Made by a program: the position numbers and the translations under genes. From Bacteroidota bacterium (GTDB taxonomy: Bacteria > Bacteroidota > Bacteroidia > 2-12-FULL-35-15): a DNA stretch of 64,000 nt. The stretch is taken from assembly GCA_029237775.1 (NCBI GenBank), contig JAQZBR010000007.1:124001-188000 (forward strand). The letters are read 5' to 3'. Shown here in pieces: positions 1-64,000 of the stretch (positions are counted from its first letter, which is position 1; every line of letters starts with the position of its first letter). Under the pieces are notes generated by a model. It was given only the letters and a program-made list of their open reading frames with translations. It was not told where the DNA came from and did no database searches.

Positions 1-546
1 AGTTACCTCGGCTCTGTCGGCACATGGTATATGCTTGATGAAATGCTGGATTTTTTCAAAGAATTACTTTCATTCAAACCCACTGCTAAGTTTCTTTTCA
101 TTACAGCAGACGATAAGCAAATCATTGTAGAAAAAGGGAAAGAGAAAAACATTCCGGAAGACCGAATTTTAATCCGGGCAGCAGAAAGAAAAGAAGTGCC
201 TTCACTTTTAAGTCTGAGCACAGTGGCACTTTATTTTATTAAACCTCTTTATTCAAAAAAGGCTTCATCGCCAACAAAAACAGGTGAGATCATGGGAATG
301 GGAATCCCCCTGATCACAAACACCGGAATAGGCGACAGTGACCTGATCATTAAAAGATCTTCGGCAGGGCTACTTATAAATGAGTTTACCACTGATGAAT
401 ACCAAAGAATAATTAAACAAATTGATGTACTTTTAACGTCCGATAAAAATGCAATAATGAAAGCTGCAAATGATTATTTTTCCCTTGAGAAAGGAATCGA
501 ATTATATGCAGAGGTTTATAAAAAAACGCTAAATAATCAGCTTTGA
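1..546 (+). CDS. Glycosyltransferase, GT-B fold (C-terminal part; 5' end outside window)
   Basis: The frame is open from base 1, so the window begins inside the gene; 181 codons remain. What is visible is the C-terminal Rossmann half of a GT-B glycosyltransferase: a strand-helix pattern followed by the donor-binding loop PTKTGEIMGMG (fragment residues 91-101), which corresponds to the E-x7-E type nucleotide-sugar loop of families GT1/GT4. It probably transfers a sugar from an activated donor onto a lipid-linked or cell-surface glycan at the cytoplasmic face. The acceptor cannot be told. galE begins 3 bases after its stop, so the two are almost certainly co-transcribed, consistent with a cell-surface polysaccharide locus running in from the left. 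Confidence 0.75.
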   Translation, partial: SYLGSVGTWYMLDEMLDFFKELLSFKPTAKFLFITADDKQIIVEKGKEKNIPEDRILIRAAERKEVPSLLSLSTVALYFIKPLYSKKASSPTKTGEIMGMGIPLITNTGIGDSDLIIKRSSAGLLINEFTTDEYQRIIKQIDVLLTSDKNAIMKAANDYFSLEKGIELYAEVYKKTLNNQL

Positions 547-549
547 GAT

Positions 550-1590
550 ATGAATAAAAAAACGATTTTGGTAACCGGAGGCGCAGGATATATTGGGTCG
601 CATACGATCATAGAACTTATTGAGAACACCAATTACAACATAGTTTCGGTTGATAATTTTTCTAATTCATCTCACAAGACTTTTGATCGCATTGAAAAAA
701 TCACAGGAAAGAGAATTAAAAACTACGCGATCGATCTTTGCGATGCCTCCGAAGTTGAAAAACTTTTTACTTCCGAAAAGGACATTACCGGAATTATTCA
801 CTTTGCTGCATTTAAATCAGTGTCCGAGTCAGTCGCTGAACCTTACAAATATCATCACAACAACATAGCATCCCTCCTGAATATTCTCGAAGCTTGTTTA
901 AAACATAATATCAGCAATTTCATTTTTTCATCCTCCTGCTCAGTCTACGGAAACATTGAAAAACTCCCGGTAAAAGAAGATAGCAAACTTGGAAAGGCAG
1001 AATCACCCTATGCATTTACAAAACAAGCAGGAGAAGAGATCATAAAAGATTATGCTCGTGCATTTCCAAAGCTCAATACTGTTGCGCTCCGCTACTTTAA
1101 CCCGGTAGGCGCGCACACTTCCGGCCTCATAGGAGAAGATCCTATTAACAAACCAAGCAATCTGGTACCTGTAATTACAAAAACTGCAATTGGTAAAATC
1201 CCTGAAATGACTGTCTACGGAAAAGATTACCCGACCCGTGATGGCACCTGTATCCGTGATTACATCCACGTTACTGATGTTGCAATCGCTCACATCAAGG
1301 CTTTGGAATACATTTTGAACGGCAAACAAAAAAGTAATTTCTCGATATTTAATCTCGGTTCCGGAGATGGCGTGAGTGTTCTCGAAGCAATCAATGCATT
1401 TGAAAAGGTATCAGGCGAAAAACTAAATTATAAGCTTGGCGACAAGCGCCCCGGTGATGTTATTTCTATATACTCAGACACTTCATACTCCGAAAAGGAA
1501 TTAGGCTGGAAAACAAAGTTCAGCCTGGATGAAATGATGGAAACGGCCTGGAAATGGGAGCTTGAACAAAAAAAGGAAGAGAGATCATAA
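550..1590 (+). CDS. galE: UDP-glucose 4-epimerase
   Basis: 346 residues, the normal length for GalE, an NAD-dependent extended SDR that interconverts UDP-glucose and UDP-galactose in the cytosol and so feeds galactose into glycans. The Rossmann motif TGGAGYIGSH is at residues 9-18, the catalytic Ser is in FSSSCSVYG (about 126-134), and the catalytic pair is Y154/K158 in YAFTK. The family signature RYFNPVGAH is at 181-189. The ATG lies 3 bases after the stop of the preceding glycosyltransferase, which supports translational coupling. No terminator-like hairpin is obvious after it before the rel gene. Alternatives such as a UDP-GlcNAc 4-epimerase activity cannot be excluded from sequence. Confidence 0.95.
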   Translation: MNKKTILVTGGAGYIGSHTIIELIENTNYNIVSVDNFSNSSHKTFDRIEKITGKRIKNYAIDLCDASEVEKLFTSEKDITGIIHFAAFKSVSESVAEPYKYHHNNIASLLNILEACLKHNISNFIFSSSCSVYGNIEKLPVKEDSKLGKAESPYAFTKQAGEEIIKDYARAFPKLNTVALRYFNPVGAHTSGLIGEDPINKPSNLVPVITKTAIGKIPEMTVYGKDYPTRDGTCIRDYIHVTDVAIAHIKALEYILNGKQKSNFSIFNLGSGDGVSVLEAINAFEKVSGEKLNYKLGDKRPGDVISIYSDTSYSEKELGWKTKFSLDEMMETAWKWELEQKKEERS

Positions 1591-1704
1591 CTCACCTGTT
1601 TCTCATTCGTTAAAGTTTTCAACAATAAAGCGAGGTTCAAATTACCGCAGCCCTATTCCATAAAACGGCATAATTTGCTAACTTTACGCTTTAACTGATT
1701 CTTT

Positions 1705-3921
1705 ATGCAAAAACAATCTACAATTGATCTTGAGGCGGAGAAGAAAGAGATTCTAAAACGTTACAGGGCACTTTTACAAGCGTGTAAAAGAACGCTTGAA
1801 AAAGGGGACAAACTTCTCATCCGTAAAGCGTTTGATATTGCTCTAGAAGCTCACAAAGACATGCGCAGAAAGTCTGGTGAGCCCTATATTTATCACCCTA
1901 TCGCTGTTGCCCACATTTGCGCGGAAGAGATCGGGCTCGGAACGACTTCCGTTGTTTGTGCATTGTTACACGATGTTGTAGAAGACACTGACCTCACTCT
2001 TGACGATATCCGTGGACTATTTGGAGAAAAAGAAGCGAAGATCATTGACGGCTTAACAAAGATCTCAGGCGTATTTGACCAGAGCTCTTCATTACAGGCG
2101 GAAAATTTCAGAAAGATGTTACTTACGCTTTCTGAAGATGTACGTGTGATCTTGATCAAATTAGCTGACCGACTTCACAACATGCGAACGCTTGAAAGCA
2201 TGAAACGCGACAAGCAGCTGAAGATAGCGTCTGAAACCTTATACCTGTATGCACCGCTTGCACACCGGCTTGGATTAAATGCAATTAAAACTGAACTTGA
2301 AGATCTTGGATTAAAATATACTGAACCGGATGTTTACGATGATATCCAGGTACGATTAAAAGAAGGGGAATCTGAAAGAAAAAAATTCATAACCCGTTTC
2401 ATGGTACCTATCAAGGAGATCCTTGAGGAGATTGGCCTGAAAGCAAAAATCATTGGTCGCCCGAAATCGATCTATTCCATCAATAATAAGATCAAGACCA
2501 AAGGCGTTCCTTTTGAAGAGATCTATGATCTTTTTGCTATTCGTATCATCATTGATTCTCCTCCGGATAAAGAAAAATCCGATTGCTGGAGAGTATATTC
2601 TATTGTTACCGATTTTTATCACCCGAGCCCGGAAAGGCTTCGCGACTGGATCTCCACACCGAAAGCAAACGGATACGAAAGCTTGCACACTACAGTGATG
2701 GGGCCTGACGGAAAATGGGTCGAAGTGCAGATCCGCACTACCCGCATGGATGAGCTTGCTGAAAAAGGCTATGCTGCACACTGGAAATACAAAGACAGTG
2801 CAAACGAAAATCAGCTTGATGAATGGATCCGCAAGATCCGCGAGATCTTAGAGAATCCACAGGAAAATGCCCTTGAGTTCCTTGATGATTTTAAACTCAA
2901 CCTGTTTGCTGAAGAGATCTTCGCCTTCACTCCCAAAGGTGAAATGAAAACGTTGCCAATAAATGCAACAGCGCTGGATTTTGCTTTTGATATACACACA
3001 CAGGTAGGAGAGAAATGTATTGGCGCGAAGGTGAATCACAAGCTCGTTCCTCTTAGCTATAAGTTAAAAAGCGGTGACCAGGTGGAAGTTCTTACTTCCA
3101 ACAAACAAACACCGAAGGAAGACTGGCTCAATTATGTGGTTACGGCAAGAGCAAAGAGCAAGATCAAAAATGCACTTAAAGAAGAAAGAAGAAGGATCTC
3201 CGAAGATGGTCGTGAAATGCTTGAACGAAAGTTCAACCATCTGAAGATCGACTTCACCGTTCAAAATATAAATCAGCTTGCCAATTACTTTAAGCTTCCA
3301 AGCAGCCAGGAATTATTCTATCGTGTTGCTGTCGGAAATATTAATTTAAAACATCTGAAGGATTTCCGTCAGGAACAAGGCACCATTGTCCATAAAACGG
3401 GAAGCATCAAAAAGACAGAAGCAGCACCTTCTCTTGAACAAATGGTTGCCAATACCAGGGGTAAGGCGGATATGCTTGTCATCGGGGAAAACCTGAATAA
3501 GATCGACTATAAGCTTTCACCATGTTGCACTCCTATTCCGGGGGATGACGTTTTTGGATTTATTACCATCAACGAGGGAATAAAGATCCACCGCGTAAAT
3601 TGCCCGAATGCTGTGCAATTATTATCAAATTATGCATACCGCGTAGTTAAGGCAAAATGGACCAGCCAGGAGCTGATCTCTTTCCTTGCAGGGATTAAGA
3701 TCACAGGAATCGATGAGGTCGGACTTGTAAGCAATATCACCAAGATAATTTCAAACGAGCTGAATGTAAACATGCGCTCCATCAGCTTTGATACAAATGA
3801 CGGAACTTTCGAAGGTAGTGTAACTGTCTTCGTACACGACACAACTCACCTCACGGAACTAATGAAAAAGCTTAAAAAGGTACACGGAGTCCTCACTGTT
3901 ACCCGTATGGACAGCAATTAA
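1705..3921 (+). CDS. rel: Bifunctional (p)ppGpp synthetase/hydrolase, RelA/SpoT family
   Basis: 738 residues with the full long-RSH order: HD hydrolase domain with an intact HDVVED motif (residues 89-94), synthetase domain (about 235-370, containing GRPKSIYSINNK and the nucleotide-binding EEIYDLFAIRI), TGS domain (about 405-465, starting EEIFAFTPKGE), a middle helical/zinc-finger-like region with PCCTPIPGD, and a C-terminal ACT domain (about 660-735). The intact HD motif argues for a true bifunctional enzyme rather than a RelA-type synthetase only. It controls the stringent response in the cytosol. A weak promoter-like TAACTTTA lies at 1679-1686, about 18 bases before the ATG. A hairpin terminator follows the gene. 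Confidence 0.95.
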   Translation: MQKQSTIDLEAEKKEILKRYRALLQACKRTLEKGDKLLIRKAFDIALEAHKDMRRKSGEPYIYHPIAVAHICAEEIGLGTTSVVCALLHDVVEDTDLTLDDIRGLFGEKEAKIIDGLTKISGVFDQSSSLQAENFRKMLLTLSEDVRVILIKLADRLHNMRTLESMKRDKQLKIASETLYLYAPLAHRLGLNAIKTELEDLGLKYTEPDVYDDIQVRLKEGESERKKFITRFMVPIKEILEEIGLKAKIIGRPKSIYSINNKIKTKGVPFEEIYDLFAIRIIIDSPPDKEKSDCWRVYSIVTDFYHPSPERLRDWISTPKANGYESLHTTVMGPDGKWVEVQIRTTRMDELAEKGYAAHWKYKDSANENQLDEWIRKIREILENPQENALEFLDDFKLNLFAEEIFAFTPKGEMKTLPINATALDFAFDIHTQVGEKCIGAKVNHKLVPLSYKLKSGDQVEVLTSNKQTPKEDWLNYVVTARAKSKIKNALKEERRRISEDGREMLERKFNHLKIDFTVQNINQLANYFKLPSSQELFYRVAVGNINLKHLKDFRQEQGTIVHKTGSIKKTEAAPSLEQMVANTRGKADMLVIGENLNKIDYKLSPCCTPIPGDDVFGFITINEGIKIHRVNCPNAVQLLSNYAYRVVKAKWTSQELISFLAGIKITGIDEVGLVSNITKIISNELNVNMRSISFDTNDGTFEGSVTVFVHDTTHLTELMKKLKKVHGVLTVTRMDSN

Positions 3922-3948
3922 ACTTTTCCACAAAAACCAGGACACAAA

Positions 3949-3994
3949 AACAGCTCCTACCCTGTATTGACAAGGGGTGCGGGCTGTTTTTTTT
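3949..3994 (+). terminator. Rho-independent terminator after rel
   Basis: AACAGC at the left arm pairs with GCTGTT at the right arm, with further pairing inside through G-U pairs (CTCCTACCC against GGGTGCGGG), and the stem runs directly into a run of eight T. It separates rel from the Fur-family gene. Confidence 0.75.
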
Positions 3995-4065
3995 GTTAAT
4001 ATCTTATCGGTCGGGTGCCGATAATTTTCGTATTTTTATATTCTAAATCGTTTGAGCACAAGAAC

Positions 4066-4545
4066 ATGGCTGGTGTTGATACCAAAGAGACTGTCAGGCA
4101 ATTATTTTCAGAATATCTTACCACGCATGGGCATAGAAAAACCCCTGAGCGTTTTGCAATATTAAATGAGATCTATTCACATGGTGGACATTTTGATATC
4201 GAATCATTGTACATCCACATGAAAAATAAAAAGTACCGCGTAAGCCGTGCTACTCTTTATAACACAATAGAATTATTGTTGAGTTCAAACCTTGTTACAA
4301 AACACCAGTTTGGAAAGAACCTCGCTCAGTTCGAAAAATCTCATGAATATAAACAGCATGATCATTTAATTTGTCAGGACTGTGAAAAGGTTTTTGAATT
4401 TTGTGATCCGAGAATTCAACAGATCCAAAAAATGGCGGGAGATATTCTTGATTTTAATATTTCTCACCACTCACTTAATCTTTATGGCAAGTGCAACAAA
4501 CTTGCTTCAAACGGCATTTGTGAACATAAAAAAACAAAAAAATAA
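4066..4545 (+). CDS. Fur-family metal/peroxide-responsive transcriptional regulator
   Basis: 159 residues from the ATG at 4066. An in-frame ATG exists 51 bases upstream, but it adds a hydrophobic non-conserved stretch, so the downstream start is chosen. The winged-helix region (about 8-85) contains the recognition helix [13 protein letters not shown] (59-71), typical of Fur proteins. The dimerisation half carries the HDHLICQDC signature (98-106), where CQDC provides half of the structural zinc site; the second pair is C143 and C152, spaced C-x8-C instead of the usual C-x2-C. Target metal (Fur, Zur or PerR type) cannot be decided. A STAS gene follows 6 bases downstream, suggesting one operon. 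Confidence 0.88.
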
Positions 4546-4551
4546 ATATCT

Positions 4552-4899
4552 ATGATCTTCGACTTTAAATCTAAATCTGAAAAAGGAATCCACATTTATG
4601 AATTGATGGGAGAACTTATCGACAAGGATCAGTCCACTGCATTGATGGCTGAAATCGATGCTGCTGTTGCTAAAGGGGAAAATAAGATCTTATTGGATCT
4701 GGCAAGTTTAAAGTACATCAACAGCAGCGGCCTTAATATCTTCATTAACATACTTACCAAAGCGCGCAAGGCCTCAGGAGATGTTGCAATTTGCTGTGTA
4801 AATAAAAAAATCAATGAGCTGCTTGTGATCACAAAGCTTAACAGTGTGTTTAACGTAAGTAGTTCAACAGAAGAAGCAATGGCAATTTTAAATAAGTGA
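4552..4899 (+). CDS. STAS-domain protein (anti-anti-sigma factor type)
   Basis: 115 residues making up a single STAS domain as in SpoIIAA/RsbV. The segment LDLASLKYINSSGLNIFIN (about 48-66) holds the conserved loop; S58 and S59 occupy the position of the phosphorylated serine in anti-sigma factor antagonists. It likely binds a switch kinase or a phosphatase partner in the cytosol, but no such partner gene is visible in this window. It sits 6 bases after the Fur-family gene, so the two may share a transcript. In Bacteroidota such lone STAS proteins are common, and their targets are mostly unknown. Confidence 0.82.
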   Translation: MIFDFKSKSEKGIHIYELMGELIDKDQSTALMAEIDAAVAKGENKILLDLASLKYINSSGLNIFINILTKARKASGDVAICCVNKKINELLVITKLNSVFNVSSSTEEAMAILNK

Positions 4900-4968
4900 G
4901 TGATTGATTAAAGATTCAGGTACACACGTAAAAAGAACGCACAAAGAAAATAATATTCATAACAAACG

Positions 4969-5000
4969 CAGATTCGTAGATTTTTTTATTCGTTATCTGC
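4969..5000. repeat. Dispersed repeat with GCAGAT/ATCTGC ends (CAGATAACGAAT family)
   Basis: A 32-base stretch just upstream of purA that starts GCAGATTCGTA and ends TTCGTTATCTGC; the 6-base ends are inverted repeats. Three related copies occur at 11171, 11671 and 39731. Confidence 0.55.
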
Positions 5001-5023
5001 ACATTCAACAAATCTAAATTATA

Positions 5024-6304
5024 ATGAAGGTAGATGTATTACTGGGTCTTCAGTGGGGAGACGAAGGAAAAGGTAAAATAGTAGATGTATTAACTCCAAA
5101 ATATGACATTATCGGTCGTTTCCAGGGAGGCCCTAACGCGGGACATACACTTGAATTCAATGGTATCAAACATGTACTGAGAACAATTCCATCGGGGATC
5201 TTCCATGAAAGCTCAATTAATATTATCGGAAACGGTGTGGTCATCGATCCTGTCGTGCTTATCGCAGAAATTGATGCACTTATTAAAATGGGGGTTGATG
5301 TAAAATCTAAATTATTTTTCGCTCAGAAAGCTCACCTGATCTTACCAAGCCACCGTTTACTTGATGCCGCTTCTGAAGCATCAAAAGGAAAAGAAAAGAT
5401 TGGGTCTACATTGAAAGGTATCGGACCAACCTACATGGACAAAACAGGTCGTAACGGTATTCGTATAGGCGATATTATCCTTCCTAACTTCAAAGAGAAA
5501 TACAACGCGCTTGTTGAAAAGCACAAACAGATCCTGAGTCATCATAACTTTGACTACGATCTTTCTTCAATGGAGCCGGAATGGTTTGCAGCTATTGAAC
5601 AGCTTAAAACATACAAGGTTATTGAAAGCGAACATTACATCAATAATGCATTAAAAGAAAACAAAGCTATTCTTGCAGAAGGCGCACAGGGTTCTCTTCT
5701 CGATATCGATTTCGGATCATACCCTTTTGTGACTTCTTCAAATACTATCTGTGCAGGTGCTTGTACAGGCTTAGGAATTGCACCTAACCGGATCGGAAAT
5801 GTATTCGGGATCTTTAAAGCATACTGTACCCGTGTTGGTAGCGGCCCCTTCCCTACTGAGCTTTTTGATGAGATCGGTGACCAGATCCGCAATAACGGAC
5901 GTGAGTTTGGCTCTGTGACCGGACGTCCGAGACGTACCGGTTGGCTCGATCTTCCCGCACTAAAATACGCGGTCATGATCAATGGAGTAACCGAGCTTTT
6001 AATGATGAAAGCCGATATTTTAAGCGGACTTGAAACGATAAAAGTTTGTACTGCCTATACTTACCAGGGTAAACAGATCGATTATCTTCCATATGATTAT
6101 TCTCCGGAGTTGCTTACTCCGGTTTACACAGAGTTAAGAGGCTGGAATCAGGATCTTACTGGCCTTAATCAGCCGGATCAAATGCCTGAAGCGCTGAATG
6201 AATACATCGCATTCATTGAAAAAGCAACAGGTGTTCCTATTTCTGTGGTTTCAGTCGGACCGGACCGCACCCAGACCCTGATCCGCAAAAAGGAATTGGT
6301 ATAA
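5024..6304 (+). CDS. purA: Adenylosuccinate synthetase
   Basis: 426 residues, standard length. PurA joins IMP and aspartate using GTP, the first committed step from IMP to AMP. The phosphate-binding loop GDEGKGK is at residues 12-18 with its catalytic Asp, and GPNAGHT (37-42) contains the catalytic His41. The IMP-binding segments GSTLKGIGPTYMDK and the GTP-specificity region near the C-terminus (SVGPDRTQT) are present. The ATG is preceded by an AT-rich leader rather than a clear Shine-Dalgarno sequence, as is normal in this phylum. A perfect GC-rich hairpin follows the stop codon. Confidence 0.97.
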   Translation: MKVDVLLGLQWGDEGKGKIVDVLTPKYDIIGRFQGGPNAGHTLEFNGIKHVLRTIPSGIFHESSINIIGNGVVIDPVVLIAEIDALIKMGVDVKSKLFFAQKAHLILPSHRLLDAASEASKGKEKIGSTLKGIGPTYMDKTGRNGIRIGDIILPNFKEKYNALVEKHKQILSHHNFDYDLSSMEPEWFAAIEQLKTYKVIESEHYINNALKENKAILAEGAQGSLLDIDFGSYPFVTSSNTICAGACTGLGIAPNRIGNVFGIFKAYCTRVGSGPFPTELFDEIGDQIRNNGREFGSVTGRPRRTGWLDLPALKYAVMINGVTELLMMKADILSGLETIKVCTAYTYQGKQIDYLPYDYSPELLTPVYTELRGWNQDLTGLNQPDQMPEALNEYIAFIEKATGVPISVVSVGPDRTQTLIRKKELV

Positions 6305-6320
6305 AAATTGAACTCATTTA

Positions 6321-6350
6321 ATCACGCCCCTCCTCAAAAGAGGGCGTGAT
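6321..6350 (+). terminator. Perfect hairpin after purA (weak T-tract)
   Basis: ATCACGCCC pairs exactly with GGGCGTGAT around a 12-base loop. There is no proper T run after it, so it may be an attenuator or mRNA-stabilising hairpin instead of a strong terminator. Its right arm overlaps a GTG codon in frame with the next gene. Confidence 0.5.
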
Positions 6351-6372
6351 CATTAAAATTCGATTCACAAGG

Positions 6373-7989
6373 ATGTCAGCAAAACATATTCATTATTTTT
6401 TTATTTATACGTTTTGTATTCTCATTTTCCCCTGCTTATCCTATTCGCAGGAAAGTCCCCCTTCTAAAAAAAAGATCGAGATCCTGAATGCCGGTGCCCT
6501 CCGTTCTGAGCAGAATTTCGCGAACGGAGCCAAGCGACTGATTGGTGATGTGAGGCTGAAACATGAAACTGTCCTCATGTTCTGCGACAGTGCCTATCTG
6601 TACAATGACAATTCTCTCGATGCTTTCGGACATGTACATATTCAGCAAAACGACAGTATTAACCTGTATGGGGACTTTCTGAAGTACAATGGGAATACAA
6701 AAAAAGCAGTCCTTACAAAAAATGTGACGGTCACCAAAACCGACATGACACTAACAACCCTGGAATTAATTTATGATGTAACAACCAGCGTTGGATCCTA
6801 TAATACGCCAGCGAAGATCGTTAATAAGGATAATGTGCTTACAAGTGATCAGGGTTACTTTTTTGCAAAGTCTAGTGACCTGACTTTTAAAAACAATGTA
6901 GTTCTTACCAATCCTCAGTTCGTGATTAACTGTGATACTATGCGATACAACACAACCTCCAAGATCACATATTTCAAAGGCCCTACAACGATAAAAAGCA
7001 AAGACAATCTTATCTATTGCGAAGATGGTTGGTATGATACATTCAACGATCTATCACGTTTCAGCAAGCACTCATACATTCTTACAAAAGAGCAGAAAAT
7101 GCTTGGCGACAGCCTTTATTACGACAGAAAGAAAGGAATCGGAAAAGCCAAACGAAACGTTCAGATCATTGATACTGCGCAACAAATCGTCATCAGCGGA
7201 GATCTCGCGCTTCACTACGAATTCAACGACCTTTCCGTGATCACCGGGCACGCTCTACTAACGCAGGTTGCCGAAAAAGACAGTCTGGGAAATGACACAT
7301 TGTATATACATGCTGATACTTTGAAAGCCTGGGGTGAAACAGCTGCAAAAATCGCATCGACCGGTGGTAATTTAAAATACACCAAGAGAGCTGAAAAATC
7401 AAAAACAGATACTACGGAGGAGGACGATGACCAGAGGCTTTTCGCATATAATCACGTAAAGTTCTTTAAAAGAAATCTTCAGGGAAAATGCGATTCTCTA
7501 ATTTATACCACGATTGATTCTACAATGAAATTATTCGGGAAGCCCGTACTTTGGTCAGACGAAAATCAGCTTACTTCCGATAGCGTCAAAGTGATAAGCG
7601 GGAATAAATCGCTAAAAACAATGGAACTTTTCGGCACAGGTTTTATGGTTTCACAAGAAGACAGCTTGAGGTACAATCAGGTACGCGGAAAATATATGAA
7701 AGGCTTTTTTGCAGACAATAAGCTTTACAAGGTCAATGTTGAAGGCAACAGTCAGACGATCTATTACGCAAAGGAAAAAGACGCTATTACTGCCGTTAAT
7801 CGTGCCGATTGCAGCGACATGAGAATTATGCTGAAAGACGAACAACTTGACAGGATCATTTTTCTTACGAAGCCGGAAGCAACGTTATACCCTCTTGATA
7901 AAATTGACGTTAAGGAACTTAAACTTAAAGATTTCATCTGGCGTGGAAACGAGCGCCCGCTTCAATTTAACGACATTTTCACCTGGTAA
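6373..7989 (+). CDS. OstA/LptA-like periplasmic protein
   Basis: 538 residues from ATG 6373. An in-frame GTG at 6346 sits inside the purA hairpin and gives an implausible N-terminus, so it is rejected. The protein starts with a signal peptide (hydrophobic segment about 5-22, ending near YSQ). It then shows repeated beta-jellyroll units of the OstA/LptA type: recurring patterns of strand-turn-strand such as GDVRLKHE, ALTKNVTV-like and HVHIQQND, which build a hydrophobic lipid-carrying groove in LptA. Likely role: moving LPS across the periplasm to the outer membrane, together with the LptD-like protein at 17-20 kb. It is longer than E. coli LptA, as usual for Bacteroidota OstA-like proteins. 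Confidence 0.75.
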   Translation: MSAKHIHYFFIYTFCILIFPCLSYSQESPPSKKKIEILNAGALRSEQNFANGAKRLIGDVRLKHETVLMFCDSAYLYNDNSLDAFGHVHIQQNDSINLYGDFLKYNGNTKKAVLTKNVTVTKTDMTLTTLELIYDVTTSVGSYNTPAKIVNKDNVLTSDQGYFFAKSSDLTFKNNVVLTNPQFVINCDTMRYNTTSKITYFKGPTTIKSKDNLIYCEDGWYDTFNDLSRFSKHSYILTKEQKMLGDSLYYDRKKGIGKAKRNVQIIDTAQQIVISGDLALHYEFNDLSVITGHALLTQVAEKDSLGNDTLYIHADTLKAWGETAAKIASTGGNLKYTKRAEKSKTDTTEEDDDQRLFAYNHVKFFKRNLQGKCDSLIYTTIDSTMKLFGKPVLWSDENQLTSDSVKVISGNKSLKTMELFGTGFMVSQEDSLRYNQVRGKYMKGFFADNKLYKVNVEGNSQTIYYAKEKDAITAVNRADCSDMRIMLKDEQLDRIIFLTKPEATLYPLDKIDVKELKLKDFIWRGNERPLQFNDIFTW

Positions 7990-8000
7990 ATTTATTCATC

Positions 8001-8570
8001 ATGAGATTACTTTCTCTTTTCACTTTTCTTTTATTGATCAGTTCGTGTAAATCAAATAAGGAGACAACGACTCAAGCCACTTCAGCAACAAGCCCTGCGC
8101 CTGCTTCAGCTCCTGCGTCTTCCTCATCAACAGCTAATACTTCTTCGACATCGTCTGAAAACACAGGAACAACAGGCGGTCCGGAAACCATTGTGATCGG
8201 TTATGAAAAAGGCGCATGCTTTGGTACATGTCCGGTTTTCAAAATGACGCTGAATGCCGAAACAAACAAAGCAACTTATGTAGGAACGGCCCACGTAGAT
8301 AAAGTTGGCACATATGAAAAAGCTATCTCCGATGAGGAGATCATGAAATTAAAAGCAGAATTTGATAAGGCTAAATTTCTTGACATGAATGATGTGTACA
8401 CCAATGAAATCAGTGATCTACCAAGTACTTATGTTTCGTTCTCGATGAACGGGAAGACAAAAACAGTGAAAGAACGTTATCATGCTCCTAAGGAATTAAA
8501 GGAACTTGAGTTAATTCTTGATAAGATCGCTAACAGTGAAGGCTGGGTGCAGATTAAAGCACAGGAGTAA
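8001..8570 (+). CDS. Lipoprotein with DUF6438-like domain
   Basis: 189 residues. The N-terminus MRLLSLFTFLLLISSC is a lipoprotein signal with Cys16 as the lipidated residue. Residues 21-60 form a low-complexity Ser/Thr/Ala/Pro linker, and the rest is one globular domain beginning GYEKGACFGTCPVFKMTL (68-85), with two cysteines (C73, C77) placed as in the DUF6438 family, whose function is unknown. It starts 11 bases after the OstA-like gene and is probably in its operon. Probably anchored to the outer membrane with the linker acting as a spacer. The domain assignment is from memory of the family's CFGxCPxF pattern. Confidence 0.7.
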   Translation: MRLLSLFTFLLLISSCKSNKETTTQATSATSPAPASAPASSSSTANTSSTSSENTGTTGGPETIVIGYEKGACFGTCPVFKMTLNAETNKATYVGTAHVDKVGTYEKAISDEEIMKLKAEFDKAKFLDMNDVYTNEISDLPSTYVSFSMNGKTKTVKERYHAPKELKELELILDKIANSEGWVQIKAQE

Positions 8571-8571
8571 T

Positions 8572-9045
8572 TTAATGCAGATCGAAAGTCCTCACAAGGT
8601 CACGGTTTACAGAATTTGAGTGACAGGGTGTGCACGAAGCACCGTTGGAAGTCACACTGTAATAAACCTCTCCATTCCCTTTGAATTCAGCCCAGGCCCA
8701 GGAGTTTTTATTCTGATACATCACCGCGTATTGTATCGGCCCCGAATTAACAATTTCTTTTACAATTAAAGATGAATCAGGAAATGTTCCTCCCGGAGAA
8801 AGCTCACCCGAACTATTCAATACTCTTTGAGCAATTGAGTTCATTCTAAGCCTGAAAGGCCCGTGCGGGCTGTTGCCTGCGGGCGCTAAGGTATCACCAG
8901 ATTTATAATATCCGGAGCCAGCTGTGGTTTTTACCAGCTCAAATAGAGAGCTGTTTGTCACCTGAAAAGGAACGTCACCTTTGTCGCTGCGACAAGAGAT
9001 CAGCAGAACGGTAATTAGTGTGGATATGCTTATTCGAAATTTCAT
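8572..9045 (-). CDS. c-type heme lipoprotein, cytochrome P460-like
   Basis: 157 residues from the ATG at 9045; the ATG at 9060 would add five residues before a typical lipoprotein signal (MKFRISISTLITVLLISC, lipidated Cys18), so the internal start is preferred. A single heme-c motif CTPCH lies at residues 138-142 near the C-terminus. The order of motifs, with FPDSSLIVKE followed by YAVMYQNKNSWAWAEF and then the C-terminal CxxCH and DLVRTF, resembles the cytochrome P460 / c'-beta fold. It is convergent with the DUF6438-type gene and lies one base away from it. Function is unknown; electron transfer or NO/hydroxylamine chemistry is possible but not shown. Confidence 0.65.
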   Translation of the reverse strand: MKFRISISTLITVLLISCRSDKGDVPFQVTNSSLFELVKTTAGSGYYKSGDTLAPAGNSPHGPFRLRMNSIAQRVLNSSGELSPGGTFPDSSLIVKEIVNSGPIQYAVMYQNKNSWAWAEFKGNGEVYYSVTSNGASCTPCHSNSVNRDLVRTFDLH

Positions 9046-9055
9046 TTGCGGGTAG

Positions 9056-9084
9056 GTCATCGTGAACTTGTTTCAGGATCTGCG
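9056..9084. repeat. Palindromic end A1 (GTCATCcTGAAC family)
   Basis: 29-base REP-like palindrome at the 3' side of the intact GIY-YIG gene. It differs by one base (CGTG for CCTG) from the copy at 9934. Confidence 0.75.
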
Positions 9085-9371
9085 GGCAAGCCTGACAAAA
9101 TAAGATCTTTCATATCAGGATTAATCGATCTTATTAAATTAAGCTTCCATTTGCGGTGCCAGCGTTTTAATTGCTTTTCTCTTTTAATTGCCCCTTCGAT
9201 ATCAAAAATCCTTTCAAAATAAACCAAAAAGTAAAGTTTATATTTTTTAGTAAAAGTGCAACCCTCATTTGCTTTATGTTGAGCAACCCGTTCTTCGAGG
9301 TCACTTGTAACACCAATGTAGAACACAGTTCTTTTTACATTGCTCATTATGTAAACATATCCTATTTTCAT
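9057..9371 (-). CDS. Small GIY-YIG domain endonuclease (UPF0213-like), intact copy
   Basis: 104 residues forming a single GIY-YIG domain of the short UvrC-like kind. The paired tyrosine motifs are YVYIMSN (5-11) and FYIGVT (17-22); the catalytic Arg is R28 in LEERV and the metal-binding Glu is expected at E59 in the segment before AIKREKQLKRW. The final residues ADPETSSR (97-104) are encoded by the palindromic end of the unit and are not part of the usual domain. A good Shine-Dalgarno AAGGAG lies just before the ATG. Such proteins are predicted nicking or structure-specific nucleases acting on DNA; the true substrate is unknown. The stop overlaps the upstream region of the heme lipoprotein gene. 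Confidence 0.85.
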   Translation of the reverse strand: MKIGYVYIMSNVKRTVFYIGVTSDLEERVAQHKANEGCTFTKKYKLYFLVYFERIFDIEGAIKREKQLKRWHRKWKLNLIRSINPDMKDLILSGLPADPETSSR

Positions 9372-9379
9372 CTCCTTCG

Positions 9380-9408
9380 CGCAGATCCTGAAACAAGTTC
9401 AGGATGAC
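9380..9408. repeat. Palindromic end A2
   Basis: 29-base palindrome, reverse complement of end A1 with one mismatch, directly upstream of the Shine-Dalgarno sequence of the intact GIY-YIG gene. Confidence 0.75.
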
Positions 9409-9428
9409 CGCTAACGCCCGCATTTATA

Positions 9429-9911
9429 TTATTTCAACACCCTGCTCTGCCAGCTGCTTTTAAGAGGCACTTCCCATTCATTCTCGAATGCTGTTTTTGA
9501 AGAGACCATATTATTGAATACGATAGTATTTTCATCAACAGTTTTATTCTCTGCAAGCTTTTCAAATTCGGAAAAAGAAACAGCTTCGATCTTCTCACTT
9601 TTTTTATAAGCGACCTGCATCCTGTCAAAAAAATTGAGATTATATTTCTGCTCAAGCCCTTTTATAAAATGTACAGATTTATCGATGCTGCAACCACTAG
9701 CCAAAGCCTGCTTTTCATCCACAGCTATCACCACAAAACGATCATAAAGGATATCGAATGAAGCTCTCAAAGCAGCTCCATGTGCGCTCCAGTCATTCAC
9801 GAACATTTCACCTTCGTTCTGAATTGATTTTACTTCGGACTCTGATAAAGCCCTGTTGCTTTGATACACCCATAAGCGGGCATCGGGAGGCATGGTTTTG
9901 ATTGAGTTCAT
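9429..9911 (-). CDS. Conserved Bacteroidota protein, often named 'ABC transporter ATPase'
   Basis: 160 residues, soluble, with no signal peptide. The opening MPPDARLWVYQSNR and the central ASGCSIDKSVHFIK are hallmarks of a family restricted, as far as I recall, to Bacteroidota. Databases commonly label it ABC transporter ATPase, but I see no Walker A, Walker B or ABC signature, so that name is unsupported. It is the last member of the MCE / Fe-S / CCG operon on the minus strand. Here it is cut off from the operon by one GIY-YIG unit (9934-10286) and followed by another (9056-9408), so it sits between two direct repeats. Function unknown. Confidence 0.7.
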   Translation of the reverse strand: MNSIKTMPPDARLWVYQSNRALSESEVKSIQNEGEMFVNDWSAHGAALRASFDILYDRFVVIAVDEKQALASGCSIDKSVHFIKGLEQKYNLNFFDRMQVAYKKSEKIEAVSFSEFEKLAENKTVDENTIVFNNMVSSKTAFENEWEVPLKSSWQSRVLK

Positions 9912-9933
9912 TTTTTATTGCTATTGCGGGTTT

Positions 9934-9962
9934 GTCATCCTGAACTTGTTTCAGGATCTGCG
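9934..9962. repeat. Palindromic end A3
   Basis: 29-base palindrome beginning GTCATCCTGAACTTG; the stop codon of the GIY-YIG pseudogene lies inside it. Confidence 0.75.
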
Positions 9963-10249
9963 GGCAAGCCTGTTAATATAAGATCCTTCATTTCGGGATT
10001 CTGAGATCTTATTAAATTTATTTTCCAATCACGATGCCAGCGTTTCAATTGCTTTTCTATTTTGATAGCCTGTTCAATATCAAAAATTATTTCAAAATAT
10101 ACTAAATAATGGAGCTAGTATTTACGCGTGAATACGCAACCTTCACCTGATTTGTGCTGACCAACTCTCTCTTCAAGATCATTCGTAACCCCAATGTAAA
10201 AAACAGTTCTTTTTACATTACTCATTATATAAACATATCCTGTCTTCAT
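9935..10249 (-). pseudogene. GIY-YIG endonuclease with single in-frame TAG
   Basis: Read from the ATG at 10249, the frame encodes 104 codons that align end to end with the intact copy (YVYIMSN, FYIGVTNDLEERVGQHK, then FEIIFDIEQAIKIEKQLKRW and a tail ADPETSSG), but codon 45 is TAG (10117-10115), where the intact copy has Lys. There is no frameshift or deletion. The lesion is therefore a single nonsense change, AAG to TAG at its simplest. The catalytic Tyr and Arg residues are preserved upstream of the stop and the Glu helix downstream. It is either a recently dead gene or, less likely, a readthrough case. Too fragmented to appear as a long open frame. Confidence 0.8.
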
Positions 10250-10257
10250 CCCCTTCG

Positions 10258-10286
10258 CTCAGATCCTGAAACAAGTTCAGGATGAC
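10258..10286. repeat. Palindromic end A4
   Basis: Reverse complement of end A3 with one base changed near its inner edge (GCTCAGATCC for GCGCAGATCC). Confidence 0.75.
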
Positions 10287-10313
10287 CTCACTCACACATT
10301 TCCCATTCGCTGA

Positions 10314-11102
10314 TTACAAATCCTTCGCCTGTGCGATCAGCTCCGCAACATCCATCACTTTAACAGATGATTCTTTATTGAAATGCTTAACCCCATCTGT
10401 CATCATCGTCATACAGAAAGGACAACCCACTGCGATCACATCCGGATTTAATGCTAATGCTTCTTCCGAACGTTCAACATTCACTTCTTTATTACCTTTT
10501 TCTGCTTCCTTGAACATCTGCGCTCCACCTGCACCACAGCATAATCCATTCTGGCGGCTACGTTTCATTTCAGCAAGCTCAGCATCCAGATTGATCATCA
10601 CAGAACGTGGCGCTTCGTAAACATCATTTCCTCTTCCGAGGTAACAAGGATCGTGAAAGGTGATCTTCTTTCCTTTGAAGTTACCGCCTTCAATTTTAAT
10701 TCGTCCGCTGTTAAGCAGGTCCTGCAGTAGTTGAGTATGATGGATCACTTCATAAGATCCTCCAAGCGAAGGATACTCGTTTTTCAACGTATTAAAACAA
10801 TGCGGACAGCCCGTTACAATTTTCTTCACTTCATAACCATTCAGCACAGTAATGTTTGTCATTGCCTGCATCTGAAACAAGAACTCATTGCCGGCCCTCT
10901 TCGCAGGATCACCCGTACAGCTCTCCTCAGTTCCAAGCACAGCAAACTTCACGTGCGCATGATTTAGGATCTTTACAATCGCTTTAGTGATCTTTTTAGC
11001 GCGATCATCAAAGCTTCCGGCACACCCCACCCAGAATAAAATCTCCGGTGTTTCCCCGCTTGCCATGTAATCGGCCATTGTTCTTATTTGTAATTCAGCC
11101 AT
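10314..11102 (-). CDS. CCG-domain (Fe-S) oxidoreductase subunit, HdrB/LutA-like
   Basis: 262 residues from the ATG at 11102; a GTG further upstream lies inside a dispersed repeat and is not favoured. Two cysteine-rich CCG domains are visible: the first around FWVGCAGSFDDRAK and TEESCTGDPAKR, the second around HDPCYLGRGNDVYEAPR and GLCCGAGGAQMF. These bind a noncubane [4Fe-4S] cluster in heterodisulfide reductase HdrB and related proteins. It is predicted to be the catalytic or electron-accepting partner of the membrane Fe-S protein encoded at 11707-13032, with the HAD gene between them. The electron donor and acceptor are unknown. Confidence 0.85.
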   Translation of the reverse strand: MAELQIRTMADYMASGETPEILFWVGCAGSFDDRAKKITKAIVKILNHAHVKFAVLGTEESCTGDPAKRAGNEFLFQMQAMTNITVLNGYEVKKIVTGCPHCFNTLKNEYPSLGGSYEVIHHTQLLQDLLNSGRIKIEGGNFKGKKITFHDPCYLGRGNDVYEAPRSVMINLDAELAEMKRSRQNGLCCGAGGAQMFKEAEKGNKEVNVERSEEALALNPDVIAVGCPFCMTMMTDGVKHFNKESSVKVMDVAELIAQAKDL

Positions 11103-11112
11103 AATTTTTTCT

Positions 11113-11140
11113 TTTACCACGAAGACGCTAAGGCGCTAAG
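11113..11140. repeat. Dispersed repeat, ACCACGAAGACGCTAAGG type
   Basis: TTACCACGAAGACGCTAAG followed by GCGCTAAG, a short GNCTAAG-type internal repetition just upstream of the CCG-domain gene. Relatives lie at 31179 and 62504. Confidence 0.5.
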
Positions 11141-11170
11141 TAATTATTGTTTATTATCTTTTTTACCAAA

Positions 11171-11209
11171 CACAGATTCGAAATTCGTATGTTTTTCGTA
11201 ATTCGTAGA
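11171..11209. repeat. Dispersed repeat, CAGATAACGAAT family, copy 2
   Basis: CACAGATTCGAAATTCGTAT followed by further TTCGTA units, ending at the stop codon of the HAD gene on the minus strand. Confidence 0.5.
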
Positions 11210-11623
11210 TTATTTCTTAAAAACCTGTATTGTTACTTGTTTGTCCACCAAGTCAGTAAACTTTCCTTCGAAGCGCGTAGCTCTTACAATGTGATTATCT
11301 ACCCAATGATAGTTTCCACCGCGGGGTTTTCCCATCAACATTCCGTGATACTTAAAACCGTGTTCTTTCAGCCATTTCTCAGTAACCTCCCGGTGCGCCT
11401 CCGTACGTGAAGTAAAAAATGTAATGATGTGACCTTCATCATACCACTTGTTCAATGTTTCCAATGCATCCGGATAAACTTTGGCTGTTGCCATACGTTC
11501 AGGCTGCTCGTTAGGAATATCATCGCAAATGGTCCCGTCAATATCGATCAGGTAATTTTTAATATGCTCCGGCAATACCGGACTGATCAATTCACCATTT
11601 TCTTTTTTCTGTATTAAGTCCAT
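11210..11623 (-). CDS. HAD-superfamily phosphatase-like protein
   Basis: 137 residues from the ATG at 11623; the longer frame adds residues encoded by intergenic repeat sequence. The HAD nucleophile motif DIDGT is at residues 27-31 (D27 nucleophile, D29 acid/base), motif II is FFTSR, and the Lys/Asp region includes GKPRGGNY and WVDNH. The family is common in Bacteroidota between the two Fe-S genes and is sometimes mislabelled phosphoheptose isomerase. It is likely a small-molecule phosphatase in the cytosol; substrate unknown. It lies between the CCG protein and the membrane Fe-S protein in the same orientation, flanked on both sides by related dispersed repeats. Confidence 0.8.
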   Translation of the reverse strand: MDLIQKKENGELISPVLPEHIKNYLIDIDGTICDDIPNEQPERMATAKVYPDALETLNKWYDEGHIITFFTSRTEAHREVTEKWLKEHGFKYHGMLMGKPRGGNYHWVDNHIVRATRFEGKFTDLVDKQVTIQVFKK

Positions 11624-11670
11624 TTCTTTATGACAGGCGCCAAGTAATAATTGTAATAATTTTACAAACC

Positions 11671-11704
11671 CAGATTCGTATATTCGAATCAATTCGTTAT
11701 CTGT
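11671..11704. repeat. Dispersed repeat, CAGATAACGAAT family, copy 3
   Basis: CAGATTCGTATATTCGAATC, then AATTCGTTATCTG, with inverted CAGAT/ATCTG ends, directly downstream of the stop codon of the membrane Fe-S gene. Confidence 0.55.
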
Positions 11705-11706
11705 AC

Positions 11707-13032
11707 TTACTCGTTTTTCCAGTTCAACCTGTCGCTCTGACTAAACTGCCATGGCGCACCGTTATTCTCAACATTGCTGAACATCATGTTTAATTCTGTC
11801 GGTGCAGCGCTTTCTTCCATCACTAAATATCTTCTGAGATCCATGATGATCGATAAAGGATCTATATTCACAGGGCATTCCTGAACACATGCATTACAGC
11901 TTGTACAAGCCCATAATTCCTCAGGTGTGATATAACTGTGAAGCAAGGCTTTTCCGTCATCCTTGAATTCACCCTTATTGGCATCCATATTCTTACCAAC
12001 TTCCTCTAACCTGTCGCGGGTTTTCATCATGATCAGTCGCGGTGATAAAACCTTTCCGGTAATGTTTGCCGGACAAGCTGATGTACATCTTCCGCACTCA
12101 GTGCAGGTGTATGAATCGAGTAATTGTTTCCAGGAAAGGTCGGTTACTTCCTTCGCGCCAAAACGCACATGAACATTTGGATCAGCAACCGGTGGTGTAA
12201 ATGTAGGATCCATCATCGCTTTCACTTCATTTGTAACCGACTGCAGATTTCTGAACTTCCCTTTCTCTTCAAGGTTTGAGTAATATGTGTTCGGAAATGC
12301 AAGCAGAATGTGGAAATGCTTTGAATAAGGCAGATAATTCAGGAAACCTAACACCATGCAGATGTGTCCCCACCAGCCGATTCTCTCTATGATATGAAGC
12401 GAATGATCCGACAAGCCTCCAAACAACAACGGACCTAAATGACTGCTGATAGACAAACCTAAAGTACCGTCATTCATATTTTGTGCATGCGACATTCCAC
12501 GCTGATACAACACCTCATCAGCACCGTTCATCATGAAGATGAAACAGATCAAGGTGATCTCACCCAAAAGGATAAAATTAGCATCCAGCTTCGGCCAGCC
12601 ATTCAGCTCACTTTGAACTAAACGGGGAACTCTTAATAAATTTCTTCTTGATAAAAACGCAACCGTTCCTATAAAAGCAAGTACAGATAAGATTTCAATA
12701 AAGCTTACCATGAACGTATAAAAACCTCCCAGCGAAGGACGAAACATTCTGTGATTTCCCAATGCACCATCAAGCACGATTTCGATCAGCTCGATCTGTG
12801 TGATCACAAATGCAACGTAAAGGAACAAGTGAAGAATTGCGGGGATCGGACGGTTAAACATTTTCTTTTGTCCCAGAGCTACCAGGGTCATGATCTTCCA
12901 GCGCTCTGCCGGACGATCTTTCCTGTTCGCATCTTTGCCGAGCAAAATGTTCCGCCTGATCTTACTTACATTGTAAAGAAAGAAAGCGAAGCCGCCACCA
13001 AATAATAAAATGAAGATAATTATTGAGATCAT
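11707..13032 (-). CDS. Membrane-bound Fe-S oxidoreductase (HdrC/GlpC-like with membrane domain)
   Basis: 441 residues. The N-terminal half holds about five to six transmembrane segments (for example 1-21, 65-88, 104-126, 155-170, 218-236), reminiscent of the nitrate reductase gamma / HdrE type cytochrome b domain. The C-terminal half carries two [4Fe-4S] ferredoxin motifs, CTECGRCTSACP (310-321) and CTSCNACVQECP (376-387). It probably passes electrons between the quinone pool and the soluble CCG protein encoded downstream (10314-11102). The MCE gene lies upstream in the same direction, separated by 109 bases without a clear promoter. The physiological substrate is not known for this widespread Bacteroidota module. 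Confidence 0.85.
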   Translation of the reverse strand: MISIIIFILLFGGGFAFFLYNVSKIRRNILLGKDANRKDRPAERWKIMTLVALGQKKMFNRPIPAILHLFLYVAFVITQIELIEIVLDGALGNHRMFRPSLGGFYTFMVSFIEILSVLAFIGTVAFLSRRNLLRVPRLVQSELNGWPKLDANFILLGEITLICFIFMMNGADEVLYQRGMSHAQNMNDGTLGLSISSHLGPLLFGGLSDHSLHIIERIGWWGHICMVLGFLNYLPYSKHFHILLAFPNTYYSNLEEKGKFRNLQSVTNEVKAMMDPTFTPPVADPNVHVRFGAKEVTDLSWKQLLDSYTCTECGRCTSACPANITGKVLSPRLIMMKTRDRLEEVGKNMDANKGEFKDDGKALLHSYITPEELWACTSCNACVQECPVNIDPLSIIMDLRRYLVMEESAAPTELNMMFSNVENNGAPWQFSQSDRLNWKNE

Positions 13033-13115
13033 ATTTTTAGAAATGCTAAATGATAATGCTAACTTATAAATTGGCTTAGGTTCCTGAATTCAGTCATACT
13101 AGTAAACACTGTACA

Positions 13116-13146
13116 ATCCTAAATCCTTAATCCCAAATCCCTTAAT
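13116..13146. repeat. Stop-codon-linked microrepeat (GGATTAAGG units)
   Basis: On the minus strand the last codons and stop of the MCE gene read GGATTAAGGGATTTGG and are followed by GATTAAGGATTTAGGATT, a degenerate tandem repetition of the stop-containing word. Confidence 0.5.
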
Positions 13147-14119
13147 CCTTCGGCTTATTCCGGTCTTTACGGCCAAACACCGAAATGTGAACGTACCGCT
13201 CAGGATTCACACGAAGATCTTTTAATAAGCGGTCAAGATCTTCAGAAGATTTATCAAGCTTGCGGTATAGGCTGTCGTTATTGATCAGCATCCCCATTGT
13301 TCCCTCACCCTTATCGATCTTGGTTAAGATGGAAGAGGCCTGGGATAAAGCGGTGTTCGCATTATTGATCGCGGAAGTCAGATTCGATTTAGCAAGCGAG
13401 TCGCTGATGTTTGAAAAATTATTGATCACGTTTCCAAGCTTATCACTGTTGTCAGCAAGGGTCTTCGTAAGCGTATTCACTTTTGTAAGAATGCTGGAGA
13501 TCTTCGCCTTCTCTGAATAAACGAGGGTATCTAAGCGATATGCGGTCGTCTGAAGTGAAGTGATCGCAAGCTTAATGCTTTCAAAGCTTTTGGAAAGGTT
13601 AGCACGCGCATTTTCATTGAACACCTGCTGCACCACTACCATCACCGAATCAATTGACGATAACAATTCAGAAGCCTTTGCTTGCAATGGAGCGATTGTT
13701 TTGTTCACCGAAGCTTTCAGGTTTTCTTCCTGTGCCGATTGCAAAGTATCTCCGCTTTCCGCGAAAGTGACTGAGTTTCCGACTTCCAGCTGGATCGCTT
13801 TCGAACCCAGGATATTGGAGCTGATCACTTTTGCGATTGAATTATTCGGGATATCCACATCATCATTCAATACAAGGGTCACAATAACTTTTTTGCTGGC
13901 ATCTTCCGAAAGTTCAATATCTCCAACCATCCCTACGATAAAACCATTGATCATCAAAGGATTTCCGCCCACTAATCCGTCAATATCACTGTAAACAGCA
14001 TAGAATTTACGTTGTGACGAGAATAGGTTTTTGCCTTTTAAGAAGCTGAAACCATAAAGAAAACATGCTATGGCAATGGCTGTAACTAAACCGACTTTAA
14101 CCTCTTTTGATAGTTTCAC
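13142..14119 (-). CDS. MCE/MlaD-domain lipid-transport protein
   Basis: 325 residues from the GTG at 14119. A longer frame from ATG 14164 is possible, but it would contain a promoter-like TAAATTTG inside its first codons. One N-terminal transmembrane helix (about residues 8-27) is followed by a single MlaD/MCE domain (about 35-120, with the typical YAVYSDIDGLVGGNPLMING stretch) and a long helical C-terminus predicted to form the coiled pore. Such proteins bind phospholipid in the periplasm and work with an inner-membrane ABC complex; no MlaE/MlaF genes are in this window. The amidase upstream and Fe-S genes downstream form its usual neighbourhood. Confidence 0.88.
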   Translation of the reverse strand: MKLSKEVKVGLVTAIAIACFLYGFSFLKGKNLFSSQRKFYAVYSDIDGLVGGNPLMINGFIVGMVGDIELSEDASKKVIVTLVLNDDVDIPNNSIAKVISSNILGSKAIQLEVGNSVTFAESGDTLQSAQEENLKASVNKTIAPLQAKASELLSSIDSVMVVVQQVFNENARANLSKSFESIKLAITSLQTTAYRLDTLVYSEKAKISSILTKVNTLTKTLADNSDKLGNVINNFSNISDSLAKSNLTSAINNANTALSQASSILTKIDKGEGTMGMLINNDSLYRKLDKSSEDLDRLLKDLRVNPERYVHISVFGRKDRNKPKD

Positions 14120-14142
14120 AATTTGATCATTTGGTACTGTTG

Positions 14143-14150
14143 CAAATTTA
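14143..14150 (-). promoter_or_regulatory. -7 box TAAATTTG for the MCE operon
   Basis: An exact TAnnTTTG on the minus strand, 23 bases before the proposed GTG start. No convincing -33 TTG at the expected distance. Confidence 0.45.
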
Positions 14151-14233
14151 ATGATTTCCTCCAATTATTACCCATTTTTGGAAATGAGAGGGTTTTATTT
14201 GTTTTTTAATGGATATGGGATAAATTAGCCGAT

Positions 14234-14830
14234 ATGAGAGTAATAAAACTGTTTCTGATTTTAATTTCCATCTCAAATTCTCTCTCTTCCATGCACTTGC
14301 GTGATAGATTATCGATTTCAGATTCGGCTGCAGCTAAAACAACTAAAAACACAGTTTTCCTGGAAGTATTCGGTACAGGTGCGATAATCCACAGTTTAAA
14401 TTATGAAAGGATATTTTTTGAAAGAGTAAAATATCAAATAGCCGGCAGAATAGGATTTGGTTATCAGTTCGAAAATTTAAATAGCGATGTTACACCATGG
14501 TCAATACCGTTCCAGGTTGTTTTGTCTTTTGGAACTAAACATCATCTGGAAACAGGGCTGGGTTTCACCTACTTATACGGTTTAGTTCATTGTACGAATT
14601 GCGGTTCAGAGATTAATAGGGCCTCGGCATCTTCAACCTTATACTCCTCTTTAAGTCTTGGTTATAAATACAAAAAACCAGAGGGTCATTTGTTTTTCAA
14701 TTTTGCTTTAACTCCATTATTTCTAATTAAGGAATATAATGACGAGCCTCCGGTTAACTTACATGTGCCGAAGCAAACGATCTTGCCTTACGCAGGAATT
14801 GGATGTGGTTATTCATTTAAATTTATATGA
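14234..14830 (+). CDS. Outer-membrane beta-barrel-like protein, paralogue 1
   Basis: 198 residues, not assigned to a named family. A short signal-like N-terminus (about 1-20) precedes alternating hydrophobic strands that often end in aromatic residues, finishing GCGYSFKFI, in keeping with a small beta-barrel. A conserved CTNCG pair sits mid-protein. The next gene encodes a clear paralogue: both share NTVFLEV-GTG, NYERIFF, a WS-P motif and the CTxCG pair. The ATG overlaps nothing upstream; a promoter-like TAAATTAG ends 5 bases before it, which would give a nearly leaderless mRNA. The stop overlaps the next start (ATGA). The pair interrupts the usual amidase-MCE adjacency. Confidence 0.6.
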   Translation: MRVIKLFLILISISNSLSSMHLRDRLSISDSAAAKTTKNTVFLEVFGTGAIIHSLNYERIFFERVKYQIAGRIGFGYQFENLNSDVTPWSIPFQVVLSFGTKHHLETGLGFTYLYGLVHCTNCGSEINRASASSTLYSSLSLGYKYKKPEGHLFFNFALTPLFLIKEYNDEPPVNLHVPKQTILPYAGIGCGYSFKFI

Positions 14831-15399
14831 GACTAATTTTAATTCTTTCTTTAGTTATACTTCAATTCACTTTGAGATCTCAGAGTAATGATACTGCATA
14901 TGTAACGAAAGAAATGACTAGAAAGAAAACGAACAACACTGTTTTCCTGGAAGTTTTGGGTACAGGCGGATTGATCAGTACAATAAACTATGAAAGAATT
15001 TTTTTTTCAAGAACAGATTATCAGATCTCTGCCAGGTTAGGAGGAACATATTATTTTCAGAACCGAAACAAGGAAGATGTGATCCCATGGTCAGTCCCTC
15101 TTGAATTAGGTCTTGCTATAGGTTCGAAGAATCATCTGGAAATTGGAACCGGTTTGACTTATATTTATGGAGATACGTACTGCACTAGTTGCGGCCATGT
15201 TATAAATAGGCAATCCGCATCATCAACCTTATTTGCTTCTGTTAGAGTGGGATATAAATACAAAAAAGAAAAAGGGCATCTGTATTTAAATTCAGCGTTC
15301 ACCCCTCTCATTGTTATTCGTGAATACAACACTTCTTATCCAACACGTGACGAAGGTGTAAACATCTTCTTCTCCTTTGGAATTGGTTATTCATTTTAA
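14827..15399 (+). CDS. Outer-membrane beta-barrel-like protein, paralogue 2
   Basis: 190 residues with a signal peptide (about 1-18, cleavage near LRSQS). It is a tandem duplicate of the preceding protein, matching over the whole length in the patterns NTVFLEVLGTG, NYERIFFSRTDYQI, DVIPWSVP and CTSCGHVINRQSASSTL. It ends in GIGYSF, an aromatic C-terminus as found in outer-membrane barrels. It overlaps the first copy by four bases, so the two are co-translated. No function can be named. The divergence between copies is large enough that the duplication is old. Confidence 0.6.
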   Translation: MRLILILSLVILQFTLRSQSNDTAYVTKEMTRKKTNNTVFLEVLGTGGLISTINYERIFFSRTDYQISARLGGTYYFQNRNKEDVIPWSVPLELGLAIGSKNHLEIGTGLTYIYGDTYCTSCGHVINRQSASSTLFASVRVGYKYKKEKGHLYLNSAFTPLIVIREYNTSYPTRDEGVNIFFSFGIGYSF

Positions 15400-15500
15400 T
15401 TCCGAAATCATCTTGAGGTGTCACAAATTGGGATAAAATTATAATAATCAGCGTTTCATAAATTATCTCTTAAGGAACTTGAGTTCATCATGATCTCAGA

Positions 15501-15551
15501 GAGATTCCGTGTTCCCGGATGAAGTCCGGGACAGGCGTAGCACGGAATGAC
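15501..15551. repeat. REP-like palindrome B1 with a second palindrome nested in its loop
   Basis: ATTCCGTG and CACGGAAT arms as in the other B copies, but the loop is enlarged by 23 bases (15513-15535) that form their own stem, TCCCGGA-TGAAG-TCCGGGA. Confidence 0.7.
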
Positions 15552-15577
15552 CGGTGACTGGGGTTCCGAGAGTCTTA

Positions 15578-15674
15578 GGCAAAGCCAAACAAGAATCAAA
15601 TCATAATTTTTTCATAAGGCTCGAAGACCATCCTTACCTTATCATAAAAATCAAAAAGATCAGCGTTCCATTAA
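15578..15674 (+). repeat. ~97-base dispersed repeat, copy 1
   Basis: Starts GGCAAAGCC and ends AAAGATCAGCGTTCCATTAA. A second copy in opposite orientation lies at 35486-35583. Confidence 0.65.
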
Positions 15675-15712
15675 TACAACCATAATGATTTGGGTCGCAA
15701 CGAAATCCTAGA

Positions 15713-15740
15713 GAGATTCCGTGTCGCAGCACGGAATGAC
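15713..15740. repeat. REP-like palindrome B2
   Basis: GAGATTCCGTG, a 6-base loop TCGCAG, then CACGGAATGAC; near-identical to the palindrome at 20612. Confidence 0.75.
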
Positions 15741-15774
15741 GATACTTTTGAGTAACCTTATGAATACATGAAAA

Positions 15775-17052
15775 TTACTTCAACGGAACCCTCTTCCCGT
15801 CCTGCATTGCGATCACGAAGGCATCCTTAAAGCCGTTTTTACGAAGTGAGGCCTGCAGGCGAACAGCATCGTCCTGTTTTGAGAATTCTCCTGCTGTGTA
15901 TTTATATATTCCTTTATCCTCATACTCACCCGGCTTTTCAACACCTTTGAATTTATCGGATGTCAAAGCGATCTTTTTGTCTGAAGAGGCGATCTGCACT
16001 TTGTAAACTATTGGTGTTTTTGGAGTTTCATCAACCTTAACCGGTGGAGTCTTTATTTCTTTCGGAGGATTATCCGCCTTTACAACAGGATCTTTTTTCT
16101 CCTCCGGTTTTCCTTTGGATGTATCAACAGGCTCTTTGATTCCGGCTTTTGCTTTTTTCATCTCCGCAATCTCAACCGAATCTTCTTTGCTGAGTTTATA
16201 CGATTCCTGCTTCTCGAAATCATCATCGTATTTTTTAGCCACGCCTTCCACCTCATCTTTATATTCCCTGAAAGCCTTATATAAACCTGAGGCAATATAA
16301 TCCTGGCCTTTCACTGAACCTAAGAATTGTTCTTCCTCGGGATTCGTCAGAAAGCCTATCTCCGTTAATACGCTAGGCATAAATGTCCGCCACAACACCC
16401 AAAGACTAGCACGCTTCACTCCTTTGTCGGCCCTCCCCGCTTTTCCCCTGTACTGTTTCTGAACCTTAGATGCAAAACTTAAGCTCTGCTGCAAATAAGT
16501 ATCCGTAAACATGCTCATGATGATATACGACTCGTCCGAATTAGGATCGAATCCGTCATATTTTTTCACGTAATTGTCCTCCAGTAAAATGGCAGAGTTC
16601 TCACGCTTTGCAACATCCAGCTTTCCGGCTTCATTCTTTAATCCCATTACATAGGTTTCAGCACCATGCGCATCATCATTGCAAATATCCTTCTTTAATT
16701 TTTTATCGCGGTAGCATGCGGAGTTACAATGGATACAAACAAACAGATCGGCCTTGGCCTTATTGGCGATCTCAGCTCTCGCCTGTAATTCGAGGAACAC
16801 ATCGGTCTTGCGTGTATACACCACCTTCACGTCCTTCATGTTATCCTCAATATATTTCCCGAGCTTTAAAGCTACCGCCAGAGCCACGTCTTTTTCCTTG
16901 TATTTGCTTCCGTGGCAACCGGGATCTTTCCCACCGTGTCCGGCATCAATTACAATAGTTTTTACGGCAAATACTGGCGTGAATTTTGGGGTGTACGAGG
17001 TCCAAAAAAATGAGCAAATAACAAGGCTGGATATGATGAGAATCTTTTTCAC
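15775..17052 (-). CDS. N-acetylmuramoyl-L-alanine amidase (Amidase_3)
   Basis: 425 residues. After a signal peptide (about 1-28) comes an Amidase_3 domain with all zinc ligands visible: H39 in VIDAGHGG, E53 in KEKDVAL and H108 in FVCIHCNS, plus the catalytic Glu231 in LTEIGF. The enzyme cleaves the bond between MurNAc and the stem peptide in the periplasm during cell separation. A Lys/Pro-rich linker (about 285-340) leads to a C-terminal SPOR-like domain beginning YKVQIASSDKKI (about 348), which in other proteins binds denuded glycan at the septum. Transcribed divergently from the LptD-like gene. Three Cys in the insertion after residue 110 are unusual for the family. Confidence 0.9.
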   Translation of the reverse strand: MKKILIISSLVICSFFWTSYTPKFTPVFAVKTIVIDAGHGGKDPGCHGSKYKEKDVALAVALKLGKYIEDNMKDVKVVYTRKTDVFLELQARAEIANKAKADLFVCIHCNSACYRDKKLKKDICNDDAHGAETYVMGLKNEAGKLDVAKRENSAILLEDNYVKKYDGFDPNSDESYIIMSMFTDTYLQQSLSFASKVQKQYRGKAGRADKGVKRASLWVLWRTFMPSVLTEIGFLTNPEEEQFLGSVKGQDYIASGLYKAFREYKDEVEGVAKKYDDDFEKQESYKLSKEDSVEIAEMKKAKAGIKEPVDTSKGKPEEKKDPVVKADNPPKEIKTPPVKVDETPKTPIVYKVQIASSDKKIALTSDKFKGVEKPGEYEDKGIYKYTAGEFSKQDDAVRLQASLRKNGFKDAFVIAMQDGKRVPLK

Positions 17053-17153
17053 GTTAATTTCTGTTAATCCGGAATTGACCTTCTGGCCAAGCCTTTTTTC
17101 TTGTTTTTTTTAGTTAGTTTTGAGCCTGAAATTGAATAGTGGTACTATAAACA

Positions 17154-17161
17154 CAAAAATA
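17154..17161 (-). promoter_or_regulatory. -7 box TATTTTTG upstream of the amidase gene
   Basis: Exact TAnnTTTG on the minus strand in the divergent region between the amidase and LptD genes; would give a leader of about 95 bases. Confidence 0.4.
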
Positions 17162-17171
17162 GCGGTATAAA

Positions 17172-19688
17172 TTGCGTTCGAATCCGGTAAAAACATATTT
17201 TATCCTCGCTTGCCTGTTAATAACTGCGCTTCTGCGTACCTCTGCGCAAACTGCCCCTGCTGTAAAACCCGATACCATTACGAAAACCGTTCCAAAACCT
17301 CTCCTGGACGATAAAGTTGACTACACTGCAGATGATTCAATGATTACCGACATCACCAATCAGAAAGCTTATCTGTATAATCATGCGTCCGTTGTTTACC
17401 AGGACATGACTCTTAAAGCCGGTTACATTGAGATCGATTTCAAGAACAATACAGTTTATGCTTATGGTGTAAAAGACAGCACGGGCAAAGAAGTCCAGCG
17501 TCCCGACTTCAAAAACAAAGACGGGCAGTACGTTGCAGGGTTCATAGCATACAACTTCGATACAAAAAAAGGAAAGATCAAGGATGTGATCACACAGCAG
17601 GACGAAGGCTTCATCCACGGAAGTGACATTAAGAAAGATACCGGAGATGTTTATTATGTAAAGGATGGTAAATACACGACTTGCGACCTTGATCACCCTC
17701 ACTATTACATTGGCGCAAAAAAGATCAAGGTTATTCCTGAAGATAAGATCATTACCGGTCCGGCCGAATTGTGGATCGCAGACATCCCGACTCCACTCGT
17801 TTTACCCTTTGGTTATTTCCCTAATAAAAAAGGAAGACGTTCCGGGATCCTGATGCCAAGCTATGGTGAATCAGTTAACTGGGGATTTTTCCTGAAGGAT
17901 GGAGGATTTTACTTTGGAGGTAATGAATATATGGATCTTGCGCTAACAGGAGATATTTATTCTAACGGGAGCTACGGAGCACGTGCCGCTACTAATTACA
18001 GAAAACGGTATCGTTTTGACGGAGGGTTGAACCTGAGTTATTCCAGAACGCTGAATGGTGATGTTGAATTACCGAATACAACTGTAGAAAACAATTTCTT
18101 TGTTCGCTGGCGGCATGCACAGGATCCGAAGGCGCATCCGAGCAGCCGCTTTTCAGCAGATGTGAATGCAGGAAGCAGCAGGTATAACAAATTCAATGGA
18201 AGCGTAACCGGAGATTATTTACAAAGTAATTTCATGTCGAACATTTCCTATTCAAAAACATTTACCGGGACTCCGTTTAATTTTGCGGCTAATGCAAGAC
18301 ACAATCAAAATACCATCACGAAGAAGATGGATATTACACTTCCTGAATTAACCTTTTCAATGAACAGGATCAATCCTTTCAAGAATAAACAACGTGTAAC
18401 CAACAAATGGTATGATAAGATCGGGATCAGCGCCACCGCTAACGCGAGAAATGAGATCAGCGCGTATGATTCAACTCTTTTCACTGATCAGACTTTACAG
18501 CAGATGCGAAACGGAGTAAGGTTGAGTGTTCCGATCAGCACCTCCTTTAACGTGCTGAAATATTTTACCGTCACACCCTTGATCAACACCTCAAGCACCA
18601 TGTATTTTAAAACCATCGAAAAACATCTGGATGCGGAAACGAATACCATTATTACTGACACTGTGCCGGGTACTGTATTTGCCAATGAATTCGGGCTTTC
18701 AGCAAGTGTTAATACACGATTATATGGTGATTATTATTTTCGTACCAAAAGGTTAAAACAGATCCGTCATGTTGCGGTACCTCAACTAACCGCAAGTTAT
18801 CGCCCTGATTTTTCCGAAACGAAATACGGTTATTATAAAACATTCGCTGCAGATACTATCAGCTACAAACCTACCCAATACTCTATTTTTCAGAATGGTG
18901 TTTTCGGTTCCCCGGCTGCAGGCAGATCGGGTACTTTGAATTTCAGCCTGAACAATACCATTGAAGCAAAGCGGAAAACAGAAAGTGATTCCGGAAGTGT
19001 ATTCAAAAAAGTTTCACTGATTGATAATTTCGGGGTTTCATTTGCCTATAATATGGCTGTTGTAAAACGTAACTGGAGCAATATTAATTTCACAGGCCGG
19101 ACAAGGCTTTTCAAGGCGCTTGATATTAATGCCAGCACTACTTTGAATCCCTATCAGATCGACACAGCCGGAGTTGAGCTTGAACGATTTGAATGGAATA
19201 ACGGAAGGCTCGGCCGTCTGGTCAATTCATATGTAACACTTAGTACGAGCCTTCACCCGAAAACGAAGCAGGGAGCTAAACCTGTGAGTAATAATGCGAC
19301 CCAGGATCAAATGGATTATATCAATTCGCATCCTGAAGCTTACGTTGATTTTAACATTCCATGGAACCTGAGTGTATTCTATACAATAAATTACAGTCGT
19401 CCTGACCTTGCGTCTTCAGAAATAACCACCCAGTCTTTAAGCTTTAATGGAGACGTGAGCCTTACAAAAAAATGGAAAGTAAGTCTCTCTTCAGGATATG
19501 ATTTCACCAGCAAGAAAATGACTCTAACTTCGATTAATATTTACCGCGATTTGCATTGCTGGGAAATGCGATTTAACTGGGTTCCCTTCGGGTTTCGCCA
19601 GAGTTTCTCCATTGATATAAATGTTAAGGCATCAGTTCTGAAAGATCTTAAGCTGAGCAGGAGAAAAGACTGGCAGGATTATCAGTAG
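17172..19688 (+). CDS. lptD: LPS-assembly protein LptD-like
   Basis: 838 residues from a TTG start; an in-frame TAG lies 9 bases upstream and no ATG precedes the signal peptide (about 1-26, ending RTSAQ), so TTG is the only sensible start. An N-terminal OstA/LptA-type jellyroll (about 50-215) with repeats like QKAYLYNHASVVYQ and KDGKYTTCDLDHPHYYI is followed by a long C-terminal outer-membrane barrel (about 240-838). The signature PLVLPFGYFPNKKGRRSGIL, where periplasmic and barrel parts meet, is typical of Bacteroidota LptD. It inserts LPS into the outer leaflet. Divergent from the amidase, a conserved pairing in this phylum. Confidence 0.85.
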   Translation: MRSNPVKTYFILACLLITALLRTSAQTAPAVKPDTITKTVPKPLLDDKVDYTADDSMITDITNQKAYLYNHASVVYQDMTLKAGYIEIDFKNNTVYAYGVKDSTGKEVQRPDFKNKDGQYVAGFIAYNFDTKKGKIKDVITQQDEGFIHGSDIKKDTGDVYYVKDGKYTTCDLDHPHYYIGAKKIKVIPEDKIITGPAELWIADIPTPLVLPFGYFPNKKGRRSGILMPSYGESVNWGFFLKDGGFYFGGNEYMDLALTGDIYSNGSYGARAATNYRKRYRFDGGLNLSYSRTLNGDVELPNTTVENNFFVRWRHAQDPKAHPSSRFSADVNAGSSRYNKFNGSVTGDYLQSNFMSNISYSKTFTGTPFNFAANARHNQNTITKKMDITLPELTFSMNRINPFKNKQRVTNKWYDKIGISATANARNEISAYDSTLFTDQTLQQMRNGVRLSVPISTSFNVLKYFTVTPLINTSSTMYFKTIEKHLDAETNTIITDTVPGTVFANEFGLSASVNTRLYGDYYFRTKRLKQIRHVAVPQLTASYRPDFSETKYGYYKTFAADTISYKPTQYSIFQNGVFGSPAAGRSGTLNFSLNNTIEAKRKTESDSGSVFKKVSLIDNFGVSFAYNMAVVKRNWSNINFTGRTRLFKALDINASTTLNPYQIDTAGVELERFEWNNGRLGRLVNSYVTLSTSLHPKTKQGAKPVSNNATQDQMDYINSHPEAYVDFNIPWNLSVFYTINYSRPDLASSEITTQSLSFNGDVSLTKKWKVSLSSGYDFTSKKMTLTSINIYRDLHCWEMRFNWVPFGFRQSFSIDINVKASVLKDLKLSRRKDWQDYQ

Positions 19689-19753
19689 TTCTGGTTGTTA
19701 TATATTTTACATAGTTGCGAATCAGCATTCACAGAACCTGGCAAAACAAACGA

Positions 19754-20263
19754 ATGACACAAAAAAAACTTATGGAGGCGAAAAGATCAAAACTAAATCT
19801 AAAAAAAATTGTAATTGTACTTGTCATACTTTTTATTGTCATTCAGGCTTTCAGAATCGACAAGACAAACCCGATCCTTGATCCATCGAAAGACTTTATG
19901 AGTCTGAGTTCTCCTCCTTCGAATGTTGCCAATATACTTAATTCTTCCTGCTATGACTGCCATTCCAACGCTACGACTTACCCCTGGTACACAAATATTT
20001 CCCCGGTTTCATGGTGGATCAAGCATCATATTGATGAAGGACGTGAAGAACTAAACTTTTCAGTTTGGGGCGATTACTCTTCCAGAAAAAAAGATCATAA
20101 GTTGAAGGAAGCAGTAGAACTGGTTGAATCTAATGAAATGCCAATGGAGTCCTATCTCTGGGTACACGGCAACGCGAAACTGGATGAAACACAGAAACAA
20201 TTGCTTATCTCTTTCTTTAATTCTCTGAGAACTCATGAGAGTGATAAGCCGAGGGGGAAGTAA
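19754..20263 (+). CDS. Membrane-anchored heme-binding domain protein (Haem_bd type)
   Basis: 169 residues from ATG 19754; the frame can be extended upstream to a TTG, but this adds only charged residues. One N-terminal transmembrane helix (about 16-33) is followed by a periplasmic domain with a single c-type heme motif CYDCH at 66-70, then SNATTYPWYTNISPVSWW and the downstream NEMPMESYLWVHG segment, a pattern I associate with the Haem_bd family. It probably carries one covalently bound heme c and functions in electron transfer or heme sensing outside the inner membrane. No partner is evident next door. It follows lptD by 65 bases. Confidence 0.78.
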   Translation: MTQKKLMEAKRSKLNLKKIVIVLVILFIVIQAFRIDKTNPILDPSKDFMSLSSPPSNVANILNSSCYDCHSNATTYPWYTNISPVSWWIKHHIDEGREELNFSVWGDYSSRKKDHKLKEAVELVESNEMPMESYLWVHGNAKLDETQKQLLISFFNSLRTHESDKPRGK

Positions 20264-20286
20264 GTATCTTCTAATACCGTTTTTTC

Positions 20287-20314
20287 GTCATCCCGTGCCA
20301 CGACACGGGATCTC
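20287..20314. repeat. REP-like palindrome B3 (left end of copy 3)
   Basis: GTCATCCCGTGCCACGACACG then GGATCTC; the arms ATCCCGTG/CACGGGAT pair perfectly. Confidence 0.7.
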
Positions 20315-20343
20315 TCAATAATCTTAAACGCAAGAGTCGTTTT

Positions 20344-20596
20344 ATGGATTTAAATAAGGCATATGTTTATATTTTGTCAAACGCGGCAAGAACCGTTTTG
20401 TATATTGGTGTCACTGGTAGTGTGTATACTCAAAAATATAACATACATGATCTTATGTACTTTGAAATCCATAGCGAAATAAAGAGCGCAATAAAAAAGA
20501 GAAAAGCAACTGAAGGAGTGGAAAAGAGAATGGAAGATTGAATTGATCAAAACAATGAATGAAGAAATGGTTGATCTCGCAAAAGACTGGAAATAA
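20344..20596 (+). pseudogene. GIY-YIG endonuclease remnant (internal deletion plus frameshift)
   Basis: The start codes for AYVYILSNAARTVLYIGVTG, a clear GIY-YIG opening. Compared with the intact copy, about 15 codons are then missing, including the helix with the catalytic Arg, and the frame resumes at YTQKYNIHDLMYFEIHSEI. A run of six A (20493-20498) carries a one-base insertion; past it, the correct frame reads REKQLKEWKREWKIELIKTM and ends at TAA 20594-20596 after EEMVDLAKDWK. Without correcting the frame, a 65-residue product would end at 20541. Two independent lesions make this a dead gene. Confidence 0.82.
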
Positions 20597-20611
20597 AAGC
20601 TAAATTTTAGT

Positions 20612-20639
20612 GAGATTCCGTGTCGTAGCACGGAATGAC
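20612..20639. repeat. REP-like palindrome B4 (right end of copy 3)
   Basis: GAGATTCCGTG, loop TCGTAG, CACGGAATGAC; inverted relative to the left end. Confidence 0.75.
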
Positions 20640-20673
20640 CGACATCCTGCGAAAGCACAATCCAAAAAAAACA

Positions 20674-20706
20674 AAAAGCCCTCCCGGGATTCGGGAGGGC
20701 TTTTGT
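20674..20706. terminator. Bidirectional rho-independent terminator
   Basis: AAGCCCTCCCG pairs with CGGGAGGGCTT around a short loop, with A-rich sequence before and T-rich after, so it can work on both strands. On the minus strand it ends the FG-GAP protein gene. Confidence 0.88.
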
Positions 20707-20723
20707 TTTATTATTCTCTAATT

Positions 20724-23639
20724 TTAGTTCTTTACAAAACGCTGAACGCTTTGAGCAGTATCGGTACTTACTTTGATCATATAAGCACCTTTTGAAAGTG
20801 CAGAGATGTTCATTTGGATCTGATCATTTGAATTGTATGATCCTTCAGAAATCATTCTTCCTGCAAGATCAACAATTGTTACCACTACTTTTCCATTGAC
20901 AGATGAGTTTAATTTTACAGTTAAATTATCTGTTGCCGGATTCGGGTAAACAACCGCTACTCCATTCATGCTGCTTTCTGCAATTCCTGTAACACCGGTT
21001 ACGGTTGCTGTTACAGGTATTCTCGGGCTGGTACAAACCTGAGAAGGAGTTTGAACTTTCCAGTCATAGAAATAATAGAAAGCTGCGCTGGTAGTCGTTG
21101 TTCCTGTCCATCCGTTTGTGATAGAAACCAAACCGTTCAAAGTGTACGGATAAGATACTCCACCGCTGCTTCTTTGTAATTCAGGAGAAGCGTTTCCAAG
21201 ATTGGTGTTGTTCACCGATGTTTTAGTAGTTAAACGATAGCCTGTTCCCGGATTTAAAGGGAAGTTAAGTGTTACAACTGTTGAATCTACAGGAATATTA
21301 ACTACGAGATTATTGATCACAGTTCCACTGTTATCAAGTAACAGAATCTCCCGTGTGCCTGCGGTGTTGGTATAAACCTTTACAGTTTTCAGTGTACATG
21401 GAGCAAACACATCAAAATCATCTCCCCCGTTTATTGTAGTTGCACTGTAATCTGTAGAACCGGAATGGTAGATCTGCCCTGTAGAGCTTGTTGTTCCCGG
21501 ATATGTTGTGCTTTCCTGGACGTAATAAGTGGTAGTGTTCGTCAGAACAGGAGTGTTGTAAGTTCCGCCTGTTCCAAGCAATGTTCCTGCAGAAGGCAGA
21601 TCATACCATGCTAAAGACCCGCCATTGCTTGTCGCAGTAAGCGTATAAGATGCTGGTCCAAGTCCTGTTGCACCAGTTCCTGTTGGAGAAGGCGCTGCTA
21701 AAACATTAACCGCAACCGGTGCAGCGCTAAAGCTGGAGCAATTGCCCTGAATAGTTAAAGAATATGTTCCTGAAGTAGTAGGATTAATTGTTTGAGTATT
21801 GGCTGTAAACCCGCCCGGACCTGACCATGCATAAGATGTGGCAGGTGTGCTTGTTAACTCATAAGCCCCGGCACATGAAGATGATCCAGTTGAAGTCACT
21901 GTAGGTGTTTGATCAGGGTTTAATGTCACACCAATCGAAGGTGAGATGTTGGAACATGAACCTGATGTAACCATCACATTAAATGTTCCTGTTGTAGAAG
22001 TAGAAATAGATTGCGTTGTTGCAGAAGTTGACCACAAATAAGATGTGTATCCACTAACCGCAGTAAGTGTAGTTGATTGGCCTGTACATAAAATTACCGG
22101 ACCAGGGATCACATTGTTAGTGATTGAGCAGGTATTTTCCACTGCAGTTACAAACTGATCTGCCGGAAGCGAACCAAAAGTGGTAGTACCGCCTGCAGGC
22201 CAGTCGATAGTTGCACTGGTAATGGATGTGCTGCTTCCAATCCCGAAATGCAACTGCATTGAATTTGCAGTTCCATAAGTTTCGCCTGCTCTTACCTCAC
22301 GCACCTGAGTTCCGAAAGCACCGGTGATTGTTACACGCGCCCCAACAGCACTTCTGTTGCTTAATGTACCGGTTAGATTGAAAGTGATGAAGTGATTTGA
22401 GTTATTTGTATTGTTGATGAACAATACATCCGCAGTGGTAGATGGAGTGTTATAAACATTACCATAAGAAGCGAGAACATCTATTCTTCCATCATGATTC
22501 AGATCTCCGGTCGCAAACGAAAGCATACCATTCGACTGTGAAGCGAATGTTGTTCCCGTCATTGCAGTGAATGTTTTATTTCCGTTGTTATGATACACCC
22601 AATATGAATCTCCCGAGCCACCACCGGATAAAAGAATATCTAAATATCCGTCATTATCAAAATCTTCCAGGATAGACTCAATTCCATCATTATTCCAGTT
22701 AAACCCTGTTGTTGCAGTAATATCAGTATAATGACCAGTACCGTCATTTTCCAGGATCTGGCTGGCTCCTGTATGGTTCATCATTAAAATATCAAAATCA
22801 CCATCGTTATCAATATCACCAAAGCTGGTTGTCCAGGTTTGTCTGAAGTTGCTTACTTCAATACCATAGGTTGCCGCAGCTTCAGTATAAACATTAGAAC
22901 CGTTATTCACATAAAGGCGGTCTCTTCTTCTCTGATCCGTGCTGCTGGAAGTACTCTGACGGCAATGTGCAACATAAAGATCAAGATCTCCGTCATTATC
23001 AAAATCGGTATAAACACTCCCATAATTACCTGAATCATACGGGTCACCCGAATAGGTCATCCCCGGGTAATCTTCCATATCGATCAGTGCTGTGGAAGGC
23101 GACTGCAGGGTCAATGTTCCCGAAATATTCTTATAGACCTTGGCATAATCAACATCATCACATACAGCAAGATCAACCCATCCATCGTTATTAAAATCTC
23201 CGAAAGTAACATTCTGAACAAAGTAAGAACCGCCTAAAGTTGTGGTCGCTGCAGTCATTGTTGTACCTGACCATCCAAGTTTAACAAGATACATAGAACC
23301 GTTTGTTCCGGTTGCGACATCTTTCCAGCCGTTATGATCCACGTCTGCCAAAGCCATTCCCCAAACATTTCCACCCCCTGTGATATTTCCAAGATTATAA
23401 TGTGTAAACGTCCCGTTTTGCTTCTGAAGGCTTACTACCAGGTTTTCCGACTGATCCATTTTTACCATGTCATCCAATCCGTCATTATTAACATCAACCA
23501 CAGAAATAGAATTTCCGCTATGCGTTGCTGTTGGAACAAGACTATTCATACTAGTAAATGAGAACTGTGCATAAGAGCCGGTAGCTCCAAGCAGAAAGGA
23601 CGCAAGTACAAATGAGCGTGAGAATGTAGTTTTTACCAT
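20724..23639 (-). CDS. Secreted FG-GAP/VCBS repeat protein with T9SS sorting tail
   Basis: 971 residues. Signal peptide about 1-24 (ending GSYA). The N-terminal part (about 40-400) contains at least six FG-GAP/VCBS repeats marked by Asp-rich calcium loops such as DVNNDGLDD, DFNNDGWVD, DFDNDGDLD, DIDNDGDFD and DLNHDGRID, expected to form a beta-propeller. Next comes an ASPIC/UnbV-like segment (about 420-500, AVGARVTITGAFG, VREVRAGETYG), then Ig-like/PKD-like repeats rich in Ser/Thr/Gly (about 515-880). The last 80 residues, from about VAVVYPNPATDNLTVKL, are a T9SS type A sorting domain that directs export across the outer membrane. Probable cell-surface adhesin or binding protein; ligand unknown. 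Confidence 0.88.
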   Translation of the reverse strand: MVKTTFSRSFVLASFLLGATGSYAQFSFTSMNSLVPTATHSGNSISVVDVNNDGLDDMVKMDQSENLVVSLQKQNGTFTHYNLGNITGGGNVWGMALADVDHNGWKDVATGTNGSMYLVKLGWSGTTMTAATTTLGGSYFVQNVTFGDFNNDGWVDLAVCDDVDYAKVYKNISGTLTLQSPSTALIDMEDYPGMTYSGDPYDSGNYGSVYTDFDNDGDLDLYVAHCRQSTSSSTDQRRRDRLYVNNGSNVYTEAAATYGIEVSNFRQTWTTSFGDIDNDGDFDILMMNHTGASQILENDGTGHYTDITATTGFNWNNDGIESILEDFDNDGYLDILLSGGGSGDSYWVYHNNGNKTFTAMTGTTFASQSNGMLSFATGDLNHDGRIDVLASYGNVYNTPSTTADVLFINNTNNSNHFITFNLTGTLSNRSAVGARVTITGAFGTQVREVRAGETYGTANSMQLHFGIGSSTSITSATIDWPAGGTTTFGSLPADQFVTAVENTCSITNNVIPGPVILCTGQSTTLTAVSGYTSYLWSTSATTQSISTSTTGTFNVMVTSGSCSNISPSIGVTLNPDQTPTVTSTGSSSCAGAYELTSTPATSYAWSGPGGFTANTQTINPTTSGTYSLTIQGNCSSFSAAPVAVNVLAAPSPTGTGATGLGPASYTLTATSNGGSLAWYDLPSAGTLLGTGGTYNTPVLTNTTTYYVQESTTYPGTTSSTGQIYHSGSTDYSATTINGGDDFDVFAPCTLKTVKVYTNTAGTREILLLDNSGTVINNLVVNIPVDSTVVTLNFPLNPGTGYRLTTKTSVNNTNLGNASPELQRSSGGVSYPYTLNGLVSITNGWTGTTTTSAAFYYFYDWKVQTPSQVCTSPRIPVTATVTGVTGIAESSMNGVAVVYPNPATDNLTVKLNSSVNGKVVVTIVDLAGRMISEGSYNSNDQIQMNISALSKGAYMIKVSTDTAQSVQRFVKN

Positions 23640-23702
23640 TTGTAATTTTTTAAATGTTTAAATAACTAATTAGTTTAGAGAGAGATAAAGTAAAGGAATT
23701 AA

Positions 23703-25655
23703 TTATGATTTCACAACTTTTTTATAGTAAGTTTTTGAGGCGGTTCTGATCTTGAAATAATATACACCCGGAACCGAAGGCAGCTCGATGGTCAGGTCGG
23801 TTTGGTATCCTGCATTTATAAAATGCACAGGATTTTTACCTTCATTAGTGTACACATCCACTTCTTTGATAAGATCGCCATATCCGGCTGAAATGTTAAT
23901 TCTTCCGTCAATTGAAATTGTAGGCCATATCTTGATCTCACTTGCCAACTGTGCATTCAGAGTTCCTGTGGTAAGATTAACATTTGTAAGACTGTCAGAC
24001 ACCATTAAAAACGGACGCTGATCGGCACTCTGGTACATCGCTTTAAATTTATTGATCTCCGGAGCCGACATAGCAAAAAGCTCATCAACCCATTTTGGAG
24101 GCACAGCCTGATAATACATTTTAGCGCTGATCTTCAGACTTCCCACATGTCCGCTGATTGGAGCATGAACATGCACATAATCCGTCCCGCTGCCTTGTGT
24201 GCTGCCATTCCTATTAAAATTATCATCTGCCAAAGCATCAGCTGAAATTACCGTTGTATCATACACAGGAGAAGAGGTTGTAAATCCTGTAGGCGGAATA
24301 CGGTTGTCTTTTAATACAACCGAAGCCCTCTCAAGTATCGAAGTAAAGTTGTTATTTACATCACCCGGAGCCAGCTCATAGATCTGAGGCACATTCGATT
24401 GCTTAATAACTGCATGATGAGGCTCGAATGCGATATTCTCTCCGATCACACGCTGTTGCGTATTAAATAAGCCTGAACTAAAAATTGTATCATTTGCATC
24501 TGTGATCACCATTTGCAGAACAGCCCTTCTGGAAGGGTAGCCTGACGGAAACTTATGTCCCGTTTTATTTTTGATCTTTACCCGATAATATGCCGTGTCT
24601 GCAGTTACGCTATCCAGAATGATATTCATATCAATGGACTTTTTCTTCAACATCACTGAAGTTGCAACAATAGTAGAATCGAATTTATCATCTTCAACAT
24701 ACACACCCAAGCTATCCTTATTATTCTTTATAAGGTTCAGCATAAAATGGTTTGAACCTTGAAATGTGTGCTGATTAAATGGAGATCTCGGAGTTAAACC
24801 GCTTGTGCTGTTTGAAAGAATAATAGGATCTGCAACCTGCGGCATGTGGCACGTCTGACATTTTATGTTGTTAGCCGGAAAATCAGAATTAACGTATTCA
24901 TGATAAGTAGCCTGCTCAACAAAATGTCCGCCCGTATAATTTCCGCTCAGGTCAGATGTATTGGTGATAAGCGTGTGGCAGGAGGAACAAGCTTTTCCCA
25001 TATCCATGTGTGCACTGAAAACAGGAGTCAACCCTTCGTACAATTGCATAGCCCCAACAAAAGGGGCCGTAAAAGGGCCGTATTCAACATGATTTGTATC
25101 ATAAGGAATGCTCCCTGAATAGAAGTTGCCGGTTCCTAAACCTACGGGTCCGATTGCATGACAACCTCCACAGGAAACACCATCTTTTCCTAAAGTATCA
25201 TTAGCCAGATCTTCAAGGGTATAAAACGCATTTCCATGATATTTCGAAGTGTAAGCACCCAACGGAGCATGACAATCGAGACAACGATTCTGCAAGTCGC
25301 CTGCATGCCCGGGATTTATCATGATCTCCTGACGCACTTTTGCTTTCCAAAAAGGATCCTTGGCACTCAGTGCCATCATGGAGCTTTCCCAGCGAGATAC
25401 AAGGTTAACATCATTTCCTGCCTCATCGATGCTGGCAGTATGGGCGGAATCGTAACCGTGACAACCGCGACAGCTGGAGGATGGTAAAAAATATTCACCT
25501 GCCGCTATCGGGGCACGTTTTAATGTGTCCATATAAGCCTCGATCTCATCGGGGCTGTGATATTTAAAGGATGAAACTTTAGAAGAGGCTGAATTCAGAA
25601 ACCGGAAACCAAGCGTAAAGGCAATTAAAACAGCAAGAATTGTAATTTTTTTCAT
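23703..25655 (-). CDS. Secreted pentaheme c-type cytochrome with T9SS sorting tail
   Basis: 650 residues with an N-terminal signal peptide (about 1-24). Five heme-c motifs are visible: CRGCH (62-66), CLDCH (125-129), CGGCH (162-166), CSSCH (223-227) and CQTCH (266-270). The second half (about 320-560) is a heme-free beta-rich domain, and the last roughly 75 residues, starting near IKIWPTISIDGRINIS and ending YYKKVVKS, look like a T9SS type A sorting domain. This predicts a multiheme cytochrome displayed on or released from the cell surface, perhaps for extracellular electron transfer. The gene lies directly upstream of the FG-GAP T9SS gene in the same direction, separated by 63 bases. Confidence 0.85.
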   Translation of the reverse strand: MKKITILAVLIAFTLGFRFLNSASSKVSSFKYHSPDEIEAYMDTLKRAPIAAGEYFLPSSSCRGCHGYDSAHTASIDEAGNDVNLVSRWESSMMALSAKDPFWKAKVRQEIMINPGHAGDLQNRCLDCHAPLGAYTSKYHGNAFYTLEDLANDTLGKDGVSCGGCHAIGPVGLGTGNFYSGSIPYDTNHVEYGPFTAPFVGAMQLYEGLTPVFSAHMDMGKACSSCHTLITNTSDLSGNYTGGHFVEQATYHEYVNSDFPANNIKCQTCHMPQVADPIILSNSTSGLTPRSPFNQHTFQGSNHFMLNLIKNNKDSLGVYVEDDKFDSTIVATSVMLKKKSIDMNIILDSVTADTAYYRVKIKNKTGHKFPSGYPSRRAVLQMVITDANDTIFSSGLFNTQQRVIGENIAFEPHHAVIKQSNVPQIYELAPGDVNNNFTSILERASVVLKDNRIPPTGFTTSSPVYDTTVISADALADDNFNRNGSTQGSGTDYVHVHAPISGHVGSLKISAKMYYQAVPPKWVDELFAMSAPEINKFKAMYQSADQRPFLMVSDSLTNVNLTTGTLNAQLASEIKIWPTISIDGRINISAGYGDLIKEVDVYTNEGKNPVHFINAGYQTDLTIELPSVPGVYYFKIRTASKTYYKKVVKS

Positions 25656-25673
25656 GAAGATTCAAATGTCTAA

Positions 25674-25681
25674 CAAATATA
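25674..25681 (-). promoter_or_regulatory. -7 box TATATTTG upstream of the pentaheme cytochrome gene
   Basis: Exact TAnnTTTG on the minus strand, 18 bases before the ATG; no good -33 element seen. Confidence 0.42.
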
Positions 25682-25811
25682 ACGATTTGAATCTGAAAAA
25701 GGAAAAATTGGCCGTTTTCAATGGCGTAAACGCAAAACTGCCCGAACCGATCTCCTTTGAACATTCCTGTTCAGAAAACCTGTTCGAGACAGTTTTAAGA
25801 TTTAAGTGTTT

Positions 25812-25982
25812 TTACTTTCTTCTTACCAGAGATGAACCTGCAATCAGAGCGACAACAAATAACACCAGGAATACGAAGAAAAGGATCTTAGCGATTGATG
25901 CAGCACCTGCGGCAATTCCGGTAAATCCAAATAATGCTGCAACAAGTGCAACTACAAGAAATATTAGTGACCAACGTAACAT
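25812..25982 (-). CDS. DUF1328 (YtjA-type) small membrane protein
   Basis: A 56-codon gene. It opens [20 protein letters not shown] and continues [20 protein letters not shown] before ending SLVRRK. Two transmembrane helices (about 4-21 and 32-50) joined by the Gly/Ala loop [15 protein letters not shown] are diagnostic of the DUF1328 family, whose members are small integral membrane proteins of unknown, possibly stress-related, function. A longer open frame on the opposite strand (25654-25989) is only its antisense shadow. It stands alone between the cytochrome gene and ridA. Confidence 0.85.
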
Positions 25983-26154
25983 AGTATAAGTTTTTAGTTT
26001 GTAATTAGTTTTTTATTACTCATCTCAAACATTTAAACATTTATGCCATAGCCCTTATCAGGATAGAATTTTTAATTCCTGTGGAATTATCTTCGCAAAA
26101 AGAAGATAACCGACACCATTTTATTAATTTCGCCCAAACATATACTATCCAAAA

Positions 26155-26532
26155 ATGAAAAAGATCATTACATCGAAAAATGCACCTGCTCCTATCGGCC
26201 CTTACAGTCATGGGGTACTTTTCGGAAACACATTATTTGTCAGCGGTCAGGTTGGTAAACATCCTGTTAGCGGTGAGCTGATGATGAGCGATATTAAAAC
26301 CGAAACTACTCAGGTGATGGAAAACACAAAAGCTATTTTGAAGGATGCGGGGATGGACTTTTCAAACGTATGCAAAACAACTATCTTCCTTACGAATATG
26401 GATAATTTTGCAGCCGTGAATGAAGTTTACGGTTCCTATTTTAGTGGGGATTTCCCGGCAAGGGAGACAGTCCAGGTTTCGAAGCTGCCTTTGAATGTGA
26501 ATGTTGAGATCAGTGTTATTGCAATGAAATAA
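26155..26532 (+). CDS. ridA: RidA family enamine/imine deaminase
   Basis: 125 residues, the normal size of the trimeric RidA/YjgF family, which hydrolyses reactive 2-aminoacrylate and related enamines made by PLP enzymes. The conserved N-terminal APAPIGPYSHG (10-20), the catalytic Arg103 in PARETVQVSKLP and the C-terminal VEISVIAMK are all present. A promoter-like TAATTTCG is at 26125-26132. A strong terminator follows directly. In related genomes ridA often neighbours lptD; here several genes lie between them. Confidence 0.93.
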   Translation: MKKIITSKNAPAPIGPYSHGVLFGNTLFVSGQVGKHPVSGELMMSDIKTETTQVMENTKAILKDAGMDFSNVCKTTIFLTNMDNFAAVNEVYGSYFSGDFPARETVQVSKLPLNVNVEISVIAMK

Positions 26533-26552
26533 ACATCGTACAAATACGGGTA

Positions 26553-26591
26553 TAAAAAAGTCCTTCAGGAATTCCTGGAGGACTTTTTTTT
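26553..26591 (+). terminator. Rho-independent terminator after ridA
   Basis: AAAGTCCTTCAGG pairs with CCTGGAGGACTTT around AATT, followed by an extended T run; symmetrical enough to act on the minus-strand membrane protein gene as well. Confidence 0.9.
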
Positions 26592-26618
26592 ATGCATCTA
26601 ATTAAGCTACAAAAATAA

Positions 26619-27098
26619 CTATTGCATGTGTTTTAAGTTCAGACCGTACATTACAATGAATGCGATCGGGAAAATAGCCATTACCAGCATTAAACCACCA
26701 AACAATCCACCACCTACTAAGATCAACGGTGCAACAATAGCAATAAGTTGAGCAACTAAATAGATGTAAAAACCCATCTTCTTTAGCTTCCACATTTGCA
26801 ACACACCAAAAAGGCATAATAAATTACAAACAATCTCTAGGGCCGCAAGGACATACGCGTATTTAGCAGCTGCAATTGCACCGTCCATCATGGACTCCAT
26901 TCCCGGGATCGCTGCCATATCCTCTCCACCCATGCTATCAAGAGCGGCAATTGCTTCCTGAGAAGCGCCTGCCGTAGCAAGGTGATAAACTCCCATTATA
27001 ATACCTATTCCGGTTCCAATAAAACTCAAAATACAAAGTACATTTAAAAATTGTGGTCTTTTTGCCGGTACGGCAGTTTCCATGTTTGTTTGTTCCAT
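26619..27098 (-). CDS. Small four-helix membrane protein, paralogue 1
   Basis: 159 residues without a recognised family. Four hydrophobic segments (about 18-42, 73-98, 107-128, 129-150) suggest an inner-membrane protein with both ends in the cytosol; a loop between helices 1 and 2 is rich in Met/Gly/Asp. It ends LNLKHMQ. The protein encoded upstream (27293-27736) has the same layout, a shared motif where helix 3 starts (LQMWKLKKMGFYIY against LMWNLKKNGFHFY) and a similar C-terminus (LHLKYMH), so the two are paralogues. The pair follows an M61 peptidase gene. No function can be inferred. Confidence 0.65.
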   Translation of the reverse strand: MEQTNMETAVPAKRPQFLNVLCILSFIGTGIGIIMGVYHLATAGASQEAIAALDSMGGEDMAAIPGMESMMDGAIAAAKYAYVLAALEIVCNLLCLFGVLQMWKLKKMGFYIYLVAQLIAIVAPLILVGGGLFGGLMLVMAIFPIAFIVMYGLNLKHMQ

Positions 27099-27292
27099 AA
27101 TGTTTTTTTTAAGGGTTAGAAAATTTCTGTTCGTTTAGCTAATTAAGTAAAAAATTAAAAAATTTTCAAAATTTTCAATTACAACTTATTAACATTTCGA
27201 ATAGTTACACAGGAAGAATGGTCGCATTGGTGAGTCGGTAATTGAGAAAATGGAATTGTTTATTGCTGATAGAAAATTGAATTTACGTTTGG

Positions 27293-27736
27293 TCAATGCA
27301 TATATTTTAAATGCAATGCATAAAAGCCGACAAACATTAGTGCAAACAACCCACCTACAGCATTAAAGGGCAGGCCAAGCCACATGATCGGAATATAAAA
27401 TATCAGAATATTCGCAATAGTGTAAAAATGGAAACCGTTCTTTTTCAGGTTCCACATTAATATAGCACCGGTGAATGATAGAGCTGTAACAATGAACATT
27501 AATAAATAATACTTACCTCCTGCGCTTAAAACCATTATAGCATCATCAATAGCCTGTGGTTCAAGATCGGGGCTTTGCTTAACAAGCATGATCATCAGGT
27601 CTGAGGCAAATGGTATGATCATACATCCGATCAACGAAAATCCGGACGAAATGAATGTCATGATACACAGGATCGATAAGGAAACCGGACGTTTTTGCGA
27701 CTGAACAGGTTTTATTTCATTGTAATCGTCTTCCAT
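27293..27736 (-). CDS. Small four-helix membrane protein, paralogue 2
   Basis: 147 residues, four predicted transmembrane helices (about 18-42, 72-92, 101-122, 123-143). Paralogue of the protein encoded at 26619-27098, sharing the LKKxGFxxY motif between helices and the LKxMx end. Its ATG lies 6 bases after the stop of the M61 peptidase gene, so it is probably translated from the same mRNA. The 194-base gap to paralogue 1 contains nothing I recognise apart from AT-rich sequence. Confidence 0.65.
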   Translation of the reverse strand: MEDDYNEIKPVQSQKRPVSLSILCIMTFISSGFSLIGCMIIPFASDLMIMLVKQSPDLEPQAIDDAIMVLSAGGKYYLLMFIVTALSFTGAILMWNLKKNGFHFYTIANILIFYIPIMWLGLPFNAVGGLFALMFVGFYALHLKYMH

Positions 27737-27742
27737 AATTTC

Positions 27743-29497
27743 TTAAAATTTATTTTCACTCCAGATCTCAAATTTCTTTTTCTGATTTTCGTCCGCAGCT
27801 TTTTGTTTCTGGATCTTTACAGTCTGATATGCGCTGCCGGGCAAAGGTGATAGAGATACATGTCTGATAAATCCTGCACTCGAAATAGTTAAATCAAGCT
27901 TATTGTTTCCAAAGTAATTACACCATTCGGTAAAAGTAGTTCCGCTGCCATCTGCCTTAACCTGGATTGTATTTATTGAAAGGATTTCATCTCCGATGGA
28001 AAGCCCGGAGTTATCCGCGATCGAGTCTAAATACACCGCTGCAATTTTACATACTCCTCCTGTCTCTGAGAGCTTTATCCCGAGCGCATGCTCATGAAAT
28101 TTCGAGGTGTTTGCTTTAACAAGTTCACATCCTATATAATTCATCGATTCCTGCAGCAAAGGCTCATAATCTTTTATGCCGTTAAAATAATTATTGAAGA
28201 TCTCATTGAAAGAACTGTTTGCATAATGCTCTACCAGGCCTTTATAATCTTCATCAGAATAACCTTTATTTCTTAATGCAAACTCATCATACAAATGGCG
28301 CATTACATCGTCAAGAGAATATTTATCTGCTGAATTTTTACGGATGAAAATATCAGTTATGAATGCAAGCAGGTTGCCTTCATCGTAAATGTTGGTTTTA
28401 CGATTAGGGATTCCCGGAGCATATCCATCAAGCCAAGTGTCAAATGATGAATCAGCAACAGACATATTGAATCTGCCGGGATTATCAAAATGCTTTTGCA
28501 AACGTTCATTAAATGTTTTGAAATATTGATCTTCAGTGAAAACCTTACTGCGGAACAATAAATAATCTCCGTAATAGGTCGTCACCCCTTCACACACATA
28601 TCCAAGCTTCGAATAATTTTCCTTCGTATAATCGTATGGCTGCATCTCCACCGGACGAATGGTTTTGATATTCCATGCATGAAATAATTCGTGGCAGCTG
28701 ACTCCAAGCAGATCTTCATACAGATCTCCTTTCATTAAATTGTAACCGGGTCCAAGCGCTATAACAGTTGATGTGATGTGTTCAACGCCATGATAAATTC
28801 TTTGTGGCAGGATCTGAAATAAGAAATGATATGTGTCAAAAGGAGCATTCTTCATCATCTGAAGCTGATGATTACAGAATTTTAAAAAGTCCGTGTTTAA
28901 TTTATTCCAATCTGGTTTACATTCTCCCTGAAACCAGAAATTAAATTCCTTTCCCATACAGACAAATTTGTTATGCTGTAAACTGGCGGAAGCAATGAAA
29001 GGAGAATCAACAAGCTCGTGGAAGTCTTTGGCTAAAAATGTTCGGTGACCCGGCTTTTGAAGACCGCTCAGCCCCAACCCGATTGCAGCTACATAATTTT
29101 CGGGAAGATGTAGTTCCAGCTCACACTTTTCCATGATCCTTTCCGAAAGGTAAACACAGCAATTTACCGGATTCATATATAGCTGATTTGAATCGAGATA
29201 TGTAGAACCGGCATTGATCTCAGCAGCATAATAGTTATAGCGGATGCGCAATTCGCTGACCCCGCTTGTTTGTACCTTCCATGAATCTTTTGTTAGTTTT
29301 TGAAACAGCAGTTCATTCCCATTACTGTCAAAGGCTTTCCATTTCTGAATATTCTTCGCGAAATTACCGAGCTCATATCTACCCGGACGCCACGCAGGCA
29401 ACTGTACAATGGTTTCATCAGCATTTATTCCACCGGCAATAAATTCTATGTCAATATAATGATGATGAGGATCGGTGTAAGAAACGATGTATTTCAT
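27743..29497 (-). CDS. M61 family metallopeptidase with PDZ domain
   Basis: 584 residues. The N-terminal beta domain (about 1-165) is followed by the gluzincin catalytic domain with HELFH at 269-273 and the third zinc ligand Glu303 in YVCEGVTTYYGD, then a C-terminal PDZ domain (about 480-560, with GIKLSETGGVCKI and LSIGDEILSIN). This is the glycyl aminopeptidase / M61 family arrangement. No signal peptide is seen, so it may be cytosolic. It heads a minus-strand group with two small membrane proteins. A candidate -7 box TAAATTCG lies about 25 bases upstream. Confidence 0.9.
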   Translation of the reverse strand: MKYIVSYTDPHHHYIDIEFIAGGINADETIVQLPAWRPGRYELGNFAKNIQKWKAFDSNGNELLFQKLTKDSWKVQTSGVSELRIRYNYYAAEINAGSTYLDSNQLYMNPVNCCVYLSERIMEKCELELHLPENYVAAIGLGLSGLQKPGHRTFLAKDFHELVDSPFIASASLQHNKFVCMGKEFNFWFQGECKPDWNKLNTDFLKFCNHQLQMMKNAPFDTYHFLFQILPQRIYHGVEHITSTVIALGPGYNLMKGDLYEDLLGVSCHELFHAWNIKTIRPVEMQPYDYTKENYSKLGYVCEGVTTYYGDYLLFRSKVFTEDQYFKTFNERLQKHFDNPGRFNMSVADSSFDTWLDGYAPGIPNRKTNIYDEGNLLAFITDIFIRKNSADKYSLDDVMRHLYDEFALRNKGYSDEDYKGLVEHYANSSFNEIFNNYFNGIKDYEPLLQESMNYIGCELVKANTSKFHEHALGIKLSETGGVCKIAAVYLDSIADNSGLSIGDEILSINTIQVKADGSGTTFTEWCNYFGNNKLDLTISSAGFIRHVSLSPLPGSAYQTVKIQKQKAADENQKKKFEIWSENKF

Positions 29498-29594
29498 GGA
29501 TATGGATCAGGAATTTGTTCGCGAATTTACGAATCATTACGGCAGAAAACACAGATTTTAATCGCGACAGCAATCGGGACGTTTATATTCGCTA

Positions 29595-29622
29595 TTTGTA
29601 CAAAATAATTTTGTTACTTTCG
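29595..29622 (+). promoter_or_regulatory. Candidate promoter of lpdA (TTTG-N16-TACTTTCG)
   Basis: TTTG at 29595-29598 and TACTTTCG at 29615-29622; the -7 box deviates by one base and the spacer is short, so this is tentative. Confidence 0.35.
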
Positions 29623-29673
29623 CAATACATAATTAATTATAATCTTCACCTTTAATATATAATTTCCATAAAA

Positions 29674-31059
29674 ATGAATTACGATCTAATAGTAGTAGGA
29701 AGTGGTCCTGGCGGATATGTTGCTGCAATCAGAGCATCACAGTTAGGGCTTAAGACAGCGATCATTGAACGCGAAAACCTTGGTGGTATTTGTCTTAACT
29801 GGGGCTGTATCCCAACAAAAGCGTTACTAAAGAGCGCCCAGGTATTTGAATATCTTAATCATGCTTCGGATTACGGGATCACTGTAAAAGGTGGCGAAGC
29901 GGATTTTGGTGCAGTTGTAAAACGCAGTCGTGACGTTGCTGACGGCATGAGCAAAGGCGTTCAGTTCCTTATGAAAAAGAATAAGATCGATGTGATCAAC
30001 GGCACAGGAAAGATCAAGCCGGGTAAAAAAGTTGAAGTCACTGCTGAAGGTAAATCCACAACATACGAAGCTAAACATATAATTATTGCTACAGGGGCGA
30101 GATCCCGCGCATTACCGAACCTTCCACAGGATGGAAAAAAGATCATAGGCTACCGCGAAGCATTGACTTTACCAAAAATGCCAAAGTCAATGCTGGTTGT
30201 TGGATCAGGTGCGATCGGAAGTGAGTTTGCATACTTCTATGCTACAATGGGAACCAAGGTAACTCTGGTTGAATTTATGCCAAGTATTGTTCCGGTAGAA
30301 GATGCAGAGGTTTCCAAACAGCTGGAGCGTTCTTTCAAAAAGATCGGTATCGATGTAATGACAGAGTCGAGCGTTGAAAGCGTTGATACAAAAGGAAGCG
30401 AATGTAAAGTGAAGATCAAAACAAAATCAGGTGAAAAAGTTGTTGATGCTGAGATCGTTTTATCTGCAGTTGGTATTCAGGCAAACATTGAAAATCTGGG
30501 TCTGGAAGAAACAGGTATTGCAACAGATAAAGGAAAGATCCTTACAAATCCTTACTATCAGACCAACATACCGGGTTATTATGCTATCGGTGATTGTGTT
30601 GGTGGACAGGCATTAGCGCACGTTGCTTCTGCAGAAGGAATTATCTGCGTTGAAAAAATAGCAGGACATCATCCTGAACCTTTAGACTACAATAACATCC
30701 CGGGATGTACATATTGCCAGCCTGAAATTGCTTCAGTTGGTATGACAGAAGCAAAAGCAAAAGAAGCAGGAAGAGAGATCAAGATCGGAAAGTTCCCTTT
30801 CTCAGCAAGCGGAAAAGCGAGCGCAGCAGGAGCGAAAGACGGTTTTGTAAAGCTGATCTTCGATGCTAAATACGGTGAATTATTAGGAGCGCACATGATC
30901 GGTGCTAATGTAACCGAAATGATCGCAGAGATCGTTGCAATTCGTAAGCTTGAAACGACAGGGCATGAACTGATCAAAACTGTTCATCCTCATCCAACAA
31001 TGAGTGAAGCTATCATGGAAGCTGCTGCTGCTGCTTATGGTGAAGTGATTCACATGTAG
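29674..31059 (+). CDS. lpdA: Dihydrolipoyl dehydrogenase
   Basis: 461 residues. FAD-binding GSGPGGYVAAIRA (9-21), redox-active disulfide C40/C45 in GGICLNWGCIPTK, NAD-binding GSGAIGSEFAYFY near residues 177-189, and the C-terminal HPHPTMSE segment with the catalytic His-Glu pair are all present. It is the E3 component of pyruvate and 2-oxoglutarate dehydrogenase complexes and the glycine cleavage system. E1 and E2 genes are not in this window, so the enzyme is likely shared between complexes. Stand-alone gene followed by a terminator. Confidence 0.96.
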   Translation: MNYDLIVVGSGPGGYVAAIRASQLGLKTAIIERENLGGICLNWGCIPTKALLKSAQVFEYLNHASDYGITVKGGEADFGAVVKRSRDVADGMSKGVQFLMKKNKIDVINGTGKIKPGKKVEVTAEGKSTTYEAKHIIIATGARSRALPNLPQDGKKIIGYREALTLPKMPKSMLVVGSGAIGSEFAYFYATMGTKVTLVEFMPSIVPVEDAEVSKQLERSFKKIGIDVMTESSVESVDTKGSECKVKIKTKSGEKVVDAEIVLSAVGIQANIENLGLEETGIATDKGKILTNPYYQTNIPGYYAIGDCVGGQALAHVASAEGIICVEKIAGHHPEPLDYNNIPGCTYCQPEIASVGMTEAKAKEAGREIKIGKFPFSASGKASAAGAKDGFVKLIFDAKYGELLGAHMIGANVTEMIAEIVAIRKLETTGHELIKTVHPHPTMSEAIMEAAAAAYGEVIHM

Positions 31060-31090
31060 AAAGAAGTTAAAAGTAATAAGTTAAAAGTTA

Positions 31091-31125
31091 AAAGGTGTTG
31101 CTAAAAGCAGCACCTTTCCTTTTTT
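31091..31125 (+). terminator. Rho-independent terminator after lpdA
   Basis: AAAGGTGTTGC pairs with GCAGCACCTTT (one G-U pair) and is followed by a T run. The stretch before it, 31060-31090, is a degenerate TTAAAAGT microrepeat starting right after the stop codon. Confidence 0.85.
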
Positions 31126-31178
31126 AATAAGAATTGAACACAACGGCAGGTTTTGCATAAACTTTTTTAACTCTTCTT

Positions 31179-31196
31179 AGTGCCTTAGTGGTAAAA
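31179..31196. repeat. Dispersed repeat, ACCACTAAGGCACTAAG type
   Basis: CTTAGTGCCTTAGTGGTAA, found 9 bases beyond the stop codon of the minus-strand gene 31205-31531; related to the copies at 11113 and 62504. Confidence 0.5.
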
Positions 31197-31204
31197 AAGA
31201 AATC

Positions 31205-31531
31205 TCAATGAGCATCGAAATAGAAATGGCTGCCGGCACCGGATATAATCCTCTCTTCCATCAGTTTCGCTGCTGCATCAGTTACTGAGACCGAAAGCCC
31301 TTCGTATAACTCCACTGCTTCACAAAGTGATAACAATGCACTTGCCGACTGCTTTACACCTGTAGCTTTCCACATGATAAAATCGCGGTTATGCGCCTGA
31401 TAGACTATCAGGTAAAAATCGTCATCGAAATCAAAGCCTAAAACGTGATCACAATCAAAATCACCGAAAATCTTTTCCTGGTTCTCCAGGAAGTTATAGA
31501 TCTCGGTATTATCTGTTGTTATCGTTATCAT
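31205..31531 (-). CDS. Conserved hypothetical small acidic protein
   Basis: 108 residues, no signal peptide or membrane segment. An acidic N-terminal half with aromatic/Asp-rich strands (DFDCDHVLGFDFDDDFYLIV, 24-43) is followed by a predicted helix pair (ASALLSLCEAVELYE). I do not recognise a family. Its start overlaps the stop of the rRNA methyltransferase gene by four bases (ATGA), so it is translationally coupled to it, suggesting a related housekeeping role, but this is inference only. Confidence 0.6.
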   Translation of the reverse strand: MITITTDNTEIYNFLENQEKIFGDFDCDHVLGFDFDDDFYLIVYQAHNRDFIMWKATGVKQSASALLSLCEAVELYEGLSVSVTDAAAKLMEERIISGAGSHFYFDAH

Positions 31532-32721
31532 TTTATTTTTTTAAGCTTCGCCATATAAAAGCCGTCAAACCCTTCACTTGGCATAACTTTCCTGTCTTCA
31601 ACAAAATCAAATCCTGAATTATCCTTTAAAAAACGTTGAACTTGTTTTTCATTTTCACCGGGAAGTATACTGCAGGTTGCATAAACTAAGATGCCATCTT
31701 TTTTGAGCATTTTTGAATAATCATCGATGATCGTTCGCTGAATTTTCTTTATTCCCTCGATAAATTGAGAACTCAATTTCCATTTCGCATCGGGGTTTCT
31801 GCGTAGCACTCCAAGTCCTGAACAAGGAACATCCAGGAGCAATCTGTCGGCAGATTCCGAAAGCTGACTAACCGCCTGCGAATTCACCACACGTGTTTTA
31901 ATTATTCTAGCACCTGCCCTTTCTGCGCGTCTTTGAAGCTCAAATAACTTACGTTCTTCAACATCCATTGAAACAATGCTTCCTTTATTCTTCATCATGG
32001 CTGCAATGTGCAAAGACTTCCCTCCTGCGCCTGCACAGGCGTCAATCACATTCATTCCGGGGGAAAGCTCCATAAAAGGCGCAATCAGCTGAGAAGAGGC
32101 ATCCTGAACTTCAAACAGACCATCCTGATATTCTTTCAGGGACTGAATGTTTTGTCGTTTTTTAAGAATCAAAGCATCCGGATAAGAGTTCTCAAAGGAG
32201 GTTTCTATTTCATGTTTCTGTAAAGCGTAACGCAATTTTTCAGCATCCGTTTTCAGAGTGTTAACGCGAAGAACAACATCGGCAGTATTATTCAATTCAT
32301 GAATCTCTTTCTCCCACACCTTCTCTCCGAGCTCATCACTTCCAAGCTCATCAAGCCAATCGGGTATTGATTCACAGACCTTACGCACGGATTTTACTTC
32401 AGTAGCTTTTGTTCTGATTGAATCTGAATTGAGCGTTCGGAATTCTTCCCAGTCAGGCAGCTCCTCGCCTTTTATGATCAGCCATACACCAAAGAGCAAA
32501 AAATAATTTTCAATGAATTTATTATCTGCCGCTTCATTGATCAGTCGCCACCAGCGAACCATTCCGTAAACGTTCTCTGCGATGAAACGCCTGTCGCGGG
32601 ATCCAAAACGGCTATTCTGCTTCAAAGCCTGCTCTACTGCTTTATCCGCATACATGCCACCGGAAAAAACATTTCGGAGTGTTTCGGCAACAGCAATAAC
32701 AAGTGTTTTATGCAGCTTCAT
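31528..32721 (-). CDS. RsmB/NOP2/Sun-type RNA (cytosine-5) methyltransferase
   Basis: 397 residues. The N-terminal helical RNA-binding part (about 1-150) precedes a Rossmann methyltransferase domain with the SAM loop DACAGAGGKSLHIAA, motif IV LLLDVPCSGLGVLRRNPD with one catalytic Cys, and motif VI YATCSILPGENE with the second, nucleophilic Cys. Both cysteines are kept, so it should be active on rRNA or tRNA using SAM. Divergently transcribed from recR; the region between contains promoter-like TATTTTTA and TATTTTTG boxes facing each way. It overlaps the downstream small gene by 4 bases. Confidence 0.92.
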   Translation of the reverse strand: MKLHKTLVIAVAETLRNVFSGGMYADKAVEQALKQNSRFGSRDRRFIAENVYGMVRWWRLINEAADNKFIENYFLLFGVWLIIKGEELPDWEEFRTLNSDSIRTKATEVKSVRKVCESIPDWLDELGSDELGEKVWEKEIHELNNTADVVLRVNTLKTDAEKLRYALQKHEIETSFENSYPDALILKKRQNIQSLKEYQDGLFEVQDASSQLIAPFMELSPGMNVIDACAGAGGKSLHIAAMMKNKGSIVSMDVEERKLFELQRRAERAGARIIKTRVVNSQAVSQLSESADRLLLDVPCSGLGVLRRNPDAKWKLSSQFIEGIKKIQRTIIDDYSKMLKKDGILVYATCSILPGENEKQVQRFLKDNSGFDFVEDRKVMPSEGFDGFYMAKLKKIK

Positions 32722-32803
32722 AACAGCGTTTTATCAACATTAAGATTGTGTAAAAATACGTATTGACGCCTGATAAAGGCTATGAAAACTTACTAAAATT
32801 TAG

Positions 32804-32811
32804 TATTTTTG
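32804..32811 (+). promoter_or_regulatory. -7 box TATTTTTG of recR (leaderless arrangement)
   Basis: Exact TAnnTTTG ending 5 bases before the recR ATG; transcription would begin at or next to the start codon. It decides against the longer frame that starts at TTG 32763. Confidence 0.5.
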
Positions 32812-32816
32812 ATCTT

Positions 32817-33437
32817 ATGAATTTCTCCTCCAAACTTATTGAAGATGCTGTAAATGAGTTCAGCAAACTTCCCGGTGTCGGTAAACGCACGGCTTTACGT
32901 TTCGTGCTTCATCTAATGAAGCAAAGTCCGGCCGATGTACAGCAATTCGGAAATTCATTCATCAGGCTAAGACAGGATCTTCGTTACTGCGCAAAATGCC
33001 ACAATGTTTCGGATAAACCTTTATGCGAAGTGTGCCTTAATCCTCACCGCGACCATAGCACTGTTTGTGTTGTTGAAGATATCCGCGATGTGATGGCAAT
33101 TGAGAACACTCAACAATACAGAGGTGTTTACCATGTTTTGAACGGGATCATTTCTCCGATGGATGGAATCGGCCCGAGTGACCTTACAATTGAATCACTT
33201 GTTCAGAAATCAGCTGCCGGTGAGATCAAAGAGATCATTATGGCGCTGAGCACAACGATGGAAGGTGATACTACCAATTTCTATATCTATAAGCGCTTAA
33301 AGGAATTCAACATCACTGTAAGCACTATTGCACGTGGAATTGCCATTGGCGATGAGCTTGAGTACGCTGATGAAGTGACCCTTGGACGTTCGATCATTAA
33401 TCGTACTCCTTACGAAAACTCCCTTCTTATCAAATAA
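32817..33437 (+). CDS. recR: Recombination mediator protein RecR
   Basis: 206 residues from ATG 32817. A TTG 54 bases upstream would put the promoter inside the gene, and the chosen start matches the usual RecR N-terminus. The helix-hairpin-helix [11 protein letters not shown] (18-28) is followed by the C4 zinc finger C58/C61/C70/C73 (CAKC...CEVC) and a Toprim domain (about 80-175, with [12 protein letters not shown]). RecR works with RecO and RecF to load RecA onto gapped DNA. Recovered at normal length with all metal ligands. Confidence 0.95.
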
Positions 33438-33478
33438 TTTCCCTACAAAGCTGGCGAATGGTTTCACATCATAATTGG

Positions 33479-33486
33479 TATATTCG
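33479..33486 (+). promoter_or_regulatory. -7 box TATATTCG upstream of the fused glycosyltransferase
   Basis: One base off TAnnTTTG, ending 6 bases before the ATG at 33493; same close spacing as at recR. Confidence 0.35.
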
Positions 33487-33492
33487 CAATCT

Positions 33493-35451
33493 ATGAAGCT
33501 TTCAGTTATCATCGTCAATTACAACGTTCAGCATTTCCTGGAGCAATGTCTGCATTCTGTGCGGAAGGCTTCAAGGAATATTCAAGCTGAAATTTTCGTA
33601 GTTGACAATAATTCCGTTGATGGTTCAACAGCAATGGTGAAGGAAAAGTTTCCTGAAGTGATCCTGATCGAAAACAAAAAGAATACAGGTTTCTCTTACG
33701 CTAATAACCAGGCAATAAAGATCTCAAAAGGAGAATATGTCCTTCTTTTAAATCCGGATACGGTTGTTGAGGAAGATACATTTGAAAAGGTGATAGCATT
33801 TATGGATTCGCATCCGGATGCAGGCGGACTGGGAGTAAAAATGCTTGACGGAAAAGGAAATTTTCTTCCTGAGTCGAAACGAGGATTGCCAACTCCGTCT
33901 GTCGCATTTTATAAGATCTTCGGCTTCTCCAAGCTTTTTCCACGTTCAAGGACATTTGGAAAATATCATCTTGGCTTTCTCGACAAAGATGAAACAAACG
34001 AAGTGGAAATTCTTTCCGGTGCTTTTATGATGATGCGAAAAGCAGCACTTGATAAGGTCGGATTGCTGGATGAAACATTCTTCATGTATGGCGAGGATAT
34101 AGATCTTTCTTACCGCATTATTTTAGGTGGTTATAAGAATTACTATTTCCCTGAAACGCGCATCATTCATTACAAAGGAGAAAGCACTAAAAAGAGCAGC
34201 GTAAACTATGTGTTTGTGTTTTACCGCGCGATGGTCATCTTCGCAAAAAAGCACTTTTCGCAAAACAACGCAAAGCTATTTTCTTTCCTGATCAATATTG
34301 CAATTTATCTGAGAGCGGGAGTAGCAATATTTGTCCGCTTTTTAAAATCGATCGCCTTGCCTTTGCTTGACTGTGGCATGATCATGACGGGTTTATATTT
34401 CATTAAAGAATATTATGAAAGACATTATCGCTTTCTCGAAGGGGGTTCTTATTCCGAACATATAATTTCAATTGCATTTCCGATCTATATTTTTATCTGG
34501 ATGTTCACCACCTACCTCAGTGGCGGGTATGACAAGCCGGTAAGGCTGTTTCGGATCATAAGAGGAGTGATCGTAGGAACCGGGATCATTCTTATTGGCT
34601 ATTCTCTTCTTCCGGAAGCATACCGCTTTTCACGTGCGATCATTCTATTAGGTGCGGGCTGGGCCCTGATCTCCTATCTTGTATCACGGCTCATTTTTCA
34701 TTTCATCGGATTAAAAGCTTTCAGCCTCAATCCGGATAAAAGTAAACGCATTGCTATCATCGGAACGAAAAGTGAGTTTGAAAGGGTATCGGGATTATTG
34801 AGACAAACCAACGTAAATACAAGTTTACTTGGATTCATCAGCGCGGATAAAAACGAGGAAGTGCATCACAAGGACCACCTGGGAAACATTGATCAGATAG
34901 CAGAAGTAATTGAAATTTACAAGATCAGTGAGGTGATATTCTGTTCACGTGATATTTCTTCACAGGAAATCATCGGTTATATGCACACTCTTATTTCAGC
35001 GGATGTTGATTTTAAAATAGCACCACCGGAAAGCCTTTCCATAATAGGGAGTAATTCAATCGACACGGCCGGTGACCTTTATATCATTGATGTGAATTCC
35101 ATCAGTAAACCAAAAAACAAACGCAACAAACGTCTTATTGATATTTTGTTATCTCTTGTTCTACTGTTGGCTTCACCTTACCTCTTCTTTATCCAGAAAA
35201 AAAAGAATGGATATTTCAGGAACATCATTCAGGTTTTGTTTGGCCGGAAATCCTGGGTTGGTTACGGTAATGAAGTACATGAAAACCTTCCAAAAATAAG
35301 ATCTTCAGTGGTAACACCTTCAGATGCGATCAGCAATATTTCTATCAAGGCAGATACACGCAACAGATTGAATCTCGCATACTCAAAGGATTACAAGGTA
35401 GAGAACGATTTGAATATTATCTGGAAGAGTATTCGGAAATTAGGAAATTAG
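33493..35451 (+). CDS. GT2 glycosyltransferase fused to a membrane/Rossmann sugar-transferase-like region
   Basis: 652 residues from ATG 33493; an in-frame start 18 bases upstream is less likely. Residues 1-245 are a GT-A family 2 domain: SVIIVNYN at 4-11, the DxD-type LLLNPDT near 88-94, and a W/F-rich acceptor end with EDIDLSYR. After residue about 260 come membrane helices (for example near 300-320, 335-360 and 372-400), then a Rossmann-like segment (about 420-545, starting RIAIIGTKSEFE) similar to the soluble domain of polyprenyl-phosphate sugar transferases, and one more helix at about 560-575. The catalytic sugar-phosphate-transferase core appears absent. Likely acts in cell-wall or exopolysaccharide assembly at the inner membrane. 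Confidence 0.82.
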   Translation: MKLSVIIVNYNVQHFLEQCLHSVRKASRNIQAEIFVVDNNSVDGSTAMVKEKFPEVILIENKKNTGFSYANNQAIKISKGEYVLLLNPDTVVEEDTFEKVIAFMDSHPDAGGLGVKMLDGKGNFLPESKRGLPTPSVAFYKIFGFSKLFPRSRTFGKYHLGFLDKDETNEVEILSGAFMMMRKAALDKVGLLDETFFMYGEDIDLSYRIILGGYKNYYFPETRIIHYKGESTKKSSVNYVFVFYRAMVIFAKKHFSQNNAKLFSFLINIAIYLRAGVAIFVRFLKSIALPLLDCGMIMTGLYFIKEYYERHYRFLEGGSYSEHIISIAFPIYIFIWMFTTYLSGGYDKPVRLFRIIRGVIVGTGIILIGYSLLPEAYRFSRAIILLGAGWALISYLVSRLIFHFIGLKAFSLNPDKSKRIAIIGTKSEFERVSGLLRQTNVNTSLLGFISADKNEEVHHKDHLGNIDQIAEVIEIYKISEVIFCSRDISSQEIIGYMHTLISADVDFKIAPPESLSIIGSNSIDTAGDLYIIDVNSISKPKNKRNKRLIDILLSLVLLLASPYLFFIQKKKNGYFRNIIQVLFGRKSWVGYGNEVHENLPKIRSSVVTPSDAISNISIKADTRNRLNLAYSKDYKVENDLNIIWKSIRKLGN

Positions 35452-35485
35452 AATTGGGTTGAACTATTAAGCGGTATCAGCCAAG

Positions 35486-35583
35486 TTAAATGGAACGCTG
35501 ATCTTTATGATTTTTATGCGTGAAAATAAGATAGCTTCGCTATTTATGACAAAATTATGATATGATCTGTTTTAGGCTTTGCC
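35486..35583 (-). repeat. ~97-base dispersed repeat, copy 2
   Basis: Reverse complement starts GGCAAAGCCTAAAACAG and ends AAAGATCAGCGTTCCATTTA; aligns along its length with 15578-15674, with the middle part more variable. Confidence 0.65.
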
Positions 35584-35594
35584 GGATCTCCTCA

Positions 35595-35629
35595 TATTTA
35601 TAATTCACAATTTATAATCTATAATTTAA
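35595..35629. repeat. Stop-codon-linked microrepeat (ATTATAAATT units)
   Basis: On the minus strand the last mqo codons and stop (AAATTATAG) are followed by ATTATAAATTGTGAATTAT, repetition of the same word. Confidence 0.45.
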
Positions 35630-37103
35630 GAACACTACTGCTTTTCTTCCTGATCTCTTCACACAATACGGGATCTTTATCGAGCGACCTACCATAAGAT
35701 GGAATCATTTCTTTTATTTTACCCTGCCACTCTTTAGAACTGAATTCTTTCGGAAAACATTTTTGTATTATGTCCAGCATGACTGCAACAGAAACAGATG
35801 CCCCCGGAGAAGCACCTAACAATGCAGATATAGAGCCATCCGCTGAAGTCACCACTTCTGTTCCGAATTCAAGAACTCCTCCACCTTCTTCATCTTTTTT
35901 TATTACCTGTACCCTTTGTCCGGCAATTTCCAGATCCCAGTCTTCTAATCGTGCAGTTGGAATAAAGGGTTTTAATGCCTCCAATCTTCCTTCGGGAGTT
36001 AATCTCACCTGATCAATAAGATATTTGGTGAGAGGCAAATTTTTAATCCCTGCCGACATCATAGGAATGATATTAGTCAGCTTAATAGATTTTGGCAGGT
36101 CAAGGGGAGATCCATGCTTCAGGAACTTTGTTGTGAAGCCTGCATAAGGGCCAAACAGCAGTGCCTTTTTTCCATTGATGATGCGGGTATCAAGGTGCGG
36201 GACCGACATTGGAGGAGCTCCAACATCTGCAAGCCCATAGACCTTTGCTGAATGTTTTTCAATTATTTCCTGATTATTGCATACCAGCCATTGACCACTA
36301 ATAGGAAAACCACCATAACCTTTCGCTTCTTCTATGCCTGACTTTTCGAGTAAGGGCAGTGAGCCGCCACCGGCACCAATAAAGACAAAGGATGAAATAA
36401 ACATTTTCTCTTCATTGCTTTCTTCGTTTTTAAAAGTCACTTCCCATCCATTCTTTTTGTTTCTGTCGAGATGAGTTACCTCATAACCAAGAAACATTTC
36501 CACGTTTGGCAACGAAGAAAGATATTTAAACATGCACCGTGTCAATGCACCAAAATTAACGTCTGTTCCAATCTCCATCCGAGTCGCAGCCCTTGCATCG
36601 TAATCCCTTCCCGACATAACCAATGGCATCCATTCCTTTAACTGTTCGTCATCATCAGAAAAGAGCATGTCTTTAAAAAGCGGATGAGCCGAAAGTACTT
36701 CATAACGTTTCCTGAGAAATTCAACATTCTCTTTTCCCCAAACAAAACTCATGTGAGGTACTGCATTAATGAAGGTCTCTGGTTCACCGGCAATCCCTTT
36801 TTCAACCAGATAGGACCAGAATTCTTTTGAGATCTCAAATAGTTCGGCAATCTTTATTGCTTTGGTCGGATCGACTGATCCGTCCTCTGTTTCGGGTGTG
36901 TAATTTAATTCGCAAAAAGCAGAGTGCCCGGTACCTGCATTGTTCCATGCGTCCGTACTTTCAGCAGCGACCTCAGTAAGTCTTTCTATGATTTTTATTT
37001 CGATCTCCGGATGCAACAGCTTCAGCAAAACACCTAGGGTGGCGCTCATGATGCCAGCACCGATGAGGATTACGTCAGTGTCTGATTTATAAGAATTATT
37101 CAT
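35619..37103 (-). CDS. mqo: Malate:quinone oxidoreductase
   Basis: 494 residues, typical for Mqo, a peripheral membrane FAD enzyme that oxidises malate to oxaloacetate and passes electrons to quinone in the TCA cycle. The FAD-binding GAGIMSATLGVLLK is at 15-28, followed by NNAGTGHSAFCELNYTPE (about 53-70), highly characteristic of Mqo. The C-terminal GASPGASVSVAVMLDIIQ is also present. A -7 box TATTTTTC lies 5 bases before the ATG. Single-gene unit between the repeat-rich gap on the right-hand glycosyltransferase side and ompA-like genes. Confidence 0.95.
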   Translation of the reverse strand: MNNSYKSDTDVILIGAGIMSATLGVLLKLLHPEIEIKIIERLTEVAAESTDAWNNAGTGHSAFCELNYTPETEDGSVDPTKAIKIAELFEISKEFWSYLVEKGIAGEPETFINAVPHMSFVWGKENVEFLRKRYEVLSAHPLFKDMLFSDDDEQLKEWMPLVMSGRDYDARAATRMEIGTDVNFGALTRCMFKYLSSLPNVEMFLGYEVTHLDRNKKNGWEVTFKNEESNEEKMFISSFVFIGAGGGSLPLLEKSGIEEAKGYGGFPISGQWLVCNNQEIIEKHSAKVYGLADVGAPPMSVPHLDTRIINGKKALLFGPYAGFTTKFLKHGSPLDLPKSIKLTNIIPMMSAGIKNLPLTKYLIDQVRLTPEGRLEALKPFIPTARLEDWDLEIAGQRVQVIKKDEEGGGVLEFGTEVVTSADGSISALLGASPGASVSVAVMLDIIQKCFPKEFSSKEWQGKIKEMIPSYGRSLDKDPVLCEEIRKKSSSVLKL

Positions 37104-37108
37104 AAAAT

Positions 37109-37116
37109 GAAAAATA
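37109..37116 (-). promoter_or_regulatory. -7 box TATTTTTC upstream of mqo (leaderless arrangement)
   Basis: One base from TAnnTTTG on the minus strand, 5 bases before the ATG. Confidence 0.4.
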
Positions 37117-37143
37117 CAATTTTCGTACCCTCAAATGCCTGTA

Positions 37144-37971
37144 TTATAATTTCAAAATCGTGATCTCAACCCTGCGGTTAGCGGTTCTGCCCTCTTCTGT
37201 CTGCTCTGAGGCAATAGGTTTATCAAAGCTATATCCTTTATAACTCATTCGTTTTGGATCGACTCCATAGTTTTTCAAATAATTATAAACCTTTTTGGCG
37301 CGTAACACGGATAATTCGTAATCGGGTCCGCAACAAACGTGTCCACCGATTTCTATTTCCAATGTTGGGTTGTCCTGCATAAACTTCAACAGATCCTTCA
37401 AAACCGGCTCTGATTGTGCAAGTAATATTGGAGTCCCTCCTTCGAAATTTAGATTTTTTAAAATAAGTGTTTCGCCAACTTCCAACTTCGCGGATTTAAA
37501 ATCAGTTTCGTTTTCACTTATAACGGGATTTTGAGGCTGTGGGGTTTTAATGGTTTCGATTGGAGGTGTTTCGTTTGGAACGGCCTTGTAATCAATCATG
37601 ATGTCGATTCTCCGATTAGCAGCTTTTCCTTTAGTCGTGGAGTTATCACCAACAGGTTCTGCTTCACCAACCACATAAACTTGTAAACCAAGATCACTTT
37701 TTAAACGATCTGTAAACAATTCTCTTGCAGCCCAGCCACGGGCACGAGCCAAAATGAGATTACTGCTTTCTGAACCATCTGCATCACAATAAGCCGAAAT
37801 TTTAATGAAATAATTGCTTGCTATGATAATCGAAGAGACTGAATCGAACCATCTACTTTCTGAAGATTTAATATCGCTCTTTCCTGAGTCAAAATAAATG
37901 GTATGATTAATGACCTGCGAGCGGGCCGCACTGAATGAAATTATTAAGAGCAAACAAAGATATTTCTTCAT
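37144..37971 (-). CDS. Secreted protein with two OmpA-like domains
   Basis: 275 residues with a signal peptide (about 1-18). It contains two tandem OmpA-type peptidoglycan-binding regions: the first (about 22-130) with IYFDSGKSDI and a C-terminal KGKAANRRIDIMI, the second (about 165-275) with LNFEGGTPILLAQSEPVLKD, the helix IEIGGHVCCGPDYELSVLRA and the closing GRTANRRVEITIL. There is no barrel or lipobox, so it is probably a periplasmic cell-wall-binding protein. The NRRxxI Arg that contacts diaminopimelate is present in both halves. The GHVCCG segment replaces the usual GHTD in domain 2. Convergent neighbours suggest a single-gene unit. Confidence 0.82.
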   Translation of the reverse strand: MKKYLCLLLIISFSAARSQVINHTIYFDSGKSDIKSSESRWFDSVSSIIIASNYFIKISAYCDADGSESSNLILARARGWAARELFTDRLKSDLGLQVYVVGEAEPVGDNSTTKGKAANRRIDIMIDYKAVPNETPPIETIKTPQPQNPVISENETDFKSAKLEVGETLILKNLNFEGGTPILLAQSEPVLKDLLKFMQDNPTLEIEIGGHVCCGPDYELSVLRAKKVYNYLKNYGVDPKRMSYKGYSFDKPIASEQTEEGRTANRRVEITILKL

Positions 37972-38062
37972 AAAAAGTGTTTAGATCATAACGTTGATCT
38001 GTTAAAAAGATACGCCATAATAAACAGATTGTACCATTTTATGTAAATTTAGTTATAAGGAT

Positions 38063-38764
38063 ATGAAGCAGCTACTCGCTCTGATAATATTTTCTTCTGT
38101 TACTACAGTCTTTTCGCAAAGCGGTACAATTAAGGTGGCTAAGCCCAAACCTGTTCCCAAAAAAGATACAGCTGCTATCGTGAATGTCATTCAGGTATGG
38201 AGCTACAAACCTTTCATAGCCAGCAATTACTCATTTAAAGATAATAACAAACTGGGATACGAAGCAGGTATATCCTTCAATCGTTCTGTAAATAAATCAT
38301 TAGCAGGTGCCTGGTTCGGCTTAAGTTATTGTGCTGAACAACAATTTTTCGAACTCTCCTCCTACGATAAACAAAAGCAAGAAAAAGCTGCGCCTTTTTC
38401 GCAATCACAAAACAAATCAGAATATTTAAAATTGTCGATGGGAGTCGGTGAGATGCTTAATCTTTTAGGAGGCAGGCGCAGAGGGGATCTGTATATTGAG
38501 TTGGGGATAGTACCGAAATATCTTTTAAAAACGTCTAATGAGTATAATAGACTTTTCTATTCAGATTTCAGGAAATATAATATCGCAGGAAAGGTGAATT
38601 TCGGGTTCTTTATTAAAAGAAGGTTATTGTTCGAGATGATATATTCACACGACTTTTTGGAAAATCTTAAAGACAGAAATATTTATGATCAGACCGGAGC
38701 CTATATAGGTAAGCAACATTCGAAAACTAAATTACTTAGCTTTTCAGCTTCCTATATTTTCTGA
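38063..38764 (+). CDS. Outer-membrane beta-barrel-like hypothetical protein
   Basis: 233 residues, signal peptide about 1-18 (ending VFSQ). The remainder alternates short amphipathic strands with polar turns (YEAGISFNRSVNKSLAGAWF, YLKLSMGVGEMLNLLGG, KVNFGFFIKRRLLFEM) and ends with LSFSASYIF, where the terminal Phe is typical of outer-membrane proteins recognised by BAM. It resembles porin-family / PorT-like barrel proteins of Bacteroidota only in general form; I cannot name a family. It ends one base before the convergent moxR stop. Confidence 0.55.
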   Translation: MKQLLALIIFSSVTTVFSQSGTIKVAKPKPVPKKDTAAIVNVIQVWSYKPFIASNYSFKDNNKLGYEAGISFNRSVNKSLAGAWFGLSYCAEQQFFELSSYDKQKQEKAAPFSQSQNKSEYLKLSMGVGEMLNLLGGRRRGDLYIELGIVPKYLLKTSNEYNRLFYSDFRKYNIAGKVNFGFFIKRRLLFEMIYSHDFLENLKDRNIYDQTGAYIGKQHSKTKLLSFSASYIF

Positions 38765-39727
38765 TTACTTCATCAGATCTTTGATGATGGATTCCATACT
38801 CACTCCTTCTGCTTCAGCTTTAAAATTGCGAACGATCCTGTGACGAAGGATTGCAGGCGCAACCGCTTTTACATCCTCAATATCGGGTGAATACTTTCCT
38901 TTGATCATAGCATTGCATTTCGCTCCGATCACTAAGAATTGAGATGCCCTTGGCCCTGCACCCCAGGAAAGATATTTATTTGAAATCTCAGAAGCATGTT
39001 CGGTATTCGGACGTGTTTTTGAAGCAAGCTTAACAGCATACTCAAGAACATTATCTGCAACCGGGATACGTCTTACAAGTTCCTGAAAATATATGATCTC
39101 TTCTGCAGTCAGTATCTTTTTTAGTTCTGCTTTATAATTAGAAGTTGTGTTTTTTACAACCTGCAGCTCGTCTTGTAATTTCGGATAATCCAGCCAAACA
39201 TTGAACATAAAACGATCTAATTGCGCTTCAGGTAACGGGTATGTACCTTCCTGCTCAATTGGATTTTGAGTGGCCAGAACAAAGAATGGATTGCCTAATT
39301 CATATTTCACTCCTGCAGCAGTCACTGTTCTTTCCTGCATCGCCTCTAACAGAGCAGCTTGCGTTTTTGGAGGAGTACGGTTGATCTCATCTGCAAGAAT
39401 GATATTTGCGAATAACGGACCTTTGATGAATTTAAAATTACGGTCTTCACCTAGTATCTCAGAACCTATAATATCCGAAGGCATCAAATCCGGGGTGAAT
39501 TGAATTCTGTTATAGCTTAATCCAAGAACGTCAGCGATCGTATTAACCAATAATGTTTTAGCAAGGCCCGGTACACCAATCAGAAGACAATGTCCTTTAC
39601 TGAAGATAGAGATCAAAACATCCTTCACTACTTCATCCTGACCGATAATAATCTTTCCTATTTCCGAATTAAGTGCTTTGTACTTTACAACAAAGGCATC
39701 TACTGCTTCAACGTCTGATTTATACAT
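38765..39727 (-). CDS. MoxR family AAA+ ATPase
   Basis: 320 residues. Walker A GVPGLAKTLL (about 55-64), Walker B LADEINRTPPKTQAALLEAM (about 114-133), and the C-terminal AAA lid helices are intact. MoxR ATPases act as chaperones, typically with a DUF58 protein and VWA-domain partners in envelope-stress or aerotolerance operons; none of these partners is next to it here. The ATG at 39727 is followed by a normal MoxR N-terminus. Upstream on its strand lie a dispersed repeat and the SurA-like gene. Confidence 0.92.
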   Translation of the reverse strand: MYKSDVEAVDAFVVKYKALNSEIGKIIIGQDEVVKDVLISIFSKGHCLLIGVPGLAKTLLVNTIADVLGLSYNRIQFTPDLMPSDIIGSEILGEDRNFKFIKGPLFANIILADEINRTPPKTQAALLEAMQERTVTAAGVKYELGNPFFVLATQNPIEQEGTYPLPEAQLDRFMFNVWLDYPKLQDELQVVKNTTSNYKAELKKILTAEEIIYFQELVRRIPVADNVLEYAVKLASKTRPNTEHASEISNKYLSWGAGPRASQFLVIGAKCNAMIKGKYSPDIEDVKAVAPAILRHRIVRNFKAEAEGVSMESIIKDLMK

Positions 39728-39730
39728 GAT

Positions 39731-39767
39731 ACGGATAACGAATTAATACGAATTTACGAATCTGTGT
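39731..39767. repeat. Dispersed repeat, CAGATAACGAAT family, copy 4
   Basis: GGATAACGAATTAATACG, then AATTTACGAATCTGTG, immediately upstream of the moxR start codon. Confidence 0.5.
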
Positions 39768-39796
39768 TGCCTCTAAGTAATAAAGAGGAATCACAC

Positions 39797-39828
39797 CATT
39801 AACTTTTAACTATTAACTTTCAACTAAT
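39797..39828. repeat. Stop-codon-linked microrepeat (GTTAAAAGTTAAT units)
   Basis: On the minus strand the SurA-like stop (TTAGTTGAAAGTTAATAG) runs into further GTTAAAAGTTAAT, repeating the word that contains the stop. Confidence 0.45.
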
Positions 39829-41179
39829 TGATCCACTTGTTAGTGAAATTGCAGCTTTTGTAATCATCAGCAATGCGAACAAAATTATCTGCCAGCTTTT
39901 TTCGGATCCAGGTATTAGTAGCATCCATCTGTTTTTTATTCAGAGCAGCGCCCTGGATCTTTTGATAATCATCCTTCAGATTCGCCTGATGCGGCTCTGA
40001 TCTCCTTTTCAAATATAAGATCCTATAAGCTTGTTTCCCATCACGGGTCATAAAAGGCATGGCCTTGGTATATTCACCCACTTTTAATTTATCTATTGCG
40101 AATGCAACATTCTGGTCCACTTGTCCGATCTCGTCCATTTGAAACACTGTTGAGCCGGAATAAGGATTTACGATAAGGCCACCATTATGTTTTGTTTCAT
40201 CATCATCAGAATACTTAGCGGCAGCTTCTGCAAATGAGATCGTATCAGCTGAAAGTTTGATAAAAACAGTGTCGAGTGCAAGCTTTGCTTTTAACATATC
40301 TTCAGGTTCAACATCGGCAAAGTACAATAAGCTGCGGGCATCAACTTCTTCACCTCTGCGCGCCACAAGCTGAATGATAAAATATCCATACATTGTTTCA
40401 AACACTTCACTCACCTCTCCCGGTTTCAATCTAAATGCCCATGCATCCCATTCAGGAACAAATTGTCCGCGCGGGATACGCTCATAAAGCCCTCCCTTGC
40501 TTGAAGAACCGGGATCTTTCGAATAAAGCGCAGCAAGCGTTGCAATGCTTTCACCTTTCAAGACACGCTGACGAAGGCTTTCAATAAATTCTTTTGAAGC
40601 TTTTTTTGCCGCAGGTTTTATTACCGGCTGTTTAACGATCTGACCCACTTCAACCTCAGCATTGATAAACGGAATAGAATCGGCAGGGATTGTTGCAAAA
40701 TATGATTTGATCTCATTAGGTGTAACTGAAATGTCATTAATGATCTTTCCCTGCATTTGCTGCGCTAATAAAAGATCACGAACGTTGTCTTTAAGATCGG
40801 CCTTATAATCTTCACTTGATTTTCCATAAAACTCTTTGAACTTTTCTTCAGAGCCGAATTGCTGAATATAGTATCTCATTCTGCGATCAAGCTCCTGTTC
40901 AACCTGCGCATCGGTAACCTCCAGACTATCTTTCTGAGCCTGAGCCAAAAGAAGCTTTTGAAACAGAAGATCTTCCATCAGCTTACATCTCGTGTTTTCA
41001 TCTACCGCTTCCTGCTGCGCAAGCATCTGCTGATATTGTGCTTCCAGCTCCGATTTCAGAATAGGATTATTTCCAACTACCGCAACCACTTTGTCAATGA
41101 CCTTTTCCTGAGCATGCACTGTAAAAGAGAACAATACAAGTGTTGCAGCAGAAATAATTTTAATTTTTAACCGGTTCAT
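39824..41179 (-). CDS. SurA-like periplasmic chaperone / peptidyl-prolyl isomerase
   Basis: 451 residues with a signal peptide (about 1-23, ending VHAQ). A SurA N-terminal chaperone region (about 24-160; VDKVVAVVGNNPILKSELE) is followed by two parvulin-type rotamase domains: the first about 175-280 (EVEVGQIVKQP, YSKDPGSSSKGGLYERIPRG), the second, more divergent, about 285-390. It escorts unfolded outer-membrane proteins to the BAM complex. The start overlaps the end of the upstream lipoprotein gene by four bases, and a further PpiC gene lies before that, so three related foldases form one cluster. Confidence 0.88.
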   Translation of the reverse strand: MNRLKIKIISAATLVLFSFTVHAQEKVIDKVVAVVGNNPILKSELEAQYQQMLAQQEAVDENTRCKLMEDLLFQKLLLAQAQKDSLEVTDAQVEQELDRRMRYYIQQFGSEEKFKEFYGKSSEDYKADLKDNVRDLLLAQQMQGKIINDISVTPNEIKSYFATIPADSIPFINAEVEVGQIVKQPVIKPAAKKASKEFIESLRQRVLKGESIATLAALYSKDPGSSSKGGLYERIPRGQFVPEWDAWAFRLKPGEVSEVFETMYGYFIIQLVARRGEEVDARSLLYFADVEPEDMLKAKLALDTVFIKLSADTISFAEAAAKYSDDDETKHNGGLIVNPYSGSTVFQMDEIGQVDQNVAFAIDKLKVGEYTKAMPFMTRDGKQAYRILYLKRRSEPHQANLKDDYQKIQGAALNKKQMDATNTWIRKKLADNFVRIADDYKSCNFTNKWIN

Positions 41180-42027
41180 TTAATATAGATTTCAATTTTT
41201 TTAGTGTTAGCTGCATCATTGTAAACATCCAGCTTCATTTTGGTTATCAGTTCCAACTTCCGTTTGTTAAGAATAATGTTCTTAATATTTTCTTTCTCAA
41301 AACTTAAGGGCGAAATACTGTTCCTGATCTTAAATCCTTTAATATTCAAAAAGTAATTATTCAGTGAATCTGCCACTTCCACAAAACGATTGTTCTGCAA
41401 AAATAACTCTTTATTATAGGTTTGAATAGGTATTTCTTTTAACAAATCGTCAAAGAGAAGCCAGGAATTATCATCAAGATAAAAATTCTCCGCGAACTGG
41501 TGGCAATAGCCGGCTAATTGTTCGCGATCCTTCATATTGTCGCTCTTATACCACTTCTTCAGCTTATCTATTCCAGGAGCTTTTTTGCTCACTTTAACAT
41601 AAATCACTTTTATGATATTGTCCTTTAATTCGAAGTCAGTTTGATTGTTGTTATAATAGCTTTCTATTTCTTCGTTAGATATTACAGTATCCAGCTTCTG
41701 TTTAACCAGCTCTTTTTCATAGGTATAAGTGATGAGAGATTTTCTGTAATCCTGAAGCTGCTTTTCCACATCCTTCTGCTCCTCGGTAAGATTATCCTCC
41801 GCCTTCTGAATAACTAGCGATTCACGCACCCAGTTATCTATAAATTTATGCAGAACGTCCAAACTATCTTTCGCTGATGTGCCCGCGGAGACAAGATTTT
41901 GAAGTTCATCAGCATACAGGATATAATTCCCTGCTTTTGCCACCGGAGTCCGCTTCGTGTCCCTCTCAGGTTCAGACGAACATGCGGTTAAAATAATCAA
42001 TAAAGCATATAAAATGATCTTCCTCAA
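41176..42027 (-). CDS. Lipoprotein related to SurA chaperones (no rotamase domain seen)
   Basis: 283 residues beginning with a lipoprotein signal MRKIILYALLIILTAC (lipidated Cys16). The helical pattern after VAKAGNYILYADELQ, including FIDNWVRESLVIQKAE, resembles the SurA N-terminal chaperone core, but no parvulin GG-F-F signatures are present. It is therefore a probable chaperone without isomerase activity, anchored in the outer membrane or periplasmic face. Its gene overlaps the SurA-like gene by four bases, which supports a joint role in outer-membrane protein folding. A hairpin with T-tract lies just upstream. Confidence 0.7.
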   Translation of the reverse strand: MRKIILYALLIILTACSSEPERDTKRTPVAKAGNYILYADELQNLVSAGTSAKDSLDVLHKFIDNWVRESLVIQKAEDNLTEEQKDVEKQLQDYRKSLITYTYEKELVKQKLDTVISNEEIESYYNNNQTDFELKDNIIKVIYVKVSKKAPGIDKLKKWYKSDNMKDREQLAGYCHQFAENFYLDDNSWLLFDDLLKEIPIQTYNKELFLQNNRFVEVADSLNNYFLNIKGFKIRNSISPLSFEKENIKNIILNKRKLELITKMKLDVYNDAANTKKIEIYIK

Positions 42028-42045
42028 AAGCCTGATTAAACTAAA

Positions 42046-42078
42046 AAAGTTTATGGCACTTAAAGCGCCATAAACTTT
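42046..42078 (-). terminator. Terminator-like hairpin between two chaperone genes
   Basis: A perfect 12-base stem AAAGTTTATGGC/GCCATAAACTTT with a 9-base loop, followed on the minus strand by a TTTTTTAG tract. It would reduce transcription from the large PpiC gene into the SurA genes. Confidence 0.7.
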
Positions 42079-42097
42079 AATTAAATAAATACTGTTA

Positions 42098-44062
42098 TTA
42101 TTTTACTGTCGACAATACTGCCTTATCAATTGTAACCGGATATTTTTTCTTTAAAGATTCCAGCCATTCCTTTTCGAGATAATTCTGATAGTCAGCAGTA
42201 ACCATTCCTTTAGAATCCTGATAGGATTTAGGCTCCGGCTTCAGTAGCTTGTTAACGACAACTATGACTGTTTTCCCGTCTTTATCTTTCAAGTCTGCAG
42301 AAGTCCCCGGGTTCCAGTTCTTATCCACATACTCGTTCTCTCCTTTGCTGAAAATACGTGATTCAACCGATAAGTTCAACTGAGAGTTCTTATTCACTTC
42401 CGCAACTATATCCTTTTCAGATTTTTTCTTTTTCATTAAAGCACGAACCTGTTTCGCGATCTTCTCGTCTGCACAAGTGTAAACCGAAGCATCTGCGCGC
42501 TCATCCCACATATAATTGCTCTTGTTCTTTTCATAAAATTCTTTTGAGCCTGTAGTGTCCTTAACAGCCTTAGACCATACTTTTTCATCTGTTAACTCGA
42601 ACAATAAAATCCCGTCACGATATTCCTGCATCAAAGCTTTGAATTCAGGATATTTCTGATCTAAACGAGATTCCTCATAAGCTACCGCCATTTCATCTAC
42701 AAACTGTTTGTAAAGCTGGTTGATGACCATCGGAATTTCTGTCTTAGGACGCTTACTCTGGTGAGACTTGATATAATTAGTGAAATCAGCCTGAGTGTAA
42801 ACCTTATTGTTAAAATTGAACATTGTTTTGTTCATTTTCGCAGCTTTTGCTCCATCCCAGCGTCCTTCGAACAGTGATGTGTCAATTACTTTATAGAACT
42901 CATCACGCGCTTTCAGATTCTCTTTGAATTTATATTCACTTTTGATTTTAGCTATTAAAGATGAGCGGCCGGCCTGAGAGCGGGAATCTTTACTTACTTT
43001 ACCCTTAAGCTCATTCTTCATATCTTCAAAAGAAGCAAGCCCTCTTTTATCGAGAAGTTTTACAACATGCCATCCGTATTTTGTTCTTACAGGCTCAGAA
43101 AAATCACCTTTGTTTGCTAAAGCAAAAGATGCCTTTTCAAACTCTGCAGGCATTTTTCCTGTGCTGAACCAAGGAAGCTCTCCACCTTTTTTTGCAGAAG
43201 CTTTATCATCTGAAAACTGCTGGGCAAGCTCATCAAATTTAGATCCTGCCTTCAATTTATTGTGAATCTCCGTGATCTTGGTGAATGCATTCAAAGAATC
43301 TTCTTTTGTCATGTTTGGCGTTGTCTTCACCATAATATGAGCCACCATTACCTCTCCCTGCGCTTTTCTTCTTTCGATGACTTTAATGATATGGTACCCA
43401 AAACGTGTTCGTACAGGCATTGACACCTCACCCACTTTCGTATTAAAAGCCATTGTTTCAAAAGGGTAAACCATTTGAAGCGCAGTAAAAAAACCAAGGT
43501 CGCCTCCGTTTTCTTTTGCGGAAGGATCTCCGTTCGCAGCGCTTTCGCGGGCGACAACAGAAAAATCCTCACCCTTCAAAACACGCTTACGATATTCCAT
43601 TATCTTGTTATATGCAACCAAAGTATCCTTAGGCAATGCGGATTCGTTGACCTTAACAAGAATATGAGCAGCGTGTATATCTTCTTTTAAACGATCATAT
43701 GTTTCCTGCAATAACTTTTCGTTTACATCTTTATCAGTCAGGTATGGCTGAGCAAGCTGCTTGCGGTATCCCATCAATTCATCCTTAAAAGATTTGGCTG
43801 TATCGAGGCCCATCTCTTCTGCTTCTTTAACTTTAAGCTTGAAGTTCACGAAGAGATCCACGTAATCGTTAAGAGATTTAGTATCTGCGGTTTCTTTGTT
43901 ATTATTTTTATGGTACACATTCTCAAACTCACCTACTGTAACCTTTGTGTTACCAACGGTCATAAGAACCGCATCTTTATTTCCATTCTGTGCAAAACCA
44001 CAACCGAACGCGAGGCATGCAAATGACAAAACAATTGATCTTCTTAAAACGCTATTAAACAT
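42098..44062 (-). CDS. Large PpiC-type peptidyl-prolyl isomerase with two parvulin domains
   Basis: 654 residues, signal peptide about 1-25. Two complete parvulin domains lie in tandem: about 130-225 (IHAAHILVKVNES ... GYHIIKVIERRKAQG) and about 230-325 (MVAHIMVKTTPN ... KYGWHVVKLLDKRG), each with the GGxLxxFxxxxM pattern. The C-terminal part (330-654) is helical and resembles a chaperone arm. It should act in the periplasm on outer-membrane protein precursors. First gene of the minus-strand chaperone cluster, with a good promoter directly upstream and a hairpin after it. Confidence 0.9.
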   Translation of the reverse strand: MFNSVLRRSIVLSFACLAFGCGFAQNGNKDAVLMTVGNTKVTVGEFENVYHKNNNKETADTKSLNDYVDLFVNFKLKVKEAEEMGLDTAKSFKDELMGYRKQLAQPYLTDKDVNEKLLQETYDRLKEDIHAAHILVKVNESALPKDTLVAYNKIMEYRKRVLKGEDFSVVARESAANGDPSAKENGGDLGFFTALQMVYPFETMAFNTKVGEVSMPVRTRFGYHIIKVIERRKAQGEVMVAHIMVKTTPNMTKEDSLNAFTKITEIHNKLKAGSKFDELAQQFSDDKASAKKGGELPWFSTGKMPAEFEKASFALANKGDFSEPVRTKYGWHVVKLLDKRGLASFEDMKNELKGKVSKDSRSQAGRSSLIAKIKSEYKFKENLKARDEFYKVIDTSLFEGRWDGAKAAKMNKTMFNFNNKVYTQADFTNYIKSHQSKRPKTEIPMVINQLYKQFVDEMAVAYEESRLDQKYPEFKALMQEYRDGILLFELTDEKVWSKAVKDTTGSKEFYEKNKSNYMWDERADASVYTCADEKIAKQVRALMKKKKSEKDIVAEVNKNSQLNLSVESRIFSKGENEYVDKNWNPGTSADLKDKDGKTVIVVVNKLLKPEPKSYQDSKGMVTADYQNYLEKEWLESLKKKYPVTIDKAVLSTVK

Positions 44063-44088
44063 AGTTTATTGATTTTATTTTAGGGTAA

Positions 44089-44117
44089 CAAATGTAGGTA
44101 TTTAAACGATGTAGCAA
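44089..44117 (-). promoter_or_regulatory. Promoter of the PpiC/SurA cluster (TTG-N18-TACATTTG)
   Basis: Exact -7 box TACATTTG at 44096-44089 with TTG at 44117-44115, spacer 18; leader of about 20-25 bases. Confidence 0.6.
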
Positions 44118-44226
44118 AATAAAAGCACTTTGAATCTTAAAAAAGGGGCTTGTTAATTTTTGTTAAGGTCTTACCCGCTATTTATAATATTTTAGGCTTA
44201 TTTTAGCGCAAATTAATCTTCGAAAC

Positions 44227-45456
44227 ATGAAAAAAATCTACCTTTTTATAATACTATTTTCAGGAATCGTTTCTTTTGCAATAGGCCAAACAGCATCGTG
44301 GGCAGTGCAATCGAGTGGTGTTGCAAATTCGTTCTGGGGAGTATATGCAACTTCTGCAAATACATGTTATGTTGTTGGGTATACGGGAAAAATAATGAAG
44401 ACAACCAATGGAGGTACCACCTGGAGCTCGCTTTCGAGCAATACGACTGCGGACCTTTATTCAGTATTTTTTACAGATGCGAATACTGGGTATGCTGTTG
44501 GCGACAATGGTGTCGCTTTAAAAACTTCTAATGCCGGTTTAAACTGGAGCCAAATGACAATCGGCACAACCAATTCATTACGCTGCGTGCTCTTCATTGA
44601 TTCAAATACAGGATTTCTTTGCGGTGGGGTTTCGGGAGTTTCAGGGATTTTGTTAATGACCACAGATGCAGGCGTAACCTGGACCAATGTTGCATCAGGA
44701 ACTTTTACCGGAAATGCTCTTTACACTGTTTTTTATACATCTAACCTGAATGGCACAGTTTCAGACTATGCCGGAAAGATATACCATACCACTAATGGTG
44801 GAGTGAGCTGGTCGCTGATACCAAGCGGTACAACTTCAAATCTCTTAGGATCTTCCTTTGGAAGCGCGCAAAATGGATGTATTGTAGGAAGTAACGGCAC
44901 TATTTTGCGCACTTCAAACGGAGGATCATCCTGGTCTCTTATTACTGGAATCACTTCAGATTGGCTTGACGGCACCAGTTTCTTAGATGCAAACAACGGA
45001 TTTGCCGTTGGAGGAAATCTGTCTAACGGAATACCGACAATTCTCAATACGACTGATGGTGGTTTATCCTGGTCATCCACTCATCCTTCAGGGGCCTCGC
45101 GTTTAAACCGCGTTCACTATTTAAATGCAAATGTGGCGTACGCGGTAGGAAACAACGGAACAATTTTAAAGTACTCTTCTAATGTCGGGATAAATGAAAA
45201 TAGTCAACTGAACACTTTTAATGTATATCCAAACCCATTTGAGAAATCTGCTACAATTGAATTATCCGGATATAGCTTTGTGATGTCTCCTTTACTATAC
45301 ATATATGATGTTAACGGAAAATTACTCAGAAAGTCAGTTCTCGAGAATAAAGCGAATTACAATGTTGAAAAAGGGGATCTTAATCCAGGAATTTATTTTT
45401 ATCAAGTTTTAGACGGAATCGAAACAGTGGGAAGTGGTAAACTTATTATTAACTAA
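44227..45456 (+). CDS. T9SS-exported Ycf48-like beta-propeller protein, paralogue 1
   Basis: 409 residues with a signal peptide (about 1-20). At least six repeats of a Ycf48/photosystem-assembly-like propeller motif are visible: each has a G-x-x-L-K-T-S/T-N-G-G-x-x-W-S unit, for example MKTTNGGTTWSSL, LKTSNAGLNWSQM, YHTTNGGVSWSLI and LRTSNGGSSWSLI. The last 75 residues (from VYPNPFEKSATIEL) form a T9SS type A sorting tail ending GSGKLIIN. A second copy follows in tandem. Likely a surface protein with a carbohydrate- or protein-binding propeller; the plant Ycf48 role in photosystem II does not apply here. Confidence 0.82.
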   Translation: MKKIYLFIILFSGIVSFAIGQTASWAVQSSGVANSFWGVYATSANTCYVVGYTGKIMKTTNGGTTWSSLSSNTTADLYSVFFTDANTGYAVGDNGVALKTSNAGLNWSQMTIGTTNSLRCVLFIDSNTGFLCGGVSGVSGILLMTTDAGVTWTNVASGTFTGNALYTVFYTSNLNGTVSDYAGKIYHTTNGGVSWSLIPSGTTSNLLGSSFGSAQNGCIVGSNGTILRTSNGGSSWSLITGITSDWLDGTSFLDANNGFAVGGNLSNGIPTILNTTDGGLSWSSTHPSGASRLNRVHYLNANVAYAVGNNGTILKYSSNVGINENSQLNTFNVYPNPFEKSATIELSGYSFVMSPLLYIYDVNGKLLRKSVLENKANYNVEKGDLNPGIYFYQVLDGIETVGSGKLIIN

Positions 45457-45494
45457 TCTATCAATCAGATTATAACTAACAAACTTAAACCTTT

Positions 45495-46706
45495 ATGAAG
45501 AAAATCTACTTTTCCTTACTTTTAACACTAAACTTTTTTTCGGCAACTTTTTCACAAACTTCAAGTTGGACATCTTTAGTAAGTGGGACTTCAAACATCC
45601 TTTTAGGCGTATCTGCTCCCAGCAAAGACACGTGTTATATTTGTGGGGTATCCGGTATCATCAAGCGGACAACCAACGGTGGAAATTCATGGACCACGCA
45701 AACAAGTGGCACAATGGAAAACCTCGCACATATGACCTTCATTAACAACAACAAGGGTTTCATCGTAGGAGATAACGGAAAAGTTCTTAAAACTGTAAAT
45801 GCAGGAGTTACCTGGACGAGCTTATCAATAACTTCTTCAACATTAAGATTTGTCTATTTTTATAATGATACACTCGGGTTCATTGCAGGCGTTGGTGGGC
45901 TAATCAAAAGGACGACTGACGGGGGGACTACCTGGGCCACTGTTTCCAGTGGCACCACTCAACAATTAAGTTCCGTTTTCTTCACATCTGCCACTACCGG
46001 TTACGCATCGGGGTTTGGAGGTACTATTATCAAGACCACAAATGGAGGTCTAAACTGGACATCCGTTTCCAGCGGAGTAACTTCACCCTTAGGGATAATT
46101 CAATTCACAAGCGCTTCAAATGGAATTGTTATAGGTGATGGCGATCTTATTCGTCAGTCGTCAAACTCGGGTTCCACCTGGACAGCCACGTCTAATCCTT
46201 CAAACGGCAACGTTCTTACCGGTATGGATTTTATTAATTCTACTGAAGGATTTATAATTGGTGGAAGTGTGGGTGCAAACACAGGAATCATTTTGAAAAG
46301 TATAAATGGCGGGAACACCTGGACCTCTTTTACTCCGGGATCTTCCCGATTAACTAAAGTTGATTTTGTTAATGCAAATGTGGCGTATGCTGTAGGGCTG
46401 GATGGCACTATTCTAAAATATTCTTCCAATGTTGGAATTGGAGAAACTGATCCTGATAAAATTACATTTATAAATTACCCTAATCCTTTCAGCTTTTCCA
46501 CCACAATTGATTTGTCTTCCTATAATTTTGTAAAAAATGGAAGTCTTGAAATTTTTAGCGTTACCGGACAAACTGTAAGAAAAATTGAACTTAATCAATT
46601 CCAAAACGTGAGCATTGATAAAGGGAACCTGAGTCCCGGCACCTATTTTTATAGAGTTTCAGATGGAAATGATTTTGTAGGAAGCGGAAAATTAACTGTC
46701 AATTAA
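45495..46706 (+). CDS. T9SS-exported Ycf48-like beta-propeller protein, paralogue 2
   Basis: 403 residues, tandem paralogue of the preceding gene with the same order: signal peptide (about 1-20), Ycf48-like repeats (IKRTTNGGNSWTT, LKTVNAGVTWTSL, IKRTTDGGTTWATV, IKTTNGGLNWTSV and more), then a T9SS tail from INYPNPFSFSTTIDL to GSGKLTVN. It lies 38 bases downstream of paralogue 1 without a terminator, so both are likely on one transcript that ends at the strong terminator at 46724-46756. Sequence differences suggest an old duplication followed by divergence. Confidence 0.82.
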   Translation: MKKIYFSLLLTLNFFSATFSQTSSWTSLVSGTSNILLGVSAPSKDTCYICGVSGIIKRTTNGGNSWTTQTSGTMENLAHMTFINNNKGFIVGDNGKVLKTVNAGVTWTSLSITSSTLRFVYFYNDTLGFIAGVGGLIKRTTDGGTTWATVSSGTTQQLSSVFFTSATTGYASGFGGTIIKTTNGGLNWTSVSSGVTSPLGIIQFTSASNGIVIGDGDLIRQSSNSGSTWTATSNPSNGNVLTGMDFINSTEGFIIGGSVGANTGIILKSINGGNTWTSFTPGSSRLTKVDFVNANVAYAVGLDGTILKYSSNVGIGETDPDKITFINYPNPFSFSTTIDLSSYNFVKNGSLEIFSVTGQTVRKIELNQFQNVSIDKGNLSPGTYFYRVSDGNDFVGSGKLTVN

Positions 46707-46723
46707 AGAACAATTAATCAAAA

Positions 46724-46756
46724 AAAAAGCGGGCTAAGCCCGCTTTTTCTTTTTCT
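46724..46756. terminator. Bidirectional terminator between the Ycf48-like gene and guaB
   Basis: AAGCGGGCTAAGCCCGCTT forms a perfect stem flanked by A and T runs, so it ends both converging genes. Confidence 0.92.
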
Positions 46757-46762
46757 ATTAAA

Positions 46763-48232
46763 TTATCTGCTATAATTGGGAGCTTCCCTTGTAATTGCAA
46801 CTCCATGCGGATGACTTTCACGAATACCTGCATTCGTAATTCTTATGAACTTCGCTTTTTGTAGCGTATCAATATCTTTGGCACCGCAATAACCCATTCC
46901 TGCTCTTAAACCTCCTACAAACTGATAGATCACTTCAGAAAGATTTCCCTTGAAAGGAACACGTCCTGAAATACCTTCCGGAACCAGCTTCTTAATGTCA
47001 TCTTCTGCATCCTGGAAGTAACGGTCTTTAGAACCCTTCTGCATCGCTTCAATGGAACCCATTCCACGATATGATTTGAATTTACGTCCTTCAAAAATTA
47101 TTGTTTCTCCTGGTGACTCTTCAACACCTGCAAACATAGAACCCATCATTACAGAACTTGCACCTGCTGCCAGGGCTTTTACGATATCACCTGTAAATCG
47201 GATTCCTCCGTCAGCAATCACAGGAACCCCTTTTGCCTTTAAGGCCTTGGCCACATCCATTACAGCTGTTAACTGAGGAACACCTACTCCGGCAATAACT
47301 CGGGTTGTACAAATTGAACCAGGGCCGATCCCTACTTTCACCGCATCTGCTCCTGCTTTCGCCAAAGCTAAAGCAGCTTCGGCAGTTGCGATATTGCCCA
47401 CAACTACCTGCAGTTCCGGATATGCTTTTTTTACTTTTTTAAGGGCATCGATTACCCCTTTGGAATGTCCGTGAGCAGTATCAATGATTACAGCATCGAC
47501 ACCTGCTCTCGCCAACGCATCAACACGTTCCATTACATCTGCTGTAACGCCTACTGCTGCCGCCACGCGTAGTCTTCCCAATGAATCTTTATTTGCATTC
47601 GGGTGAACTTTAACCTTTATAATATCACGGTAAGTGATAAGACCAACGAGTTTGTTATTCCTGTCAACGACCGGAAGCTTTTCGATCTTATGATTTTGAA
47701 GGATCTGTTCGGCTTTCTTAAGATCCGTCCCCACTTTAGCAACAACAAGATCTTTACTTGTCATTACTTCCTTCACAGGCCTTTTATGATTTTTCTCAAA
47801 ACGAAGATCCCGGTTAGTCACGATCCCCATCAGCAATCGGGAAGCATTTACAACCGGAATTCCACCAATCTTATTTTCTTTCATCAGCTTTAAAGCATCC
47901 GAAACCAACGCTGTTTCTGACAATACAACGGGATCCATGATCATTCCACTTTCTGAACGCTTTACTTTGCGTACATGCTCTGCCTGATCAGCAATGCTCA
48001 TATTCTTGTGAAGAACACCGATGCCGCCTTCCTGAGCAATAGCAATCGCCAACTGATATTCAGTGACAGTATCCATAGCAGCAGAAACTACAGGCATATT
48101 AAGTTTGATCTTTTTGGTAAAATAAGAGGAAGTATTCACTTCGCGTGGAAGCACTTCTGAATAAGCAGGTACTAAAAGTACATCATCGTAAGTTAAGCCT
48201 TCACCTACAAATTTGCTTGAATCTAAGGACAT
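46763..48232 (-). CDS. guaB: Inosine-5'-monophosphate dehydrogenase
   Basis: 489 residues. The TIM barrel has the catalytic Cys308 in [11 protein letters not shown] (about 301-311) and the IMP-binding GSMFAG; two CBS domains (about 95-205) interrupt the barrel, as usual for IMPDH. The mobile flap around [13 protein letters not shown] is present. The enzyme makes XMP from IMP with NAD, the rate-limiting step to GMP. With purA in the same window, both branches from IMP are represented, although 40 kb apart. A promoter and a leader hairpin are seen upstream. Confidence 0.97.
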
Positions 48233-48252
48233 AGAGAACAGATTTGAATTTT

Positions 48253-48273
48253 ATCCCGACAGCCATCGGGGAT
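48253..48273 (-). promoter_or_regulatory. Hairpin in the guaB leader
   Basis: On the minus strand ATCCCCGATGGCTGTCGGGAT folds into a short stem (ATCCC-CGA with TCG-GGAT) between the predicted guaB transcription start and its ATG. It may be regulatory or a leftover of a repeat; a related CGACAGCAATCGGGA is at 29565. Confidence 0.35.
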
Positions 48274-48288
48274 TGGTTAAAATTCCCG

Positions 48289-48321
48289 CAAAGATACTCT
48301 TTTTTTATTTGTAAAATGCAA
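48289..48321 (-). promoter_or_regulatory. Promoter of guaB (TTG-N22-TATCTTTG)
   Basis: Exact -7 box TATCTTTG at 48296-48289 and TTG at 48321-48319; the spacer of 22 is slightly long. Predicts a leader of about 50 bases. Confidence 0.55.
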
Positions 48322-48367
48322 GGGTTACACCAGGCTTCATAATTTAAGCGGAACAGTTATTTTTATT

Positions 48368-48375
48368 TACATTTG
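48368..48375 (+). promoter_or_regulatory. -7 box TACATTTG (leaderless arrangement)
   Basis: Exact TAnnTTTG ending 6 bases before the ATG at 48382; it overlaps the alternative TTG start at 48373, which speaks against that start. Confidence 0.5.
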
Positions 48376-48381
48376 CCATCT

Positions 48382-49254
48382 ATGTCGGCAGGGCAACCAT
48401 CATACGATACTGATCCTTTCTTGAGAAAATGTTTAAATACATTTATTTCATTATGCAAGGTTTTGCTCAAATCCAAATTCCCGGATAAATTTCCTGATGC
48501 TGAAACTAAGAGCTGCATTCTCCTGGGAAACGGCCCCTCATTAAAAGAATCATTAGTGAAGCATTCTTCATTTTTCAGGGAGCATCCGTTACTTTGTTTG
48601 AATAGCTTCAGTGTAACTGATGAATACAACACTTTGAAGCCAGAGTATTATGCAATGCTTGACCCGGGTTTATGGTTAAGCAAAAACGAAACAGCATTAA
48701 AAACTTTTGATGCTATTATAACCAAGACTACCTGGAAGGTTTATCTCTTTATTCCACGTTCTGCTGCAAAAATTCCTTTTGTTAAAGAGTTAAGCGTAAA
48801 AAACCCTAACGTGCAGACAGTGTTTTTTAATTACACCGTATTCAGGGGATTTTCGTCAATAGGTAACTTTTTATTCCGGAAGAATCTGGCAATGCCGCAA
48901 AGTCAAAATGTCCTTGTTGCAGCAATCTTTCTTACGATTAACATGAATTTCAAAAAGATCTATCTGTTTGGCGCTGACCACACCTGGCACCAAAGTCTTC
49001 ATGTGAATGATGAAAATGTGCTTTGTATAAAGGATGTTCATTTTTACGATAGTAATGAAAAGATAAGCTACAGACCATTTTATAAGGGGATGCATAGAAA
49101 TGATACATTCACTGTTCATGAGATCTTTATGACCTGGGCAAAGGTTTTTTCGGGTTATTTTACTGTCCGGCATTATGGGGAATCAAGAGATTGTAAAATC
49201 TACAATGCCAGTGAGATCTCTTTCATTGATGCTTTTGAACGCATAAAAATTTAA
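48382..49254 (+). CDS. MptE-like/DUF115 or GT42-like glycosyltransferase candidate
   Basis: 290 residues from ATG 48382. The motif CILLGNGPSLKESL (45-58), followed by LLCLNSFSVTDEY (70-82) and IYLFGADHTWH (193-203), is the pattern shared by DUF115/MptE-like proteins, Maf flagellin glycosyltransferases and GT42 sialyltransferases, where the GNGPSL loop binds the CMP or pyrophosphate moiety. It lies 3 bases upstream of a hexapeptide acyltransferase gene and about 0.8 kb before a complete pseudaminic acid operon. I therefore infer that it transfers pseudaminic acid from CMP-Pse to a surface acceptor, but sequence alone does not prove this. Confidence 0.62.
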   Translation: MSAGQPSYDTDPFLRKCLNTFISLCKVLLKSKFPDKFPDAETKSCILLGNGPSLKESLVKHSSFFREHPLLCLNSFSVTDEYNTLKPEYYAMLDPGLWLSKNETALKTFDAIITKTTWKVYLFIPRSAAKIPFVKELSVKNPNVQTVFFNYTVFRGFSSIGNFLFRKNLAMPQSQNVLVAAIFLTINMNFKKIYLFGADHTWHQSLHVNDENVLCIKDVHFYDSNEKISYRPFYKGMHRNDTFTVHEIFMTWAKVFSGYFTVRHYGESRDCKIYNASEISFIDAFERIKI

Positions 49255-49257
49255 ACG

Positions 49258-49941
49258 ATGCTGAGTATTTTCAATAATCCTTCTGCACATTGGCTTCGCT
49301 GGTTATTCAGGAAATGGAACCTTGAATTTAAATACAGGAAGGAACATCTTCACCTCGAGTATATGGTTGAAGTGAAGAATACAAAATTCGGGAAATACAA
49401 TACCGTTTACAAGCACTCCAGGCTTCGCGATGCGGAGCTTGGTGATTTTACCTATGTGGCCCGGAACAGTCAGATCTATAATACAAAGATCGGAAAATTC
49501 ACCTGCATTGGCCCCCATGTCAATACAGGTATGGGCGCCCACCCTTCTTCTGTATTCGTTTCGGTCCATCCCTTGTTTTATTCTACGATCGGTCAATCAT
49601 CGGGACTTGTTATAGTTGATAAAAACCTGTTTGAAGAATTTCCAGAAACAACGATAGGAAATGATGTCTGGATCGGAAATAACGTTTCGATAAAATACGG
49701 TGTCAAGATTGGTGATGGTGCAATTATAGGTGCGGGAGCTGTAGTCACTAAAGATGTTGAGCCGTACAGTGTGATTGGCGGTGTTCCTGCAAAGATCATA
49801 AAATATCGCTTCAGCCCTGAAGAGATTGACTTTCTTGAGCGTTTCAGGTGGTGGGATAGAGATCTTGAATGGATCAAATCTAATAAACATCTGTTTCTTA
49901 ATGTACGCGACCTGATGGCGAAATATGATGTAAAAGCCTGA
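49258..49941 (+). CDS. Hexapeptide (left-handed beta-helix) acyltransferase, CatB-like
   Basis: 227 residues. Repeated hexapeptide units, e.g. VKNTKFGKYNTVYKHSRL and IGNDVWIGNNVSIKYGVKIG, build a left-handed beta-helix; the loop with VNTGMGAHPSSVFVSVHP contains the His expected to activate the acceptor hydroxyl or amine, as in xenobiotic acetyltransferases of the CatB type. The end GVPAKIIKYRF is standard for this group. It probably O- or N-acetylates a sugar during surface-glycan synthesis. Coupled to the MptE/GT42-like gene (3-base gap) and placed just before the pse promoter. Confidence 0.85.
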   Translation: MLSIFNNPSAHWLRWLFRKWNLEFKYRKEHLHLEYMVEVKNTKFGKYNTVYKHSRLRDAELGDFTYVARNSQIYNTKIGKFTCIGPHVNTGMGAHPSSVFVSVHPLFYSTIGQSSGLVIVDKNLFEEFPETTIGNDVWIGNNVSIKYGVKIGDGAIIGAGAVVTKDVEPYSVIGGVPAKIIKYRFSPEEIDFLERFRWWDRDLEWIKSNKHLFLNVRDLMAKYDVKA

Positions 49942-49972
49942 TATTTGACTGCCTTTTCCTGCCTGTAAAACT

Positions 49973-50003
49973 TTGGTAGTTCGCTAAACTCTGTGTATTT
50001 TTG
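49973..50003 (+). promoter_or_regulatory. Promoter of the pse operon (TTG-N20-TATTTTTG)
   Basis: TTG at 49973-49975 and the exact -7 box TATTTTTG at 49996-50003, spacer 20; leader of about 20-25 bases before the pseB ATG. Confidence 0.65.
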
Positions 50004-50030
50004 ACATTCATAAAAAAACAGAATTGAACA

Positions 50031-51047
50031 ATGCTGGATCTAAACGGAAAGTCCATTTTAATTACCGGAGGTACCGGTTCCTTAGGAAAACATCTCACTA
50101 AAAATATACTTTCAAAATTCCCGAATGTTAAACGCCTGGTCATTCTTTCAAGGGATGAGCAAAAGCAGTTTGAAATGGCGCAGGAATATCCGCATTCTAA
50201 ATATCCTGCGATCCGCTATTTTATTGGTGATGTCAGGGATGCCGACCGTTTAAAAAAAGCTTTCAAAGATATTGACTTTGTGATCCATGCTGCGGCAATG
50301 AAGCACGTTCCTATTGCAGAATACAACCCCATGGAATGCGTTAAAACAAATGTTCTGGGTGCTGAGAATGTAATCAATGCAGCAATGGAGACAGGGGTTA
50401 AACATGTTGTAGCCCTTTCTACAGATAAAGCTGCTGCTCCGATAAATCTTTATGGAGCAACAAAGCTTTGTTCCGATAAACTTTTCGTAGCTGCAAATAA
50501 CATAAAAGGAAAACTGGATATTAAGTTCTCTGTCGTTCGTTATGGAAATGTAATGGGTTCTAATGGTTCAGTAATTCCATTCTTCATGAAAAAGAGAAAA
50601 GAAGGGGTGCTCCCGATCACAGATCCTACAATGACGAGATTTAATATTTCATTGCAGGGCGGAGTTGATATGGTTTTACATGCTCTGGAAACGGCCTGGG
50701 GAGGAGAGATCTTCGTTCCTAAAATCCCGTCTTATAAAATAACCGATGTGGCTACCGCCATTGCACCAGACTGCAAGCAGGAAGTGATCGGGATTCGTCC
50801 GGGTGAAAAAGTTCACGAAGAGATGATAACGTCATCGGACTCGTTTACTACTTACGACCTTGGGAAATACTACGCGATACTTCCACAGAGCACTAATTTC
50901 AGCTTAAAGGATTATGTAAACCACTTTAACGCGAAACTTGTTCCGCAAGGCTTTCAATACAATTCAGGAGAAAACAAAGAATGGGTGAATGTGGAAGAAA
51001 TGCGCAGCCTGATCAGAGAACATGTTGATCCTGATTTTTCAATTTAG
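50031..51047 (+). CDS. pseB: UDP-N-acetylglucosamine 4,6-dehydratase (inverting), PseB
   Basis: 338 residues, the length of PseB. Extended SDR with TGGTGSLGKH (12-21), the characteristic AAAMKHVP (87-94), the active-site T131-D132-K133 (replacing the usual Ser region) and Y141/K145 in YGATK. It performs the first step to pseudaminic acid: dehydration and C5 epimerisation of UDP-GlcNAc in the cytosol. It starts a tightly packed operon that encodes all other pathway enzymes, preceded by a clear promoter. The MKHVP motif distinguishes it from membrane-bound FlaA1-like retaining dehydratases. Confidence 0.93.
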   Translation: MLDLNGKSILITGGTGSLGKHLTKNILSKFPNVKRLVILSRDEQKQFEMAQEYPHSKYPAIRYFIGDVRDADRLKKAFKDIDFVIHAAAMKHVPIAEYNPMECVKTNVLGAENVINAAMETGVKHVVALSTDKAAAPINLYGATKLCSDKLFVAANNIKGKLDIKFSVVRYGNVMGSNGSVIPFFMKKRKEGVLPITDPTMTRFNISLQGGVDMVLHALETAWGGEIFVPKIPSYKITDVATAIAPDCKQEVIGIRPGEKVHEEMITSSDSFTTYDLGKYYAILPQSTNFSLKDYVNHFNAKLVPQGFQYNSGENKEWVNVEEMRSLIREHVDPDFSI

Positions 51048-51058
51048 CTCTCATTATT

Positions 51059-52222
51059 TTGAATACAAAAGTAATTCCTTACGGACGGCAAACAATAACA
51101 GATGCAGATATTGAAGCTGTAGTTAAAGTTCTTCGCTCCGATTTTCTTACTCAAGGTCCTAATATAGCAGAATTCGAGAAAAAATTCGCAGAATATGTTG
51201 GTTCTGAATATGCCGTTGCCGTTTCAAATGGTACCGCAGCGCTTCATCTTTGTGCTATGGCTCTGAATGTTAATGAAGGAACCCGCGTTATAACAACTCC
51301 CATAACATTCGCTGCGTCCGCAAACTGTGTTCGCTATTGTGGCGGAGAAGTTCACTTTGCTGACATTGATCCTGAAACATTCTTACTTGATATCAAGTCT
51401 GTCAGATCTTTACTTGAAAAACATCCGAAAGGATATTTCAAAGGCATCATTCCGGTAGATTTTGCCGGGAGCGCTGTGGACCTTGAAGCATTCAGAAAAC
51501 TCGCTGATGAATTCGGATGTTGGATCATTGAAGATGCCTGCCATGCACCCGGTGGTTATTTTACAGACAGCAATTCACAAATCCAAAAATGCGGTAATGG
51601 TAAATTTGCTCACCTTGCAATCTTTTCATTTCATCCGGTAAAGCACATTGCGACAGGTGAAGGCGGAATGATCACAACAAACGACAAAGCACTTTATGAA
51701 AAGTTATTGCTGCTTCGGACTCATGGTATTACGAAAGACGCAAACCAATATAAAAACGGTGCGGCTGATGTAGCACAAGGCCCTTGGTATTACGAAATGC
51801 AGGAGCTTGGTTACAATTATCGCCTCACTGATTTTCAGGCAGCTTTAGGCATTTCGCAATTGCACAATGCAGATAAAAATCTTGTAAGAAGAAGAGAACT
51901 GGCTGCACGATATGACAAAGCGTTTGTGGGATCCGATGTTACTGCTCCCCTCTCAATCAAAGGACACGCTTACCATTTGTACGTGATCAGGGTTAAGGAC
52001 CGGCTGAAGATGTATGAGCACCTGAGAGCTAATAATATTTTTGCTCAAGTTCACTATGTTCCTGTTCATTTAATGCCTTACTATCAGCAGTTTGGATTCA
52101 AAAAAGGGCAATTTCCAAACGCAGAGTTTTATTACGATCAATGCCTGAGTATTCCGATGTATCATTCACTCAGTAATGAAGATCAGGATCATGTTATCCA
52201 TACGATTTTAAATTTCAAATAA
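51059..52222 (+). CDS. pseC: UDP-4-amino-4,6-dideoxy-L-AltNAc transaminase, PseC
   Basis: 387 residues from a TTG start 11 bases after pseB. DegT/DnrJ/EryC1-type PLP aminotransferase: SNGTAALHLC (56-65), the PLP-phosphate loop, ED159-ACHAPGG, and the Schiff-base Lys195 in FSFHPVKHIATGEGG. In context it aminates C4 of the PseB product using glutamate. Spacing and operon position match known pse clusters. No ATG lies near the conserved N-terminus KVIPYGRQTI, so TTG is the best start, one of three non-ATG starts in this operon. Confidence 0.92.
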   Translation: MNTKVIPYGRQTITDADIEAVVKVLRSDFLTQGPNIAEFEKKFAEYVGSEYAVAVSNGTAALHLCAMALNVNEGTRVITTPITFAASANCVRYCGGEVHFADIDPETFLLDIKSVRSLLEKHPKGYFKGIIPVDFAGSAVDLEAFRKLADEFGCWIIEDACHAPGGYFTDSNSQIQKCGNGKFAHLAIFSFHPVKHIATGEGGMITTNDKALYEKLLLLRTHGITKDANQYKNGAADVAQGPWYYEMQELGYNYRLTDFQAALGISQLHNADKNLVRRRELAARYDKAFVGSDVTAPLSIKGHAYHLYVIRVKDRLKMYEHLRANNIFAQVHYVPVHLMPYYQQFGFKKGQFPNAEFYYDQCLSIPMYHSLSNEDQDHVIHTILNFK

Positions 52223-52224
52223 TT

Positions 52225-52953
52225 GTGAAACCTCATATCGGAATTATAACCCAGGCAAGAATGACCAGCACGAGGCTGCCGGGAAAAATCCTGAAAGAAG
52301 TGAACGGTAAAACATTATTACAATATCATATTGATCGTTTAAAAAAAACAGGATTTAATGTGATCATTGCCACAACTACCAACGATACAGACAACCCGGT
52401 AAAATCATTTTCCGAAGAGCATAAAATCCCGGTTCATCGTGGAAGCGAAAATAATGTACTGAGCCGTTTTTATGAGGCTGCAAAAAAGAATGATCTGGAT
52501 ATAATAGTGAGAGTAACTTCTGATTGTCCTTTGATCGATCCCCATCTGATCAGGAATAGCTTAGAAAAATACATAATGATGAACAATGATCATCTTTACA
52601 TGAGCAATGCTATTGAACGTACTTTTGCAAGAGGGCTTGATTTTGAGATTTTTTCAATGCAATTACTTGAAGAAGCATTTAAGAATGCGGAGGAAGAATC
52701 AGATCTCGAACATGTGACACCTTATATATGGAAGAACAAAGGCGGCAATGTAGAATTTTATCATGTTAAGCAACCAACTGATCACTGTTCATACAGAATA
52801 ACTGTTGACACTTCTGAAGATCTTGAGCTTATGAAAAAGCTGATCATCGATTTCAAAGCAGAAGATCTTAGTTATAAAGAAATTGAAGACATTCTTAAAG
52901 CTAATCCACAGTTGGTGAAAATCAATGCACAAATCGAACAAAAAAAAGTATAA
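52225..52953 (+). CDS. pseF: Pseudaminic acid cytidylyltransferase, PseF-type (SpsF-like)
   Basis: 242 residues from a GTG two bases after pseC stops. Nucleotidyltransferase fold with the CTP-binding IITQARMTSTRLPGKILKE (7-25), VTSDCPLIDP (metal-binding Asp, about 97-106) and SYRITVDTSEDL near 190. The family is called SpsF / acylneuraminate cytidylyltransferase; in a pse operon it should activate pseudaminic acid to CMP-Pse. Sequence alone cannot separate PseF from related CMP-sugar synthetases; the assignment rests on the operon. Confidence 0.85.
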   Translation: MKPHIGIITQARMTSTRLPGKILKEVNGKTLLQYHIDRLKKTGFNVIIATTTNDTDNPVKSFSEEHKIPVHRGSENNVLSRFYEAAKKNDLDIIVRVTSDCPLIDPHLIRNSLEKYIMMNNDHLYMSNAIERTFARGLDFEIFSMQLLEEAFKNAEEESDLEHVTPYIWKNKGGNVEFYHVKQPTDHCSYRITVDTSEDLELMKKLIIDFKAEDLSYKEIEDILKANPQLVKINAQIEQKKV

Positions 52954-52955
52954 AG

Positions 52956-53795
52956 ATGAGCAACTTTATTATCGACAAGAATAAGTTTGAAGAAGACGGC
53001 TATCTGCTGGTGGAGAAAGTATTTTCACCTTCCGAAATTGAAGAATTCCGGAAGCTTGCTTATGAGCAATATGAAATTGATAAATCAAAAAAGCTCGACT
53101 TTCAGCTCCCGAATTTGCCTACTAAAGCAAAATACAATAAAGGTGATCTTTTGAGTAAGGAAAAACTGCATCAGGTTTTACTGGATGAGAGGATACTGAA
53201 AATTGCAAGAACTATTTTAGGAAATGACGACCTGATCTATTTCGGTGACAGCTCGTATCAGATCGGTACAGGCCTTCGCGGATTCCACAGAGATAACATT
53301 GACAGAACAGATCTTAACGGTCCGGATTGGAAAGGAAAGTATACATTAATCCGGCTAGGAATATATTTGCAGGATCATAAAAATTATAGCGGAGGTTTAA
53401 AAATCAAAGCCGGCAGCCATAAGAATCCCGATGGCAAAACGGTATTCGTTGGAAATGAAATTGGAGACGTTGCAGTCTGGAGCCTTAAAACTTTGCACAG
53501 TGGTAATGCTGTAAGATTACGTTTTCTGCCAGACTTCTCCATAGATAAAGCCGGACGAGAAGGAATGGTTCCTGCATTTATGAAAAAAGATCAGCAGCAT
53601 GAAAGGATATCCTTCTTCATGACCTTTGCTTTAAAATCGGAGCATTTAGACCGATATATTAGAGAATATACGCTGAAACGCCAGGATTCGATTGAGCACT
53701 TAAAGGCTTCACATTATAGCCAACAAGCATTGCAGCTTGCCGAAAAGAAAGGAGTTCAAATAATGAAACCTTTACAACAACAATCTTCACACTAA
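52956..53795 (+). CDS. PhyH-family Fe(II)/2-oxoglutarate dioxygenase
   Basis: 279 residues. Jelly-roll dioxygenase with iron ligands H111-x-D113 in GFHRDNIDR and distal His181 in TLHSGNAVRLR; Arg187 or Arg189 would hold 2-oxoglutarate. Phytanoyl-CoA dioxygenase relatives hydroxylate small molecules, including sugars and amino-acid derivatives. Placed between pseF and an acyltransferase-3 gene in one operon (2-base gap upstream, 1-base overlap downstream), it probably hydroxylates a nonulosonic acid intermediate, an acyl group on it, or the finished glycan. This role is inference; it is not part of the standard Pse pathway. Confidence 0.82.
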   Translation: MSNFIIDKNKFEEDGYLLVEKVFSPSEIEEFRKLAYEQYEIDKSKKLDFQLPNLPTKAKYNKGDLLSKEKLHQVLLDERILKIARTILGNDDLIYFGDSSYQIGTGLRGFHRDNIDRTDLNGPDWKGKYTLIRLGIYLQDHKNYSGGLKIKAGSHKNPDGKTVFVGNEIGDVAVWSLKTLHSGNAVRLRFLPDFSIDKAGREGMVPAFMKKDQQHERISFFMTFALKSEHLDRYIREYTLKRQDSIEHLKASHYSQQALQLAEKKGVQIMKPLQQQSSH

Positions 53796-54865
53796 TGCCT
53801 GGCCAAGCTGTATCTTCAAACAGAATTGATAACCTCGATTATTTTCGGGGTATTGCTGCGACATCCATAATGGTGTTTCATTTTTGCTTCTGGAGCTACG
53901 GGATTTTAAATTCAGAAGATATTTTAGGAAGGGTCGGCATTTATGGGGTGAGCGTTTTCTATATATTAAGCGGCTTAACCATGTGCATTGTTTATGAAGA
54001 TAAGATCACTACCAGTCTGAGTACAATTTCTGATTTTCTTCTAAAACGTGTTGTCCGGATATTTCCGTTGTTATGGCTTGCAACAACTTTAACCCTTCTG
54101 ATAAATCTGAACCATCTTCCGGATGCGACTACCATTATACTGAATTACACAGGACTGTTCGGCTTTGTAAAACCTTCGGCATATATCGGAAACGGTGCCT
54201 GGTCAATAGGAAACGAACTTGTATTTTACGTGTTTTTTCCATTATTCATTCTATCCTACAAATTTTTAAAGCCTCTGTTTTATGCAATGATCGTGATGAC
54301 AGTAGCTTTGATAATATACTTTTCCTTTTTTATTTTTAACGTGAATTCAACTATAGGTGAGCAATGGAAAACTTATGTGAACCCATTTAATCAGATTCAT
54401 TTCTTTTTCGGTGGCTATATTATGGGGCTTCTTTTCATGAAAAGAAACACTAATAAAATCCTAAGCAGGATTTTGCTTTTTATAGGCTTACTACTTTTCT
54501 GTTTTTATCCGGTTCAGGGAGATCGTATTCATCTTGTTACGGGTATGAACAGAATAGTATTTATAGCAGTTTGTTTCATGATCACTTATGGAGTTTATAA
54601 GGATGATTATAAATTGACCGGTTTTGTAAAAAGAGGCCTGCTCTTTCTCGGTGAAGCGTCATACTCTATCTATTTACTGCATCAGATTGTATTTTTTTGT
54701 GTTAATGGGGTTAATACCAAGTTTCTGCATTTTAACAAATCATTGGTTATTGCCCTCTCAGTCGCCTCAACGTTTGCTGCAGCTTATATAGTTTATACTT
54801 TTTTTGAAAAACCGTTGACCGAAAAAGGGAGAGTTGTAATCAAGAAAATAATTAATAGGCCCTGA
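53795..54865 (+). CDS. Membrane acyltransferase 3 (OafA/YrhL family)
   Basis: 356 residues with about ten transmembrane helices. The family motif is visible at the N-terminus: IDNLDYFRGIAATSIMVFHF (9-28), with the Arg of the first loop and the His of the second helix, and GNGAWSIGNELVFYVFFP around 128-145. Such proteins O-acylate surface polysaccharides, using acyl-CoA from the cytosol. Its ATG overlaps the PhyH stop by one base, and its own TGA overlaps the CTG start proposed for pseG, so it is embedded in the pse operon. Probable role: acylation of Pse or of the Pse-containing glycan. Confidence 0.88.
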   Translation: MPGQAVSSNRIDNLDYFRGIAATSIMVFHFCFWSYGILNSEDILGRVGIYGVSVFYILSGLTMCIVYEDKITTSLSTISDFLLKRVVRIFPLLWLATTLTLLINLNHLPDATTIILNYTGLFGFVKPSAYIGNGAWSIGNELVFYVFFPLFILSYKFLKPLFYAMIVMTVALIIYFSFFIFNVNSTIGEQWKTYVNPFNQIHFFFGGYIMGLLFMKRNTNKILSRILLFIGLLLFCFYPVQGDRIHLVTGMNRIVFIAVCFMITYGVYKDDYKLTGFVKRGLLFLGEASYSIYLLHQIVFFCVNGVNTKFLHFNKSLVIALSVASTFAAAYIVYTFFEKPLTEKGRVVIKKIINRP

Positions 54866-55887
54866 AAAAGACTGTCATTATAAGAGCAGACGGAGGAACA
54901 TCCATCGGCATGGGACATATCATTCGTTCCCTTGCTCTGGCAGATATTCTCAAAAATGAGTTTAATGTTGTTTTTGCGATCCAAACTCCGTCAAACAGTA
55001 TTCTTAAAACAATCCACCAGATCGTTGAAACAGTAATTCATTTACCGGGAACAGGTGACTATACTCAGGATTGTAATAATTTGTGCGATTATTTGAATAC
55101 AGATATGGTTGTTGTGATAGATGGATATAATTTCCGAACCGATTATCAAAAAAGGATAAAAGAAAAGGGCTGCAAGGTCATTGTAATAGATGATTTATTT
55201 AATTGGCATCATGTTGCCGATGCCATCATTAATCACGCAGATGAAGTTGACATTTTGAATTATTCAAAAGAAGATTACACCAGACTATTTACAGGATTAG
55301 AATATGCATTATTGAGAAAGGAATTTCTTTCAACTCAGAAACGAAAAAGAACTATAACTTCCATTAAAAAAATATTCATCAGCATGGGTGCTGCAGATAT
55401 AAACAATCTGACCTCCCGATTTTGCAAGGCTTTGATTGAAATTAAAGGTATTGAAGAAATTCATTTAATGCTTGGATCAATTAATCCCCATCTGAATGAA
55501 GTAAATGAAATAATAAAGTCTTCCCTCGATGTTAAAATAATACCTCATTTTAATATATCCGCAGAAGAATTATCTGGTTTATTGAACGAATGCGATTTGT
55601 GTATTTGTCCGGCAAGCAGCATATCCCTTGAGAGCTGTGCCGTTGGAATCCCTCTCCTTTCAGGGCACACTGCGGACAATCAGAGAAACATCTTAATGGG
55701 GTTAGAGAAACACAAGGCTGCACTAAACGCTGGTGACTTCAATACAATTGAAACAGAAGAAATAAAAAAGATTATAAACGAGATCAAAGAAAACAGTACA
55801 ACACTCAACTCAATGATAAGCAATCAGGCAGACATGATCGATGGCAAATCGCCTCAGCGCCTACTTGAGATATTTAAGAATATTTAA
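54862..55887 (+). CDS. pseG: UDP-sugar hydrolase PseG (start at CTG)
   Basis: 341 residues if read from CTG 54862. The family's N-terminal motif RADGGTSIGMGH (8-19), which includes the catalytic His19 and the substrate loop, lies upstream of the first ATG (54910), so that ATG cannot be the true start. An in-frame TAG at 54856 leaves only CTG 54862 or later ATT/ATA codons. CTG overlaps the acyltransferase stop as CTGA, exactly like the ATGA overlaps elsewhere in this genome. C-terminal GT-B half: PASSISLESCAVGIPLLSGH. The enzyme removes UDP from the 2,4-diacetamido sugar, producing the substrate of PseI. Confidence 0.88.
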   Translation: MKKTVIIRADGGTSIGMGHIIRSLALADILKNEFNVVFAIQTPSNSILKTIHQIVETVIHLPGTGDYTQDCNNLCDYLNTDMVVVIDGYNFRTDYQKRIKEKGCKVIVIDDLFNWHHVADAIINHADEVDILNYSKEDYTRLFTGLEYALLRKEFLSTQKRKRTITSIKKIFISMGAADINNLTSRFCKALIEIKGIEEIHLMLGSINPHLNEVNEIIKSSLDVKIIPHFNISAEELSGLLNECDLCICPASSISLESCAVGIPLLSGHTADNQRNILMGLEKHKAALNAGDFNTIETEEIKKIINEIKENSTTLNSMISNQADMIDGKSPQRLLEIFKNI

Positions 55888-56367
55888 ATGAAGAATGCGG
55901 AATTACATTTCAGGTTTGCAAGGGAAGAGGATCTTGATCTTTATTTTCGCTGGGCGAATGATCCCGTGGTACGGCAAAATTCTTACAGCATAAATCAGGT
56001 CATTTATGAAAATCACGTCAAATGGTTCAAAGAGAAAATCCTAAACCCGGATTATTATTTTTATTTATTTTTAAATGCCTCAGAACATCCTGTCGGACAA
56101 GTGCGTATCGTAAAAGGCGATGAAACGATTATTGGGATTTCAATTGATGAAAACTTTAGAGGACAGGCCTTAGGTTCAAAAATGCTTGAAATAGCGTGCG
56201 AAGATTTTCTATCCAAAAATCCGGCAAGCACCATAGTCGCATATATAAAAAAAGAAAATGCTCCTTCACTTTTTGCCTTTCGAAAAGCCGGCTTCAGGAA
56301 TGAAGAATTAGTTATCGAACAGGGGAGCGAAAGTTATAAACTCTATAAAAATTTGATTAATGGATGA
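55888..56367 (+). CDS. pseH: GNAT N-acetyltransferase, PseH
   Basis: 159 residues beginning directly after the pseG stop. GNAT fold: FRFAREEDLDLYFRWANDP at the start, the acetyl-CoA loop in IGISIDENFRGQALGSKML (Q/R-x-x-G-x-G/A pattern), and YIKKENAPSLFAFRKAGF near the end. In this operon it would N-acetylate the 4-amino group of UDP-4-amino-4,6-dideoxy-AltNAc, between PseC and PseG. It overlaps pseI by 8 bases. The assignment combines a general GNAT fold with operon position. Confidence 0.88.
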   Translation: MKNAELHFRFAREEDLDLYFRWANDPVVRQNSYSINQVIYENHVKWFKEKILNPDYYFYLFLNASEHPVGQVRIVKGDETIIGISIDENFRGQALGSKMLEIACEDFLSKNPASTIVAYIKKENAPSLFAFRKAGFRNEELVIEQGSESYKLYKNLING

Positions 56368-57400
56368 TATTAAAATAGGCAGTTACATAATCGGCAAAAA
56401 TCACAAGCCTTTTATTATTGCTGAAATGAGCGGGAATCATAACCAATCGATTGACAGGGCCCTTCAATTAGTTGATGCTGCTGCAGAGGCAGGTGCTCAC
56501 GCATTGAAGCTTCAGACCTATACTGCAGATACCATTACGATGAAAGGAGCCTATACCATTCAGGACACAAATTCTTTATGGAATGGGAAAGAACTACATG
56601 ATCTTTACAAGCAGGCCTATACGCCATGGGAATGGCATAAAGCAATATTCGAACGGGCAAAGGAAAAAGGAATGGAAGCATTCAGTTCTCCGTTTGATGA
56701 AACAGCTGTAGATTTTCTTGAATCATTAAATGTACCTGCGTACAAAATTGCCTCTTTCGAGAACACTCATCATCCTTTACTGAAAAAGGTAGCAGCCACA
56801 GGTAAGCCTGTGATCATCTCTACGGGAGTAAGTACATTGGAGGACATTCAGGAAAGTGTAGCTGTGTTAAAAAATGCAGGTTGCAAAAGCATCATCGTTC
56901 TCAAATGTACCAGCACATACCCTGCAACACCTGAAAATACAAATCTTTTAACTATTCCCGATATGTATGAAAAACATGGCTGTTTGATAGGATTATCTGA
57001 TCATACAATGGGAACTGGGGTTTCGGTGGCAGCAGTCGCATTAGGTGCCCGTGTTATTGAAAAACATTTTACTTTAAAAAGAGCTGATGGCGGTGTTGAC
57101 AGTGCATTTTCACTGGAACCTGATGAATTGAAATCGCTTGTTACTGAAACGGAACGTGCATTTATTTCACTTGGTAAGGTGAACTACGGTATACTGCCTG
57201 CAGAAGAAAAGAGTGTTTTCTTTAAACGTTCAATTTATATTTCTGCAGACATTAAAAAAGGGGAAACGTTAACAAAAGACAATCTTCGCATTATTCGTCC
57301 GGCCAATGGCCTTGCACCTAAGCATTGGGAAGAAGTCCTCGGAAAGACCGCAAAATCTGATCTTAAAGCAGGAACACCATTAAGCTGGAGTCATATCTGA
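56360..57400 (+). CDS. pseI: Pseudaminic acid synthase
   Basis: 346 residues, NeuB-family TIM barrel plus a C-terminal SAF (antifreeze-like) domain (about 285-345). Motifs: IAEMSGNHNQSIDRAL (21-36; the NHN region binds phosphoenolpyruvate and metal), the barrel segment KLQTYTADT, FSSPFDE, and KCTSTYPA. The N-terminal EMSGNHNxS form is typical of PseI, in contrast to EIGxNHxG in NeuB. It condenses PEP with the 6-deoxy-AltdiNAc sugar to pseudaminic acid. Overlaps pseH by 8 bases and the flippase gene by one base. Confidence 0.93.
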   Translation: MDDIKIGSYIIGKNHKPFIIAEMSGNHNQSIDRALQLVDAAAEAGAHALKLQTYTADTITMKGAYTIQDTNSLWNGKELHDLYKQAYTPWEWHKAIFERAKEKGMEAFSSPFDETAVDFLESLNVPAYKIASFENTHHPLLKKVAATGKPVIISTGVSTLEDIQESVAVLKNAGCKSIIVLKCTSTYPATPENTNLLTIPDMYEKHGCLIGLSDHTMGTGVSVAAVALGARVIEKHFTLKRADGGVDSAFSLEPDELKSLVTETERAFISLGKVNYGILPAEEKSVFFKRSIYISADIKKGETLTKDNLRIIRPANGLAPKHWEEVLGKTAKSDLKAGTPLSWSHI

Positions 57401-58881
57401 TGGGCATTGTAGAAAAACAAGCAACAAGAAATGCGATCTATTCTTATCTGGGAGCCGGGTTAGGTTTTATTACAGTAATGTGGCTCTCCCATTTATTGAG
57501 TCCATCTGAAAATGGTGTTATACGTATTCTCGTTTCTTATGCAGCTCTTTTTGCCCAATTCGCAAATCTTGGTTTCACCTCGGTAACAATCCGTTTCTTT
57601 CCATATTTCAGAGATAAAGACAAAGGGCATCATGGTTTTTTATTTTATGCGCTCATCGTTTCACTGATAGGATTTTTAATCTGTTGGATCGTGTTCCTTT
57701 TTCTGCAGCCTGATCTTATTGAAAGCAATAAGGAGAAGTCACCGCTGTTTGTGACATATTTGTTCTATTTGATGCCTCTCACCTTCTTCACCGTTTTCTT
57801 TAACATTTTTGATAGCTATCTGAGAGCCGGATTCAGTTCAGTTGCAGGCTCTTTCAGTAAAGAATTTCTTCAACGGATATTCATCCTTATCGTACTTGCT
57901 CTTTACTTTTTCAATATGATTAGCTTTAACATGTTCATGCTTCTTTATATAGTTGTGACATGTTTGCCAACAATTATTCTTCTATTTTTTATAATCAGAT
58001 CAAATGAATGGCACATAAAACCCGTAAAAGGGTTCCTGAATAAAGACTTAAAAAAGGAGATGTTCAAACTCGGCCTCTATTCAATATTGGCAGGTGGCGC
58101 GGGTGCTGTAATTCTCAATATTGATGCGATAATGGTAAACCAGTTATTGGGTGAGACGCAAACAGGTATCTATGGAATTGCTTTCTATTTTGGAACCCTT
58201 CTTCTTATTCCGGCACGCTCGATTTACAGGATCACATCAAGTATTGTCGCTGAAAATTTTAAAAATGATCATATCCAGGAAATCCACAAACTTTATAAAC
58301 AAAGCTGCAACAGCCAGCTTGCAATAGGAGCTTTACTTTTCATTGGGATAGTTGTCAATATTGATAACATTATGCAGCTGCTTCCACCTGAATATGGTCC
58401 AGGAAAAAACGTGATTCTTATACTGAGTGCAGGTTACCTTGTAGAAATGGCTACCGGTATCAACCAGGTCATCATTGCAAACTCCAAGTATTACAGGTTC
58501 GATGCTTACTTTGTCTTTCTAATGGTTGGGATAACTGTTGCTTCAAACTGGATACTTATTCCGATTTATGGAATAATAGGTTCTGCAATTGCCACGGCAT
58601 TAACAGTTACTTTAAATAATTTACTTCGGTATTTATTCTTAAAAAGAAAGTATGATATGCAGCCGTATAATAAGAATACGCTTAAACTGATTCTTATTGC
58701 CTGGATTGCAATCCTGCCAGGTTTATTTTTGCCTTATATGGTCAACCTCTTTGTTGATATTGCAATACGCAGTTTGCTTGTCGGGGGCGTTTTCTTAATA
58801 CTGCTGCTTAAGATGGAAGCAAGCCCTGAGCTGAATCAAAAATTTCGCAAAAATCTCAAACGATTCTCCATTAATATTTAA
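57400..58881 (+). CDS. Polysaccharide flippase, Wzx/MATE-like
   Basis: 493 residues with about 12-14 transmembrane helices, starting KQATRNAIYSYLGAGLGFIT, and with typical charged-residue placement of O-antigen flippases (MVF/PST family). It presumably flips a lipid-linked oligosaccharide containing Pse across the inner membrane. The ATG overlaps the pseI stop by one base, the last gene of the operon before a strong bidirectional terminator. No Wzy polymerase was recognised in this window. Confidence 0.87.
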   Translation: MGIVEKQATRNAIYSYLGAGLGFITVMWLSHLLSPSENGVIRILVSYAALFAQFANLGFTSVTIRFFPYFRDKDKGHHGFLFYALIVSLIGFLICWIVFLFLQPDLIESNKEKSPLFVTYLFYLMPLTFFTVFFNIFDSYLRAGFSSVAGSFSKEFLQRIFILIVLALYFFNMISFNMFMLLYIVVTCLPTIILLFFIIRSNEWHIKPVKGFLNKDLKKEMFKLGLYSILAGGAGAVILNIDAIMVNQLLGETQTGIYGIAFYFGTLLLIPARSIYRITSSIVAENFKNDHIQEIHKLYKQSCNSQLAIGALLFIGIVVNIDNIMQLLPPEYGPGKNVILILSAGYLVEMATGINQVIIANSKYYRFDAYFVFLMVGITVASNWILIPIYGIIGSAIATALTVTLNNLLRYLFLKRKYDMQPYNKNTLKLILIAWIAILPGLFLPYMVNLFVDIAIRSLLVGGVFLILLLKMEASPELNQKFRKNLKRFSINI

Positions 58882-58912
58882 AAAAAAAGTCCGGTGATAC
58901 CGGACTTTTTCT
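58882..58912. terminator. Bidirectional terminator between the flippase and yfhO-like genes
   Basis: AAAGTCCGGTGATACCGGACTTT: perfect AAAGTCCGG/CCGGACTTT stem, flanked by A run and T run. Confidence 0.93.
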
Positions 58913-61453
58913 TTAAACATTTTCTTCTTTTCTCTTCCATGCCAAATAGAGCGAAACTCCAATGAAGAGGAACAGGATGATGCAAGATGCAAGTGCGATC
59001 TTCTCACCTGTAAAATATTTCTTCGGCTCGAACTTAAATTCTATTGTATGCTGGCCTGCAGGAATACGCATACCGCGTAACACCCAGTTTACCTGCATGT
59101 GCGGAGTCAGCTGGCCATCAATATAAGCGTTCCAATCCTTATAGTAGATCTCTGAAAAAACCGCAAACTGTTCTGTAACTGCGTTAGATTCATACTTCAG
59201 ATCATTCGTTTTATAGTCAACTAATTTTATGGAGCCTGACGCATCAACCTTAGGACTGAATCCATTCAGCTGTTCCTTATAACGTTCATCGATAACAACT
59301 GTTCGTGCCGGGTCGATCGCTCCTATCATTTCCAATTCTTCATCAGCATTCTTCGCCATCTTAATATCATTGATGAACCAGGCATTACCTAGGGCATACC
59401 GGTTACGGATTGCAGGTGCCTCCGGATTGTAGATCAGGTAGCGCATGTTGAGCATATTTAAAACGCCCTGCTGTGCAAAAGTTGCCCGTAAAGCAGAATC
59501 AGATGGATTGGAACGAAGAGTTCCGATAATATTCTGCATGTTCGTATAAAGCTGGTGCTCGATAAGCTCCTGGTACCTTCTCAGCTTAGCTGCGTGATAT
59601 CCGCCAATAGATTTGTGATAATAGGAAGTCCTCGCGCTGTTGAAAGTCTCTTGTGGATTGCTGACATCAAACACTCTGTAGTTAGGATCCTTATCTTCCA
59701 GAATCGATCTGTCGGCTGCCGTTTCAGGGAAAGGAATTTTCGCTTCCTGCTTGCTGGTGAAGTTATCTTCATTAAGAAAATTCTTGTCTACCAATGCAAG
59801 GTCGAATAATATCAGAACACCCAAAACTGCAATGAGAATCCCTTTGTTCAATTTAGCTTTCAGGTACATCCACATTAATCCTGCAGCGATTGTCACGAAG
59901 AAAAATGTTCTGATTGCAGCTCCTTTAAATATTGAAATCCTGGCTGCTTCCAGGCCTTCACGTAACCTTTCAGCAACATCTGCACCGCTACTTTTTGCAT
60001 AGCTTCCTAGTATCTCATCATCCCTGTACCACGCAAAATCGTTAAATACTGTCGGCATCAGATAGCATAAAAGAGCAAAGCCACCGGTTAAACCAAAAGA
60101 AATAAAGAACGCATTCTGAACAGTGATCTCCTTATTACTGAATGCCAGCTTTATTTTTTGCTGAAACAGCTGAGGAGTTTTTATGAGCCTGTCAATTGCA
60201 AGAACAGCTAAAATAGGAATAGCTAATTCCGCGATTACCAGCGTCATGGAAACAGCCCTGAACTTACTGTAACCAGGAAAATAATCAAGGAAAAGATCCG
60301 TTAGCCACATCATATTTTTTCCCCAGGCAAGTGCAATAGATAAAATCGTGGCAACCAGTAAGGCCCATTTCATTCTGCCCGGAACGATAAATAAACCAAG
60401 CACAAAAAGGAAGACAATGATAGCTCCGGAATATGGTGAGGAAGTTCCCGGTTGGTCGCCCCAATACTGAGGAAAGTTGGCTACCACCTCACGGATCTGT
60501 GGATCTTCAACAGCCTTAAGAGCATTCTTATTTTCCTTGAGAAGGATTCCATCACCCAAACCTTTAAAGCCGGGAATAAGAAGTGTCATCGTTTCTGCTT
60601 TTCCTAAACTCCAGTGTGTAGCATAGTCTTTATCTACTCCCGTTGTACCCTGCTGACCATCTTTCGCTGAAGCAAGTTCAGAAGGCCCACGTATAGTATA
60701 TTTCGCATAATCATAAGTATTCCAGAGATTAGTGATATTACAACCGATAGCCAGAACAATGGCAACTATAAACACTGCAAACCCTTTTGCAATATCTTTA
60801 AACTGCTTCTGTTTAAAGCGCTCGTACCACTCAAATAACACGTATACAGCGCAAAAGATACCAAGGTAATAAGCGATTTGCGGATGATTACAAACAAGTT
60901 CCATCGCAAAAAATAAAGCAGTCAATGCACCGCCTAAAAGATACTTACCCCGACAAACAAGTATTACACCGGCAAACACGGGAGCCATATAACCTATGGC
61001 AAGTGCCTGGGTATTATGGCCGGCATCGATGATGAGGAAGAAAAATGCTGAGAACGCGAAACCAATTGCCCCAACAATTGCAAGCCAGCGGTCGACTTTA
61101 AGAACAAGAAGCAGAATAAAAAAGCCAAGCAGGTAAGTGAACACCATATTAGCAGGCGTTGGAAACCAAAGCATAAATGCATTGCGCAGTGGTGTCACCA
61201 GATTATTCGGATAAGTGATGGAGATTTGATAAGAAGGCATTCCACCGAACATTGAATTGGTCCATAATGCTTCTTCATGATATTTATCACGATGATCAAC
61301 CACCTCTTTCGCCATGCCTCTGTTCTGAACCATATCACTTTGAATTATCACTTTACCTTTCATCAAAGGCGTGAGATAACCGAAAGTAAGTATGATGAAG
61401 ATCACAATCGCAGTTACGACCGGCACAAGAGATTTTACATTAATATTTTTCAT
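58913..61453 (-). CDS. YfhO-family large membrane protein
   Basis: 846 residues with roughly 13 transmembrane helices (first at about 10-30, last near 815-838) and a large extracytoplasmic domain in the C-terminal third (about 560-810). The early loop MVQNRGMAKEVVDHRDKY and SMFGGMPSYQISITYPNN are the family's recognisable signature. YfhO proteins are GT-C-like and linked to glycosylation of lipoteichoic acid or polyprenyl sugars in Gram-positives; in Bacteroidota the role is unproved. Convergent with the pse operon, single-gene unit. Confidence 0.85.
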   Translation of the reverse strand: MKNINVKSLVPVVTAIVIFIILTFGYLTPLMKGKVIIQSDMVQNRGMAKEVVDHRDKYHEEALWTNSMFGGMPSYQISITYPNNLVTPLRNAFMLWFPTPANMVFTYLLGFFILLLVLKVDRWLAIVGAIGFAFSAFFFLIIDAGHNTQALAIGYMAPVFAGVILVCRGKYLLGGALTALFFAMELVCNHPQIAYYLGIFCAVYVLFEWYERFKQKQFKDIAKGFAVFIVAIVLAIGCNITNLWNTYDYAKYTIRGPSELASAKDGQQGTTGVDKDYATHWSLGKAETMTLLIPGFKGLGDGILLKENKNALKAVEDPQIREVVANFPQYWGDQPGTSSPYSGAIIVFLFVLGLFIVPGRMKWALLVATILSIALAWGKNMMWLTDLFLDYFPGYSKFRAVSMTLVIAELAIPILAVLAIDRLIKTPQLFQQKIKLAFSNKEITVQNAFFISFGLTGGFALLCYLMPTVFNDFAWYRDDEILGSYAKSSGADVAERLREGLEAARISIFKGAAIRTFFFVTIAAGLMWMYLKAKLNKGILIAVLGVLILFDLALVDKNFLNEDNFTSKQEAKIPFPETAADRSILEDKDPNYRVFDVSNPQETFNSARTSYYHKSIGGYHAAKLRRYQELIEHQLYTNMQNIIGTLRSNPSDSALRATFAQQGVLNMLNMRYLIYNPEAPAIRNRYALGNAWFINDIKMAKNADEELEMIGAIDPARTVVIDERYKEQLNGFSPKVDASGSIKLVDYKTNDLKYESNAVTEQFAVFSEIYYKDWNAYIDGQLTPHMQVNWVLRGMRIPAGQHTIEFKFEPKKYFTGEKIALASCIILFLFIGVSLYLAWKRKEENV

Positions 61454-61660
61454 ATGTAATAGTTTGTTCTTTTTTATAAGTCATACGGAATACGCCATTA
61501 TTGTCAATTCAAATCTTTCTGAACGTAATGACTATTTCATAATTTTAATTTGAATGGATTGGCTAAAGCTTACAAATATAATCGAAAAAAGGCTCAGGAG
61601 AAATGATTTCTTTCAAGCACTTAATATAGCTTTGAAGCCTGAGGTGCCCGAATAATTGCT

Positions 61661-61668
61661 TATTTTTG
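61661..61668 (+). promoter_or_regulatory. -7 box TATTTTTG upstream of the 2OG oxygenase gene
   Basis: Exact TAnnTTTG, 18 bases before the ATG at 61687; it lies before the alternative start at 61666 by too little to allow that start. Confidence 0.42.
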
Positions 61669-61686
61669 CTGCTCATAAATTCCACG

Positions 61687-62502
61687 ATGAAAAATCTGAT
61701 CAACCCCGCTTATTTAAGTGAAGAAAAAATAAAAGAGATCCGCTCACAGTTTGAAAATGCAGAACCGTGCAAACATGTTGCACTTCCCGGCTTTTTACTG
61801 AATGATGTTGCGGATACTCTTTACGAAAACTTCCCTAAGCTTGATGCCTTAAAGGTGAAACGTAAAAGCATCAATGAAAACAAATCTGAAGAATATCACC
61901 TTGATCGTTATCATCCACAGTTTAATGAGCTGCGCGATTTTCTGAATTCACCGGAAATGTATCAGTGGATGAGTAAAGTGACAGGGATAGAGAATCTCAG
62001 CTCGACATACGATTCACTGGGTTCCGGTGTGCATCAGGGCGGACCCGGAAGCTTTGTAGATATTCACGTTGATGTGAACATGAATCCCGCAGCAAAACTT
62101 CACCGCAGAATAAATCTATTGATCTATTTAAATAAACATTGGAAAGATGAATACGGTGGTGCTCTGGAATTCTGGGACAGCGGGGTTAAAAATTGTGTTT
62201 CCAAAGTAATGCCATATTTCAACCAGGCTGCTATTATGGTTACTGATGAAACCTCCTATCATGGTTATGCAAAGATCAATATTCCGGAAGATGAAAGCCG
62301 TAAATCCTTTTATTGCTACTATTATACGCCTGCAGGAAAAGATTTTGTTTACCGCGATTCAAGATTCAAGACTCGTCCGGATGAGAGTGTTACCAAAACT
62401 GCTCTAACAGAGATCAAAGAAACATTGAAGATAAATGCTAAAAAGTTTTTGAAATTTCTGGGTGTTAAATCTTTGGATTTTCAGGATAAGAATAAGAAGT
62501 AG
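61687..62502 (+). CDS. Prolyl 4-hydroxylase-type Fe(II)/2-oxoglutarate oxygenase
   Basis: 271 residues from ATG 61687; an upstream frame start at 61666 would lie within the promoter region. P4Hc domain: ligands H127-x-D129 in FVDIHVDVN, distal His192 in SYHGYAKI, and a basic residue in SRKSFYCYYYTP (R205/K206) for 2-oxoglutarate. The core NLLIYLNKHWKDEYGGALEFW is typical of soluble bacterial prolyl hydroxylases and of enzymes modifying glycans or small metabolites. The substrate is unknown. A short-chain dehydrogenase follows 24 bases later, possibly in the same transcript. Confidence 0.85.
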   Translation: MKNLINPAYLSEEKIKEIRSQFENAEPCKHVALPGFLLNDVADTLYENFPKLDALKVKRKSINENKSEEYHLDRYHPQFNELRDFLNSPEMYQWMSKVTGIENLSSTYDSLGSGVHQGGPGSFVDIHVDVNMNPAAKLHRRINLLIYLNKHWKDEYGGALEFWDSGVKNCVSKVMPYFNQAAIMVTDETSYHGYAKINIPEDESRKSFYCYYYTPAGKDFVYRDSRFKTRPDESVTKTALTEIKETLKINAKKFLKFLGVKSLDFQDKNKK

Positions 62503-62503
62503 T

Positions 62504-62520
62504 AAGTGCCTTAGTGATAA
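62504..62520. repeat. Dispersed repeat, ATCACTAAGGCACTTAC type
   Basis: AAGTGCCTTAGTGATAA immediately after the 2OG oxygenase stop; relative of the ACCACTAAGG repeats at 11113 and 31179. Confidence 0.42.
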
Positions 62521-62526
62521 AAGTAA

Positions 62527-63321
62527 ATGGAACTACAAAAAAAAATTGTATGGATTACCGGAGCATCATCTGGAATCGGTGAGGCCTTAGCATATAATGC
62601 AGCAAACGAGGGGGCGAAAATTGTAATCTCCGCACGCAGAGAGAATGAACTGAAAAGAGTTGCGGCTGCCTGTAAAACCGACCCTTCAAACGTATTTGTT
62701 CTTCCGCTTGATCTTGAAAATACGACTAATGTTGAAGAAAAAGTAAATCAGGTAATCCAGAAATTCGGAAGGATTGATGTATTGATCAATAACAGCGGAA
62801 TGGGCCACAGGACAAAAGCTGTTAATACCTCGACTGAGATCGACCGCAAGGTTATGGAAGTTAATTTCTTCGGAACTATCAATCTGACAAAAGCCGTTGC
62901 AAAGAAAATGCAGGCTCAAAAAAGCGGAAAGATCGTTGTGATCTCAAGCATCATGGGAAAATATGGCCTTCCCCTCTACTCCACATACGCAGCATCTAAA
63001 TTTGCACTTTACGGGTACTTCGAATCCTTACGACAAGAACTTTACAAGGATAATGTAAGGGTACTTATAGTAAGCCCGGGCTTCATCAATACTGATGTCA
63101 GCACCAAGCTTTTGATGGAGAATGGTAAAGAATACGGAATTAAAAGCGAATCACAAAACAAGGGAATGAGCCCTGACAACTGTGCAAAAGGTATCATCAA
63201 AGCTATTAAGGGCAACCGCGATCATAAGTTTGTCGGTGGTTATGAGATCTTCTCAGTATATGTTAAGCAGTATTTCCCGCGTATTTTCTATAAGCTAATG
63301 CGGAAGATGACTAAAGAATAA
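62527..63321 (+). CDS. Short-chain dehydrogenase/reductase
   Basis: 264 residues, classical SDR. Cofactor motif TGASSGIGEAL (11-21), structural NNSG near 88, catalytic Ser in VVISSIMGKYG and the Tyr/Lys pair in YSTYAASK. The basic residues after strand 2 (SARRENEL) suggest NADP(H). The C-terminal tail with EIFSVYVKQYFPRIFYKLM resembles 7B/DHRS7-like SDRs, which may be membrane-associated. Substrate unknown. It follows the 2OG oxygenase gene on the same strand. Confidence 0.9.
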   Translation: MELQKKIVWITGASSGIGEALAYNAANEGAKIVISARRENELKRVAAACKTDPSNVFVLPLDLENTTNVEEKVNQVIQKFGRIDVLINNSGMGHRTKAVNTSTEIDRKVMEVNFFGTINLTKAVAKKMQAQKSGKIVVISSIMGKYGLPLYSTYAASKFALYGYFESLRQELYKDNVRVLIVSPGFINTDVSTKLLMENGKEYGIKSESQNKGMSPDNCAKGIIKAIKGNRDHKFVGGYEIFSVYVKQYFPRIFYKLMRKMTKE

Positions 63322-63359
63322 ACTGCTCTTGTACATCATTTTCATAAACTATTTTCCTC

Positions 63360-63389
63360 TTGCCCCTTTCATTCTAAACCTTATATTTG
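63360..63389 (+). promoter_or_regulatory. Promoter of icd (TTG-N19-TATATTTG)
   Basis: TTG at 63360-63362, exact -7 box TATATTTG at 63382-63389, spacer 19: the textbook Bacteroidota vegetative promoter. Leader of about 70 bases. Confidence 0.72.
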
Positions 63390-63465
63390 TACCTCTTAAA
63401 AAAAGGTATCAGTTTACTCCTGAGCACCTTTTAACATTTAACAATAACCCTTAACAAACATAGCA

Positions 63466-64000
63466 ATGAGCAAAATTAAAGTAGCCAACCCGGTGGTTGA
63501 ATTAGATGGCGATGAAATGACACGCATCATCTGGAAATTCATTAAAGACAAATTGATCCTTCCGTACCTTGACCTTGATATTAAGTATTATGATCTTGGT
63601 GTTGAACACCGTGATGCAACTAACGATCAGGTTACAATTGATTCTGCTGAAGCTATCAAAAAATACAGTGTTGGTATTAAATGCGCTACTATCACTCCTG
63701 ATGAAGAGCGTGTAAAAGAATTCAACTTAAAGCAAATGTGGAAATCTCCTAACGGTACCATCCGTAACATTCTTGATGGAACTGTTTTTCGTGAGCCAAT
63801 CGTTTGTAAGAATGTTCCTCGTTTAGTTCCCAACTGGACAGCTCCAATCTGTATTGGTCGTCACGCTTTCGGTGATCAATACCGCGCAACAGATTTCGTA
63901 ACTAAAGGAAAAGGTAAATTAACTGTTACATTCAAACCTGAAGATGGGGGTGCCGAACAATCGTTCGAGGTATTCAATTTTAAAGGTGACGGTGTTGCTT
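63466..64000 (+). CDS. icd: NADP-dependent isocitrate dehydrogenase, eukaryote-type (3' end outside window)
   Basis: The first 178 codons of the gene; it runs off the right edge of the window. The sequence from [20 protein letters not shown] is that of the homodimeric type II IDH found in eukaryotes and in some bacteria including Bacteroidota, not the E. coli type. Residue numbering matches human IDH1 closely: KSPNGTIRN holds S94, N96 and R100, R109 is in GTVFRE, and [11 protein letters not shown] holds R132 and H133. It converts isocitrate to 2-oxoglutarate and NADPH. A strong promoter and an AT-rich leader with repeated AACA lie upstream. Confidence 0.95.

Follow-up and report, generated by a model that had tools for sequence, protein, structure and literature searches.

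The window, a stretch of 64,000 nucleotides from a Bacteroidota bacterium, contains two units of 353 bases each (9056-9408 and 9934-10286). They have the same orientation, are identical at 286 of 353 positions, and each carries a small GIY-YIG nuclease frame enclosed by inverted copies of the palindrome GTCATCCTGAACTTGTTTCAGGATCTG (Table 1). The inverted ends match over 30 nt at 97% in unit 1 and over 27/27 nt (100%) in unit 2. Each end folds into a hairpin of an 8-bp stem and a 5-nt loop; in unit 1 the left stem has one mismatch. In unit 1, the tail of the right palindrome abuts the AAGGAG-ATG of the GIY-YIG gene, while the last residues of the protein and the TGA stop are encoded by the left palindrome. 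Alignment and hairpin folding thus bear out the original prediction of two same-orientation units with 104-codon GIY-YIG frames and inverted palindromic ends. The same is true of its claim that one frame is intact and the other has a single stop, which is one in-frame TAG in unit 2. For the Fe-S protein gene on the other side of unit 2, every NCBIfam match falls below its cut-off.

Table 1. Features of the GIY-YIG units and their surroundings (positions in the window)
Feature	Position	Strand	Evidence
Unit 1, 353 bases: GIY-YIG gene between inverted palindromes	9056..9408	.	
Unit 1 left REP hairpin, one stem mismatch; contains 3' end and stop of the gene	9056..9082	+	
Unit 1 GIY-YIG nuclease gene, intact, 104 codons	9057..9371	-	PF01541, E 7e-15
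Unit 1 right REP hairpin; tail GCGCG continuous with AAGGAG-ATG	9382..9408	-	
Conserved neighbour gene without Pfam or NCBIfam match; borders the slot of unit 2	9429..9911	-	
Unit 2: layout as unit 1, 353 bases; gene with a single in-frame TAG	9934..10286	.	
Unit 2 left REP hairpin	9934..9960	+	
Unit 2 GIY-YIG frame, single internal TAG; protein 83% identical to that of unit 1	9935..10249	-	
Unit 2 right REP hairpin	10260..10286	-	
Conserved Fe-S (heterodisulfide-reductase-like) protein gene; other border of the unit 2 slot	10314..11120	-	
Solo class-B REP	15713..15740	-	
Third unit: badly decayed GIY-YIG gene of a different subclade between two class-B palindromes	20287..20639	.	
Class-B palindromes of the third unit	20287-20314; 20612-20639	+; -	

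The protein belongs to the GIY-YIG superfamily, as indicated by PF01541 (E 7e-15) and by its conserved core. The residues Y7, Y18, R28, H32, E65 and N84, which we take to be the catalytic ones (Y, Y, R, H, E, N), are kept in 53/53, 55/55, 54/55, 55/55, 55/55 and 53/54 aligned rows, respectively. NCBIfam returned no match above cut-off for the nuclease. The nearest folds to the AlphaFold model (pLDDT 88.4) are UPF0213, Slx1 and the UvrC N-domain, with modest scores; a structure search with the model gave one PDB match at E <= 0.001, and the model resembles the catalytic domains of UvrC and Slx1. Slx1 is a branched-DNA nuclease. Searching solved structures by sequence retrieved UPF0213 proteins only (E about 1e-3), a further match at E 1.2 being taken as chance. 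No viral relative was found in IMG/VR with a scan sensitive to close relatives only, and 10 Rhizobium phage records match the nuclease at about 35% identity over 72% of the query.

Comparison of the unit 1 and unit 2 genes gives a dN of 0.11 and a dS of 1.22, and comparison of unit 1 with the gene of genome G003 gives 0.17 and 1.08 (dN/dS about 0.09 to 0.16 in these comparisons). The first pair of values indicates that the genes have long been under purifying selection and that the units are not fresh duplicates; a recent tandem duplication is ruled out by the dS of 1.22. Judged by these rates, units 1 and 2 are old and have been retained as protein, their palindromes meanwhile being nearly identical. 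The active decay originally proposed for these elements thus captures their history only in part.

We next consider the palindrome itself, which its stem, loop, position and type of dimer assign to the REPs of the GTC-tagged (CGTC) superfamily. According to Di Nocera, De Gregorio and Rocco 2013 (PMC3733652), CGTC REPs have a stem of 8-9 bp beginning with AT, a loop of 4-5 nt and an unpaired CGTC tag (or TGTC, CCTC). They are intergenic, dimerise mostly head-to-head, end for the most part but not always in a CCA 3' tail, and occur in Bacteroidetes among other phyla. The palindrome of units 1 and 2 (class A) likewise has an 8-bp stem beginning with AT, a 5-nt loop, a GTC tag, head-to-head dimers and an intergenic location in a member of the Bacteroidetes. 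It differs in its tag, mostly GGTC, and in its 3' tail, (C)TGCGCG instead of CCA. At the 28 solo class-A sites the GTC is kept and the first base of the tag is G at 19 sites, C or T at 4 sites each and A at 1; at gene-associated class-B sites this base is mostly C or T. Conservation extends into the tail GCGCG, and the outer side is merely G/T-rich. We rejected an extended outer stem made of this flank and the tail, since permuting its arms does not worsen their pairing (163/200 permutations were as low).

Class-A REPs are scattered across the genome. The 12 contigs of the genome (4.08 Mb in all) hold 44 matches to the pattern GTCATCCTGAACTTGTTTCAGGATCT when up to 3 mismatches are allowed, compared to 0 for the reversed control. 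Only 4 of the 44 are at units 1 and 2 and the remaining 40 lie elsewhere; the palindromes are thus not always at the gene ends, a point that the original prediction had put forward as a check. Relaxing the pattern to 5 mismatches, in stretches around the matches, gave 48 sites: 28 solo, 16 in 8 dimers and 4 at the units. Every one of the 8 dimers is head-to-head; the two stems are alike in 2 of them and unlike in 6. Among the 44 REP sites off the units, 4 fall within open frames of at least 300 nt, compared to 289 of 360 control positions.

The third unit of the window is also 353 bases long and retains remnants of a GIY-YIG gene. Its ends, GTCAT[C/T]CCGTG..CACGG[G/A]ATC, differ from the palindrome of units 1 and 2. 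The same palindrome type surrounds a separate GIY-YIG gene of this genome, at C5:198224, whose protein has 58% identity to the window protein. This match indicates that the third unit represents a different subfamily. Its palindrome and its subclade rule out a decayed copy of the family of units 1 and 2, so that the original prediction of a third, decayed unit stands for its length and its GIY-YIG remnants but not for its family. The window's genome holds three small GIY-YIG genes and one remnant, versus 44 class-A REPs.

To place this association in a wider context, we compiled loci with small GIY-YIG genes from 59 related genomes, named contigs and a region-based collection, leaving out the weakest of the related-genome matches and one UvrC-like match. 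We used the 112 of 127 gene hits that are full length; of the 15 set aside, 8 have a GTCA-tagged hairpin within 400 bp. GTCA-tagged hairpins reach 2.28 per kb up to 300 bp from the 112 genes, compared to 0.20 per kb beyond and 0.04 in shuffled DNA. When the 8 of 112 genes with too short a flank are set aside, 104 genes have both flanks readable, and 47 of these have a hairpin on any side, 27 on both sides and 22 on both sides in inverted orientation.

On a protein tree of the 112 genes, palindromes are associated with 43 of 54 members of one clade, compared to 5 of 58 genes outside. Adding seven named genes, scored as present by hand from a reading of their neighbourhoods (Novosphingobium by eye only), gives 119 proteins and a count of 50/61 inside versus 5/58 outside, with a clade support of 93. 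The other 11 of the 61 have no palindrome according to our hairpin detector, which misses imperfect hairpins; for example, loci L050, L031 and L035 were scored as none despite GTCA-tagged inverted flanks. Furthermore, five palindrome classes cluster on the tree, each with 0 of 500 shuffles as low, on an alignment of 103 columns with many unresolved forks and with near-copies that favour the clustering of any label. The numbers of rows and of changes are 8 and 2 for class B, 8 and 5 for A, 9 and 4 for D, 6 and 3 for C, and 12 and 7 for E. Class B alone is near a single origin, and class A is spread beyond one branch.

The 61-row clade also includes a homologue from N. gonorrhoeae, with 39 of 94 aligned residues identical. 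Its gene is surrounded by 16 CGTC hairpins, CGTCATTCCC... (in a chromosome-size record filed as a plasmid), which presumably is the setting of the Ssn nuclease. In a Roizmanbacteria contig (from a MAG, contamination possible), class-A palindromes bound a broken-looking GIY-YIG frame. This frame adjoins a gene that reads, from its letters alone, as a peptidyl-tRNA hydrolase.

Within the 36 genomes of the genus, the number of palindromes follows the cognate gene to a large extent. Palindrome A (up to 2 mismatches) has 39, 26, 6, 2 and 2 copies in the genomes with gene A versus 0-6 in the 31 without, and palindrome B has 4 to 161 copies in the seven genomes with gene B. The 29 genomes without gene B have 66, 37, 26, 6, 2 and 2 copies, the rest 0, and thus more than 2 in 4 of 29. 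These four are G003 (66), G028 (37), G035 (26) and G016 (6), and cognate genes could have been missed in G028 and G016, which are 89% and 80% complete. The association has p values of 4e-4 (A) and 2e-5 (B), with relatedness ignored and the units' own palindromes counted. G003 has gene A and only the two palindromes A of its own unit, and the six palindromes of G033 all lie within C3:34758-40821 around the unit. The cases of G003 and G033 fit a recent arrival and local spread, other histories being possible.

The REPs could in principle be moved from elsewhere by a Y1 transposase (RAYT), with the GIY-YIG gene carried between two REPs as in a composite transposon. RAYT-REP units are the known precedent (PMC3733652). 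As in our units, inverted REPs flank the enzyme gene, further REPs are scattered, and enzyme and REP co-vary. In these REPtrons (GTAG REPs) the gene between the REPs encodes an HUH-Y1 tyrosine transposase, whereas the window units hold a GIY-YIG gene. Y1 genes (E 0.001) occur in 29 of 36 genomes of the genus and are thus common, but they do not follow the palindromes. At this threshold the palindrome-rich genomes G028 (26 A, 37 B) and G010 (63 B) have no Y1 match, while a single class-A palindrome and none of class B accompany the 11 matches of G015. The window's genome has one Y1 gene (C5:278584-278928), and no class-A palindrome with up to 3 mismatches lies within 59 kb of it. In addition, Di Nocera 2013 (PMC3733652) saw no tyrosine transposase genes flanked by CGTC repeats and regards links of the repeats to other transposase genes as fortuitous. 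Finally, a passenger gene would leave the match between REP type and GIY-YIG subclade unexplained. We consider a Y1 mover extremely improbable.

The slot of unit 2, bordered by the gene at 9429-9911 and that at 10314-11120, is conserved across the genus, with 24 loci having both flanks. A whole unit is found in G000, G003 and G028 (where the gene is broken), a head-to-head REP dimer without gene in G033, and, in G009, one ordinary class-A REP next to a stretch that resembles a REP imperfectly. In the remaining 19 slots the DNA is short or different; G018 and G032 have remnants of other GTC-tagged palindromes, G014 has a tandem repeat, and the 974-base slot of G027 was left out of this reading.

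Similar differences are found among named relatives. The slot between fnrL and a response regulator gene in Sphingobium holds the unit in 7 records and lacks it in 4 (by coverage; the alignment comprises 3 of the 7 unit-bearing and all 4 empty records). Azospirillum lipoferum 4B has a clade gene with REPs between sufB and sufC of the suf operon. This unit is missing in three relatives with 95.5-96.7% identity, whose spacer has about 50 bases unmatched in 4B, so that no clean junction results. In Sinorhizobium, the REPs of Ak57 enclose an intact gene and a 3' fragment of a second one, and K101 has neither.

The empty site of Sphingobium TYG64 and TYG74 and of Sinorhizobium K101 is a single palindrome that has both outer ends. 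In K101 its left tag is CTC, and the TYG74 palindrome has stem changes. Such a double-ended palindrome is what should arise when the terminal REPs are joined by their outer halves, which points to loss through recombination of the two ends or, reversed, to a form that preceded insertion; these empty forms can be read as loss. Azospirillum relatives and most genus slots have no palindrome at the empty site. A search of the window's genome for double-ended class-A palindromes, as excision scars, found no exact one, and two places with 2 mismatches are ordinary REPs.

At closer range, G018 and G009 (88% identical) differ by class-B REPs in three G018 slots with none in G009, and one site is common to both. 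Of the 14 class-B sites of G018, 8 have no assignable G009 slot, 5 are in those three slots and 1 is in a shared aligned block. One unit is found at the same place in both genomes with its orientation reversed. By eye, in G018/G009 and in the Sphingobium, Sinorhizobium and Azospirillum comparisons, we saw neither a target-site duplication, most flanks being too diverged, nor a clean base-level insertion junction, intergenic DNA being diverged even at 88% identity. Taken together, the comparison of related genomes supports the gain or loss of whole units, and the empty sites that the original prediction proposed to look for are found in relatives.

Slots of this kind might also be ordinary REP hot spots, where REPs serving as terminators or mRNA stabilisers gather between genes and the GIY-YIG gene is a passenger. 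Consistent with this, 40 of the 44 REP sites off the units lie outside open frames of at least 300 nt, and some slots collect mixed repeats: Sphingobium TYG65 and TYG72 have other inverted repeats in the fnrL slot, and G018 and G032 have their remnants of other GTC-tagged palindromes in the slot of unit 2. Nevertheless, the association is limited to one GIY-YIG clade and the palindrome type follows the protein subclade. A passenger gene would not match the REP type, which makes the hot-spot explanation very improbable.

The clade restriction (50/61 versus 5/58), the clustering of palindrome types by subclade and the presence or absence of units in relatives support the proposal that a GIY-YIG nuclease is the REP-associated enzyme here. 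The partnership of nuclease and REP is well supported by these genomic comparisons, and the nuclease may also nick and mobilise the REPs.

The closest known system is Ssn, reportedly described in Nature Communications in 2025 as GIY-YIG site-specific single-strand DNA nucleases with a repeated target (the Neisseria NTS), and the Neisseria enzyme is said to modulate transformation. Ssn shares with the window gene a small single-domain GIY-YIG protein and a multi-copy GTC-tagged palindrome. It differs in that the window gene is enclosed by exactly two inverted copies in a 353-base unit, and in that such units occupy two neighbouring slots with a presence that varies between species. Our best reading is that the window nuclease is of the Ssn type with a cognate REP, arranged as a REP-gene-REP unit. 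GIY-YIG homing endonucleases such as I-TevI and I-BmoI have the same catalytic fold, and their genes may sit in their own recognition sequence; unlike them, the window protein has 104 residues with no separate DNA-binding domain, and we saw no intron or intein at the unit.

The unit is probably a small GIY-YIG nuclease gene within two inverted copies of its own cognate REP, with Ssn-like nicking and possible mobility. The enzyme would recognise the REP as a single-strand hairpin (for class A, GTCATCCTGAACTTGTTTCAGGATCTGCGCG), which could become accessible in the lagging strand, in DNA entering the cell or through extrusion. The putative nuclease would then nick this hairpin sequence-specifically, in the manner of Neisseria Ssn. 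More speculatively, when the host repairs a nicked REP against a second copy, REPs might be copied to new sites, and occasionally the whole REP-gene-REP unit might be copied likewise, as a homing endonuclease spreads. Loss of a unit would proceed by recombination between the terminal palindromes and may leave one double-ended palindrome.

Alternatively, the nuclease may be a domesticated host system that acts on REPs for the host, by limiting DNA uptake or recombination or at stalled forks and hairpins, with the REPs spreading otherwise and the unit immobile. The nuclease-REP pairing is the same as in the nicking element proposed above, mobility being the sole difference. We regard this as a serious possibility, if somewhat short of an even chance. 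It agrees with the long purifying selection on the gene (dN/dS about 0.09 to 0.16), with the small number of genes relative to REPs in the window's genome (three and a remnant versus 44), with the distance of most REPs from any GIY-YIG gene and with the reported effect of the Neisseria enzyme on transformation. An immobile unit is harder to reconcile with units present or absent at orthologous sites, with a clade gene lying between sufB and sufC, and with the recurrence of palindrome and gene class in a distant phylum (the Roizmanbacteria contig, a MAG).

The mobile reading can be carried further. Across the clade, the GIY-YIG nuclease would be the missing mobiliser of CGTC-type REPs. The units would be minimal autonomous elements that nick hairpins and are copied into REPs or exposed single strands, solo REPs and dimers would be their non-autonomous offspring, and excision, in which the outer halves of both end palindromes are joined, would leave a double-ended scar. 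We offer this extension tentatively and think it rather unlikely in its full form.

The pairing of GIY-YIG and REP is of a known kind, and its mobility aspect may be new. With CGTC REPs, including those of Bacteroidetes, described in 2013 (PMC3733652), and with Ssn reportedly described in 2025, the novelty of the pairing had been overstated. That source describes CGTC repeats as having no dedicated transposase or other enzyme, whereas here a GIY-YIG gene is linked to the repeats. The literature covered, little of it under subscription and including PMC9465073, PMC12306157 and PMC6006769, contained no link between GIY-YIG and REPs, which is weak evidence of absence.

Whether CGTC REPs are spread by an enzyme, and by which one, was not settled in the 2013 catalogue (PMC3733652). 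Together with the restriction to one clade and the empty sites, the clustering of types leads to a testable hypothesis of one enzyme for one hairpin, for which the natural pairs A, B, C, D and E offer internal controls of specificity. Should the enzyme move REPs as well, it would represent a second, unrelated solution to the RAYT-REP partnership.

In the suf operon of Azospirillum lipoferum 4B, a small GIY-YIG gene with CGTC REPs (the GTC-tagged superfamily, PMC3733652) separates sufB from sufC (locus L226, 1486-1779). Three relatives, at 95.5-96.7% identity, are without the GIY-YIG gene and REPs found in the 4B operon. Within the genus of the window, the intergenic M-FeS slot was also compared. 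In genome G014 (L080), tandem copies of a GTTTCACCTATATTGC..GCAATATACCCGTAACAA unit occupy the orthologous slot, and this tandem repeat is found where the REP unit would stand.

On contig C5 of the window's own genome (L003, 1261-2660), class-B REP dimers are repeated with a similar spacer, and the intact class-B GIY-YIG gene stands within this array. In G018, three class-B palindromes (C12:364544, 364658 and 364772) follow one another with a period of exactly 114 bases.

Solo class-B palindrome in the window
Feature	Position	Remark
Solo class-B REP, lying apart from GIY-YIG genes	15713-15740	Third stem pair is a T-A variant

Y1 transposase genes (PF01797) are present in 29 of the 36 genomes of the genus, with for example 11 matches in G015 and 10 in G021. 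These genes may have REPs of their own.

Plasmid p1 of Planktothrix agardhii carries a member of the GIY-YIG clade with TGTCATTCTGAG... palindromes (L228, 1501-1785), which has a gene for an MmeI-type restriction enzyme on one side and the DISARM gene drmA on the other. The PLSDB records NZ_CP119140.1 and NZ_CP119142.1 (Neisseria gonorrhoeae, 2.17 Mb each) are chromosome-sized yet entered as plasmids. On a Candidatus Roizmanbacteria contig (MGAO01000020.1; L054, 4001-4262 plus flanks), class-A palindromes enclose a broken-looking GIY-YIG frame. This occurrence in a candidate-phylum genome suggests either transfer across phyla or contamination of the MAG.

Finally, the class-B unit occupies the same location in two species, G018 (C3:43029-43500, L176) and G009 (C7:1127079-1127720, L181), but its gene points one way in the first and the other way in the second, as expected from flipping between inverted palindromes.
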